DNA of 64,000 bases from Lepas anatifera (Eukaryota > Arthropoda > Thecostraca > Lepadidae): contig JAOTON010000206.1 in NCBI GenBank assembly GCA_034440635.1, forward strand, positions 62,001-126,000, given 5' to 3'. The notes beneath the pieces were generated by a model. That model saw only the letters and a program-made list of their open reading frames with translations. It did no database searches and had not been told where the DNA came from. Every line of letters starts with the position of its first letter. Position 1 is the first letter of the stretch. Position numbers and translations under genes: made by a program. Of this stretch, positions 1 through 64,000 are shown piece by piece.

Positions 1-13
1 CACATCTTGTCGA

Positions 14-1235
14 TTGATGCTTTCCAAAGGTACGGTCCCAGGTCCATCAGTGGAGCCAGTGCAGTGCCACAAGAGCCCCTCAGAACCAGGATCTTCTGGG
101 CTCCATAGTGTGGTCGAAAGTATAGACCCTTCAACACCAGAAACTCAGAACTCTAGCGATGGAGTCATGAATTTGGATCAATCTATTGAGGCCATAAATC
201 AATCGGCGCAGGCCCTAGGAGAAACGCCAATTCAGCAAAAACGGATAAGGTCTAAGAAGTACAGAAAGACAAAATTATCAAAAATTCTTCTTAGGCAAAT
301 TGAGAAGATCGATCCATAGGCAGCATTTTGCATTCCTCAACCACAGGAAGAGAAAGCAAAAAACTTTGATGATATGATGAACCAACTTCGTCAGAAATTC
401 AAAGACTCGACCATACCCAGTGACAAAATAAGAGTGATGACAACGGTACCAAGAACTTGAACTATTCGGAAGATTGCAAAGGAGTTTAACACATCTTATC
501 ATCTAGCAAGATGTGCCAAGCATCTGCAGGAAACGTCGGGATGCCTATCAGAAACAAATCCGAAACTTGGAAAAGTGTTAAACCCCGACACAGTCAAGCT
601 AGTCAAGGATTTTTATAGGGATGGTGACATAAGTCGTGACATGCCTGGAAGCAAAGACTTCGCCACTATCCGAAACAAAGAAACAGGGAAATGGGAGAAG
701 AGACAGAAGCGTCTCGTTCTGTGTAACCTCAAAGAGACTTACTGATGTTTCAAAACTTTTCGATTTTCTGGAACAGGAAATTGGGAAGCGTCCAGAAAAT
801 ATATTTTATTTTTCAGATGGCGCTGCTTCGCAATATAAGAATTTTAAAAAAACTTCGTAAATGTATCGCACCATTTTGCAGATTTTGGCATGGATGTTGA
901 ATGACATTTTTTGCCACTGCCCACGGAAAGGGTCCCTGTGATGGGGTGGGAGGGTCAATAAAGCGGCTTGCTAAACGAGCAAGCTTACATACGCAGATCA
1001 TAGAAACACTGGAACAATTTTATGATTTCCTTAAGATTCATTCATCGACCACGTTTGCGAGTACTTTCCTGAAAATCTGATATTAGAGGAACGCAATGTG
1101 CTGAATGACAGGTTTGCTGCTGCCCGCACTGTACCAGGAACGAGAAGTGTGCATTGTGTTTGCTCTTCTCTGCGTAAGGGTTATGTGTTCGTCAAGCTAT
1201 ATTCAAGCAGTGAGACAGGAAGGGAGGTACGCGTG
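14..1235 (+). pseudogene. Broken transposon-type protein of an uncharacterised family
   Basis: A protein-like reading runs mostly in one frame, broken by stops near 317, 458 and 741 and by at least one frame change (the stretch around 740-860 reads in another frame). Recognisable blocks in order are DISRDMPGSKDF (about 628-663), QKRLVLCNLKE (about 700-735), SDGAASQYKNF (about 815-847), HFFATAHGKGPCDG (905-946) and RTVPGTRSVHCV (about 1127-1162). From memory, this order of blocks occurs in uncharacterised multicopy proteins of invertebrates that behave like DNA-transposon products, but I cannot name the superfamily. The first 100 residues (14-319) are Ser/Pro/Gln-rich and then basic (KKYRKTKLSK). 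Several disabling lesions make it a dead copy. The 5' end may lie outside the window. I saw no terminal repeats. Confidence 0.5.
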
Positions 1236-2122
1236 ACGAAAAATATATGATGACCCAATGAGTACAAGGCCAGTCATTATATTATGTCGGTTGATCTTAC
1301 TTTGAAAATTATAAACGCGCACTTGTGATTCGTATTTGTAATGATGGAATTTGACGTCATATGGTATGAAATAATCAAAACTGATTCCAAAGTTGAAAGC
1401 TGAATAGGGCTCATAAACTCACATATCTTCCATTCCATCATTTAGTACTGCTTCCGTGCTTCTGGGCTAAGTCCTAATATTCTGTTGGAGCTTTGAATCA
1501 GAAACCCGCCAGAATTATCTATTGGGTCAATTCCGCAAGTTTTTATATTTTAAGCAATAATGCGAGAGTCAATCGGGTCAGAACTTTTATTTTAACGGCA
1601 TTGTTTTCATTTTATCACTGCGTTGGACACCGGTATTCCAGTAATATCCCAGGACTTGCTCTAGAATAAATAAATAGGAAGCTAAAAGGTGACATGTTAG
1701 ATTTCTCCTTTATCATATTAATTTGTTTGGCTTCCCGTGACCTCAAGATTGACATGATGTTAAAGCAGGCATCGCAGGCCCATCGTTATTTTCAGAAGCC
1801 ATGGGACACCAATAGTTGTTTTCCATGCTCTTTACTTATATATGCCGGGTTTAGTTGGGGTTTTAACCCCCTCCGCGTACTCTGCGTGAAATGCGCAAAC
1901 CCACAATCATGCACGGGTGGAGCCCGTATTACCTTGGTGTTCCGCGTTATCTCCGCGTTATAGAAGGTCCAAAATGTGATAAGACAAAATATGAAATTAT
2001 CAGTCTCTACAATTCACCTATTACCCAGCGTTCGTAAAACAACTGAGTTTGTTTTCAGAAGATATTAAAAGACGGGTTTGTTTTTTTCAACGGTTTTTCA
2101 ACGAATGTTCAGAATACTTTAA
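1236..2122. other. No gene seen; AT-rich spacer before the LINE
   Basis: Both strands are broken into short frames. No RNA gene or terminal repeat was recognised. The right part may be the 5' untranslated region of the LINE that follows, but no boundary is visible. Confidence 0.4.
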
Positions 2123-2185
2123 GTGAAGTATACAGTCCAATGGAGAAATATACCAGACCTTATAACTTCCGATGACATCTATTTG

Positions 2186-3085
2186 ATGACAATGAAGACC
2201 GCTTTGCTTCTGTGCGTCATCGTGGCACGCTGGTGGACATCACCAACTGATCAGACCGACGCCTTCAGCTATAAAACATCCAGCATCGCCGCAGCTAGCA
2301 CTGCTTTAGACCCTCGGCGTCCAACTCAGCCGGCTAGATGTCCCAACAGCCCCCACAGGAGGTCTTTATTTCTCCGCCTACTCTTGCTAACAGCCGGAGA
2401 CGTGCATCCCCATCCAGGGCCCAATCCAGGGCAAAAGCCGACTAAGGCATGTCACCAGTGCTCAAGGGCTAACGCGAGAAAACGGACCATCCAGTGCAAC
2501 AGACGCAACAACTGGTTTCATCTATCATGCGTCCAGATCACGAAAGCCCAGGCAGCTGCCCTGGCACAGTGGTGGTGTCCCACTTGTATGGGCGCAGGCA
2601 ACAGCCCGCAGTCTACTCGGTTCCAGACACATGACTCAGCCATTGCAGAAAAACAAGTAAACGAAGCGTTAGCTGATGATATAGCCGAGCTGCGAAGCGG
2701 ATATCGAGTGATTCCAAGGATTCCCAAAGGAGCCAGAATCGCGGCAGCAGATGCTCTGGCAACGCTGATCACTACCGCTGCGAGGGAGAGGTCTGCAACT
2801 GCCTGGTCTCAGCTACTGAAGTTCCCACTACTGGCCCTGTCATTGCCGCCCAGAGCGGACACAATTTCTGACGAAACCTCTCTTACAACGAAAATAAAGC
2901 GTCAGGTTTCGGCATATATGGACACTGGAGACAATGTACTTGCAGTAAACAAGAAATCAGCATCAACGCGGTGACGTAGGAGACTGCAATCAACAGGCGA
3001 TATATTTCGTAGGCGAGTCGGCGCCAAACTCTGCGACGGCGATATCAAGGGTGCCCTAAGGATTCTGACGTCCAGCGATGAAGCG
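2186..3085 (+). pseudogene. LINE N-terminal region: 2A-like peptide and PHD finger
   Basis: The frame is open from 2123; the first ATGs are at 2186 and 2192, followed by a hydrophobic stretch (ALLLCVIVARWW). Around 2385-2420 it reads LLLLTAGDVHPHPGP, close to the ribosome-skipping 2A consensus D(V/I)ExNPGP, which is found near the N-terminus of many invertebrate LINEs. Here the Glu and the Asn of the consensus are both His, so activity is doubtful. A PHD-type zinc finger follows at about 2449-2592: CHQC, then C-x(6)-WFHLSC, then WWCPTC. Such fingers occur in several LINE N-termini and may bind histone tails. The frame runs on in phase into the RT, interrupted only by TGA at 2972-2974, which looks like CpG decay of an Arg codon. 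Confidence 0.75.
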
Positions 3086-3722
3086 GTGTCGCCGTCTGAA
3101 GAGACCATCTCCGGTCTCAGACTCAAGCACCCAGAAGCCCCCTCAGACCTGGAACTACCACAGTGCCCCGATGAGGGAGTGGAGCTGCCATTGAAGGTAT
3201 CTGAGGCCGAGATCATTGCTGTTATTTCTGCCTTCAACCCCGGCTCCAGTGGTGGCTTAGATGGCCTGCGTCCGGCGCACCTCAAATATCTCACCGGCAA
3301 CTCAGCAGGTGAGGCTGGCGTGCGTCTGGTCTCGGCGCTCACAGGTCTGGTTGACCAAGTCCTGCTAGGCGAGTTGCCGGCTGCAGCACGGGACATATTC
3401 TTCACGGCGTCACTGACCGCTTTGAGGAAGACTGATGGTGGTGTTCGACCTATAGCCGTCGGCTCTGTTTACAGAAGGCTGGCCACAAAAATTGCTCTCA
3501 AGCCTCTGACCGGAGAGCTCGGGCAGCAGCTACGGCCAGAGCAGCTCGGTTTTGGCACTCCAGGTGGCTGCGAGGCAGCAGCGCACGCGACCAGGCTCTT
3601 CATACAGAATATGAGTAAGGACGAAGTACTTGTTAAAATAGACATGAAGAATGCATTTAATTCAATCCGCCGAGACAGCTTTCTTCGAGTCGTCCGTGCC
3701 CGCGCTCCGTCCTTGTACCGAC
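3086..3722 (+). pseudogene. Reverse transcriptase, N-terminal half
   Basis: In the same frame as the N-terminal region, this part reads the fingers and start of the palm of an RT. Blocks include GSSGGLDGLRPAHLK, GGVRPIAVGSVYRRLATK, EQLGFGTPGGCEAAAHA and motif A, KIDMKNAFNS, with its catalytic Asp at 3641-3643. Reverse transcription would be primed at a nicked target. The frame is cut at SLYR (about 3720) by an insertion flanked by GTACCGAC at 3715-3722 and 5443-5450. RT homology resumes right after it. Confidence 0.85.
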
Positions 3723-4041
3723 CAGGGCAGTTGAATAACGGGTACTTCAAAGTTTTGTACCCAAAGTGATCAGAATCATAGTTTAGTACCAGTTTTAGTA
3801 TAGTATACTAGGAATATGCCAAAAATAATACTAGTTTAGTACATTGATATAAGGTAAACACAAACGGCTGCAGCTGGTGACTGTGGTATTTGTTTGTACC
3901 CAAAACAGGATGGAGAAGCAGTGCATCACATATGCTATTCGAATTATTTTTCGTGTTGTTTTGTCATGTCGGTATTGAGCAGAGGTGCGATGTCGGCCAG
4001 TAGCGTACGCGACCAGTAAATTAATACGACTACGTAGCAGG

Positions 4042-5060
4042 CATAAGCGGATCCAGGGTCGCAGATCGGAGGGGCATGTTACGGGGGGCGCCATCCAGAT
4101 CAAGGGGGCGGCACTTTTGGCCGGCAAAACCTATCATGTGTATGTCAAATTCTATAGCGGCGCGCCGATTCTTGCATCGGGGGGAGGGGGTGCGGTGACA
4201 TTTCAGGGGGCACCATCGACCCCACAGAGCACCGCCATGAACATTTGAGAGGACGCCGAGGGTTGATTCATTGTCCCTTTTATTAGGACAGGGGCGGATC
4301 TAGGCCATACGTTTGGGGAAGGCAATCTCAGGAAACATTGCGAACATGGTGTCGTTTCGATGACAATCGGCTGAAAGTGGGTACAATTCAGCCACTTTGG
4401 GGACCATGGCAGGTGCGGATGCAGAATTTTCTCAAAAAGAGGCTCGGTTTTCAATTGTAGGGGCCCCCGCTCGTGGTTTTCATTTTTCATAAATTGGGCG
4501 TTAAAAGTGAATAAATCATCAGGGTGGTGTGTATTTAAACGTAGTTATTAAATAAAGTTTGATACTTTTGGGGGACTCCAGGCCAGCTATTGGGACCCCC
4601 GAGACCAGTATCCGTGGCGTTTGGGCTCCTTGAATTTACCTAAGAAACGCCCACTGAACATAAAGGGAGCCCCCTGCTTCATAGGCGGATCCAGAATTAC
4701 CAATCAGGGGAGGGGGCGCCATCCGTTCCGGGGGGCACCATTTTTGAACGGTAAAATCTATCAGGTGGGCGGAAAATTCTATCGGTAGGCACCGATTTTC
4801 GCATCCTGGTGGGGATAGGAAGCGACATTTTAGGGGGCACCATCGACCCCTCAGGGGGCGCCGTGACCATTTCAGGGGGTGGCGAGGGTCGATCGGGGGG
4901 GCACGTTTCCCCCTTGTCCCCCCTGGATCCGCCTATGCCCTGCGGAGGGCCTTTTGTCGTGCTCAAGGCCAGGCTAACGGTACGCGGTCGCCCTCATCAC
5001 CTACCATCCCCTTAGATCCGCCCCTGGAACATGACGTATTTACTGCTGGATCCGCCTCTG
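4042..5060. mobile_element. Nested small elements with GGCGGATCC-type ends
   Basis: A left end, CATAAGCGGATCCAG (4042), and a possible right end, CTGGATCCGCCTCTG (5046-5060), may belong to one member of the CATAGGCGGATCC family. Inside lies CAGGGGCGGATCTAGG (4289) ending CCTTAGATCCGCCCCTG (5026), and inside that the intact member at 4680-4937. I found no convincing target duplications for the two outer layers, so the nesting order is inferred. Confidence 0.45.
4680..4937 (+). mobile_element. MITE of the CATAGGCGGATCCAG family
   Basis: A 258-bp element has exact 15-bp terminal inverted repeats, CATAGGCGGATCCAG and CTGGATCCGCCTATG. The 8 bp on each side (CCCTGCTT and CCCTGCGG) match at 6 of 8 positions, consistent with a hAT-type duplication. 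The interior is G-rich with repeated GGGGGCACCAT/GGCGCC blocks. Related copies are at 20999-21272, 21698-21937 and 58246-58501. It has no coding capacity. Confidence 0.8.
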
Positions 5061-5064
5061 CACT

Positions 5065-5290
5065 AGGCAAAAGCATCCCTTAGAGCTAAAAGCATGAAGG
5101 GCGCAAAGTTGCATGAATTTCAAGCGAATACATTGTGTTTTGCACATTCGGACTTTATGAAAAGTTTGGCCGCTTCTAGGATTCGAACCCACGCCTGAAA
5201 ATGAAACCAAAACTTGGGACTGGTTTTCACCGTCTAGCTCTCTGGTTAATGTCACGGCTGGCGGTTTTGACCCCGGAAATGAAAAGAAAA
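5065..5290 (-). repeat. Possible tRNA-derived SINE fragment
   Basis: On the minus strand GGTTCGAATCC (5179-5189) is a perfect RNA polymerase III B-box, with an A-box-like stretch about 85 bp upstream (around 5250-5265). The spacing is longer than in a true tRNA, and no acceptor stem forms. I read it as a SINE remnant inside the insertion. Confidence 0.35.
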
Positions 5291-5450
5291 ATGTCCTGGC
5301 GTCCATTTGAACTGCTTTTCGTGAACCTGCGCGTGGTTTAAGATACCCTCCCGAGGCTCTAGATTGCAAGCTTTTAACATGTGTTCCCTATGGACTAGTC
5401 GAAAATGCCAGCCGTTTAGTAGGAAAAACTTTGAGCCCCCCGGTACCGAC

Positions 5451-6971
5451 TAATGTGGCAATGCATCCAACTCCTCTTTATTTTGGCACCACCAAGATAA
5501 TGTCATCCACGGGTCTGCAGCAGGGTGATCCCGCCGGTCCTGCCGTTTTCTCTCTGGCAATAGACGCGGCGGCACGGGGGAGTTGTGCAGCATTTAACTC
5601 CTGGTATCTGGATGATGGGACTATTGGTGGAAATGTGCACGCTGTCCGTCAAGACATTGAGCGCATTATTCCGGCTTTATCCAACCTGGGTCTAGAAGTA
5701 AATAATGAAAAGTGTGAAATTTTTATATCCAACTCAATCCCGGAATCAGAGCAACAAGTTAGCACTGCCAGGCTGCACCGCCAGTTACCAGGAGCTGCTG
5801 TAAATCCCATGCCCATTATGTTGGGTGTACCTATCACAGCCGCAGCTACTGAGACAGTGATTACAACGAAGGCCAATGATTTACAACGGATGATAGACAG
5901 GCTGCAGTACGTAGACGCCCACTCTGCACTGTTTTTGTTGAAGAACTGCTTGGGGATCCCGAGGTTACAGTACTTGCTTCGTGCCGCGCCCGTGTACCGC
6001 CAGCCCGACATACTGGAGCCGATTGACGACATGGTGAAATCGGCTGTAACCAGCACCACCAATGTGCGGTTTGACGCCAATAATTGGCAGCAGGCTGTTC
6101 TCCCTACCAGATACGGCGGCCTGGGCCTGCGACGTACAGTAGATCTAGCGCTACCCAGCTATGTGGCATCTCTCCACCATTGCCTGCAGCTGGTGGCGTC
6201 GATTTTGCCCGAAAAGGTGCGCCCTCGTCTGTCAGCCGAGCAGAAAATGGCCGTGGCTGCCTGGCAGGTTGCGGCAGACGGGGAGGAGCCGCCGGCAGAT
6301 GAAGCTTCCCGAAATCAGCGCGCTTGGAACTCTGTGCTGGCTGAAAAGTCCCGCTCTTTACTCCTAGCTGCTGCCAACCAGCTGGATCATGCCCGTCTTC
6401 TGGCAGCTGGCACTTCGGAAAGTAGCGCTTGGCTCCAAGCCCTACCATCGGCCAATTTAGGTACGCTTTTAGACCCCGAAACATTGAGAATCGCTGTGGC
6501 GCTGCGAGTCGGTGCCCATGTGTGCGAGCCACACATATGCCGATGTGGAACACAGGCGGACAGCAGAGGGCATCATACCTCGACCTGTCGTTTCAGTGCG
6601 GGCCGCCATCCCCGTCACACCGCACTGAACGATGTTGTCAGGCGGGCTCTACAAGCCGCCGGCATCCCCTCTATTCTCGAACCCACTGGCGTGGACCGAG
6701 GTGATGGCAGGCGACCGGACGGCATGACGGTGTTTCCGTACGCAGAGGGGAAGTCGTTGGTGTGGGACGCCACCTGCATCAACACATATGCAGCTTCTCA
6801 CCTGCTGGCCGCCGCCAGCGCTGCCGGCGCAGCAGCCAAGGCAGTGGAAGCCGCCAAAGTGAGGAAATATTCCTCACTTTCAGACCGCCATATAGTTCAG
6901 CCTGTTGCCTTCGAAACCAGCGGGGCCTGTGGCCCAGCAACAAAGTCTTTCCTGCGCCAGCTGGTGCCAAG
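5451..6971 (+). pseudogene. RT C-terminal half, zinc knuckle and REL endonuclease
   Basis: After a one-base frame change near 5460-5470 the RT resumes at HPTPLYFG. It continues through STGLQQGDPAGPAVF (motif B) and WYLDDGT with the catalytic YLDD at 5605-5616, then the thumb region. A zinc knuckle follows at about 6538-6600 (CRC, then HHTSTC). Next is the restriction-like endonuclease: RRPDG (6709-6723) and LVWDATC with its Asp at about 6765-6767, the PD...D pattern of R2-type nucleases. This enzyme nicks the target to prime reverse transcription. A one-base deletion near 6972 shifts the frame; the other frame carries the conserved tail. Confidence 0.85.
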
Positions 6972-8194
6972 TTGCGCACAGCAACCGGTGACCCGCGGGA
7001 GATGGCCTGGCTGTGGCAGCGACTGGCGGCGGCGGTGGTAAGAGGGAACGCAGCTTGTGTGCGACTCACAAGTAATTTCTCACCCGTCAGCGATGTTTCA
7101 TTCGGGCTAAAAGAAGGAAAAGAAGAAAGGTCACAGAAGAGTTCGGAGTGTAAATTACGACTGTCACCATTGCCGGCCGGCGTCACTGGCCTAGAGAATC
7201 TTGGAAATACTTGCTACATGAACGTTGTATTTCAGGTTTTAGCGTATACTAATGATTTTGTCCATCATATCACGAGTGGCCTGTACCGAGAGGACCTGAA
7301 TTCACGGTCCTCAACTCGCGGTGACATTGCTGAGGAAACACTGAGGAAACAGCGCGTCTCCTGGTAATTATTTGGTCGCAGAAATATCCGTTTGTGTCGC
7401 CACACATGATCCGTGATGTGGTTCGTGCCCATCGAAGTGAATTCGGTGAAGACCGCATGCATGACGCACATGAGTTTCTGCTGTTTCTGCTGGAATGGCT
7501 ACATGAAGATTTGAATGCTGCTGCTCATGCCGAAAAACCTTTACCAGTCCCCAAATAATTGGATGGTTACAGCGCTGGTGATATTGCCTGGCATCAGTTC
7601 TGTCAGGCAAACGATTCAATCATATCCCGGCTTTTCTATGGGCAGGAAAAGTCTGTGCTTCTCTGCACCTTTTGCAGCTACGAATCTGTCACGTTCGAGA
7701 ACTTTACTCTGCTGTCGTTAGCGCTGCCTCCAAATCCGGACCCGCTGGCACAAATCAGTCTTCACCAATGTATCCAGCAGTATATGCATGGCGATTCCAT
7801 TTCAGGCTGGACATGTTCAAATTGTCAGCGGCAACAGGACACCTACAAGAAGTTTGACATGGAGCGACTGCCACCTGTGGTGATTATACACCTGAAGCGG
7901 TTTTCCTACAGCGAAAACGCCTTACACAAGACAAAGACGCATGTTTCTTTCCCTCTTAGTGACCTTGATCTCAGTATAATGGTTAGCAGGCCTTCGCAGT
8001 TCTCTGGCAGCTTTGTATATAGTCTGTACGCTGTAGTAGAACACCATGGCAGCGCCCAGACCGGCCACTACACCGCCTTCTGCTGGAACCAGCCAGCCGC
8101 ACGTTGGCACCGAATGGACGATGGTTCTGTAATGGAAGTGCCGGCCGCAAAAGTAAAGACGGCATCGGCCTACCTACTTTGCTATGCCGCCTGA
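6972..8194 (+). pseudogene. Endonuclease tail fused to a USP8/USP2-like ubiquitin protease domain
   Basis: One frame, open from before 6972 to 7367, contains both the LINE's conserved C-terminal tail (TGDPREMAWLWQRL, VVRGNAACV) and, after a linker of about 40 residues, the USP Cys box GLENLGNTCYMN with its catalytic Cys codon at 7212-7214. After a frame change near 7350 the domain continues with DAHEFLLFLLEWLHEDLN. It then meets a stop at 7556-7558 and runs on in phase: two CxxC pairs (CTFC, CSNC), LPPVVIIHLKRFSY, and the His box TGHYTAFC (His codon 8066-8068) followed by WHRMDDG. All three triad positions (Cys, His, Asp) are visible. It ends at a TGA at 8192-8194. USPs remove ubiquitin from proteins; the blocks look most like the USP8/USP2 group. 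A processed host pseudogene is the alternative, but the shared frame argues for fusion. Confidence 0.8.
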
Positions 8195-9121
8195 GATGTG
8201 CCACAATGCGCACGTGGTGAAATCTAGGTGTGTTAGGATTTCAAATAATTTTATTGTCTGCAAATAATCAATGGGTGAAATGTTCCTTTACATATTAAGT
8301 CAGTTGGATGAAATGTACCTATGAATGTAATGTGCCTACCATTGACGAGTGAATGACCTTCAGATTTATTGCTTTCTGTACTGATGGAGAGCTGACCTGC
8401 TTTTTTGATCGAAAACACATTTATCAGGTGCACGGGTTAAAAACTGTTCAAGGAAGAGATTTTGCGAATAATTCGGAATATTCTTGTCCAAAATCACACA
8501 AAAACGTATGCTAGCGTATATCACATATGATTTGCCCCGGGGCATAGCTGTTCTGCAGAACACTACCAAATTCAAATATCGATATTTCAGAAATTTTACA
8601 AGTCTCCGCCTTTCTTGTTTGCACACATGTAGTCAATGGCTAAGTAAGTCACATGCTAATATTTCAAGCCATTTGAAACAGGCAAAACTAGTAAAAAAAC
8701 GCATTCATAAAATTTGACCTAGTCAGGTCAAAGGTCAAATATGGGTCACATCCAATTTGAGTCCAGTTTCAGAATGGTGAAGCATTTGACTTACATTGGA
8801 AACAATTTGGTCATCAAAATTTCGTAAACATCAGAACTATATGTGCTTGATTTAAGCCAAGTCGGCGAAAACGCGTGACCTTTGATGACCTCTAGATTTG
8901 ACCTCAAGCCCTGCTCCAGACTGAAATTTCATGTGTGACGCTTTTTCATATGGTACTACAAGTGCACCAATTTTCATCAAGTTGTGAGGGGGTCGAGTAC
9001 GAAAATGCCATTTTTTGATCGATTTGACGCGGAATGACCCACAAGTAACCGAAATAATGTTCCCGAGATTGCTTGCAGCGATTTAGCTCTGGGATGTTTT
9101 GGGGAAAGTGTTTGACTTGGC
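8195..9121. other. No gene; possible LINE 3' UTR, then TGACC/GGTCA-rich DNA
   Basis: AT-rich sequence without a long frame. Positions about 8714-8905 carry several GGTCA/TGACC words (for example CAGGTCAAAGGTCA), as in the TTAA elements further on, but no terminal repeat was found. The end of the LINE cannot be placed. Confidence 0.35.
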
Positions 9122-9136
9122 AACACCGGCCGTATT

Positions 9137-9620
9137 ACCACCGTGGTGGCACAGTTGGTTAAGGCGTCGCCGTTGTATGTGGGAGGTCCCTGGATCAAAG
9201 CTGACCTCTGGGAGACTTTTCCTCGACCGCCTCCTACCCAGGAGATGGCTGCAAACTGGGTAGTGCTTGCCTTGACACGGGAGTTTCGCTGACCAACCAG
9301 CGTCCTTGTTATTGGCAGCACGGGCCTGATCAGCCTTTAAATAGATCCACCGGTCCGGTGGCGCGCCCCGAGGGCACGGCCTCGCTTTGTGTCACCGGAG
9401 CAGTCCTCTGCTCCGCCGGGCCCGAGAAATTGGGATAGCCTCTCCGTGTCATACGGTGGGGTATGTGAAAGGGAGCGTGCGGGCACGACTGTCCCGCAAG
9501 GGTGCCGATAAATGAAAACATCTGCCGTGTACATAGTGTGACTGTGTGTATATGTGGTGCAAATATGTAGAAATGTCCCCAGGTCGGGGACGCAAAAATT
9601 AAAATTAAAAAAGGAAAAAA
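9137..9620 (+). mobile_element. 484-bp tRNA-derived SINE with exact 15-bp target duplication
   Basis: The element is bracketed by AACACCGGCCGTATT at 9122-9136 and 9621-9635. Its first 70 bp look like a tRNA: an A-box-like TGGCACAGTTGGTTAAGG (about 9142-9159) and a degenerate B-box region (GGATCAAAGC, about 9191). A GC-rich body follows, then an A-rich tail (AAAATTAAAATTAAAAAAGG). It would be transcribed by RNA polymerase III and mobilised by a LINE. The exact duplication means a fairly recent insertion. The body is long for a SINE and could be composite. Confidence 0.8.
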
Positions 9621-10127
9621 AACACCGGCCGTATTTTCGTGACATGAGAAAAATTTGACAGCATGTCCTTAATTTTGTATATTTTTATGTTCATCCGGTA
9701 AATTTTCCTGTCAGTTATACACATGCTCATAATGGTATTGAACCTGTCTTTGCGATAGTGGCGCTAAAAAATAATAGCTAAATTTCTGGATATTTTAGCC
9801 TCTGCAAAAACCTCGGGCTTTTGCACGATTTCCGTGGTAAGCTGCCGGATATTTCTGCTCGGCAGTAAATCCGATATTTAACCCTTTACGACTTCCCACT
9901 GGCTCATTTTAAATCACAATTCCAGGGCAAAACACTAAATGGTATAGGCGGTAGAACGGGGGAGGGGGCACCGGGGCACCACTGTGCCCCCCCCGAATGG
10001 TTCGGAATGAGCTGAGTGTGGCCAATGGCTCTCTCTTCTGAGGACAGAGGGTGGTCGTGCCATGCAGATGCGGTGGTCCATACTTGATCTAGCTCACCAA
10101 AGCCATCAATGAGTGGGAGAAGTCATC

Positions 10128-10975
10128 AGTTCGAACCAAGCAGCGGTTGCGTGAAAAGTACTAGTGGTCAGCCAAAGACGGCGAAGCCGATAGGCTTGTG
10201 AAGAACTGTGCAGAATGCGCCAGTCATGGCAAGAGTGTTGTGCCGCCCCGACTGCCACTGCAACCGATCTCATGTCCAGAAGGGCCGTGGAAGTGTGTCT
10301 AGTTGGACATAATCGGGCTACTGCCAGGCGCTCACGCGCCGATTCACAGTGGTCATGGTGGACCTCTACAGTAGGTGGCCGGAAGTGGCATTTATGGCCG
10401 ATGTAACCTCTGCCGCAGTCATCCAGTACATGCAGATTGTGTGCGCCCGGGAAGGGGACCCTGAGAAGCTAATAACTGATTATGGCCCTCAGTTCTGCTC
10501 GTCATAGTTTGCTAAATTCTTGCGCGTGATCGATGTATAACATGCTCAGAGCTCACCACATTCTCTTCAGACGTGCGGCATGGTGGAGAGACTGAACCAG
10601 TGGCGTAGCCAAGGGGGGGGCAGGGACAGCCGCTCCCCTGAGGGCTCGAAGGGCCCCCTGTGGGCACGAGCCGCGCGAAGCGCAACTCGCCCGCACTATA
10701 CTCTGTGGCAAAATTTGAAATTTCATACCAGACAGGGCCCTCTTAAGCCCTCTTCAGCACTATTTTGTAACGAACAGGGCCCCTTTTAACCATCAGGCTT
10801 TTGGCGCTGTCGCAGGGGCCCTTTTCGGGGCGCTGCCCCCCCCGAGCGAAATCCTGGCTACGCCCCTGGACTGAACCGCATGATCAAAGACGCGCTGGCA
10901 AGTGCGAGAATGACGGGCCAACCAGTCGATGTTTGAGCGGAAGTCCTTCAGCGAGCGTGAACGCGCTGGCGGTAA
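10128..10975 (+). pseudogene. Ty3/Gypsy integrase fossil
   Basis: A decayed integrase can be read in two frames with stops. The CxxC half of the zinc-binding domain (NCAECA) is followed by the core blocks LDIIG, VVMVDLYSRWPEVAF, LITDYGPQF and CGMVERLN, which hold the D, D and E of the catalytic triad. The integrase joins retrotransposon cDNA to the host chromosome. Stops fall near 10170, 10290, 10505 and 10538. The frame is interrupted by a 271-bp element at 10598-10868 and continues directly after it with RMIKDALASARM. No RT, protease or LTR was recognised nearby, so this is an isolated pol fragment. Confidence 0.75.
10598..10868 (+). mobile_element. hAT-type MITE with CAGTGGCGTAGCCA ends
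   Basis: A 271-bp element has ends CAGTGGCGTAGCCA and TGGCTACGCCCCTG, with exact 8-bp duplications GACTGAAC at 10590-10597 and 10869-10876. It sits inside the Gypsy integrase and interrupts that frame exactly. The interior holds GGGCCC-rich blocks and has no frame of interest. A diverged copy in opposite orientation is at about 30830-31219. Confidence 0.9.
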
Positions 10976-11211
10976 CTTACCGGCCCAGTCTGTCGATCTA
11001 CTTGGACGGGGCTGCCGCACGTCTGACCTGATACTCCTGGGACTCTCAAGCGGACATTGTCACGGGTCTGCCAGCTCTGGAGTTTTCTCTTCCCGAAGTT
11101 GTACCGGGCGGCGTACTTCTGCTGGTACTCACCCGCCTTTCCCTGTCACTCCGTCTACTGCAGCTGTACCTGAGATCGTGTCGGAGCAGTCCCATCTCCC
11201 GGCCGTTCAGG

Positions 11212-11252
11212 ACATGCGAAGGACACGAAGGACATGCGAAGGACACGAAGGA
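11212..11252. repeat. Short tandem repeat, 20-bp unit
   Basis: The unit GACATGCGAAGGACACGAAG is present just over two times. Confidence 0.8.
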
Positions 11253-12509
11253 CACGCCTGTTGTAGGTTGAGGGGTGGCACGGCAAGCCTGAAGGAAACT
11301 TCTGATGAATGGGGGGGGGGGTCACGCTTCCGTCGGCACCAAATATTTTTAAGTGTTTTTGTCCTTTCGCAAGATAACTGCAAAGGCCCATTCACAGCGT
11401 TTCCGCATGCAAAAATCACAAGCGCGGGCTATTAAAATACATGGTGAAATAATCGCAGGACCAGAGGTGCAGAAACTTGCCAACTCGGCTACTAGAGTTT
11501 GTGACACATTTACGAAAATCGAGGTGCATAAGTGTGACAAAATAGGGATCCTGACTGTATGGTTCAAAATCAAACCACATATTTTCGAAATACAGAATGA
11601 GGCGTGTAGAAAATATTTTAATGTAGCAAGTCTGTTCTTCAATTGCACAGTGTACCATCAGTGATACAATATTGGTACTGTGTTCAATTTCTACTAAAAC
11701 GAGGGACCCCGCTGCAGAAAACCCGGAAACCGCTGTCACAGTTGCCAGATTTTAACATGCAGCCCAATGGTGCCGATTGTTAGTAGTTGCCGGAAAGTTG
11801 CCGCCTAGATGCCCGAAATGTGACAGTCAATTTTTGCGAGAAATACACGATTGTGGGCATATTTAAGGCATTAAAGATAACGCAGATACATTATCAAGTA
11901 CTTCTCTGTCCATTTTGTCAGGTCAAATCATATCTAAAGTTTGAGTCTCTTCGATTTAGCGGCCCCTATTTCTTCGAATTTAATATTAAGTACGCCTAAA
12001 AGCTACTAAGAAGAGTACTAAATCAGTGAAAAAATAAACATAGCTGGGCAGCAATTCTACTTAAGCTACGCAACAGCGACAAGACAAGTTCGAAATGTTT
12101 ATGTGATGTAGAGCCAGATGCAGAGCCTGCCAAACAATTTAAACAGGTGGGAAGCCACTTTCTTTTGAGGGCATATTTATTAGGTATATCTGAGATAAGT
12201 GCAGGCTAAAACTAGCTAGAATAAATAGTGCTGCCCATGGCTAGTCTAAGATGAATGTAGGCTTCTTTGAGACTGATGCACTTTCACATATCAAACTTGG
12301 TTTTTCATTCCTTAGCTTGCTTGTGCCTTACCTTATTTGTGCCCTAGATCAAGACTGGTTAGGTAGATTTGGAGCTGGAGGAAGTTGAGAGAGTTGGCGC
12401 CAGCAACAGACTGGCAAAAGCAGTAATTCAGGTGAGATTTCATGGTCAAATTATCATGTCAATACTGTACAGATAGCAAATGTGTGCCAATGCAGTCCTC
12501 CACAAAGTG

Positions 12510-12625
12510 TTAAAACACACACTGGAGAGGCGCCCGGCACTAACGTGCACTGGAGAGGGGCCTAGTAGACCCCCTTCTCATCTCAGAAAATCTCAGAAAG
12601 AGACATCGAAAAACGCTGGTTGGGG
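12510..12625 (+). repeat. Fragment of a TTAA element (F3 family, left end)
   Basis: The run with GAGAGGCGCCCGGCACTAACG and GGGGCCTAGTAGACCCCC matches the left ends of the F3 elements at 48352, 46231 and 22149. Only about 115 bp remain. Confidence 0.6.
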
Positions 12626-12662
12626 GTGTGTTGCTTACTACCAGTGGTAGTAAGCAACACAC
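12626..12662. repeat. Perfect 17-bp-stem hairpin with 3-nt loop
   Basis: GTGTGTTGCTTACTACC (12626-12642) is followed by AGT and then its exact reverse complement (12646-12662). The loop is too short for a typical pre-miRNA; it may be the remnant of a tiny palindromic element. Confidence 0.9.
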
Positions 12663-13051
12663 AGGACCTGAACTGCATGGAGTTAAAGCAGTATTTTGAC
12701 TACACTGGATCTTTCTTTGGTATGAGACTTCCAATACCTCTGTACCTATTTGGCCAATAGACATAATTTACATCTATGCAGGGTAGCTGCCTCAAGAGTT
12801 TTTACTGCAAGAAGGAACGACCAGGCAGGTGATAATCGGGGGGTTGGAGGCAAATTTTAAGCATTTGATCTGTATGAAAATGCTACCTAAGCTCCACTTT
12901 ACCAACAAATTTTAGGTAGATCCAAATCCCATGTTGAAATTGACATTTTTGTCCCTTTTGTTGATATGTGAGATAGAAGTTCAGTGTTTGGGGGGAAGGT
13001 GTGATCAGGGTTCCCAATTGTATGTAGGTGTACGCTCCCATTCATAGGTTA

Positions 13052-13280
13052 GTTCCCAATAATAATTATTTTCATGATAATTGCCACATTTAATCTTGGG
13101 GAAATGTACCATAATTGGAAATACTCCTTCCAAAAATGGAAACTTCTTCAAAAAGGGAAATGCATGTCATTGGGGGAAACTGCAGTCGGAGTTGCCAATA
13201 ATAGTTATGATCCCAATACTGGAAAAATGATCCATAATTGGAAATTTTCCTTCCAAAAACAAAAACATGATCTAAAAATG
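13052..13280. repeat. Diverged tandem duplication, about 125-bp unit
   Basis: Two adjacent units share CCATAATTGGAAAT with CCTTCCAAAAA (about 13109 and 13210) and a preceding CCAATAATA-type stretch. Confidence 0.55.
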
Positions 13281-14339
13281 AAAACACAGTTTACTACTTT
13301 CATGGTGTAAGGGCATGGTGCTTGAACCTTCTCTGCTGCAAAAAGTAAGAGGCAGGTAGATGACATTCAGCATATTGGAAATAGTATTCAAGTATACAAT
13401 TATGATTTCCAGCTTTGTGTGACAGAGGAGGGATACGTCGCATTGAGTTTGTGACAGCCAGCATACTTTCTGCACCTATGCGCAGAACTAGCAAACGATT
13501 TGTCGCTGAGCACTTCCCCTCGCACCATCAGTATCGTAGGTATTTGTCCACTTGCCACGCCAACCGTACTGTCAGTCCGCCCGTCCATCCCGGTCTTGTT
13601 AAGCACTGGTGCAAAAACTGAAGGACAGATGGTGCTGCGGCGTCTGTATTGATTCAGTGGCTGAGAGATGATGCATTCACTTGATGTAAACCAACAATTT
13701 TAGAGTTGGATTCTGAAAGTAATTGGAATTTGTTTCCGCAAGCACTGGCGAGGGAAAATGTGATGTGTGTTGCGGTCATTAGCCGCACTTCTGCCCGGTG
13801 GTGCTCTACAATGGTCAAGCCCTCGGCCGAAGTTTTCCTTCGAACCGAGCGGCAATGCGTATGCAAGCGAGCGACCCGTACGGATAAAAATTGCTGCGGA
13901 AACGCTGTGAATGGACCTTAAGGTAAAAAATTCACTCATAGTAGTAGTTTTATCCTGCAAGCCGCTGCCTCCGCCGCTGAACCTTTTTCTTGCCGATATG
14001 TGTTGCCCCTCCCCCCCAACCAACCGACTGGATCCTCCCCTGTTCGATCAAGTTTTGGTTCGATATCCGTCAACCTGAACCAGAAAAAGATCAGCCGATG
14101 TTTTTGGAAAAATATCGAAATAACCGAAGGCTGATTTGTTTCCTGTCTGGTTATTGTGTCCCGCAAGACCCTTCAATGCCACCGGCTATTTAACTGGAAG
14201 ACCCCGGCTTTAATGACTATTTGCCCGAAAAAAATATTCAATTAGACCTACATTCTATCATTTGCGTTGTTGGGGCTAACAATTTCCTCCTTCCTGGGAC
14301 ACCACAAGTCGTTTCTCTTGGGGAAGCTTCTTTATCTGA

Positions 14340-14525
14340 AGGGGGGGCGGTATATGGTGGAGTGGTCAGCGTAGCTGGCTTCCACGCAGCCGACCCGGGT
14401 TCAAGGCCCGGCGGCTTCCCTGAACAAGGAGCAAGCTGGATTCCGAGAAACCCTTCCAACAGAGAAAGAGTTGGCGACGCCAAATGACCCTGGCAGTTGG
14501 TGCGTCGATAAGCCCCAAAAAGTAG
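14340..14525 (+). mobile_element. tRNA-derived SINE (family 1), copy 1
   Basis: A 186-bp element is flanked by TTCTTTATCTGA at 14328-14339 and 14526-14537. The head resembles a tRNA of the Ser/Leu type: GTGGAGTGGTCAGCG as A-box region and GGGTTCAAGGCC as B-box within an intact T-arm-like stem. A second copy with its own duplication is at 18018-18197, and the two align along their whole length. It is non-coding and depends on a LINE. Confidence 0.85.
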
Positions 14526-14734
14526 TTCTTTATCTGAGGGCAGAACATGATTTACGTTGGGAAAATAAATGATATTTTCTGAGCTCTGCTGCCACCACTT
14601 TGAAGGTTGTGAGAAGACTAGATCTGAGCAGGGATGTATTTTTGGGGACGGATCCAAAAGGGGGGCGGGGGAGAAATCCGGACGCGTCCTCCAAAATGAA
14701 ATAGAGAGGGCAAATTCCCTTTTTTCTAAATTTT

Positions 14735-15078
14735 GTCCAAGTTGTTCTCAGTTCGACCGTTGGAGTCGGAGTCTCACTAAAGTCATCAAAGGACTTGTCA
14801 CGGAGACCCCGACCCCACCACCCGAACGAGCAACTCCCACAATGAAGGGTTGATTTAGAAGCCAAAGTTTAACGTCCCACAAAGCACAGGGACGGCCGCC
14901 CCGCTCAGGTCACCTTCTCACCAGTCAGTTGCCAGCCGACCTGTACGTCGGGTAAACTATTGAACGCCGGAGCGTCTCAGGGGAACCGATCCCAAGCCTG
15001 GGCATGCACTGCCACTGCATGCTTCTGAGCCGCGGGCCGGAGTCCAACGCTCTACCAACTGAGCTACCGGGGCGGCCT
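14735..15078 (-). mobile_element. tRNA-derived SINE (family 2)
   Basis: On the minus strand the head starts GGCCGCCCCGGTAGCTCAG at about 15078, with a perfect A-box (TAGCTCAGTTGG). A B-box-like GGATCGGTTCC follows only after an insertion, so it is not a working tRNA gene. The body contains GTGGGACGTTAAAC and GGGGTCGGGGTCTCCG and ends near AACTTGGACAAAAT. A 5'-truncated copy at 28783-29015 shares the body. Target duplications were not found. Confidence 0.7.
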
Positions 15079-15185
15079 CTTTTGGTCCTCCTTCCAAAGC
15101 AAATTAGTGTTTCATAATTTGTTAGTTTAGGGGGACGTGTCTTTCAGAAAAAAACAGTTTACGGGTATTTGTACGTTCACCAGGT

Positions 15186-17053
15186 CAGAGTTGTGCGTTT
15201 CAGAATTTTCTTGAGTCGACTCAACTCAACTCAAGTGCTGAGAGCGGCTGACTCAACTCCGACTCAACTCATGATCAAGAGTTCAGTGAGTCGACTCAAC
15301 TCCGACGCAAGGCTCAATTCATCCGAATCAACTCTGACTCAACTCACGACTCGACTCAACTCAAACTTCGACTCGTTTTTAAAATAAAGTAAACAAATGA
15401 TAAATACATAAATAATATTTTTTTAAACTGCGAAATGAATAAATAAACCAGCAAAAACAAGCTGTTCAGAAACTCATGACACAAAGCGGAAGATTAATAG
15501 AAGCAAAATTAATTAATTGGCATTCAAAGATTGGTTAACAATTAGCCAGCAACCATGAATAACTTTTTATTTCTTCCAGACTGCCGCTGCCCAAAAAACT
15601 ACCACATGTTGCAATTATTTCTAAAAGGAGCATTGCATATCAAACTAGGTAAATGAAATGGAAAGGAAACTAAAAGGGCTGAGGTTACACCAACACAGAC
15701 AAAAATTGAGCCTTCATACTGTCAAAAAAGGTCCAAGCTAAAAAACATGATATAAACTGGATTTGTAGGAATTGTATTGGTAGTTTTTTCTGTTAAAGAA
15801 CGATGCCAGGTAATTGTTACGAATTAAACATTTCTATGCCATGAGTGTAATCAAAAGTTAAGCAATAATTGCTATAGTATCTAGTTGCAATTGATAATTC
15901 TAAGAACTACAGCAAATCCTAAGAAAAAGTATACCATATATGACAAAGGACAATAGAAATGGAAATTCTACCAACGTGTTGGATTTTAATATATTCATAT
16001 TTTAAGCCTTATCCAATTTTTAGCTTGAGAACCTCCAATACAGTACATAACTATCGCTCTTAAAAATTGGAGCACGATTTCATAGAAAATTTATAATGTA
16101 TACCTTTCTAAATAAAACACGGACGCCAGGCGAGGGTCTCTGATCAAACAAAACCAGTAGCATGAAATAATTCTTCTGATTCTTGCGATAAAGGCGTCTC
16201 AACATTTTTGTCCAATCAGAGGCCCAATTTTTCTATGCTAATAACAATATCTGCTTTTAATAGGCAAAATGAAAAGAGCGGCGGGAGACGGCGCATTTAG
16301 GACAAAAGAAACAATATAACATGTAGGTATACAAATATTTGCATGACTTTATGAATTATCACGTGATGTTTACACCTTTTGTCTCGAGGCTAGTTAAGCT
16401 TGAACCTCTACTCGGTTGAATTTGTAATTCAAAGACAGCAATGGCGCACACACTATTCTCAGACGACGACCACTGACGACAACAATCAGCGACGACGACG
16501 CGTGTCGTTGGAGTGGTTGAAGTAAAGAAGTAATGTTAAATATTGAAGATGATAAGTTTTTGAGAGATTTGAAATTTATTTTGTGGTGCGTTCCACGACT
16601 TCAAATGTTTAAGACAAGGCCAGTGATAGGAAACTGCTTAATTTTTTCGAGTATATGTATTATTTGTGCCTAGGGATTTGTTCAGATCGGATGGGCCTTT
16701 AAAATAAGCAATTGAACCATATTATTATTGATATATTTAAACAAATTGAAACTTTGATTTACAAAATTGAAATTCTGGAGGAAAAGGTATTTAAAGGAGG
16801 TTAAAGGAGGTTTGCAAAATGTGCGCAAATTCAAACACTGTTACTTGACATCATGTTTACCTGTTCAGCCAACTTTTTCGTCAACTCATTCGCCTCGCTG
16901 TCTTCACAACTCAACTCAACTCATTGATGCGTTGTGAACTGACTCAACTCAACTCACTTGTCAATTTTTTTACTCAACTCAACTCAACTCAGAGTCGAAT
17001 GAGTCGGAATTTGAGTTAAACTCCGACCCTGACTCGCGAGTCGCACAACTCTG
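15186..17053 (+). mobile_element. hAT-like non-autonomous element (family N1), copy 1
   Basis: A 1,868-bp element has 12-bp terminal inverted repeats CAGAGTTGTGCG and CGCACAACTCTG, and exact 8-bp duplications CACCAGGT at 15178-15185 and 17054-17061. Both ends carry dense arrays of ACTCAACTC/GACTC words over 100-200 bp, which look like subterminal transposase-binding repeats as known for hAT elements. The AT-rich interior has no long frame. Copy 2 (17523-19961) is inverted and only 469 bp away; copy 3 is at 52818. Confidence 0.92.
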
Positions 17054-17189
17054 CACCAGGTATGTACGTATTTGAAGGTGAAAAGTTCCTTTCACTGCGC
17101 CGGTTTTATCCTGTCGGCGGCCGCCTCCGTAGCTCAATATTTTTTTTGTATTTTTGCTCGCCGACATTGGCCGTCATCCAAACCAAGTA

Positions 17190-17350
17190 GCCGGATCCGA
17201 CCACTGGTGGACGCAGGAGCGCCGTTTGGGGGGGCATCCCAGCGAAAATATAAAAACATGGTTTTGCAGAAAAATTGGCCAAAATGTCACCATTTGGATG
17301 GGGCCATGGTGGCCCCACCCCTCTGTGTCCGCGAGTGGATCCGCCCTGTC
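17190..17350. repeat. Degenerate small element with GGTGGACGCAGG / GTGGATCCGCC ends
   Basis: A G-rich left part (ACTGGTGGACGCAGGAG) and a right part (GAGTGGATCCGCC) resemble the ends of the GGCGGATCC elements, in the spacer between the two N1 copies. It is too decayed for a target duplication. Confidence 0.4.
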
Positions 17351-18017
17351 GTATTTTAATCGTACAAAATGGAAAACTTGTGAACATACTAAAAACCCTG
17401 GAGGAATATCTCTCAATGATCAAGTATATTGAATCAATACACTCTTGGTTTCAAAAAAGTCTGACTGCCACTCATTGGCGTGCACTTGGACCTCCGAACC
17501 ATGACGTGACGTGGACACTCAGCAGAGTCAGAGTCGGAGCTTAACTCAAATTCCGGCTCGTTCGACTCTGAGTTGAGTTGAGTTTAGACGAAAAAATTAG
17601 ACAGATGAGTTGAGTTGAGTTGGGTTGTGAAGACAGCGAGTCAAATGAGTTGACGACAAAAGTTGACTCAGTATGTAAATATGTTGAATAAGTTTGAATT
17701 TGCCTACCTTTTGGAAACCTCCATTGAATACCTTTTCCTCCAGTGTTTCAATTGTTTCAATCAAAGTTTTAATTTGTTTCAATATATCAAATTAATTATA
17801 CGGTTCAATTGCTTATTTTAAAGACCCATTCGGTCTGAAGAAATCCCTATGCACAAATAATACATGTACTCGAAAAATTAAACAGGCTCCTATCTCTGGC
17901 CTTGTCTTAAACATTTCAAGAGGTGGAATGCACTGTGAAACGCATTTCAAATATCTCAAAAACTCCTCAGCATCAATATCTAGCATTACTTCTTTTCAAC
18001 AACCACACTCAAACGTT

Positions 18018-18197
18018 GGGGGCGCGGTAGTGGAGTGGTCAGCGTAGCTGTCTGCCACGCAGCCGACCCGGGTTCAAAGCCCGGCGGCTTCCCTGAACAA
18101 GGAGCAAGCTGGCTCCCGAGAAACCCTTCCAACAGGGAAAGAGTTGGCGACGCGATATGACCCTGGCAGTTGGTGCGTCGATAAACCCCAATAATAA
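18018..18197 (+). mobile_element. tRNA-derived SINE (family 1), copy 2
   Basis: Flanked by ACACTCAAACGTT at 18005-18017 and 18198-18210, and inserted in N1 copy 2. The head has GTGGAGTGGTCAGCG and a B-box GGGTTCAAAGCC in a T-arm-like stem; the tail is AATAATAA. It is closely similar to the copy at 14340-14525. The uninterrupted target is visible in N1 copy 1 near 16510. Confidence 0.9.
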
Positions 18198-18904
18198 ACA
18201 CTCAAACGTTCCACCCTCACTCCAGTATAAAAGAATAACCATAGGCAAGAGAGTGCGCCATTGCTGTCTTTGAAGAACAAATTTAGTCAAGGATAGGATC
18301 AAGCTAAAGTAGCTTCAGGTCAAGGCATTGCAGAAGTCACGTGATAATTAATAAAGTGATGTGAATATTTCTAAACTATATATGAAATTGTTTCTTTTGT
18401 CTTAAATGCGCCGTCTTCACCTACTGCTTTAATTTTACCTATTAAAAGCAGTTCTTACTGTTAGCATATAAAAGTTTGAACTCTGATTTGACAAAATATG
18501 GAAATACCATAATTGCGCGAATCAAACAAAATTATTTCTTGCTACTGGTTGTGTCCGATTGTCGTTCGTATTTTATTTGGAAAGCCGTATACATTGGCAA
18601 TTATCAAACTGCTCCCATTTTGAAGTGTGATAGGTAGTATGTACGTGCTGTATTGAAGGTTTTCATGCTGAAAATTGTATTGGGTTTAATAATATGAATG
18701 CATTAAATGCAACGCGATGATAACATTTCTATTTCTATTGTCCTATGTCATATATTGATATGGTATACTTTTTCCTAGGTTTTGATGTAATTCTTAACAT
18801 TTGAAATTGCAACTAGGTACTCTAATAATTATAGCTTAGATTTTGGTTCAGCTCATGGCATAGGAATGTTTCATTTAGCAAAATGATCTAGCATCGTTCC
18901 TTAA

Positions 18905-19353
18905 AGGGAATGTGGCACCTTCACAACGTGATTTTAACTGAGATAGCCAAGTTGTAAAGCAGGTCGGAAAACCCGGTACTCCATATTTCATTTGTCTTGG
19001 AACTCGATATTTCCGTAAAAAAGGCTAAAACCTACCTGACACCAGCCCCCTCAGCCCCCCGTCGCCGGCGGCCATTGTTGTGAGCTACTGGTGTGACGAC
19101 ATATGCTGTCGTCACGATGAGCATCAGCCAATCGAAGCCCTTGAAGCGTTTCAAGTATGGTAGTGGTTGCCAGATCGTGACATCATCCACAGGCTGATAC
19201 TTATTTCTTTTTCTAGAGGGGTATTTTTAAAAACCAAATATTGAGCTTATTGTACATTTTTTCAGAGAAATTGTGAGTGGTTTCATTATTTTTTACTAAA
19301 AGTACGCCTAATAACACTAAATTCCAGGATTCGACCAAGGTGCCACATTCCCT
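18905..19353. mobile_element. TTAA-flanked MITE in N1 copy 2
   Basis: A 449-bp element has ends AGGGAATGTGGCACCTT and AAGGTGCCACATTCCCT, exact inverted repeats, flanked by TTAA at 18901-18904 and 19354-19357. N1 copies 1 and 3 read CTGTTAAAGAA at the equivalent site (about 15797 and 53429), the unoccupied target. The TTAA duplication fits piggyBac or Kolobok-type enzymes. It is non-coding. Confidence 0.92.
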
Positions 19354-19969
19354 TTAACAGAAACAAAAAGTATTACCCTTATCATTCCTGAAAATACAGT
19401 TTAGATATTTTTATCTTGGACCTTTTTCTGATCGTATGGAGGTGCAATTATTTCCATATTTTATTGTAGCCTTAACCCATTTAAGTTCCTTTCCATTCCA
19501 TGTACCTGGTTAAACCTGGTTAAACAAGTCTTCTTTTAGAAATCATTGCAACATGGTGTGGCAGCTTTATCTGGCAGTGACGGTCTGGACGAATAAAAAA
19601 AGATATCCATGGCTCCTGGCTATAATAAATGTTTAATGTTTCAATTAATTTACTTCCGTCTATTGATCTTCTTTTTCCTGTATGACTTTCTGTACAGCTT
19701 GTCTTTTAGTGGTTTATTAATGTGTTATTATTTGTTTATATTATTTATCCCTTATTTATATACTTTGAAACTGAGTTGAAGTTTGAGTTGAGTTGAGTCG
19801 TGAGTTGAGTCGGATTTGAGTCGGGAGGACTTAACATTGAATCAGAGTTGAGCCGGCTCACTGAACTCTTGACAATGAGTTGAGTCAGAGTTGAGTCCAC
19901 CACTCTCAGCACATGAGTTGAGTTGAGTCGACTTAAGAAAATTCTGAAACGCATAACTCTGACACTCAG

Positions 19970-20325
19970 TGGAGGCTCTATACCTTTTTACCGGTCTTAT
20001 ATGTCGGCAATATTTTCTTCTGTTGTGATGGCTAAGAAACCGCCCTATGATCTTGTTCGTGCAAGCCCGAAATGCTCCAGGTGTTGCCGACAAGCGCGTG
20101 CTAACGGGGTTCCACCTCTCCTGCGGTCGGTATCTCTGTGCTGTGCCCCGGTCAGTGCCCACGCTGCGGTCCCCCAGGGATACGAAGCCGCCAGGCACGC
20201 TCAGACGCTGACCTTGTCGTCAAGGTCACTGTGAAGCGGCGACCGTTGGTTGCTAGGTGACGGGCTGCGCTCTGGTGAACAAATAAGACACATTCTGCTT
20301 AGCGCGTGGATCTCCCTGGCTAGTG
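19970..20325. other. No gene recognised
   Basis: Moderately GC-rich. A 68-codon frame from an ATG at 20030 (MAKKPPYDLVR...) is Cys/Ser/Ala-rich without recognisable similarity and is probably chance. Confidence 0.3.
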
Positions 20326-20519
20326 CATTGGCGGATCCAGGAGTAATTTTGGGAGGGGGTCGAGCCAATGATTGGGGGAGGGGCAAATTGAGAAAATACA
20401 TGAAAACAGTATTTTCAAGAAAACATTGCTAAAATTTGGTCCTTTAGGGAGGACAAAATATACTATTCCAGGCTTCGGAGGGGGCCACGGCCCCTCTGGC
20501 CCCCTTGGATTCGTCAGTG
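20326..20519 (+). mobile_element. 194-bp hAT-type MITE
   Basis: Ends CATTGGCGGATCCAGG and GGATTCGTCAGTG, with exact 8-bp duplications GGCTAGTG at 20318-20325 and 20520-20527. Related ends are seen at 24846 and 63496. Confidence 0.85.
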
Positions 20520-20998
20520 GGCTAGTGCGAAGTGGGAGTCTTCGCGTGGTTTGAGGAGCGGCGGCACAAGTGCTGGTTGCATACTAACGTTTGACTGGAA
20601 CAATGCCCGTTTGGATATTTGCTATGCTCTTTTCGAGGTCCACAAATACCGAACGTTCCTGCTGGTTCATTCTTGTAGCTGATTTGTACCGAGTAGTTTG
20701 CGTTTTTTTGTGATTTTTATGTCAGGAATGTGTTAATCTGACAGTGCACACTTCCTTCGGTATTTTTTGTTTTTGTTTTTAAATCAGCTAGTATGTCCAG
20801 GGTGCTTGCGGTTTGAATGTTTAAAAGCTGGTAAAAGTTTGTATTTTTAAAACTCCAAAATTTATTGTGAATGTTTGTAGTTTTACGCACTTTGCGCCAC
20901 GAGTTTTCCAAATTTTAAATTTGTATTTCCACGCACGCTTCAAACAGAGTGACATTCACTGCTTTTGGTTCTTTAGCAGGTGCTTTTTCCCACCCCGT
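20520..20998. other. No gene recognised
   Basis: AT-rich spacer with only short frames on both strands and no terminal repeats. Confidence 0.3.
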
Positions 20999-21272
20999 CA
21001 TAGGAGGTTCCAAGGGAGGGGGACAAGGGCGCATTTGCTTCTCCCTCTGATCGACCCTCAGCGCATCCTGAAATGGTCACAAATGACGCCTGAATGGTCG
21101 ATGGAGTCCCCCCTGAAGTGTCGCTTCCCACTCCCTCCAAGTGTGCTAGTCTACGCCCCCATGATAGGATTTGGCGCCCACTTGATGAAATTTACCAAAA
21201 GTGACACCCCTGGTCCGGATGGCGCCCCCACCATGTACTCCCTCTCCCGATTGGCAATCCTGGATCCGCCTT
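20999..21272 (-). mobile_element. MITE of the CATAGGCGGATCCAG family, inverted
   Basis: The left end CATAGGAGGTTCCAAGG and right end ATCCTGGATCCGCC, with C-rich interior blocks (GGCGCCC, GAAGTGTCGCTTCCC), are the reverse complement of the element at 4680-4937. Confidence 0.7.
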
Positions 21273-21697
21273 TACACCCCGTAACGTCTTTTTAGCTACA
21301 GGCCGGAACTTGTCAAACTTTTACAAATGTAAAGCAAAAGTGCACAACATTGAAAATGTCTGGTCGGAATTTCAAATTTTCTTTATTGAAATCGGTAGAA
21401 AGGGTTTGCAAAAGTTTTGTATTTTCTCAATCCAAATTACTTGAAAAAGTTGGTATTTTTGCTAAGGGAAATACTGCAAGTACTCCGTATTTCTTAAACA
21501 GGCCCAAACATGCTGGTAATTGACCCTGGTTTGGAGTAGGTAGTAGTAGTAGTACCTCTGGTCTGGTAGTACCCTGGTAGTAGTACCTATAAGCAACTTT
21601 GATGTGACTGCAAAAAAAAACTGTAATGAATGAAGGGTAGCAAACATCTGTTTCATGTAAAACCAGACCATGCAATTTTTTACATTTTACCGTAGCT
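21273..21697. other. No gene recognised
   Basis: AT-rich, with a small GTAGTA-rich tract at 21535-21590. Confidence 0.3.
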
Positions 21698-21937
21698 CAT
21701 AGGCGGATCCAGGAGTGCCGATCGGAGAACACATGGAGGGGACGACACTTCTGGGGGGTGAAACCTATCCGATGACGCCAAATTCTATCGTGGGGGCGCC
21801 AGGGGTTGGGAAGGGATATTTCAGGGAGTGCCATCAACCTCTCAGGGGGCGCTGTGACCATTTCAAGGGGCGCCGAGGGTCTATCGGGAGTGCTTAAGGG
21901 GGAGGGAGTGCTTACTTGCGGCCTGGATCCGCGTATG
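21698..21937 (+). mobile_element. MITE of the CATAGGCGGATCCAG family
   Basis: A 240-bp copy with ends CATAGGCGGATCCAGG and CCTGGATCCGCGTATG. The flanking 8 bp (CCGTAGCT and CCATACCT) agree at 6 of 8. The interior aligns to 4680-4937 (AAATTCTATCG, CTCAGGGGGCGC, GTGACCATTTC). Confidence 0.8.
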
Positions 21938-22148
21938 CCATACCTACTCAACTGAGCGATAATCGCAGCTGATGTTTGCACTATTTTGGCAGGCGGAGGC
22001 TCCAGTAGAAGAGGCCGAGGCAGCAGGCTCAGTGGGCAGAGGGGGCAAACACTGCTCTCTCGTGCTCGCAGAGCCTCCCTCCACCAGAAGCCTTCACGGT
22101 TACCTCAGCATGGTCAGTCCGCCTCGCACCGGGAATGGTGCAACGAAC

Positions 22149-22690
22149 CACCCGCACTAGAGAGGGGTCTGGCATTAACGCGCACGGAAGGGGGTCCTGG
22201 TAGGCCCCCTGATATTTCTGGAACTAAGAGACTTAGAAAATTCCGGTGGAGATGGGTGAAGGCTATGATGTTCTACATTATAACCAACTTTCATTGATAT
22301 AGGTGAATATCTTCAAGGTTAAACGAGGTCAGAAATGTCAAATCCTGGCCGTAGTGGGGATTTATCAAGAAATGCCGTGATTAAGCGCAAAAAGGTCTAG
22401 AATGCTCTCAAAATGAACCAAGATCATCACAATAAGGTCCCAAAATGTTTCCTAAACCTTTGGGGTCAAGGTCATTCAGACCTATGACGTCACAATATGA
22501 TATATTCCCTATAATTCACTATGGCTAGCTAGCACCATAGCAACCGTTGGGCGGGAAATAAGGATTAACCTTGACCTTTGGACCTTAGGATACCTTTGGC
22601 CTTGACCTGTGACCTTCATGTGACCTACTTCATTATAATAATTTTGGGGGTTATCGACACACCAACTGTCAGAGTTATATGACGTTGCAA
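22149..22690 (+). mobile_element. TTAA element F3, truncated copy
   Basis: The left end CACCCGCACTAGAGAGGGGTC is followed by the F3 body (CTATGATGTTCTACATTATAACC, then GGTCA/TGACC-rich DNA). It aligns to 48352-49273 for about 540 bp, then stops; the right end is missing. Confidence 0.75.
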
Positions 22691-22945
22691 ACATTTTAGC
22701 CTTTTATTTTTTATCAGGTTGTTAAGTTGTGCTATTCGTTTGTATAATTTTTCCCTTTTTATTTCTCTGCTTTACTTGTTTATTGCGTACTTCCTCACCA
22801 CGTCTCTTTCTGGGCGCTGGTTCGAAAGTAAATGCATGACAGGACAAAGATAATTGCTGAGTTGGCATTGTTTATCGTGACATGCAGCTATATCAATAAC
22901 AAATTCGGGCTGGCGGCCGAATGAGCCTGTCCAACTCCACAGGCC

Positions 22946-23190
22946 ATTGGCGGATCCATGGGGACGCAGGGGCAGGTGGGTGCCTTGCATCCTACCTTCC
23001 CCCGAACTGAGTTAGTACCCCATGCGCCAGTTTTTTTTGGGAAGGGCAATTGTTAGTGCCGGGGTTCCGATGCTGGAATTCTGGGTGTTGGGTGGGGATG
23101 GGAAGTGTCGTTTCAGAAGGGCGCCAATGACGTTTCAGGGGGCGCCATGGTTCGATTGGGAGAGGCATATGCCCCCTGGGTTTGCCTATG
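22946..23190 (+). repeat. Degenerate CATAGGCGGATCC-family element
   Basis: Starts CCATTGGCGGATCCATGG and keeps GATGGGAAGTGTCGTTTCAG and GGGGGCGCCATGG. The right end is eroded (GGGTTTGCCTATG). Confidence 0.5.
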
Positions 23191-24845
23191 CTCTCTTTGC
23201 ATGGATCTATCTATACCCAACAAGAATGCAAGTAAATGTGCCCTGTTATAAGTGGATCCAGGGGGCTGTGCCTTCCCCGATCCATAATTCCATGAATCCG
23301 CCCAAAAAAGCCCTGAAGCGCTGCATCCATTCTCCCTTCGGGCGCCACCTAACCGGTTGCGCCGTTCAGAAATAGCGCCCTGTTGGTCCGAAAAGCATCT
23401 CCCATCCCTCCGTTCCGGCCCCCTCCATCGGAAATCTTGAATCTGTCCATGTCCACTGCCCATTGAGATGTCCCCGACACTCCCTTGAAACGCTGTTCCC
23501 CCAGGATGCAAGTTCGGGGCATCCTGCCTATGATCGCCTGTCTAATTTACAAGGAATGCAATAGCTCCCACACACTCTTTCAGCTAATGTATACATTCAA
23601 AATTAAGGAGAACACCTATCTACTTTGTCTTGTTGCGAAGTTTCCTTCCAAAGATGCAAAATATTAATTTCTAAGGCAGCAATTTTTCGTTCAAAGGACT
23701 CGGCTCAGTGATCGACCGGTGACAGAACCGTTTGAAAAAGATATCGGTGCCAGAGACTGTACCTGTCCGACCGTCACTCGGGGCAAGGGACCCAGCCTGG
23801 CCGGCCGAACAAAACAGCCCGTCGTCACCCAGGGATAGAAACAGTGCGTGGAGGGGGGGCGGGCGACACAAACAGACCCGATAACCACGCTTGCCTATTG
23901 TAGATCAGCGGTGGATAAGCGTGGGAACCGTTCGATAAGCTGCAGTCCCCGACAGTGTCTCTCCTGGAATTCAGGTCTGTTGTCTAGTTTCACTTGCTGA
24001 GTTTGAAAGCATGTTCGAACGATATTGAAAAAGATGTTTTTTGTAATGCGGCTTATTCTTTACGGTTTTTATCTGACCAAATGTATTTCGCAAGAAAAGG
24101 CCCGCCTCCGCTGCATTTCCCAGCAAGCAGCCGTTTTGCCTGTGTGAGAGCAGGGCGGCCATAATATCTGCATTCAATAATGTATTTAAGAGAGTGTCCA
24201 ACTTTTTATAGTTCGGTTTTGAACTGAGATAGCAGATTTGTAGAGCGTGTCGAGAAACCACTTTTGACATATTTCATTTCACCCAAAGCTCTACAGGAAA
24301 TTTCTGCAAACTTTAAGGCTCGAAATAAACGACTCTATAGGCATTGATTCAAACCATGCCGGGATCTCTAAAATTGGTAGAACACGTCCCATGATAATTA
24401 CTAGCAAAGGGCATTACTTTTGTAACGTGACAGGCCGCAAGCAGACAGCTCAGCTTAAATTCGTAATTACCCGCGAGGTCAACCCAGCAGGATTTGAAAA
24501 GAAGCGAACTTTTTGTTTTGAGCGACTAAATGTGGAAAAATGCGGTTTCCGGGTTTCCAGATCCATTTTGTCCATGTAAAATCCTTTTCGACATTTTGGC
24601 AAAGTGGTTCATTTCCTCTAAAGCTATTGCATTCATCTGGAAAAATTACAGATAGAGGGTATTGCTTTAAGTTGGATTCTCTGCACCTTGGCAATTAAGA
24701 ACAGGCCAGATGTTGATTCGTTCGATGTTTGGGAAGCTGCTTGCGCATTTGTTTGTTTAGAATAGCCAACGATTGCAGATATAAGCTCTCAATAGGGCTC
24801 TCGCCGCTAGCTGTACATTTGGGATCTACCTAGGCGTGGAACCAC
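23191..24845. other. No gene recognised
   Basis: Only short frames. A GGATCCAGGGGGCTGTGCC tract (about 23253-23300) is another small-element scrap. The rest shows no RNA gene or terminal repeat. Confidence 0.3.
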
Positions 24846-25005
24846 TGACGGATGCAAGTGGAGGGGGCTCAAGCCCCCCTCCCAGAAATATCAGGGTACC
24901 TATAGTAGATGCGTAGCTGGAGGTTGTTCAGAGGCAAAGAGGGGGAGGCTCGAGTCCTCTAGTACCCCCCCCATCCCTGAAATGAAGTTCTGGATCCACC
25001 ACCGC
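24846..25005 (+). repeat. Small CAGTGGCGGATCC-type element
   Basis: The left end CCACTGACGGATGCAAGTGG and right end GTTCTGGATCCACCACCG flank about 160 bp of G-rich sequence like that at 63496-63660. Confidence 0.5.
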
Positions 25006-26298
25006 ATGGAGCTGTACTAGAAACAAGAAAAAATATAGGTAGCTAGTCTGATTTTTTATACGTGGCCTGAAGTAGCCCCGTTCCTGTAGCGTGCCAAATT
25101 CGATTTTTAGACCTTGATGTACAAGTTCAAAATCAAAATGTTTTGACTTTTAGTTCACTTTTTGGGGATTTGTGACCAAGTGACTTCATTGCCTGACTTC
25201 AGACCTCGTATTTGACCTCATATGTCCTCTCTTTATGACGTCATAGTTTGACGTGGGTTCCATCCCCAAGGCGGGAATCCGCCTTTTGTTTCCCATCTGA
25301 CCCGTTGGAGAAAATCCTTAAACACCCACGCCAATACTCCCTGTAATTGAGCAAGTATGCCCGTTGGGACTGACCAATGAAAAAAATATCGACCTGATAG
25401 CCCTCCAGTAATGACTGCAAGACCTCCACCACATCCGTAAACAATGATACCAATGAAAAACTGCAATAAAGTGTAGTTATTCAAAATGTATTATTATTTT
25501 TTTCTTTCCCTTTTAGAGCACAGTTTTGCGTTTTAAGGACGTTTTCCCATTCTTGTCGTGCATGCCATAGTATTTTCTACATATTCCGCCTGCTCCAAAT
25601 CCTATGGAACTTTATCTGGTAAATGAATTACCCATTGCCTTTACACACATATGTAAAAAGGGCGGGAACTTAATAGCTTTTTGAAATATCGGTATTTTCG
25701 AATACCGATGTTTTTAAAGGGTTCTGCGGAATAGACATACCCCTGGGCGATTTGTCTAATAGTGTGAAGATATACATCCTCCGCATAGCGGTATCTACAC
25801 ATTGCGTTGATATTTTCTCAATTTTATTTCACGCTTCTCAGCTTTTCAAACTTTGAAAATCGATATCATACTGCCCCAGGACCAATGTTAGTTTGAAATA
25901 ATTGTCCTGGAATTAGGAAACCAGTTTTTTTCGTCCGATACAGCTTATGGTGCCTTGCACTTGAAGTTTGAACTCTGGAAAGAATAGCAAGTAAGGTCGG
26001 GATGTATTAAAGGGTAGACTATTTTTGTTAGTTCGAAGAGGACTAACAATTAATGTAAGGTTTATTTTCATACATACAGTCGCCCCTCTGTCGTGATTGC
26101 TATGGACGATCGACTGATGCATTGGAGTGTAATCCTGGACAGCATTGACGCCCCGCTGATTACTTGGGCCAGTTTAATGGTAATTTTACGCCTGGAGGCT
26201 TCCCTTCACGGATGGAGCATAGCGGCAGGAAGGCCTCCTTATGGTTTCCTAATGCGTTGCGGAGTCAGTATCGACCTGACCGGAAGTGATAGGCCAGC
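25006..26298. other. No gene recognised
   Basis: AT-rich. A few TGACC words occur at 25150-25255. No protein or RNA signature. Confidence 0.3.
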
Positions 26299-26420
26299 TG
26301 GGAAATCATAGTGGAACGCTTGGGGACTGGTCGGGTCAGTTGGGGAATCACAGTGGAACGCTGAGGGACTTGTTGGGCCAACTGGGGAATCACAGTGGAA
26401 CGCTGAAGGACTTGTCGGGT
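26299..26420. repeat. Tandem repeat, about 42-bp unit, three copies
   Basis: Each unit contains GGGAATCACAGTGGAACGCT followed by a GGACTTGTCGGG-like stretch; the first unit has several substitutions. Confidence 0.85.
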
Positions 26421-27542
26421 GCAAAAGCCTATAGCTTTATGAACCATTTCAGGTTGATCACTTCTAGGGATGTTTTGACGTTTCACTGCTCCGACATAAC
26501 TCCAGCCAAAACTGAAGGTTAAACAAATCTTAACACGTGCAGTGGACGGGGTCTTGGAGTGCCCCCTCCCCACGTATTTTCCCAAGGTGGTCGAAGAACC
26601 ATTTGCAACCGGAAACTCTACCTGGCTACATTGGAGATATCCATGAGTGCTTCGATTGGTCAAAGAATTTTGAAAATCGGTCAATATTTGTTATAGGCTT
26701 TTACAGTCAGATCTATATCTTGAGACCGTTACAGTCACGCGGTCGCACGAGTTTGCCTGCACTTAAGACGGAGTGGTGACATAATAGCGCTGTATAATCT
26801 GGATGATATGTCAATGTCACCTGAATTGAAGGTCCAAGTCACAGGTCAGGGTCATGCAAATATTGTCAAGGTTATTGACGCCAGTATTTCGGTCAAATGA
26901 GATTGTTCAATATCTTTGACATATGGGGCATTCCAGGACAGATCGACCAAGGCTTGACACCACCATATCTAGAAAAAATCTGAAACTTTGTCTCCGGGGT
27001 AGTTTTGGGCCAGAAAAACGCCTGTGAGAATCTTAGCCCCCTCCGATCAACGGTGACCGAGTTATAGCCCGAGGCATTTTCGGGAGGTCACCTTATAGAC
27101 TCATCTTTGATGCTTCATAACTCAAACACGCATAGCCTGATTAACAAGTTTTGTATATCATTGAACTCGTCTTGAACTATACTTTATTTTGAAAAAGAAA
27201 ATTTCAAAATTTGAAAATTTTTTACTTTTAATTTGTTTGACCTTTTCTTTTTGACCTAGCTTGACCTTTTCCCAGTTGAAATTGCCATTTTAGACACCTC
27301 AAAAATTTTGATTAATAAAATATCTTTCGATAGGAAAAATAAAAAAATGTGTTCTTGCTATAAGTTCCAAATATTTAGCACCTAAGGTAGGTATGTAGAC
27401 GGTTTTTGACCACTGCAGTAGTACAGCCTTATGTTTAACGCCGCAAACATAGTGATTGTTTTTGTAATCGGTTGCTGGCAATCATATTGCTTTGTCTTTA
27501 CGAAATTTTCATCGTGCAAGTGTCAGAATTTATGACAATTAA

Positions 27543-29161
27543 CACGCGCCCACCCGAGGGGGTGGGCAACCGGCCTCCTCAGGTCTCTACAGGTAGTAAA
27601 AAAACACCTTAGCGCAGCGCCACCGTACGCCATCTATCTCTAACACAACATATTACAACTTCTGGAAAAATTTTAGAACTGGGTCATACCAGGTCAAACC
27701 GCCAAACCAGGTCTAGAGACCTAACCTCGAAAAAACATTGGGAAGTGCATCAATAATATCAAATTTAGCCTATCATGGTTTGATTCACATTACATAGTAA
27801 GGTCGCCCAGCAAGATAATTTTTCGTAGCAGGATTTCTATGTCGATAACCGGGAGCAGGGTCAAGGTCATGGTCTTTCCATTAGAAATGCATGGGGCAAT
27901 TGGTAAATTTTGATAACTTAAGAAAATTGAGAATTGTCAAGAATTGCGATGGAGGTTTTGTTTTTACGTTGTCGTGTCTGGCTTGCCACTGCAGTTTAAT
28001 TAATATTCTTTTTACCATACAGACCTAAGCCTGGCTCTAGGTCAAAGCAGGTTAATTTTGGCATTTGACTAGGCAATATTATAAGATACATAATCCGTTT
28101 GGGCTCAACAAGAGTGTTCCAATGGCGCTGAACATTTCTTTCAACGGCTCTCCTCTGTCACCTATTATGCCACAAAATTTAGGTTTCCACTTTGTTCCTG
28201 TAAGAAATACTGTGACCTCGAGCAACCTCAAAGATGACACGACCAAACGATTGTGTGTAACATATTCGGTAGTGATTAAAACTGGCTGTTTAGTGGCATC
28301 ACTCCCAGTGCACAGTGTAATTATTCATCTGGGATTCTGGGATCCGTGTCAGCTATGAAATCATCACCTTGTAAAAATATCATGAGGCAATCTGTTCAAG
28401 TGACCAAGTCGAATGCGTTACAATTTCAGGACACTTTTTCGCATATATGAGCAGATTCAAATTACTTTTCGGGAATGAAATTCTTTCAGACACGTTTGTT
28501 TACATTGTATGAATCCTCTCAAACGTATGCTGTGCTGCACTGGGTCACCTTGTATCGATACTACTTTTCCATCTTGGGGGACGATGTAATTGTGTGAGTT
28601 AGTGGTGCTCATAGGATAACTTATATTTGTTTCAATTATGGATAAACTCGCAACATCTTTGTAAACTTTCGTTTAAGGCTGAAAGGTCATTTATTAATAA
28701 GTTCATTTGCCCTCGTCTCCCTCGAAACAATGGATCCCTTCCTATCACTTTTAATGGCTGCAATTTTATTTTTATAAATATTGTCCAAGTTGTTTCCAGT
28801 TCAGTTTTAGGAGTAGGTGTCTCACTAGAGTCATCACGGGACTTTTTACGGAGACCCCGACCCCACTACCCAAACGAGCAACTCCCACGATGAAGTGTTA
28901 ATCAATGAACCAAATTTGAAAGTCCCACAAGGCATAACGACGACCGTCTACCTCAGGTCACACCCTCACCAGTCAGTTGCCAGCTGGCCTTCAGTATTTA
29001 CGGTACCTACCACCTCCCAGTTGACCTAAATTATTTTTTCCAGAAGTTGTAATATGTTGTGTTAGAGATAGATGGCGTACGGTGGTGCTGCGCTAAGGTG
29101 TTTTTTACTACCTGTAGAGACCTGAGGAGGCCGGTTGCCCACCCCCTCGGGTGGGCGCGTG
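27543..29161. mobile_element. TTAA element F1 at the centre of the palindrome
   Basis: Flanked by TTAA at 27539-27542 and 29162-29165. The terminal inverted repeats are about 128 bp (27543-27672 and 29034-29161), beginning CACGCGCCCACCCGAGGG. The ends resemble the F1 element at 33409-34389. It contains a SINE family 2 fragment. There is no coding frame of interest. Confidence 0.85.
28783..29015 (-). repeat. SINE family 2 fragment, 5'-truncated
   Basis: Shares ATTGTCCAAGTTGTT, GTCTCACTAGAGTCATCA, GGAGACCCCGACCCCAC and GTCACACCCTCACCAGTCAG with the copy at 14735-15078. The tRNA-like head is absent. Confidence 0.8.
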
Positions 29162-30829
29162 TTAATTGTCATAAATTCTGACACTTGCACGATGAAAATT
29201 TCGTAAAGACAAAGCAATATGATTGCCAGCAACCGATTACAAAAACAATCACTATGTTTGCGGCGTTAAACATAAGGCTGTACTACTGCAGTGGTCAAAA
29301 ACCGTCTACATACCTACCTTAGGTGCTAAATATTTGGAACTTATAGCAAGAACGCATTTTTTTATTTTTCCTATCGAAAGATATTTTATTAATCAAAATT
29401 TTTGACGTGTCTAAAATGGCAATTTCAACTGGGAAAAGGTCAAGCTAGGTCAAAAAGAAAAGGTCAAACAAATTAAAAGTAAAAAATTTTCAAATTTTGA
29501 AATTTTCTTTTTCAAAATAAAGTATAGTTCAAGACGAGTTCAATGATATACAAAACTTGTTAATCAGGCTATGCGTTTTTGAGTTATGAAGCATAAAGAA
29601 TGAGTCTATAAGGTGACCTCCCGAAAATGCCTCGGGCTATAACTCGGTCACCGTTGATCGGAGGGGGCTAAGATTCTCACAGGCGTGTTTCTGGCCCAAA
29701 ACTACCCCGGAGACAAAGTTTCAGATTTTTTCTAGACATGGTGGTGTCAAATTGAAATATTTTTGGTCGTTTTGTCCTGGAATGCCCCATATGCAAGGTC
29801 ATGAATTTATAGTTAAAGTTACTCAATGCCAAGATTAAGGACACATGTCAAGGTGAAAGGTCATTTTCAAGGTTAGACCCTCATTTCCCGCCCCAAGGCT
29901 ATCACAGCGTCAGTTATAGTGTATGTACATACTTCCATACATAAATTATTGGAAATGTATTGTGACTTCATAGGCCAATGACTTTGAATGACCTTACCCG
30001 CGAAATTACATTGTGTGACAGCTTCCTTCTCCAATCTTTGGCTTCTGTCAGTGTATTCCCGTTTTTTTCGCACAATCAAGACATTTCCCAGTAGGTCCCC
30101 AGCATGGCCCATATTTGACCTATGTGGTCTCGCTTGACCTTGAAGATGGACTAGGTGGACAAAAATGGGCTATAATGTAGATCACCATGGTCCCCACAGA
30201 TCCATCAATATGAATTTGTATAACCAACTTGTTTTGTAATATGTCTGGGGGCACCTAGTACCCCATCCACTGCGCATTGACGCCAGACCCCTCTAAACTG
30301 CGCGTTTCAACCCTAGTAATACAGTTTTGTGGTCAGTGGCATTGTTTGATACATTACACTTGCACTTTAGAAAGGGAATCACTTTATCCCAGATATGCTC
30401 CATACGATGCTTTTATATAAGAGGGGTGTCCGGGGTTTCTGTCATCCAGTTGAAGGTGCTTTGCTCAAAAGGGGCTGACAATAATGCCGTGGGTGGTTAA
30501 AATACTTTCCGGCTGAAATATGGTTGGATAATGAGACAGTGCAGGGACTGTAATTTGGTGGACATTTAACATTTAAATAGAATTTTTTGGATTTTTTTGG
30601 GGTAAACTATTTCGTATGATGCCATAGAATCCCCCTCTTTTCACAGGTGAAGCAACGTTGGACGTTAGTTGCTTCTCACAAAACATGATAAGCCTTGCAT
30701 TCTTTGATTGGAAGATGTTAACTGCGTTCAATCCAAAAATAAAGATCACTGTGAAAATCAGTATCAGGTATGATGTTGCCATTTTTAAAATTTCGAAAAA
30801 GTAGTCAATTCCCTTTAAAGATAGCCCAG

Positions 30830-31219
30830 TTGACCAGAGCGGGCCCTGATGATAGGGGCCCTATGGGTCAAAGGGCCCCGTTTTACAGACGTTTCTGATA
30901 GGTAAAAAGTGTTTTGCTTGTTACAGAATTGAGTGCTGGAGAGGGCTTAAGAGGGCCCTGTCTGATATTAAGTTTCACGGTTGGCCATAGAGCATAGTGC
31001 GGCTGGTCCGCGCAAAGCGCGGCCCGTGTCCTCAGGGCGTACCCCTGTGTCCTCGGGGGCGTACCCCGTGTCCTCAGGGCGTACTTCGTGTCCTCAGGGC
31101 GTACCCCGTGTCCTCAGGGCGTACCCCGTGTCCTCAGGGTCCTCAGGGCGTACTCCGGGTCCTAGCGGGGGGAGGGCATGGGGTGGCCGCCCAAGCACTC
31201 CCCTCTTGGCTACGCCCTT
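30830..31219 (-). mobile_element. hAT-type MITE (family of 10598-10868), inverted, with internal minisatellite
   Basis: The interior (GAGGGCTTAAGAGGGCCCTGT, CGCGCAAAGCGCGG) is the reverse complement of the element at 10598-10868. The right end is TTGGCTACGCCCTTG; the left terminus is lost. A 20-bp minisatellite (31028-31163) has expanded inside. Confidence 0.75.
31028..31163. repeat. 20-bp minisatellite
   Basis: The unit GTCCTCAGGGCGTACCCCGT is repeated about six times with small variants, open in two forward frames simply because of the repeat. Confidence 0.9.
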
Positions 31220-31798
31220 GCGCCAACACGTCCAGCTCATGGAGTTACACAACATCGAACTCTATAAGCAAAACGCTGGGGGCGCCTTATCCCAGTAGTG
31301 GGAGCGGTTTATCCAGGGTACGGGGTAAAAAGCCCATCTGCTGTGGCCTATAAAAACATCAGGTTCGGAAAGACAAACTAGCTTTAGAAACACTTTACGT
31401 CATAAAATATCTGGTTAAAACACTCCAGTTCTCATTAGAAACATCCTCTATTCTTTGCACTTACCAATACGCAAATACCAGAGGGATTTCCTTAAGTGGG
31501 GCGTATTTCCCAATTTCCTCTCATATGGTCCAATGTCGTGTTGAGTGCGAACCATTCAGGTCTTATTTGAAACGCCATGCATAGGCTTTGGTCTGCTGTG
31601 CTGAATCACAAGTCTAAATTTGATGGTATTTTTCACTCGGGGTATATCGAGCAAGCCATTTCACTTACTCTTGTCCAGTTTCCACAGATAACATTCCACA
31701 CACGTTGAGTTCGCGTATGATGTTAACAGGTTTTACTGAAACTCGTTTCAGAACAGGTGTTCTGAAGCTGGTTTAATCACGGAAGGATGAACATGAAC

Positions 31799-31856
<58 letters not shown>

Positions 31857-33198
31857 AAAGGGATTCTACACAGTGAAAATAACATGATTTGGCTCGGATT
31901 TAAACCCAAAGGATGCGTTTTCACGATATTTTTACCGAACTCACTTACCGTTCACTCAGTGGCAGATCTTGAAGTTTCAGGTGGCTAACGAGTTTTTGTT
32001 TAAACCAGCAGTTTTTAAGGAGTATTGGTGCCAATGTTGGTGCTTGTATCCTGATTTGTACGATTTTTACAGTTAGCTGTTCAACTATGAATGTAGGGTT
32101 TCGCCCCAGTTTATTTTTCCATTCAGGCGGGATTGCAGATTGTAATCTTTGTAAAGTAAGAAAGTAGATTCTGAGTTAAGGGTACTTTTGCTTCTCCCCT
32201 CGAATCCGGGAATGTAAAAAACACTGAAGATTATATATTCGGGCACAGCCCTTCATCAGAATCGTGGAGAAAATATCAATAATTCTCAGTCCTGGTATAG
32301 CCAGACCTCGACACATACTTTTGCTTCAATTCAGTTGAGCTCATTATGTGTCCCTCATTTTTAGCAATATGCCGAAGATTTTGATAACAAGAGAGTGGAA
32401 GCATTTAAGTAATATACCCGTTTGCATGACCTTAATTTCCTGTGTGTGTCAGAGCATCAACACACGAATGTGTTTAAAGCAATCCCTTGGTACAGAGCTT
32501 GGTGCTTGAATGCCTCGTATAATTCCTTGTAGAAAGCGGGATGCTTGATTTGTTCGAAAAAATTGATGCGTTATTTGGCATTAGAGGATAAAGGCCGGGA
32601 ATGATAAGAAGCATCAATAGCCGAACAAAATTTATGCATGTCTCTTAGATATTGGCAATGTAGATCTTCCACATTACTTTACTCTCTCGTGATGATGATA
32701 CTTTCTCGTGATACTGCCTGTGATGATGTTTTGACATCACATGTATTTCTATGTCAGGTATGCAATGCAGCATCTTATGTTTACTTATCTGTGTAACAGA
32801 ACTGTTTTCACTGGTGGAAAATATATTCTTATTTTGAATATATTTCTTATAAACATCACCTACTAACTCTGTCGAGATCAGAGAACAGGGTTAAAAGTTG
32901 TGTAGGACCTAAAAACAATCACAAAATTATACATTTTAAGCGCCATTTCCCACAAGTTTCCTGATTGTGATTTTCTTTCTTTTTGTTCAAAATGGAGCCT
33001 AGCCTAAGAGGTCGATCCTATTTTACATTTTTAAATGGGATTTAGATGTTGAAGACTTAGATGGCCTAATCCTTCCCCTGTCTGGCAGTGCAGGGGGAGT
33101 GGGGCTGTCCGAATATAGAGAAATAGGGTTAATAAGCCCAATTACTAGTTTTCTATTTTGACGGACCACAAACCAGGCGTGCTGGTGATCTCTGTTAC
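31220..33198. other. No gene; AT-rich spacer with an (AT)n tract
   Basis: Contains the (AT)26 tract at 31801-31853. No long frame, RNA signature or terminal repeat was seen. Confidence 0.35.
31801..31853. repeat. (AT)26 microsatellite
   Basis: Uninterrupted AT dinucleotides. Confidence 0.98.
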
Positions 33199-33267
33199 CC
33201 CGGATACATGAGTAGCCTCAGTACGGTACTCACCGCGGGAATGGCCCAATCGACTCATGTATCCGGG
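33199..33267. repeat. 14-bp inverted repeat with 41-bp loop
   Basis: CCCGGATACATGAG at 33199-33212 and its exact reverse complement at 33254-33267. The right-hand word recurs imperfectly at about 34540 (CTCATGTATCTCGGG), beyond the TTAA element in between. Confidence 0.8.
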
Positions 33268-33408
33268 TGTCCGGTACGGTTCTGTCACTCGTTCTTGGTC
33301 CTTCTCTTAAAGAAGGATGGTGAGTTTAGTCCGTACCATCTGACAGCGTTTTGATCAAAACTTAATATTTTCATCGGCTATTGGTGATTCGACAATAAGT
33401 TCTTTTAA

Positions 33409-34389
33409 CACGCGCCCCGCGGGGGGCGTTTTTCGCCCCCCTCCGTATCTCATTCCCCACGAAAGCTAAGGGAAAATCACGCGGGGTGTTCGAAAGCTCT
33501 TGACAAGACGAAGAGATTTTATACGAATAATTTTTATGTCAAGTCAATATTGAGGTCAGCATAGGTCAAAGAAGGTTCCATAGGCTTACAACAGAGCAAT
33601 GTACGTTTCTCTCTCTAGATCTACCCTTAGGGGAGTTAGAGCAAATCTTTATGCATCATTGGATTCCTCACATCGCAGCGAATCGAATGATGTATAATAT
33701 GACCTTGCTAGGTCAAAAAGTGAAAATGACCTGACCTCGAGCTAGGTCAGGGTCACAGAGTAACCTGGTATGACCATGTTGCATATCAATCGACTCCCCG
33801 TGACAATATAAGCACAATGCAAGCAAAATGGGAGCTTTATCTTAATTTAGTGAGAAGTTATTGGCAAAACAATCACTCTATGCTCCCGTGACCTGACATG
33901 ACCTTTTAGAGGTCAGATGCTCAAAAAATCAACTTGTTGGTCAAGATCGTGGTAAGAATAGACGGTTTGATGATTTTCAGCTTCATCTATTCAGTATTTA
34001 CTGAAAATGAGCCCATTCTATTTTTCACCATAGACTTATAATGGGGTGACCAAAAAATTGACCCCACCTTAGGTCAACATTATCAAAATTCCGAGATAAG
34101 CGATTTGTAGACCCTAATGTTCTCATCATATTGTGCAAGTTTCAAACTGATCGGTTCGCTGATGCTCCCTGGGCGCCACTTCAAACTCGTGATTTTAGGT
34201 TTTGAGGTCGGGTCACTTGACCTTGAATAGCTCCTTGACCTGACATGACCTTAACTAAAAAGTTTGGTCAGATGTGTAGAATTGATCAGGAATAAGGTAC
34301 TGTAAATTTTGTTGTTCTGCGTCTCTTCGTGTTTGAGTTATCTGGGGAAAACCAGGCGGGGGGTGAATTTTGCCCCAGCGGGGCGCGTG
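33409..34389. mobile_element. TTAA element F1, complete, 981 bp
   Basis: Flanked by TTAA at 33405-33408 and 34390-34393, with inverted ends CACGCGCCCCGC and GCGGGGCGCGTG. The interior is rich in GGTCA and TGACC words (for example 33700-33775 and 34040-34265) and has no coding frame. TTAA duplication and size fit a piggyBac-like MITE; other TTAA superfamilies are possible. Confidence 0.9.
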
Positions 34390-34393
34390 TTAA

Positions 34394-37143
34394 ATAAGAA
34401 AATTAACGTGAGTACCCTATTGAAATAGAATAAATTAAATAAACGAAGAAACTGGAACAAGTTCTTACACCGGTACGTTCCGTGTCACCATTTTTAGTCT
34501 GACGTAACAGTGTGTACCGGGGGCGTTGGTGCCGAGGCGGCTCATGTATCTCGGGTCTGTGACTCTGTCACCTGCCGGTGCCTGCTCCCGGGCGTGTGAT
34601 ATGTCCGGGTGGCATGAGTGTCAGTTCAGTGGCCCCTGGGGGGTGGTGTCGCTCACCTGCGTCCGTGCTGGAGCCCTCTGGGCGACCACCAATCCACGCC
34701 GGGCGACATTAATCGGGCCGCCCCGCCTCAATCCGCTGCCGACCAGCCAGCGCGTGGGACGCGGGGGGGGGCGCCCCTGAACCTTACCGGTGAGAGGGGC
34801 TAAAATGTTAACCGCCAGTTCTTATAAGAAACAGCCTGTCCTGCTAACTATGTTGACACCTATATCTTCCAAACGGTCTGCCTCCGCCTGCCGTAGCCAA
34901 TATCCCCGCCTATGAATTTCTCCCCAGTCTACGCACGTAGTTTTCGTACAGGCAGCTTTGAGGCAAGACTGCTTCCCTTGCCAACCTTTTCCATCAACCA
35001 GAACACGGTTTTAACGGCCCTGCCGGCCTGCAGTGAGCTGCTCAGAGGAGAGCTGGGTCCGGCCACCGCAGTGAACTGGACCGATTATTGCGGCTCCGAC
35101 CTGGCTGGGACCTGGGGGTGGTGCAGGTGGTTCAGTGGGCGCTGCAGCGGGACGGCACGCTGACCCTCTGCCTCACTGTCCAGCGTACCAACTGCTGGTG
35201 CTGCTGCTGCTGGTGCTAGAGGTGGGAGACGCAGACAGTGTTGTGGGACAGGGCCCAGCACAGGCCCCGGCCTGATGTTGTTCTCTTAACCCAGCACCTC
35301 CTGGGCTTTTTTCGTAGGTACCACCGCCGTGGGGGAGTTCTAAGCGCACCACCCTTCCCCCTCCTTCGATTTTGGGAACCACAAGCGATAAGGGAAAAAG
35401 AAACGGTGCTGGAGACGCCTTATCGTCTTCTTCTCTGTAGCCGCATTTGAACCATATCCGCCGAACAATGACGTTTTTAAAGCCATTTAGAAAACCCATT
35501 ATAACTCCGGAACCGTAAGACCTAACACAAACAAAGGACATCAATGTGTTCGTCTTGACGCGAGGATTGGAATGATACATGGTATGACCTTGTAAGTTTA
35601 AATTACGACCTTTTCCTAGGTCAAGGCTAAATAATGACCTTTAAAGGCCATGCTGCATATCATTTGAATCTTTGAGTCATGTTCATTGATACCATGTGTC
35701 TGGTTTCATTCCAAAGACATATAGACGCAAACAATTTCGAAAACCGTGACCTTTGGTGACCTCTGGTGACTTTGGTATTGTCTTGAACTCAAACTGGATG
35801 CCAGCGGGCAGAATTTCCGTTCCAAGAGTTTTTGATTGATGCTTAGAAACATGATCTAGCTATTCTAGAATGCCAGTGACGCCCTGGTTTTGTCAGACTC
35901 GTTTCAGAACAGCGTCACCTTACATGTGTTTAGTTAAGACCGGTGCAAGCCCGGCGCCTGACAGGTACACCTAATTATGCCCGGGAAAGTCCGCTCTAAA
36001 ACAATGTCCGGAGTTATGTGTGAAGGACATCCCCCACAATGTTTCAGGGCGCGCAGGTTTGGTTTCAGCGGGTACCACGGTGCCGGTACCTACCGGTGCA
36101 CCGGTACTCAGTGTGTGAGTAAGCGGGTTGGTCATCGGTGAGGGGTAATATCACGGGTATCTGTCTTCCGGATCCGTTTGCGGGTAGAATTTCAGATATG
36201 CTTCGCTAGTGCCCCGCTTCTCCTTTTTTCTGGAGATGAAGTTTTTGTTTATGGTCACCTAACAGCCACCGTTGTTTCATATTGTTTCAAGTCTGTCCCT
36301 TCCCTTTGCACTGACGTGATCAGTATTCTCGAAAGTCATCGGCACCAAGGCGTCTGTGGGTACCGCGTTGCATTGGACAGACATGTATTCCGGGAGTAGT
36401 CTTTGAGGACTCGCGCCGGACTGACTTCAAATTGAAGTAAGGCCTAGAGGTCAGCACAGGCAACATTTTCCATTCTAAGTCATTCCGCCCCATATGAGTA
36501 CGTCGCGTCAAAGGGCATTCCCAGACAATTCTGCTTGGGAAGGACCGACACCTGCAGCCTGGAAAACGGCAGTATTTTTGGAACATTTGGACAAAATCCT
36601 CCAAGGGGGAAGCTTTGAGGGGCCATGGCCCGGATGACCTCGGTGTGCTGTCAATGGTCCCGTCCCATTCCTTACTAAACAATGTTGTCCCGTCAAACCT
36701 TTTAAACGTTCCTGCAATACGGCTCAAATCACAATTTTTCGGATGGAAACTGGGTAGATGCATGGCCCCGTCTCCCGGTTTTGACGCCCATACACTTCAT
36801 GTATTTGCACCCTATTCCTGTCAGTGGGGGGGGGGTGGGGCGGATTTAGCCCCCTAAGATCTTAAAATCTACCCGTCTGATTTAAAAAATTTAGAGTGGG
36901 GTCGATTTGTGTCATAATGAGATACATTTTCGAAACATTAAATTTCAAAATTCTGAGCAGGGGCATGCAAAATAATCCTTTTTTATTTTACTGTGGTTTT
37001 TAATTACGCATCATTCTTGACCCTTTGGTTTAGCTTTCAACAACAAGTACAAAAATCAAGGACGTATTTGTAGAGAACGATGCAAAATTTGATGTTTTAG
37101 TTATTGAGAATTCAAAACCAAATGACTGTTCCAGGAAAGAATA
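34394..37143. other. No gene recognised; GC-rich tract and TGACC-rich tract
   Basis: Positions 34500-35330 are GC-rich with several overlapping short frames (to 135 codons), none recognisable. Positions 35580-35790 are TGACC/GGTCA-rich like the interior of TTAA elements but without ends. A KpnI-rich cluster of short palindromes lies at 36078-36110. Confidence 0.3.
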
Positions 37144-37145
37144 TA

Positions 37146-39457
37146 AGGCTGGGGGGATCCAGTTGCGCGTAGCTTCCGCCCGCGCTCTCCTTACGCCCGC
37201 GCTGATTTGAGCGGAAGTCAGCGCGTAAGCGATTTGGAGGGATGTTCAGGAGAGAGCAATCGCGCGGAGCTCCGTGCCCGCGGGAATTAGCGCGGTGCAT
37301 GGAGGGCAATCCGAGGCGGCGGTGAATACCTCCGGCGACCTTAGTAAATGGACGTTAACCCGCGCCCCACCGGGGTCCGGCGCCACCTTCGCCCCACCGG
37401 GGGCCATCGATGCCCCCTCTAACACCGAAAATATGGGCGTTAGCGCAAATCTGCAAAGTGCAATAGAAAGCTCGCGTGAATTCAGTAAGAAATTACTTTG
37501 CATGTTTTAGTGCTCAGGTCAATGGTTTGACCTCCAGAGGTCAAATTAGGTCAAGATCGGTTATTTTCACTCAAATATGCAATGATTAAGCAAACTGGTC
37601 ATAACTCTTATGTCATTAGAGCTATTGAGGCCTGGTAAAGTACATTTGATAGGAAATTGCCAGTACTTTTTCCGCTATGTGGAACATAAAGACCTTCCGC
37701 CAGTGGTTTGACCTCCAGAGGTACCTCCAGAGGTCCCCTCGTGACCTAATATGACCTGAGGTCACGAAAGGTCAAAAAGTGACCTTGCCGTATATCAAAT
37801 GAAAGCCAGTGACAAGACAAACACGATGGTGTTTGTTTCACTGCTCTAGCTTAATTAGGTCAAAAGTTAATGTCAAAATACTGTTTTTGACCTCTGGTGA
37901 CCTTGGATGACCTTGGAAAAGTCAAAAGGTAAATATGACCCCTGGGATCCGTGAAAGGGTGTCCAAAAACGCTGTTCTGAGCAGTCTGAGTATTTGCAAT
38001 CATTTTTGTGGCTTTTATATCATGAAACAGGTTTTCCCCATGCTTTTCCATTGGGAGAGGTCGCCTCGTGACCTGACCTCAGGACACGAAATCGAAAAAT
38101 CCCGGATATACACCTTGTAGACCCTGGAGGGGTCATGAAGTGTAGAAAGTTTCAAATCGATCGACTTTGAAATGTAGCTCTTACAGAGGTCTAAAGTTGA
38201 AGTGAGGTGACCTTTGTTGACCTCGTCTGGTGACCTGACCTTGGGTGACCCGGGGAAAAAATTTCAGGGATGATGGGAAAATGATGCAGTGAGAGGTAGA
38301 GCCCTCAACCGCGGTGCTGCGCCTCGTCGTTTTTCTGCTATCCCGGAAAAACCTTAGGGGGGCCATCGATGGCCCCCGGTGGGGCGAGGGTTAAGGCTCA
38401 AATTCCCATAGAATACGGTGCTTTTCTGGCCGTAGTAAACTCGCGTCATAGGTTACAGCCTGCTGACTGCTGAACGGTGTCGGATTTCCTGGCCGACTGT
38501 GGGGGAGGGGATGAGAGGAAGACACGGCCCCGCGCTGGGAGGTGAGGTGATGATGAAAGTGCTGGGATCGGATCAAGAGAAAAGCCTTCACCGTCAACGA
38601 CAATTTATAGGTGGGATTTCCAAATAAATGAGGCATACATGAGAAAACGATATGATTTGGATTACTCCGAATGCGTTTTTATGTTAAGCCTACATCAAGT
38701 CAATTTATCTGGGCAGGACACGGGCTTCACGCAACACACTTTTGCCTCGTTGTACTATGGTGCCATTGGATTGGTCGGAGCACTGGGGGATAGATGAGCT
38801 GGGCAGGCCCCAAAAAGCCTGGCTCGGCGGGCGCATTTAGTGCATTTTCTGCATTCTGCCTATGAATTTGACCCCATTTTCCTTATCTTCCTGCCTTTGA
38901 AACAGCACCAGATATTAAAGAATACTCGCGCTCACAGTTCTCAGGGTGAACTGGGTTATCGCTGGCGTTCCATGCCAGCCACGACGAGACCGGTCGGGGA
39001 CGGTGAGTGGTATGAAACGTGAGATACGTCCTGGGGCGAACAACAATGTTTATTGGAGGGCAGTTAGCATTACGGCTGGTGATCCACTGGCACAGCTGCA
39101 GTGATCTACGTTTCTCTTCGCCTGTGTCTCTTCTGAGGATTTCCCAGTGAGATGTTGGGAGTTTGTGGGCCTCGCTTTTTATTAAAAATACATGTTTTGT
39201 CGAACGCAAGTCATACAACTTGGCTTCACTGACATTTCCAATATCTTTTTATTAATTTAAAAGAATCATACAGGCTTCCGCGCTGCCTTCCGCGCTGTTG
39301 AGAAGACGCGGAAAGTTAGCGCGTAAGACGGTGTTACGACACTACTTCCGCCACAACTTAGCTGCGCGCTGATGGATCCCTCCAAAAGCCGCTGCGCGCT
39401 AACTTACGCCCCCGCGCAGCTGCGCGCTGTCTACCGCGCGTCCGGATCCCCCAGCCT
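37146..39457. mobile_element. 2.3-kb element with AGGCTGGGGGGATCC ends and GCGCGTAAG-rich flanks
   Basis: The left end AGGCTGGGGGGATCC (37146) and right end GGATCCCCCAGCCT (to 39457) are inverted with one base gap. TA sits outside both ends (37144-37145, 39458-39459), a possible TA duplication. The inner 150-200 bp on each side share GCGCGTAAG, GCGGAAGT and CCGCGC words in inverted order. It hosts the complete F2 element at 37359-38390. No transposase frame is visible. Confidence 0.65.
37359..38390. mobile_element. TTAA element F2, complete, 1,032 bp
   Basis: Flanked by TTAA at 37355-37358 and 38391-38394. The ends are CCCGCGCCCCACCGGGG and CCCCCGGTGGGGCGAGGG, each followed inward by a GGGGGCCATCGATG palindrome. 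The interior carries many GGTCA/TGACC words (for example AATGGTTTGACCTCCAGAGG). A second, older copy is at 56169-57182. Confidence 0.9.
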
Positions 39458-39464
39458 TAAGAAA

Positions 39465-41568
39465 TGGCAGATACTGCGTGAAACTGTCTATATCCAGACA
39501 AATGATATGCTGTAAAAATCAAAGACGGATGCAAGAAAGCAAAAAGTGGGGCAACATCCACATTGCCAATGTCTAAATGGCATGAATATATGTTCCCCAG
39601 CTTTTGATGTTTTTCGTATTACCCAAAATTATCGGGGGGTGGGGAAATTTTGAATGCTGTCGCCTTGATTCTATGGATGGATTTTGCTCTCTCCGGTTTT
39701 GGAACCAAATGCATGCCCAATATTTTTGTCCCATTCATTATACCTAGTTCGCTAAAATACGCTTGCACGTGCGTGGAACCCCCTTAAATACAATCCTGAG
39801 CACGCCTATGGCATGTTATATAATATAGAGTTGGGAGTATGATATAGTTACTTTGGTTCCTCCTGGCTGTCCAGTAAGCAGTCTTCGCTCTGGAAAGGTA
39901 CAGTCCAGTTACATACGAATCCCTCCCTCCCATTTTGAATTGATGGAGCCGCCACTCTCAAAATGTGTAAAAAATGGAAATAGACATCACTTGCCATCTT
40001 ATTTTTGATATTCGAACATTCTAACTGAAGAACGCACTGCACACTAAAATGCTCGGTTTGCGAATATATTCGTACTAAATACTGACCCAGAGCTTAGCTG
40101 CTGATATAGATGTTATGCCAAAAATCCCAAATTGCCAATTATGCCAAATTTAAGGGAATCTGCTAAATTTAGTTGAAGGAAAGATCGGCCAGTTTCAAAA
40201 GCCTATCGCAAACTGTTTTGGATATATCTAGGTAAACATTATGGGTAGGCAGAATCTCCCCTGACAGCAATAGCGTTAACCCGCTATTTGACCAATTTTA
40301 CCTTCCCAATTCCCAAAACTGCGGGCGTCACGTAACGATCGGGACCAGCCCCACCTCCCTTGTAACACTCCGTCACGCTATGGCTCACTCCCCCGCCCCC
40401 CAAGCGTTACGGAATTTAGGACGGCCCCTTCTAGAGAAACTTAGATCGTGTTTTAGAAGCGAAGAGGAAGTATTGGGACGAGGCAGAAGTGCAGCAGAAG
40501 TTAATACGCACAGTAAACACTGGCTTTGGGGTTTTACACCTACAACTCCAAACTCCAACAGTTCTCAGAAAGCCTGTTGCTAAGGTTCTCGGAAACCCTA
40601 GAGTTAGTCATAGTAAGCCGGTGTGGTAGTACCTCCGGGAGGTTTACCGCATGCACGTGCAATATCCTTCAAATGAAAAGCTTTGATGTTTCATTGCTAT
40701 TTGCGATCCATTCTGTCAGGAGTTTACTCTTTGTAAAAGCTAAAATGAAATTGAACATGTAGCTATACCTCATCTCAAAAGCACGATGATGATAACGTTT
40801 CGGTTTTTTTAACTATCTGATTAGGATTTGCGCCTGTGTTCTTCATTAAAGTATAGAACAACTTAATATTTTGTACATCCCTGTTTATAGTAAGACCAGG
40901 ATGCCATTGGTAATGTTACAGCCTAATACGCACAGTCCCAGCACAGCTTTGGATAAAAGCAATCCTCCTACTTTGTTGTGGGCGAGCTAAGTCCTAGATT
41001 AAGGATTTGAGTTTTGTATTGTTGTTTGCTTGTGTAACCAAATAGCCTTTATTGCTTCGTTGAACCCTCAATTTTCCTGATGCAGCTTACGGCGGATAAC
41101 ATGGTTTCGCCCTATAGCTCGAAGCTGCATATTGCGTTCGTGGGATCAGAGAAAGGTCAGGAATTATGCCAGTTCCTCAAACTGTGGCACTGTCATCCCT
41201 CCCTTTACGGGTTTAACCCTCGCCTTAGCGTGGGGTCAATTTGATCCCCCATATTTTCTGGAATTGCAGAAAAACGTCTGAAATTTAGCGCTATGCCGTC
41301 CGGGATGTGAGGCCCAATTTTAATTTTGCCCATTTCAGGCAAATCTCAAGTTGGCAATGGATATATGAGGTCATTTCCAAATGCCTGCACGAAGCATTGA
41401 TCGTGTCTCTCGCTGCCTTGTATCTTGGACCATAAATTTGACAAAGACTGTGCCCTTATTTAGGTACAATTTTCAATGCACGTGACTTGATAGTACAATT
41501 AACCCTCTGAGCATGTGAAATGGGCCTGCGACCTCAGGTGACCTCTGGTGACCACGGCAACGCCAGAT
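39465..41568. other. No gene recognised
   Basis: AT-rich, short frames only. A TTAACCCTCGCC start at 41213 looks like the left end of another TTAA element, but no right end could be matched. The LINE at 41569 is inserted at the end of this stretch. Confidence 0.3.
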
Positions 41569-41610
41569 TGTTGTTGTTGTTTTTCTTCCAGGGCTTGGGC
41601 GTGCCAAGCC

Positions 41611-43049
41611 TTAGCCCTCTAGGGGCTCCTTGTGGCGGAGGTATTCGGCGGCCAAGGCCGCCACCACGTCGCCGTCCCTCATCTGCTGCGGTTGAACGTG
41701 GATGTTTCCCAGCAGTCGTAGTCGGGTGCCGGCCAGGCAGGGGCACCGCAGGAGGACATGGGCTGGGGTGTCACCCTCCTCGCGGCAAACAAGGCACCTT
41801 GCCTCTCGACAGTCTGGGTCGCTGCATTTTTCGCAGGACCTTCCTGGACGACGGCCGATCCGGTGAAGGTATTGTTGGGACCGGCCCCAGTGCCCGGCTC
41901 GCAGTTGGTGTACATTCACTGCGGCATCGCGGTCATCTAGGGTCACTGGGGCAGGCATATGGTCCTCCATTATTTCTTTGAAGAAACTGTTGGGCCAGTT
42001 TCGGCGCCATTTCCGGGTGGCGGCGCGTGAGACGGCTTTTGTAATCGTCTTCACGTCGGCGCATACTTGGTCTTGGGGCAGGTCTGCGGCTTCCTTGGCC
42101 AATGTATCAGCCCGTTCATTGTCCTGAAGGCCGCAATGTGCTGGGACCCATTGGAGGTGGATTTCCTGCTGCCGGTCGGTTAGGGTCATCAGCAGTCGCC
42201 AGATTTCGATGCCGAGAGCTGTGGTCTGCTCGGCAGCCCCGCCCGCCAGCATGTCGAGTGCCGCTCGTGAGTCGCAGCAAATGACAACGGGGGTTGTGCC
42301 GGCCTTGTCTGCCGCGTCACGAACGGCTGTGAGGGCCGCTCGGAGGGCGAACAGCTCCGCTCTGGTGCTCGAACACAGTTGCCCGGCTGCCACTTTTACT
42401 TCTAGCGTTTCACCGTTGGGGAATCTGAGGATGGCGCCGCCGCCTCCACGTGAGACGCCTGCGCTGGCAGAGCCGTCTGACCAGACGCGCGTGGCTTGCT
42501 GTGGGAGCGTCGCTAGCTGTGCCTCGGCTGCGCTTCTCCGGACCGGATCTGGGGCGTCGCGTCCTCCACCCACGCCAACGCTGAGGTTGAATTGAACGTT
42601 GGCAGTGGGTTGCCAGGGCGGGATGGGTTCAGAGTCAGCCTCCACGGTGGTCTCAGCGGCTCCGATCAATGTGAGGGCCTCTTCCCCGGTGAAGCGCCAT
42701 CCTGTGGTAGTGAGGCGACGAGGGGCTCTGAATTCTGCAGTAAGGCGGAGCGGATCACTGGCAGGGAGCGCGGCGGCATGTGCTCTCATGCGAGCGGCGA
42801 GGACTTGACGTCGGACTCGGGCGGGTGGTAGCCCAGCTTCCGCCATGAGGGCGTCTCTGGGGGTTCCTCCGGGGCATCCGGTGACTACACGGGCTGCGGC
42901 CCGCAGCTCCTTGTCGATTGTCTCGACATGAGACTCTGACGCAGCTGGGAGCCAAGCGGCGGCACCGTACTCTAAGGCACCCCTTACGTATCCGTTGGCG
43001 ATGGTACGTAGTTGGGGCTCGCGAAGTCCCCAGGTGCGGCCCGTCAGTT
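41611..43049 (-). CDS. LINE ORF, second part after frameshift: RT tail, RNase H, zinc knuckle
   Basis: Homology continues without a break in the shifted frame (ARVVTGCPGGTPRDAL just before the ATG at 42846), so this is the same ORF. Counted from that ATG, RNase H spans about 118-255, with catalytic residues Asp 124 (WSDGSASAG), Glu 164 (STRAELFAL), Asp 192 (CCDSRAAL) and Asp 247 (DNERADTLA), plus His 237 in VPAHCG. It would degrade the RNA strand after cDNA synthesis. A Cys/His cluster follows: CEKC (338-341), CLVC (351-354), HVLLRC (363-368). It stops at 41611-41613. The join could be a simple deletion or, less likely, programmed slippage. Confidence 0.88.
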
Positions 43050-45688
43050 TTTTTCAGTTGGGCTACGCGTGGCTTTACTTTGCGGCGGAGTGTGTTGCAG
43101 TGCTCGCCGAAGTGAAGTAGGCGGTCGAAAGTGACTCCCAGGAGCTTCAGGTGCCGGTCGCCGGTTACCGTTGTTCCGGCCACTTGGAGGCTCAGATTTT
43201 TTGCGTCTTGTGCCCACTGGGACAGGACGAGGGCTTGCGTTTTGTGGCCGGCCACTACCATCTTCCACCGGTACGCCCAACTTGTCATGGCGTCCGCTGC
43301 CTGTTGTGCCCGCTTCTGTGCTGTCTCCAGGCCAGCCCCGCTGCTGAGTGTCGCAGTGTCATCCGCGTACATGTACACGGTGGTACCCGGGATCTCTTGC
43401 AGAGTGGTGATGAGGTCTGCGGCCCAGAGCGTGTAGAGCGTTGGGGCTAGGACCGAGCCCTGAGGGAGTCCGGCTCTGAAGGGGCGTTCGGCGCTGAGAG
43501 CCCCGTTAATCTCCACCCTCGCCCTTCTGTCACGTAGGAACTGGAATATCCATGTGATCATACACTTGGGCAGACCTTGGCGCAGTAGTTTCAGCTTTAG
43601 CATGTTGTGGTCAATCTTATCATAAGCTCGGGCGAAGTCGAAAGCAAGCAGCACGAACCGGTCGGCGTGTCTGCCCTCAATGGGGTGTCGTCCGGACTTG
43701 GGCGGCTTATTCCAGCCGTCCTGGACGGTTTGTATGAGCCTTCCAATGTTGTCTTCCGCGCTGCGGCCACGACGGAAACCGACCTGTTCCGGCGGCACCA
43801 GGTTCAGCTGCTCGGAGAGGTGGCTGAGCCGTGCCCCAATCATCCTCTCTGCCAGTTTCGCCATGTTGCTGGTGAGGGCGATGGGGCGGTAGCTTGTCAC
43901 ATCAGACGGTGGCTTCCCAGCTTTTAGGATGGGGATGATGGTGGCTGACTTCCAGCATCTCGGCACGGCTCCCCGCTCCCACGACAGGTTAACGAGGTGA
44001 AGTATGACGCGTTTGCCAGCTGGGCCGAGGTTTCGCAGGTGTTCAGTGCAGACCTTATCAGGGCCGGGAGCTTTCCTGAGTCGCATTTTTCGCAGCTGTC
44101 GATCCAGTTCGGCCATAGTGAAGGGCTGGCAGGCATCCCGTTTTGTTCCGCCGCAGGTGCAGGGTTCCCGGTTGCGTTGATTGAGTTCCGCCTTGATCTT
44201 CCTGTCCAGCTTCTTCACGCGTAGCTTTTTACTGACCTCCGCGTAGGTTTTGACAAAGTTCTGGGCTTTGCACCTGTCTTCCACGGCTAGCTGACCGCAG
44301 TCACCGTGGATTGCTTGGCCCGGGTTGGCGCTTTGAACCTTGCCTTCCATTTTCCTTAGGATCTTGGATACTCGGCCCAGACTGGTAGGCTTGTTAAGTT
44401 CATTTGAAGCAAATTCCCTGAAGCATTTGGTTTTTGCGCGTTCTTCCGTCTCTGCCGCCCTCCGTTTCGCCGTTTTCCACCGTTCCTTGGCCTCCCGACT
44501 GGGGTTGTGCCTTAGTTCGGCTCTTGCCTGGCGGCGGTCCTTGATCGCAGCTTCCAGCTCCGGGTCGGCCGCCCAGGGCTTGAGGTCAGCCCGTGCTCCC
44601 CGGGGGATTGACTTGGCGCTCTGCTCGGCGATGATGGCGTTTACGCGGTCGGCTAGGGTGTCTGGGGTGAGTTGAGCCATGTGGTTCCGCTCCAGTGTCT
44701 CGAATGCCTCCTCGCTCCCGCTGGCGAAGCTTGGCCAGTCCGCTTTGTGGAAGGCCCATCTGGACTTCCGTATGCGGCGGGGGCGCGCGCCGTTGGTGGT
44801 GAGGTGGATTATCTGCGGTAGGTGATCGCTACCCAGATCTGTGCCGGCGGTCCAGTTGCATTGCGTTGCGAGACTTTGATGGCAGATTGCGACGTCCGGG
44901 GAAGTGGAGGGACCAGAGCCGTAGCTGACGCGGGTGTGAGTGCCGGGGTGGTTAAGCACGGCCCAGTGGTTTGTCTCCACCCAGTCAGCGATTAAGGTGC
45001 CGGTGTGGTCCGGTTCGAGGCAGCTGGAGTCCCACGATGGGTGGTGCCCGTTGACGTCCCCGGCTATGATGGTGCGGTTGTTGTTCGGGAAGTTATCCGT
45101 GGAGAAGCGGTCCTCTCGCTGGTCGTTTTCCGATGTCCGGATTGGTGGGCGATAAATATTGTATATGTCCGTGTACTGGTGACTAGAACTTGAAAGACTT
45201 CGGTTTGTACATGGGATATTTGTACTTTTGGTGCTGAGGTAAATCCGCACTCCACACCACTCGGTGGTGTCATCTAGTGGGCTGAGGGGCGAGTTCTCAA
45301 GGACTGAGAAGTGGATTCCATTGCGGATGAAAATGGCTAGACCACCGCCCTTTGCAGGGCCCCCGTCCCTCCTCCCACGCGCCCTTTTGACGACGACAGC
45401 AGTCTGGTATCCCGGGATGGTGATCGTTGACTGGTGCGCAGGCAGTTGCACCTCCTGAACCACAGCAACGTCCGTCTTCTCACTAGAGAGCCAGCGTTGG
45501 AACTCGGCCTTCTTCGGGCGAAGTCCCTCCGCATTCCAGCAGCAGATCTGCAGGCGGCTTCTGTTCTGACGGTTGAGTCGGTACCGACGGTTCTTGGCGC
45601 GCCGACTGCGCCCACCCAGGGCGCCCCTCCTGCCGCCGTCGATGACGCCCCCACCACTGGCGCGTGTGGAGGGGGCGTTGGTGTTCAT
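43050..45688 (-). CDS. LINE ORF, first part: AP endonuclease and reverse transcriptase
   Basis: From the ATG at 45688, about 880 codons are intact. The first 44 residues are basic. Residues about 45-295 form an AP-like endonuclease: CCWNAEG, VVQEVQLP with metal-binding Glu at 79, IIAGDVNGHHPSWD and GSDHLP with Asp-His at 288-289. It nicks target DNA. Residues 520-860 form the RT: KAPGPDKVC, SYRPIALTS, motif A LAFDFARAYD (Asp 684), motif B GLPQGSVLAPTLY, and YADD at 774-777. A Cys-rich insert (CTCGG) lies near 510. After residue 880 the frame is lost at an A7 run (minus strand); the other frame continues the same protein. Confidence 0.9.
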
Positions 45689-46230
45689 CTAGTTAGGCGG
45701 GCCAGGCCACGCACCGCGTGGTCCCGGGCCCGCTGACTGGGCGTTGAGCGCCGCCCCGCGCAGGAGTAGAAGGTGCAGCAGATGAAGGACGGTGACGCGG
45801 TGATGCGTCGGCCGTCGACGACCCGCCCCCTTGGGAAGCAGGTAGGTTCCGTTTCGCTTCCTCGGTCGCTCGCCACGGTCGAGGAGAGGGCCGGGAGGCC
45901 CCCACGCCGTCCACCACGTGAAGGCGGAACCAGTCGGACAGCCCAACGCCAGATCGTTGTGCCCGGTCGCATGACGGGAAGTGACATGCTTTTGGATCTG
46001 ATGCATAAGTAATACACTATAACGTAATACATAAATCAATAAAGCCTAGGACTTATCTTAAGCGTTCTGTTGCAAATATCATTCTTAAAGAATAACTAAG
46101 GTAGGTTTACCTTGGTGATTTAATACCTGGCCATCTTGGGGGCAAAGATCAAAACCCGAGTTGTCCAATCGCATAAAATGAATTCCTGGTAGTCGGCCAT
46201 CCAGCTTCTATGCATGTTAAAGGCTATTAA

Positions 46231-47225
46231 CGCCCACACTGGAGAGGGGTCTGGCACTGACGCGTCCTGAAGCGGGCTTGGAAGCCCCCACCGGGATCTC
46301 AAAAGCCAGGAAACTTAGAAAAACGTCCGTCTGAGGTTGTCGGGGGCTATGGTAATCTACATAAATTATGCGTGAAAAAGTCGGGTATAAATTAAAAGCG
46401 AAAGATGGTCGCAGATGAAATATCCCAAATAATATTTTCCGAAATTTTGAGTTCTAGATCATTTAAGGTCATTGACCTATGACGTCACAGTATGTTACAT
46501 TCACTTTAATATACGCTATAACCAGTACTATAGCAAATGTTGGGCGAGAAATGAGGATTACCTTGACCCATGGCCTTTGAACTTGATGGTTGACCTTGAC
46601 ACTTCCATTGATTTACATAAGCTCTGTGACGTCGGGCCGTGGCCGGGGCAGCCCAGGACTTTGCTGTCGCTGCGCTCAATACACGCAGCCATGTGTTGTC
46701 CGGCGGGGGCGGCGGCGCTTCACCCTCGAATTTGTAGGGAGCGGGGGCTAAACGTGACCGTGGCGGTGGCAACTGTTTACTTGTGTTTGTTCGTTTGTTC
46801 GTTTTAATCACTGAGTGTTTTTCCATTTCTCCATGTAATATGTCTCGAGAGTCGCTTTGATTGCTTTTAGCTTGTGCGCGAGTCCGCTTTATACGTCGTT
46901 GTATTTTTTTGTGTGAAAAGTTTGTGGCTATACGAATTTATTCTACTTGTACTTGTCAATTTATTCTACTACTACCAGTCATAACATAATATATGTCATA
47001 CTGCGTAACGCGATTTGACCGAAAGGACTGGGTTTAATGACCTTGAAAATTATAGTACGGCCTTGACCGGCTACCATTGACCTTGACCTTCATGTGAGGT
47101 GACCTTCACATATAGTCTCGTTTATATGGCGTTATGAAATCACCGGACATAACATGATGATACAAAGCATGCGAATTTTCCCAAGAATTTGCCTAAGTTT
47201 CGTTGCCATAATATGACCTAATTAA
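46231..47225 (+). mobile_element. TTAA element F3, damaged copy with insertion
   Basis: Starts after TTAA (46227-46230) with CGCCCACACTGGAGAGGGGTC and follows the F3 body (CTATGGTAATCTACATAAATT; TGACCTATGACGTCACAGTATG). About 350 bp of unrelated sequence lies at 46634-46985. F3 homology then resumes and ends near 47225; the right terminus is gone. Confidence 0.7.
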
Positions 47226-48347
47226 AAATAAAAAACAGGCGCAGGACTGCACTCTTAAAGTTTGGTTGAACTTAGCATTAAACTTTCCAAGCTGAAATTT
47301 CCAGTATTCTTATGTAACAACTCTAATCTCACATGAATACGCTTGAAACCTTTTCCATACCAAAACCCGGCTAATGATCGTCCCATTCTACCAGCGGGCG
47401 GCAGCTGCAGGGTAGATTCCAGTCCCAGAGACCGGCTGCTCCCGTCGCAACAATACCGCCCGGGGGCATATCATCGGCGCCGTGCCGCCCGACTGGTTGA
47501 CAGTTATTGCTCTTTAGCCGGGTCGGGCCGAGAGCCGTGACCCGCGGTCCCGCTGCCGTTAAAACTCGCAATTCGCTGCTGATTGCCGCCAATCCGCACG
47601 GCTAATAGTCGCTGGGCAGAGAAATTCGCGCCAGATTTCGGGCGCTTTTGGCACGAGCATTGTGTTCGGCGAAAATCATGCTAATTTGGGAAGGAGTTAT
47701 TGTGTGCTAGTTCAGACCCAATCTGTGGGCGATGTGTTCAACGGGAGCTGCCGACAGCAGGTTGTTCGGTCGCTCGTTAAACTTTGTGGCCTTTTATTGG
47801 CTCGGATTTGTCGCAGCAGGGTCCCAAAATTGTGTCTCTAACCAGGGAATAGTTGTACAGAATGTTCGGTAATTTCTGGTATACGCCACTGTTTACTTCA
47901 GTCGAAGGATACAAAATAAACGAAAAATATACGTTTTCTGCTTTTTTGGGTCTTGCGGGTAAAGGAAAACCTGACATTTTTGCAATGATGGTGTGCGATG
48001 CGTATGGGAAATTGAATACTGATGTTTGTTTATTTCTGACTTTATCGTGCCATTCAGATTTGCGCACAGAGTATGCGACAGCTAATGTAAAACAATCCAG
48101 TAGGACGTCTACCTGGGCTATTATTGACTCTGGTGCACGCTTGTTACGCGTAGACCCCATAGGTGTTCCGCGAAATCCTTGTTTGGCGTTTTTTATCCTA
48201 AGCTCCCCCAATAGACTTAAATAACCCCCTCAGTTACAAAGGAAAACTTGCAATGTTTGAAACGAGCAACGTATATAGGATATTGCTGTTTGTTTATCAC
48301 TAATATTATCATGTCATTCTAATTTGTGGACAGATTATGCGGCAACG
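47226..48347. other. Overlapping opposite-strand frames of unknown nature
   Basis: A plus-strand frame at 47853-48224 (123 codons, MYRMFGNFWYTPLF...) overlaps a minus-strand frame at 47777-48211 (144 codons). I recognise neither. Part of the region, about 47960-48070, recurs diverged at 48240-48347 (shared GATGTTTGTTTAT-like and CATTC-GATTTG-CAGA words), so a tandem duplication is present. This favours a repeat over a gene, but it is the longest unexplained open DNA in the second half of the window. Confidence 0.3.
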
Positions 48348-48351
48348 TTAA

Positions 48352-49273
48352 CACCCGCACGGGAGGGGTATGGCACTAACGCGCACTGGGGGGGCTGGTA
48401 GGCCCCCTAAGATCTCGGAAACTAAGAGGGTTAGAAAAACGCCACTTGGTAGGTGGGTGGGGGCTATGGTGATCTACATGATGACCAGTTTTCATTGACC
48501 GAGGTCAATATCTTTAAGGTCAAACGAGGTCGTAAAGGTCAAATATTGGCCATGCTGGGAACGATTGGTAAATGCTGTGATTATGCAAGAAAATGGCGGG
48601 AACAAGCTAAATGCAGACAAGGTTCATAGAGAAGAGGTCTCAAAGAGGCTTTCCCACAACTTTTGGGTCAAGGTCATTCAAGGTCATTGACCTTTAATGT
48701 CACCTTATGGTATACTACTTATTATTTACACTTTGACTAACACTGTAGCCACTGTTTGGCAGGAAATGAGGATTGACCTTTCCCTATGACCTTGACCTTG
48801 ACCTTTTGTATTTGGGTACCCTACCGATGACGTCATAGCATAATATATGTTAGACGGGGTAACGTCATTTGGCCGAACGCACAGTGGTCAGTGACCTTGA
48901 AAGTGCAGATATGATCTTGACCTGTGACCTTTGACCTTGACCTTTGACCTTTGACCTTGACCTTTGACCTTGAATTTCATGTGAAGTGACCTTGACATAT
49001 AGTCCCGCTTATATGACGTTATGACGTCACCACTCGGTCTTCAATGCAAGCTAACTGGTCCGACCGCGCGTTTATGGCGATCTCAAAATGCAGGTTTGAC
49101 TTTGAAAGCCTATAAGGCAAAAAATTTTCGGCCGATTTTCAAAAAGTCTTCACCAATTGACGCGCTATTAAATTCTGTTAAATGTGGCCAGGTTTCGTTT
49201 TTCGGCTACAAGCGGTTCTCCGGCCACCTCGGAAAACAGGTGGGGGCCTCCGAGGCCCCCTTCAGCGTGCGTG
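48352..49273 (+). mobile_element. TTAA element F3, complete, 922 bp
   Basis: Flanked by TTAA at 48348-48351 and 49274-49277. The inverted ends are CACCCGCACGGGAGGGG and CCTTCAGCGTGCGTG. It is non-coding. The interior is exceptionally rich in TGACC/GGTCA, with a tight array at 48918-48973. It serves as reference for the copies at 22149, 26534 (inverted), 46231 and 12510. Confidence 0.9.
48918..48973. promoter_or_regulatory. Array of TGACCTTTGACC-type nuclear-receptor half-sites
   Basis: TGACCT is repeated eight times with 0-1 bp spacing, so several pairs read AGGTCAAAGGTCA on the minus strand. This is the known DR1 consensus for RXR, HNF4 and PPAR-type receptors. Some units also read TCAAGGTCA, the extended monomer site of ERR/SF-1. 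The words are seen; binding is inferred. Confidence 0.5.
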
Positions 49274-49299
49274 TTAAGATGGGAGGAAGGAATGACCCG

Positions 49300-49470
49300 G
49301 TCCTTATGATTGTTGGCAGTTAATGATGCAGCAGCTGCCAACTGGCTATACTGCGTCGGCAGCACGCATCCTGTTGGAACAGGGAGGATTTTGGGGGTCA
49401 GATCAGCTTATTTAGAGGCTCCGCTGGGATTTGAACCCAGGACCTGTGTGGCCCTATCTATGATCGCCTT
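49300..49470 (-). repeat. tRNA-like SINE fragment
   Basis: On the minus strand CTGGGTTCAAATCCCAG (49425-49441) is a perfect T-arm with B-box, followed by CGGAGCC as an acceptor-like strand. No matching 5' acceptor strand or D-arm lies upstream, so it is not a tRNA gene. A body with GCTGCCGACGC follows, ending near 49310. Confidence 0.5.
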
Positions 49471-51404
49471 ATTTTGTGCATATAAAGACGGCTGTGGAAG
49501 CTTGCGACGTTATGACTTTAGTCGTGATACGTCGTTGGCAAATGATCACAATAGCTTGCTGCTGTTCTAATTAAGTTGCAAAAAATGAATTTTAACAATA
49601 TCCAAAAACTTCTAAGTAATAATGAAACCATTTTTAGTTCATGAAATCCCAGAACATCTCAAGGCTATACTCATTGGGCGGGGTGAGATCTTTATTGCAG
49701 GAGCTACCGATCATGTCAAAGCACTGGGAAGTAGTAGGGGCGATGGATGAAGCCGCCTCCAGTTTAAAAGGGTTGCACAGCTAAGAAATTCGGTCACATG
49801 AAGTTATTCCTGTTCTCGTACATGCATAACTATTATACTTAGGTCTTACAGCGATCTAAGTACTGCTTCTCAAGGAAATTTTTCATCGGGTGTATCTCTC
49901 ATCGCTGTTTGTTTCCGATCCTAATTCAGGTAACCTGAGAAGCGAGTATAGTGGGATGCTTAACTGCAGGTGAAATAAACTTACTTTATATTCCGTTGAA
50001 GATTTTCGGTTGAATGGCGTCTCATCCCTACCTTATTGCCTGGATCCGGTCTTGGCTTCCCCCGTCCCGCGCCTGGTCGCCACTGGTCATTAAAACGCGG
50101 GAGGTGTAACCGTACTGCGTACAGTTTCTGACAACATGCTCTTTAATATTTCCTCTGTTTATAAGGCAGTCCAGTCTTCAATAATTTGTTTGTAAAAATG
50201 TGACGGGTTTGGAACATCAACAAGGCCTTCGGTTTGACGGTATCTTATGGACTAAGTGGGTACCAAACGTTATAGCACGTCTGACAAAGGTTGGCTGCCA
50301 GAGATCCATGTTCTGGCTCCAACCAGCTTTGGTCTGTGTCACCGATGCGACACGTGGATTTATACAACATTCAACGCCCCACTCTCAGGTGCAAGAACAA
50401 CTGCAGAGCTTAGCGGATGACACTATCACTTTGTTCATGGAGGACCATCGGAGGAGACCAAAATTGATATGGTTAAGAATACAGGTATTCTTCCTACATT
50501 CCCGAAAAAAAGTGTGACTCAAGATTACAATTTACAAAAATAGGCGTCAAAGAACGATTTCTTGGATCACGAATTTTGTATATACTGATGAGATTATACC
50601 AGAATCCAAAAAATACCTCAGATGGGTGTTCTCACTTTGTATACTTTATATCTGAGTGAAACAGAAAACAGCATCTTATGGAGCATTATGTCTTATTCGG
50701 AGATATGACGATAAGCGTCAGGTTTGAAGCAAGAGCAGCCATTCTCCCTTCCCGTAAAAAAACAATTGTGCTTGTATTGTCACAGGGAATGGACCTATTC
50801 GGAGCTGTGTGGTGTTTCCTATTCCGATGCGCCCTCTTTAGTGATGTTTGGTGCTACAGTCTGCTTTGTGACGGATGTCTGAAGTGACAGTACAGCTGAC
50901 GCTGCTGAGTTGAGATGGGCACCATGAAGCCGAATGACCGGCGAAAAGGAACTGCATTTCTCGCTTCTGTCGTGCTTCGCACTGGCTTTTTTCTTACTAA
51001 GTTTTGGACCGTGTAAACACGTCCGCAGGTGTGCGCAGATCGGCTTAAATGTTCCAAGTTCTGTGTTGGTAAAGTGTGTCAGCGGCGTCTTAAATGACAG
51101 CCATCATGTTCTTGCTTGGCTCCACCCTCCCCTTCCCCCGTCATCGCCAGTCCGGGTCCGCCCCCCGCCTCCCCAGCCAAGGATCGGTGGTGACACTCCT
51201 CTGTGGAGCTTAATCTAAGGCCATTCTCGTTGACAGTTGGGTGTTTCCCCGAGAACAGTGGGAGCTGAGAGCATTCCCGCTTTTAATAGCACGTCTCAAA
51301 GCTCAGCTCCCGAGTCGGAGAGCTCTCTTTACCGCCCGGGGAAGGTCTTGGCCCGGGGAACCTCGGGTTACGCAAACTCTACCGAGTGGGAGTGCTACGG
51401 AGTC
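49471..51404. other. No gene recognised
   Basis: Short frames on both strands. One starting with an ATG near 50934 encodes a hydrophobic start (SLLSCFALAFFLLSF) and then low-complexity Pro-rich sequence; it is not recognisable as a gene. Confidence 0.3.
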
Positions 51405-51683
51405 GGTTGTCGACTCCGGGACCGACTCTGGGACCGAATTCGGGACCGACTCCGGGACCGACTCTGGGACCGAATCCGGGACCGACTCCGGGACAGACTC
51501 TGGGACCGACTCCGGGACGGACCCTGGGACAGAATCCAGGACCGACTCCGGCATAGACTCTGGGACCGAATCCGGGACCGACTCCGGGACGGACTCTGGG
51601 ACCGAATCCGGGACCGACTCTGGGACGGACTCTGGGACCGAATCCGGGACCGACTCCGGGAACGACTCCGGGACCGACTCCAG
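51405..51683. repeat. 12-bp minisatellite (GACTCCGGGACC)
   Basis: About 23 units of GACTC(C/T)GGGACC and its variant GAATCCGGGACC. Because the unit is a multiple of three and has no stop word, several frames stay open; one reads Ser-Gly-Thr-Asp/Glu repeats (51241-51687), others Arg-Asp-Arg-Leu or Pro-Glu-Ser-Val. I take these as products of the repeat, not genes. Confidence 0.92.
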
Positions 51684-51689
51684 GTGATA

Positions 51690-52609
51690 TGTATGCATAA
51701 AAGGTGCTCCCGGTGTTCTTTCCTAGACTATATAGGGGTGTGTCGACAGAAGACTTGCAACCCGTGATAATTTAAAGGGTTGAATGTTATGTGATGAGAT
51801 AGATGATTGCAATGAAGCTCGGGGTCGGATTCGACGCAATGTTATCATAGACATCGACTCCGGGAAATGAAGGCTGCTAGAAAGCTCTCAGATCTCAAAC
51901 TCCTCTTCGATTCACCTTTCCAATACTTGATGATTATTTTCAGCAGTCGATTAAGTTTGAAAAGTGTTTGTTTTATTCACGCTAAGAGTCCATCTTGTGC
52001 TCTACTAACTCCGCAGCCCTGCCGAGTGGCCCAGAAAAAATTGCTTGGAATTTGAGTCGAAATACGTAACAATGAATCCATCAATTGGAAATTGTGTGTG
52101 TTAATGATAAGTGATATCAAATGATGGACGATATATATTTAGGAATACATACGCACGTTATCTGACGATGGTTAATGGCTGCTACATGACGATCGTGCAA
52201 AAACGTCGTTTAATATGAAATGTGCCACGCTCGTGAAACGTGCCAGGAAACGTGGATGTTCATTCGAAGCAAATCTGTAATGAAATGTAGTCCACGGTCT
52301 GACCACCGTTCCCCGAGACCCCAACCACAAGAGAAATCGGTTCCGGAGGCACTCGGCCCTGAGCGGGTGAGTGACAGCTGCTCCAGTCCAAACCAGACTG
52401 ACGTGCTCTGTGACAGATCTGACGTGAACATTGAAACCGCACAACAGCCTGCAGTGGGCGCGGCTGGAATCAAACTAAATTTTCATAAAGTTAAGTGCTT
52501 GTAGGAAGCCGCAATGCCCATACTTCTCTGCAACGTGCAATGCAATACTTTTTGATGGTCTGAGATCCAGAAATTTCTGACGGTTGTGCGAATGCCGAAT
52601 GGACCTCCT
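51690..52609. other. No gene recognised
   Basis: Short frames only. Positions 52220-52500 are open in several frames without recognisable similarity. Confidence 0.3.
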
Positions 52610-52817
52610 CAGGGCAGTTGAATAACGGGTACTTCAAAGTTTCGTACCCAAAGTGAGCAGGATCATAATTTAGTACTAGTTTTAGTATAACATACTAGGA
52701 ACATGCTAGAAATAATACTAGTCTAGTACACCCCTATAAGTTAGCACAAACGGCCGCAGCTGGTGACTGTGGTATTTGTTTGTACCCAAACATGCAGGAG
52801 GATCAGTGCGCAGGTAC
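52610..52817 (+). mobile_element. Left part of the element that split the RT (second copy)
   Basis: CAGGGCAGTTGAATAACGGG and about 190 following bases match 3723-3915 with scattered substitutions. The right part is displaced by or lost to N1 copy 3, which starts at 52818. Confidence 0.85.
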
Positions 52818-54513
52818 CAGAGTTGTGCGTTTCCAGAATTTTCTTGAGTCGTCTCAACTCAACTCAAGTGCTGAGAGCAGTTGACTCAACTCCGGCTCAA
52901 CCCATGATCAAGAGTTCAGTGAGACGACTCAACTCTGACTCACGGCTAAATTCATCCGACTCAACTCTGACTCAACTCACGACACAACTCAACTCAAACT
53001 TCGACTCATTTGCAACATGAAATAAATACATGATAAATATATAAATATAAAAAATAAGAAATAAATCAATACACCAGCAAAAATCAAGCTGTTCAGAAAG
53101 TCTGACACGAAACAGAAGATTAAAGAAAGCAAAATCAATTAATTGGCATTCAAACATTGGTTAAAAATTATGCAGCAGCCATGAACAACTTTTTAATTCT
53201 TCCAGACTGTCACTGCCCAAAAAGCTACCACATGCTGCAATTACTCCTAAAAGGAGCATTGCATATAAAACTAGGTAAATGGAATGGAAAGGACCGTAAA
53301 GCGCTAAAGGTACACCAACACAGGCGAAAAAATTGAGCCTCCATACTGTCAAAAAGATTCAAGCTAAAAGAACATTATATAAACTGTATTTTGATTTGTA
53401 GGGATGGTATAGGTATTGCTTTTTCTGTTAAAGAATGAGGCTAGGTAATTTTTATAAATTAAAATTAATATCCCAAGAGTTGTATCAAAATTTAAGCAAT
53501 AATTACCTAGTTGCAATTGCTAATTATAAGAATTACAGCAAACCCCAGGAAAAGTATACCATATATGACAAAGGACAATAGCAATGAAAATTCTATCAAC
53601 GTTGATGTGTTGGATTTAAATATATTCATATTTTAAACCCAATCAAATTTTCAGCTTCAGTCAGGACCTCTAATAAAATACATACCTATCGCTCTTCAAG
53701 CAAAATTGGAGAACGATTTCATAGAAAATTGCTAATGCATTATAGCTATCCAAATAAACACAGATGTCAAGTAAGGGTCTCTGATCAGACAAAAACAGTA
53801 GCAGGAAATAATTCCTCTGATTCTTGAAATAAAGACATCTCAACGTTTTTGTCGAATCAAAGGTCCAATTTTTCAATGCTAATAGCAGTATTTGCTATTG
53901 ATAGGTAAAATGAAAAGGGTGGCGGCAGACAGCGCATTTAGGACAGAAGAATAAATGTAGCATGTAGGCATATAAATATTTGCATTACTTCATGAACTAT
54001 CACGTGATATTTACACTTTTGCCTTGAGGCTAGTTAACCTTGAACCCATACTCGGCTGAATTTGTTTTTCAAAGACAGCAATGGCGCACACACTATTCTC
54101 AGAAAACCACCACTGACGACAAAAATCAGCGACGACGACGCGTGTTGTTGCAGTGTTTAAAGTAAAGAAGTAGCATTACATATTGAAGATGAGAAGTTTT
54201 TGAGAGTTTTGAAATGTATTTTGTAGTGCGTTCCACCACTTCAAAGCCAGTGATAGGAACCTGTTTAATTTTTTGAGTGTATGTATTATTCGTGCCTAGG
54301 GATTCCTTCAGACCGAATGGGCCTTTAAAATAAGCAATTGAACCATATAATTATTGGTTTATTGAAACAAATTGAAACTTTGATTTAAACAATTGAAACA
54401 CTGGGGGAAATTTTTTAAAGAAGGTTAAAGGAGGTTTGCAAAATGTAGGCAAATTCAGACACTTACTTGACAACATGTTTACCTGTTGAGCCAACTTTTT
54501 CGTCAACTCATTG
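52818..54513 (+). mobile_element. hAT-like non-autonomous element (family N1), copy 3, right end missing
   Basis: Starts CAGAGTTGTGCG and aligns to copy 1 through the ACTCAACTC-rich left end and the whole interior up to TTTTTCGTCAACTCATT, then stops about 150 bp before the expected end. It has no insertion at the TTAA site occupied in copy 2 (reads CTGTTAAAGAA near 53429). Confidence 0.88.
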
Positions 54514-55199
54514 TATCTCAGGTGCATATTTGATAATATTTCAGTATACACAGAGCGGGGCTAATACACCCGGGCCCCGGCAAGACGGAGAAGTCGAGGA
54601 ATGCCTTATGGTGCTGCTAGACAAGCTGCGGACATGCAATGCTGAACTACGGCGTCCCAGGTGACGCGGGAGGACCAGGCCGTTTGACAGCAGTGATCTC
54701 GCCGGACGTACAGACGTTTCAATGAAGTCAACAAACGTGAAATGTGAATTTTAACTGCAATTCTTATTGCCAAGCTGGTTTCTCTCTCCATGGGGGCCAG
54801 TTACTAAGCTCGGTTTGCCTTAAAACTGCGATGTGAAAACGGGAGTTTTATGATAAAGCTAGTAGGCTCAAACTCCCGCAACTTACATGCCTTTAGAAAA
54901 AGGAATGGTAAATTTGTGGAAAAATGGGGAAACATGAATTACCTCCAACATCTAAGTAAGTAAAAACCTTCTCTGCATCCTACCGAAATGGGTTAATTGT
55001 TACGCTTTTGTGAATTAGTGATGATTGATAAATCCCCAGACTAGATCACGGGTGGAGAGAGCTAATACAATGAGCCCTCAATTGGGGCACACTGAAAGAC
55101 TGATTTGATTGCTCTACATTTTTTACTCTACCGAAAATAAAGCACACTAGACACGTTGTTTTTCCCCGCTCTGTTTTTAACGCTCGCTTTGACAACAAC
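54514..55199. other. No gene recognised
   Basis: AT-rich with one GC-rich patch at 54555-54710; only short frames. Confidence 0.3.
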
Positions 55200-55376
55200 A
55201 ATGGCGGGCTCTTATGGGGGTGCGGCCATCATCAGAAAACGAGAGACGCTGAGAGTCTGTCGATGGCGGTTCGGATGCCACCGTCGGAACCGACAGCGGT
55301 ATTATTGTAAACAGAGGCGCGGCGGGAACGACGCGGAACTGATCCAGAAACGACACGGGGGCTTTCAGAGCCCGTG
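55200..55376 (+). CDS. Possible small basic protein, unrecognised
   Basis: From an ATG in a good initiation context (ACAACAATGGCGG), 58 codons encode a highly basic, Arg-rich product with three Cys (VCRWRFGCHRRNRQRYYC). It lies in a GC-rich patch. I recognise no family. A chance frame or a first coding exon are both possible; no clear splice donor or promoter was seen. Confidence 0.15.
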
Positions 55377-55682
55377 ATAGGAAACCCAGCAATCAGCGTG
55401 GCAGGCAAGTATATCATAGATTGCACCAGTTTTGTGTGGTATAATTTGCACGTGTTTTCTGTTTGGGAAATTAGTTCTCAGCTCATGCCGGCGAATGGTT
55501 ACACCGTGGCCCATTGCAGTGGCAAATATGCAGGTATTTTAAAGCAGGGCAATAGCAGGCAGCTCCTGGGCTAGGGAGCGAGAGCCCTAGTGCGTTTCCC
55601 GTGTCTTCTTTTGCGACGTTTGAGGACAACAGTTCTAAATGGCTTGACAAAAGCAAAGCAGAAACCTCGCTTATAGTTATGC

Positions 55683-55686
<4 letters not shown>

Positions 55687-55779
<93 letters not shown>

Positions 55780-56057
55780 AGGGAGGGAGGGAGGGAGGGA
55801 GGGAGGAGGGAGGAGGGAGGGAGGGTGGGGAGTGGGTGGGTGAGTGAGTGAGTGAGTGAGTGAGTGAGTGAGTGAGTGAGTGAGTGAGTGAGTGAGTGGT
55901 GAGTGAGTGAGTGAGTGAGTGAGTGAGTGAGTGAGTGAGTGAGTGAGTGAGTGAGTGAGTGAGTGAGTGAGTGAGCGAGGGAGGGAGGGAGGGAGGGAGG
56001 GAGGGAGGGAGGGAGGGAGGGGGGGGAGGGGGGGGGGGGGGGGGGAGGGGGGGGGGG

Positions 56058-56092
<35 letters not shown>
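55687..56092. repeat. Compound microsatellite: GA, GGGA, GTGA, GGGA, poly-G
   Basis: In order: (GA)43 to 55773; GGGA-rich to about 55835; (GTGA)n to about 55978 with one break near 55897; GGGA to about 56020; then a G-rich run to 56092 broken by single A bases. All frames through it (Ser-Leu, Thr-His-Ser-Leu, Pro-rich on the minus strand) are repeat artefacts. Run lengths may be assembly-limited. Confidence 0.97.
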
Positions 56093-56168
56093 CGAGACTG
56101 GTAAAGTAAATTTTTTGTCTGCACATTTTATCAAAACAAATAGTTTGACATCACAGCGGGTATGATTG

Positions 56169-57182
56169 GCCCACGTCCCACCAGGGTTCCGCGCCATTCG
56201 CCCCACCGGGGCCATCGATGGCCTCTAACTCTAAAAATATAGAAGTTAACACAATTCTGGGAAGTACGTTGGAAATCTCGTGTGCATTCAGTAAATGATT
56301 ACTTTATATATTTAAGTGCTCAGGTCAATGGTTTGACCTCCAGAGATCAAGTTGGTTCACGATAGGCTATTACAATTAAGATATGCAATGCTTAATAAAC
56401 CTTGAAATAGCTCTAACGGTATGAGAGCTATTGAGGTCTGGTAAAGGAAGTTTTATAGAAAAATTCCAGGGCTTTCTCCGATATTGGAACATAATGACTT
56501 CCCTACAGTGGTTTGACCACCAGGGGCACCTCTTGACCTAACATGACCTGAGATCACGGAAGGTAAAAAATGGTCGTGTTATATATCAAATGAAAGCCAG
56601 TCACGAGACATACACGATGACGTGTTTAATGCAGCGTTCTAGCATGATTAGGTGAAAAAAGTATAGCCGAAATACTATTTTTGACCCCTGGTGAGCCGTG
56701 ATGACCTCACATAACTCAAATGGCAAATATCGCCCCTGGAGCCCATGAAAGGGTGGCATATAATGCCTGTTGAAAAATATGATCATTTGCGGTCATTTTT
56801 TATGAATTTCGAACCATAAGATTTCCCCATGCTTTTCTATGGGAGAGGTCACCTCGTGAACTGACATTAGGTCACCAAATCTAAAAAACGTCGGATATGT
56901 ATTTGTACACCCTGGTAGAGTCATCAAGTGTAGAATGTTTCAAATCGATGGGCTTAGAAATGTTGATATGGTAGAGCTCAAAAGATGAAGTGAGATGGCC
57001 TTGTTTGACGTCGTTTGGTGACCTGACCTAGTGTGGCCCGGGGTAAAAAAAATTGGGGAATGGTGGGGAAAATGATGGGGTGAGTGATAGACCCTCAACT
57101 GCGGTGCTGCGCTTTGACGTTTTTTTTTACTATTCTGAAAAACTTTAGGGGGCCATCGATGGCCCCTCCACTGGGGCGAGGG
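56169..57182. mobile_element. TTAA element F2, second, older copy
   Basis: Aligns to 37359-38390 over its whole length. The ends are eroded: CCCACGTCCCACCAGGG on the left and CTGGGGCGAGGG on the right, with TTGG and TCAT where TTAA is expected. The GGGGCCATCGATGGCC palindromes near both ends are kept. It starts about 75 bp after the poly-G run. Confidence 0.85.
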
Positions 57183-57186
57183 TCAT

Positions 57187-57523
57187 AGCACCGATCCGCT
57201 ATGCGCAAGAATGTGGCACCAGGCGGCCTACGCTAAGAGACCGCCAGGGTCTCTCACGAAGGGAGAGTATTGAGATGGCGCGGTTATGCACCGGTCGTTC
57301 TCTTATTATTCGCCACTACCGAAAGCGGATTGGACTAGACCCTGAGGCTACCTGCCCAGAGTGCAATGAGGAGGAGGAAACTCTACGACACCTGCTGACC
57401 CTGTGTCCTGCGCGCGCCATCCTACGTCGGGATATGTTCGGCCGGGACGACCCGACCATTCAGGAGGCCCTGGCCGACCGGCCCCGGCTTGTGATCTTCC
57501 TCCGGCGATTGGGGCGCCTATAA
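57187..57523 (+). pseudogene. LINE C-terminal fragment (RNA-binding zinc knuckle)
   Basis: An open frame of about 112 codons ends in RLCTGRSLIIRHYRKRIGL, then CPEC, HLLTLCP (C-x2-C-x8-H-x4-C) and a terminal RRLGRL with stop TAA at 57521-57523. This is the typical last domain of AP-endonuclease LINEs. It differs from the LINE at 41569-45943, so it marks another family. It is 5'-truncated, as is common for LINE insertions, and abuts the end of the F2 element. Confidence 0.75.
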
Positions 57524-58245
57524 CGAGGCGCCCTCCATATGAATATCCTTAAGCCAGAAAAATTATCAGGGTTAACATGGCAGTCTGTCTGAAAGCGCGA
57601 TTCAATGCAAATATACTCGGAGCAGTTCGGCAGGATGTGGGAACTAGCAGGATTGTTCTTGCGTAGTTCTTCCGACGTACGTCCAGCAGTTCTGGACTTC
57701 AGTTTAGCAGGCGTCTCAGGTAAGATCAGGCGATTCCAGTGATATGACTCCCGTTCCAGTCACACTATAAAAAGAAAAGCCAATAGGAAGAAGCCACGCC
57801 GCCATTTTCCGAAGCCCTAAGTGATTGGGCTATTGACACATGTTGCACCATGAATAACATTATTCCATGACTTTGACACGAAATCTTTTGTTTCCCACAG
57901 GGCAGGGTGGCACGGTCACGTGACATCAAAACAATTTCATGCCAGCTGATGATTGAACCTCGTATTCCGGAGATACTCAAATGGGTCAAGTAAAGAGCGT
58001 AAACGTCAAGTAAATGATGCAGTTCGATGTAATTTTAGCAATGCCACCAGCGGAGACTATTCTGGTGCACTGAATTTTCACCGCCGCCTGATTAAAAATT
58101 GGAAAGGTAATAGAAAAGTAGTATTTGCATAGAAATAACATGCGAAACGGTGGAAAGGATATATACTCCGGCGGTTTTCTACCATACTAAGCGACGGCGG
58201 AACGTCCAAATTTATGGGGCGGGGCGCCATGAGCTTTTCAACCTA
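57524..58245. other. No gene recognised
   Basis: Short frames only; the first bases may be 3' UTR of the LINE fragment. Confidence 0.3.
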
Positions 58246-58501
58246 TAGGCGGATGCAGGGGGCAAGGGGGCACGTGCCCCGATCGACTTTCGGCGCCCCT
58301 GAAATGGTCACGGCGCCCCCACTAAAGGTCGATGACGCCCCCTGAAATGTCGCTTCCCCAGGATGCGACAATCGGCGCCCACCGATAGAATTTTGCGCCC
58401 ATTTGATAGGTTTTGCCGGTCAAAAATGGCGCCCCCTGGACCGGACGGCGCCCACCCGGGAAGGTGCCCCCTCCCGATCGGCAATCCTGGATCCGCCCAT
58501 G
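58246..58501 (-). mobile_element. MITE of the CATAGGCGGATCCAG family, inverted
   Basis: The left end TATAGGCGGATGCAGG and right end CCTGGATCCGCCCATG, with C-rich interior (GGCGCCC, AATTTTGCGCCC, GTCGCTTCCCC), are the reverse complement of 4680-4937. No clear target duplication. Confidence 0.75.
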
Positions 58502-58689
58502 TTTGGACCCATTTCTTTTCTGTCAACGCCATTGGGTTACTGTTAAAATTCATGATTTAAGGGGAGGGCACCGTGCCACGGTGCCCCCCAGTTCCACCGC
58601 CAGTGACCATACTCTCATCTTAAAATCGGGCAAAAGTAAAAATATCCGGGCAGCGAAGGATCCAACTTCCAAGGGAAGGAGAGTGTATA

Positions 58690-58890
58690 GAAAATTACCC
58701 ACCCCTCCCACCCCCATTGGCAGACGCAGAGGGGCTTAGGGTGGGTAGCGATTCAGGTGGGCAGATTCAGGGGGTGGGAAGCGACGGTTCAGGGGACGCC
58801 ATTGGCATTCCAAAGCAATCCCGTGACCATTTTAGGGGACGACGAGGGTCGATGGGGGCACCCGCCCCTGGATCCGTGTACGGAGGGGGC
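58690..58890 (+). repeat. Degenerate small element of the same family
   Basis: CATTGGCAGACGCAGAGG at the left, GGGAAGCGACGGTTCAGGGG in the middle and CCCTGGATCCGTGTACGG at the right follow the family order. Confidence 0.5.
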
Positions 58891-59065
58891 AGGGGCCATG
58901 CCCCAAATGGCAAAGTTTTTACCGATCTTTTAATAATACTGTTTTCACTATTTTCCTGCGTTCCCCCAACGGCACTCGTGCGTCACCACTGCCCACCCCG
59001 ACCTACACATTGAAGCTCGATCGTCGATGACGGGCGCCGCAAAATGTAACACTGCGGTGCAGAGG

Positions 59066-59385
59066 CAGGGGCGTCGCTGCGGAATTTTTACCGGTGGGGA
59101 CGGACCATGACTGGGGACGACCAGAGGCGAGGAGGAGGGGCGCTGGGGCGTAAAATTTGGAGCGAATAGGCTGTCCCTGAAAACGATACTGGCAATACAC
59201 TTCACCAACAAATTTAGCGAGTTGGGTTGCAAAATTCCACGCAATTAATGAAGGTAAACGCAAGTAATAAGAGAATCCAAATAAAAACCTAGGACGAGTC
59301 ACAAAGTTTTTGCGGGACCATCCCCTCTGATCCACGAGTGGGGGGACGCGTCTCCTCATCCCCCGCTTTCGACGTCCATGAGTAC
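59066..59385 (+). repeat. Small element with CAGGGGCG ... CCCCGCTTT ends, copy 1
   Basis: Starts CAGGGGCGTCGCTGCGGAA and ends near GGGACGCGTCTCC ... CCCCCGCTTTCGACGTCCATG. Both ends match 62582-62780; the middle is longer here. Confidence 0.6.
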
Positions 59386-62300
59386 GTAGGCAGTCCAAAT
59401 CTTGACGGAGGTTGAGAGGCCATGATCTCCTCAAATGGCTATATTCTAGCCGATTTACAAAACACCATGCTTGCGGAAATTTATCGCGGAACACCTTTCT
59501 CAAACGTGTTGCTCCTGTGCCTAAAAATGGCTTTAGATATGGGCATAGACAATGGACGGATTCAGAGGGTGAGGGGAGCACTTGTTGGCCGATCTATACG
59601 AAGCTTCCTGAAATGACCATCATACCAATTTGAAAGGTCAATGGCGCTCCAATGGCGGAATGGCGAATCCAATGGCGGGGAGCCGGCGCGACATAAGAAA
59701 ATATAAATATTTGGCAGTGCAAAATGACTCCACCGTAAACGTGCAATTATATTGGTAGGCCATTGTTCTACCATGCGTATAACTCAGTCACTTTGCCAGC
59801 CTAGGTGACAGATCTAGAAGAGTTGGTTGCTGAGCAGGGCCAAATGACCAAAACAGTGAAGAGTTCCATTGTAGTTATCAAAGAAGGTATTCAAAAGTTT
59901 TGCGAGCTAAGTCCCATATGGCACCAATAGATGTTCTGTGGGACACAGTATTAATAAAAAGACTCATCTAATATAAAAGGCATGGGATAAATGTTCACCC
60001 CGTTAGTACAACTCGTAGCATATTCAATATCTCATTGGTATTTATTTTGAACATTGCCTGCAAACACAGATACAAGAATCCCACATTGATTGACAAATCC
60101 AGCTATCAATTGAACTACGGCTATACGCCATCATATCAGAGGGAGCACTGGTAGCACCAGCCCCTGGATGACGCCTTTGCTGCACGCGAGCTTTGCCGGC
60201 GCTGCTGCTCGCCGCCGAAGGGTTTCGCAAGTCAGGCTGCCTGAGCCGCGCGCTGCTGCTCGCGACCGAAGAGGTTTCGCATGTCCAGGTTACCTCAGTC
60301 GCGCTGGAAAAGAACACAATACAACACGATTACCATGGGTACCAAATGGGCGATAATTAATCTTTGTTCGTGCGCCCGAAAACCCAAATAACTAACAATG
60401 GGTACTAATGAGGTATCACAAATAATCAAATCATTTTGTTCAATAAGGCTTTTGAACCCTGTCTAAACAAATTAATGAAACGGCTATTAGTGCCCCACTA
60501 GCTGACGGCACTTGAATTCTTATGAAGCCAGGCATCAAATTCTTACCACCCCGGCAAGGTGCCCCCACCATCCGCGATCCTGGATCCGCCTATGACCGAA
60601 ATATCAGTGAAGTGCTGGTCTGCAGAATGTGGCAGGAAACTATACAATATGCTTGGGGTAGCTCAAATCCTACCCCAATTCCAGGCAGAGACCAGAATCC
60701 TCTTCACATTGAAGCAGAAATTTTCTTTTTGTCCATTTTACCTGTTTTACTATCTTATTGACACCTTTATGACTTTTAACAAGGGTCAGCACTGTCCAAG
60801 CTGTCACACTCAGCTCCAATATTGTTGTACCTACCACAAAGAATGACAAAAGTTGCCCCAAACCAGTAATTCTGCCCAAAGGCTGCACCAAGAGATCTTG
60901 TGTAAATCTGCCAAATTCTACATGCTGAATCATGAGGCAGTCAGTCAGTATTGATAAGAGGACACCATGCAGTAAGGAAGCCAGTCGGAAAAGTATGGCA
61001 GCATGCCAAAGAAGTTGCACCAGCTATTGAGAATATTGTACCACCTCTCACCTAAAATTTGAACCTTCCTCATCCTCACCATCTCCTTCCATAGTTTATA
61101 ATCACTTCATACTCATTGCGACAACACTTTAAAGCCACCTCATTTGTGTGGAAGTGTGAGTAATACACGACGAACCAAAGTGGGCATAAAAACACACTGA
61201 CCTCTACTTATTTCCAAACAATGTATTTGGCTGGTACTCCAACCACACAACTGGTACTATATCCCCAGCTGCCCTAGGGCATGAATGCCCTGAATTCTTG
61301 TTCAACTTAAAATAACAATATGGTATTTTATATTATTTTCATCCACTTTCTATACACTGCAACTTCTATGTGGCTTCGGTATTGGCAACCGCCACTCTCA
61401 TTTATACACTCTCAGTATTGGTAAATGCTGGTCACCGTTTCATTTGCTCCAAAATTTGCTTTGCTTGGACCAGTCTTGGGGTACACTTAACACCAAAAAC
61501 TGGTCAGAATTATCATACTTTGCAGACTGGCGAGGAAAGCCACCCGAATTCCACTGCCCCATAGTCAAATTTGACGGGTGTAAAATCATTTTGTGGCATA
61601 TTTCTTACCTAGTTGGCTGGCCCCTTTGGGACCCTGAAGAATAGCAGACCACGATCCTTTTCCTTAGTCTTAGTACATCCAGGCATTGAGCATGAGCACG
61701 TCTGTGCCCGATATGATCCATAGGCACCGGTGATCACAGCGCTTAGTATCACACCAAAGAAGTTGGCACTATAGGTAGGTAATTTAAAAATTTAACAGTT
61801 TTCCATCCATACACAAATTCACACACACAAACAGACAATCAATCCCAACGTCTCAAAGTTATTATCTCAAATAAAACACACTGGTAGATATGAGAGAAGA
61901 ACGGTATATGAGCGTAGTTTGTAATTGTCTCTTTCACGCAAGTTGTACGCCAAAAGTCCCTATCTCTTCAACACACCGCCAGCTCCATAGACAATACCAC
62001 CGCCAGCTCGGGACCTGGCGGCAATCAGTTGACAATAAAACTTACTGAAACTCTTTTTGTGTCTACAAAATAAGATAAATAAATATCTTAAAATAATATA
62101 TACACCTGTAACTGCCTCAGTAGGTATATGTATTGATAGAAACTTTCTGGCTCAGCAGCCACCCTATGCTTTTCAGTACTCAGCTATCCTGTGCCAGCTG
62201 TAAAAATTGCTGCCATTGGCCATGGCTGAGCGGCCCGCTCCGTTTTACCTTTACTCTATTGCCTTGCCACAGGGGCTGCACTAAGTGCACTAAGCACTAA

Positions 62301-62581
62301 GACCGCTCCTTCTGTAAGTTAGCACGAGCTCTGAGGTGTGAAAATGTGTGGCCGAACAGCTAGAAACTAAGTTTATAGTGGATGTATACGTTCTTGAGCT
62401 GAATTTCGTATCAATATTAAATTATGCAAAACGAGCAGTATGATGTTATGAATAATATGTGCAACGTAATTATTCTTTTTGAGTATATTTTAAGCTGTTA
62501 TTCCTTGGAATTTCAGCTTTATGCCATTTTAATTATGGTGGTAAATTTTCCTATAAGTGAAGATGAGAAAATGTAAAGTCA
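59386..62581. other. No gene recognised; least repetitive stretch of the window
   Basis: Over 3 kb with no transposon protein. It includes a GGATCCGCC scrap near 60590 and a short tandem duplication at 60194-60300. Short frames occur (to about 116 codons on the minus strand at 60670-61020) but none is recognisable. Exons of a spliced host gene cannot be excluded by eye. Confidence 0.3.
60194..60300. repeat. Tandem duplication, about 53-bp unit, two copies
   Basis: GCGCTGCTGCTCGC followed by CCGAAG-GGTTTCGCA occurs twice with several substitutions. Confidence 0.8.
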
Positions 62582-62780
62582 GGGGCGCCGCCACGGAACT
62601 TTCTCAGGGGGCCGGGACGGACCTGTACTGGTGCTGACCGGGGGAGGCGACTTTTGAGCATATTCGGTACCTGACAGCATTAATGACGATTGACCCCAAA
62701 ATTTTGGGGGACGTCCCCCCCCTGGTTGGCCAGCAGGAGGGACGCGTCCCCCGTCCCCCATCCCCGCTTTTGGTGCCCAT
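62582..62780 (+). repeat. Small element with CAGGGGCG ... CCCCGCTTT ends, copy 2
   Basis: Starts CAGGGGCGCCGCCACGGAA and ends GGGACGCGTCCCCCG ... TCCCCGCTTTTGGTGCCCATG, like 59066-59385. Confidence 0.65.
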
Positions 62781-63495
62781 GTGTAAAGTATTAAACTACC
62801 ATTCTCGGTCAATTCTGACGGATTAGGAGGGTCGAACCACATGCAAAATCGTCCAAAAAATGAATTCATTGTCTCCAATTTTGATGGAATTTGTTGGGGG
62901 ATAGCGCCCATAAAAATAACGTTACGCACCAAATTTCAGTCGTCTGTGACCTCGGAGGTCGGAGATGATAATCTTAGGTCACACAATTTTGTCAATGTTG
63001 CTGCCTTATATCGTATGTAAGTGTAGTTCTAATCAAGACAGAACGGTTACAACATATAGCAAATCGATTACTCTACCAAATGTGCGTCACTTTTTGTCCG
63101 GGACCTGTAAATGACTTTAGACTTTCAAAGGCCAACCTCTAAAAATGTAATTGCAACAAATTTTGCATGAAACGATTCTTTTCACATTTTTATTTATACA
63201 CCCAAGAAAAATCGCGGCGGGCACTTCATAAATTCATGGTCAAACATTGCATCTTTTGTCTCCAGTCGTTGACGGAAAATGCCCTGAGGCTATAAACGGA
63301 CATTGGGTTGCTGTGTGACTTGCATTCGTCGGATTTGATCCAGATTTCCGATGCAACCCAGATTCAGCGCCGCTGCAACGCAAATCTAAAAAAGGAGCTT
63401 GATGTATATTAATATTTTATTCAAAGCAATATTCACTCAAATGGGCTTTTCAGTTATTGACGTCGATAATAGAAAACAAGAGTTGGTATAAACAG
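62781..63495. other. No gene recognised
   Basis: AT-rich, short frames only, no terminal repeats. Confidence 0.3.
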
Positions 63496-63660
63496 TGGCG
63501 GATTCAGGACTTTATATTGGGGGAAGGGAGCCTGGGGGCTCGAGCCTCCTCCTCCATTGCCTCGGAGCAGCCTCTGGCTGTGCATTTACTATTAACACGC
63601 TGACATTTCAGGGAGAGGGGTGGGGGGCTTGAACCCCTTAGTCCCCCTTGCCGGAACCAG
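63496..63660 (+). repeat. Small CAGTGGCGGATTCAGG-type element
   Basis: The left end CAGTGGCGGATTCAGGA and G-rich interior (GGGAGCCTGGGGGCTCGAGCC) resemble 24846-25005. The right end is not clear. Confidence 0.5.
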
Positions 63661-64000
63661 TCGAGGCTTCCCGGTCGGGACCAGTCGGGACCGGCGCCGG
63701 GACCAATAATTAAAACAAAATTAGAACCTCTAGTGTACGTATCATCAGAAGCTCATTCTTATTCTCGATGTCTTGGGCATTCCAGGTCTAACAGGCGATG
63801 ATCTAATGGATGCTGCGGTTTGTGACGCGAGTAATCGAGACTGCATTGTGAGGGAATACAATAAGAGCCTTGGTGAGGGGTTACCGATTTTTTGTCAATG
63901 CTGCTGCACAATAATCATGAAGACTCAACTAGTGACACCGAAATCCCATGTAAACAATGGCAAAGCACAGATCGATGCACACTCCAAAACATGGTGGCAA
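63661..64000. other. No gene recognised
   Basis: A short GGGACCAGTC-type repeat occurs at 63662-63705; the rest is unremarkable to the window end. Confidence 0.3.

Follow-up and report, generated by a model that had tools for sequence, protein, structure and literature searches.

The window, a stretch of 64,000 nucleotides from Lepas anatifera, contains one damaged plus-strand copy of a PHD-RT-REL LINE (1964-8416), the protein of which is extended at its C-terminal end by a ubiquitin-specific protease (USP, family C19). As the earlier note had proposed, this is almost certainly a mobile LINE fused to a USP: the junction is shared among copies, open fused frames exist and fused relatives occur in other sources. 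The same note had suggested the capture of a host deubiquitinase, and the USP domain is indeed of host origin; going beyond that suggestion, several host families are involved, and it is very probable that their USPs were captured repeatedly and exchanged between LINE lineages. The whole explanation, a mobile PHD-RT-REL LINE with a C-terminal USP in which captured host USPs are passed on as a cassette reaching from REL to the stop codon, can be given with good confidence. It is carried by the fusion in multiple copies, the open fused frames, the fold and triad of the USP, purifying selection on it and the several USP types found in one slot.

The features of the window copy are the following:

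1964..8416, + strand: LINE copy with USP domain, 5'-truncated and split by an insertion (blastn against 20 fetched copies)
2450..2587, + strand: PHD finger (PF00628, E 1.4e-7)
3425..3700, + strand: reverse transcriptase, first part (PF00078, E 1.5e-8)
3723..5442, no strand assigned: 1.72 kb insertion, flanked by GTACCGAC at 3715-3722 and 5443-5450
5491..5727, + strand: reverse transcriptase, second part, with YLDD (PF00078, E 8.3e-7, just below the family cut-off)
6520..7062, + strand: CCHC motif and REL endonuclease (RPDG, WDATC) with the VVRGNAACV end, read by motif and from the columns of alignment A1; a frameshift lies within
7063..7169, + strand: linker from REL to USP
7170..7364, + strand: USP N-terminal part with the catalytic Cys at 7212-7214 (Pfam UCH, PF00443, profile 1-32, E 2.4e-7)
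7559..8194, + strand: USP C-terminal part with CxxC pairs, His at 8066-8068, Asp at 8117-8119 and the stop codon (PF00443, profile 109-254, E 1.4e-35; top PDB match USP8, E 4e-42)
8195..8416, + strand: 3' UTR without poly(A), the end points of which differ among copies

The open frame 6705-7367 (+) comprises TGDPREMAWLWQRL, VVRGNAACV, a stop-free linker and then the USP Cys box GLENLGNTCYMN, and the frame 7559-8194 holds the remainder of the USP up to TGHYTAFC. The uninterrupted run from the REL end into the Cys box, the later boxes and the three triad codons, all read from the sequence, are present in the window as first described. The element start was placed too late at 5451, since the window copy begins at 1964 and other copies reach further upstream. 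Besides the insertion, its lesions are in-frame stops just after 2971 and just before 7559, a frameshift near 6955-6975 and an 11-base duplication near 7335-7355.

The insertion is missing in all 10 fetched copies that align across that point, L017 among them. L009 matches the window at 1401-3722 and 5443-9000, flanks included, without the 1.72 kb, and is probably the other haplotype of the window site. With its 8-bp flanking repeats the insertion is perhaps a non-autonomous hAT-like element, and GDVHPHPGPNPG at 2396-2431, near the protein start, presumably resembles a 2A ribosome-skipping motif. Downstream of the copy, a stretch with a tRNA-like box (GTGGCACAGTTGGTTAAGGCGTC) lies at 9141-9220, perhaps a tRNA-derived SINE, with no ARAGORN call there; ARAGORN identified a tRNA-Gly (gcc) at 18021-18093.

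Further copies were identified when the window's own genome (1.04 Gb in 2126 contigs) was searched at the DNA level with 7000-8194, a genome search having been proposed in the earlier note. With the best 40 of 905 candidates scored, at least 42 match rows were obtained at 90-100% identity. Among the matches listed, 27 of the 41 non-window rows span the junction (from query base 9 or lower to 409 or higher) and include the linker with the REL end before it and the Cys box after it. One of the 27 is the other haplotype of the window site, and the remaining rows start further in, like 5'-truncated copies. Copies ending at the endonuclease without the USP had been named as evidence that would speak against the fusion, and none of the fetched copies of the window family ends there.

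Of the 20 fetched copies only L016 has an uninterrupted frame (640 codons) reaching from REL as far as the stop of the USP. Compared with this frame, the other 19 and the window copy each contain at least one stop or indel, the mildest being L018 and L027 with one stop each and no indel. A frame-changing indel falls within the linker in 8 of 20 copies: L010, L012, L013 and L019 have a common one-base deletion that shifts the USP to another frame, L015 has an indel near it, and L014, L023 and L025 have different ones. The USP link is thus often broken in old copies, or else a subfamily reads the other frame; in the subfamily with the one-base deletion the USP could be a separate open frame, or the deletion could be decay.

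A protein search of the same genome with the L016 frame (69 of 2400 candidates scored) gave at least 95 match rows at 44-100% identity, including members of related families. L029 is a single frame of 1445 codons with the order PHD-RT-REL-USP, in which Pfam identified PHD at 23-68 (1.5e-5), RVT_1 at 369-562 (1.7e-15, with FLDD in the RT) and UCH at 1110-1439 (7.6e-62); the UCH match of L016 has E 8.1e-59. Both profiles that the earlier note had suggested running, PF00443 and RT, are found in one frame. The first ATG of L029 is codon 217 or 218, downstream of the PHD finger, and this was counted against the reading as a fused element. The L030 frame is 1403 codons long and has ATG as its second codon; its RT motif is YLYD. 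A USP match lies downstream in 16 of the 17 REL matches of at least 95% to L029 (L029 included); the exception is C629:1687074, with no USP downstream of REL among the matches listed.

The copies are dispersed over many genome sites and their 5' ends are variable. The left and right flanks have a word of at least 9 bp in common in 7 of 18 copies, compared with 4 of 306 pairs of mismatched flanks; for words of at least 8 bp the figures are 8 of 18 and 25 of 306 (L009 and L013 were left out). Candidate target-site duplications were thus found in 7 of 18 copies, the other 11 having no word of 9 bp or more, and in some copies the common word lies tens of bases away from the element edge. The 3' ends are irregular and have no poly(A), and 7 of 21 rows (window included) have one common end point, the others ending elsewhere. 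As to LINE membership, PF00078 matches two pieces of the window copy as well as L029, and in PDB the relatives P0015 and P0017 have matches to R2 proteins. REL is recognised by motif alone, RPDG and WDxTC being invariant and the C/C/H/C positions nearly so in the 41 chosen rows of A1; no Pfam profile matched the REL part of L029. Target-primed reverse transcription is the insertion route of R2 (described in excerpts of PMC12503042), and RT and REL would insert the present element in the same way.

Relatives in other sources were searched among 5.8 billion proteins (7995 candidates scored, 120 of 177 hits listed). Several are short metagenome contigs or gene models, and single rows may be chimeric. 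Fused relatives include P0003 and P0008, with 98% and 97% query coverage. Among the matches listed, the source known by name in which a single protein has both REL and USP is the barnacle Amphibalanus amphitrite (P0014, P0111). In a second barnacle, Pollicipes pollicipes, a type-A USP belongs to a protein that has no REL (P0005); the USP8 N-terminal exon of this barnacle and that of the source genome are 64% identical. A UCH match was identified in 16 of the 41 chosen proteins of A1. Lepidopteran RT-REL proteins are related, and 9 of the 11 named rows with the RGNA motif stop no more than 44 residues past it; P0112 and P0114 extend 102 and 81 residues beyond it, with no UCH match among those listed. 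USP-less elements share a C-terminal motif, DPxxDPELARYL, found in the tails of L034 and L035 of the source genome and in P0007, P0019, P0025 and others.

The slot is occupied by USP8 (type A), USP2 (type B), USP35-like (type C) or USP37-like (type D) domains, and in some relatives by none. Type A comprises the window, L029, L030, P0001-P0004, P0005, P0012, P0016 and P0121. In the USP tree of 41 rows (P0008 of type C left out; P0122 and P0123 missed by the Cys-box pattern) these form one clade (100/100) beside USP8 (83/76); the earlier note had suggested a tree with USP8 and USP2. The five type-B rows (P0010, P0014, P0017, P0024 and P0034) form a single clade (99/98) within USP2 beside a copepod USP2, four of them filling less than half of the columns. 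Another USP8 is found in P0125, sister to barnacle host USP8 (100/100), where a charged, coiled-coil-like stretch precedes the USP. Type D is one clade (100/100). P0008 is closest to USP35 (175.7 vs 71.7 bits), and P0015 contains a fifth, incomplete USP (type E). Type D matched Amphibalanus proteins named USP37-like and nothing else close in that search, so that its USP37 identity rests on source names.

All five type-B proteins and P0015 stop before the His box, so that among the proteins examined no LINE had a type-B or type-E USP in full; their shortness may come from broken contigs, gene models or decay. Type D is represented in the source genome by L031-L033 (the end of L032 is broken). 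No type-B LINE copies were found there among the matches listed (150 of 466 candidates scored), the search showing host USP2 exons (C1950, C1751) and type-A-like USPs. In P0014, at about residues 489-550, a type-D Cys box directly precedes the type-B USP; this double box may have been left by a cassette replacement or may be an artefact of the gene model.

A processed pseudogene of a host USP that adjoins a LINE by chance, which the earlier note had set out as the alternative and which the broken window copy and its resemblance to USP8 might suggest, was rejected as next to impossible because 27 of the 41 other match rows, in differently truncated copies, span the same junction, fused frames of 640 and 1445 codons are open, and type A is a clade distinct from host USP8.

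The USP domain has the fold and the catalytic residues of its family. The AF2 model of the L029 USP (best of five; pLDDT 81.1, pTM 0.84) has USP8 3n3k as top Foldseek match (TM 0.89/0.86). Among 26 USPs chosen for reaching the His box, with six proteins that end before it left out, His is present in all 26, and Cys as well as Asp/Asn in 25 each. Selection was compared over 19 copies, the window copy and L025 being dropped. Singleton changes have an omega of 0.90 in REL and 0.84 in the USP, near neutral as expected after insertion, and changes common to at least two copies have 0.40 and 0.43; the Fisher p values for shared against singleton changes are 0.062 (REL), 0.046 (USP) and 0.035 (linker), these being modest tests. 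The comparisons among L016, L029 and L030, for which synonymous sites in REL have reached saturation, gave USP omegas of 0.17, 0.13 and 0.18 at dS 1.3-2.4. The L031/L033 pair has an omega of 0.36 for the USP and, at dS 3.2, one of 0.11 for REL. Judged from these substitution patterns, purifying selection on the USP is supported, in line with the earlier note's proposal that the domain was selected while the element was active.

These values also bear on whether the USP is a passenger or structural part whose catalysis is irrelevant. Many copies are broken, related lineages exist without a USP and the type-B proteins are cut before the His box, all of which would agree with such a part; it is nevertheless improbable given the nearly complete triad in the USPs that reach the His box and an omega of 0.13-0.18 between families.

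Exchange between LINE lineages is indicated by setting the USP types, assigned before any REL tree existed, against a REL tree built from 62 rows (of the short-tailed rows the first 22 were used; P0111, P0114 and P0059 were dropped). The fewest tail-state changes on this tree are 16, and REL monophyly was rejected for type A (lnL 341 lower), type B (485) and type D (206), each at p < 1e-60. L029 and P0014 share 78% REL identity, yet one has a type-A and the other a type-B USP. Conversely, one USP clade unites the window, L029 and L030 (99/98) and a second unites L031 and L033 (100/100), yet in the REL tree L029 and L030 fall into separate large sections. L031 and L033 are 63% identical in REL (dS 3.16) and 78% identical in the USP (dS 0.44). 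At the DNA level their identity is roughly 0.60 as far as the end of REL, rises to about 0.83 between the linker and a point close to the stop, and falls to about 0.45 thereafter; L029 against L030 has the same shape, with about 0.5, 0.7 and 0.4 for REL, linker plus USP and 3' UTR. The cassette borders are sharp in these two pairs. Exchange is not universal, since several cross-species type-A pairs have a REL identity above that of the USP, for example P0002/P0003 with 77% vs 57% (P0001 is absent from this comparison).

Repeated independent capture alone, with no exchange between LINE lineages, would account for the several host families involved (USP8 twice, USP2, USP35-like and USP37-like), and two captures from one donor retrogene could mimic the picture of a single pair. 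It is unlikely, to much the same degree as the passenger reading, against the finding that the type A, B and D USPs each form one clade and their RELs do not, and against L031/L033 with a recent shared USP on old RELs.

As to function, the USP would be an active enzyme that, tethered to the RT, strips ubiquitin in cis off the protein or RNP of the element itself, which would thereby resist host degradation. Such cis-protection has about an even chance of being the function, as far as sequence can indicate. USPs with different native partners occupy the same slot, and a generic tethered activity therefore fits better than one host substrate. The broader picture, a C-terminal slot into which deubiquitinases are captured and traded in an arms race, with tethered deubiquitination shielding the RNP from ubiquitin-dependent restriction, may be right with equal probability.

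The main rival to cis-protection is a chromatin role beside the PHD finger, which would read histones while the USP deubiquitinates H2A/H2B and so opens the DNA to REL and RT. The presence of a PHD finger and a USP within one protein is consistent with it, and the structural matches include the histone deubiquitinases USP21 and SAGA Ubp8, ranked after USP8, USP15 and USP2. Against it, PHD is also found in relatives without a UCH match (P0022, P0054, P0056, P0057 and P0075), and the nearest hosts of types A (USP8) and C (USP35) are not known as histone deubiquitinases. The chromatin role is thus possible but doubtful, although clearly better placed than the alternatives above, and cis-protection is preferred.

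LINEs with an Ulp1-like protease are already in print: NeSL and Utopia-1_TSP non-LTR retrotransposons carry it at the N-terminus (excerpts of PMC4640811). The earlier note had named NeSL and Utopia elements for such proteases; its mention of OTU domains in other elements was not confirmed. They resemble the window LINE in being REL-type, in their RT and in having captured a cysteine protease of the ubiquitin-like system, and differ in their Ulp1-like, N-terminal protease; the window LINE has a C-terminal USP instead, for which several types occur and pass between lineages. The Pfam search of L029 placed PHD at the N-terminus and UCH at the C-terminus and gave no Ulp1-type profile. TRAS LINEs of Lepidoptera, which carry a viral SF1 RNA helicase, are similar in that an accessory enzyme domain was added to a LINE protein; the enzyme and its viral source are different, and exchange of alternative domains is not described in the accessible part of that work (PMC6338049). 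The likeness to USP8, USP2, USP35 and USP37 (C19) is one of sequence, extended to fold for type A and given by source names only for USP37; unlike host USP8, the window-type USP is joined to a reverse transcriptase and has none of that protein's further domains. Among the titles and abstracts listed from the open-access literature, preprints excluded, none described a USP-bearing LINE, and the available portions of two barnacle genome papers (PMC9582164, PMC11331182) make no mention of LINE-borne USPs.

Some barnacle genes annotated as USP2, USP11 or USP37 are LINE frames or maybe LINE-derived. If the explanation is true, these elements would serve as a natural experiment for asking if retrotransposition is limited by ubiquitin, with related RELs that carry different USPs or none as ready test pairs.
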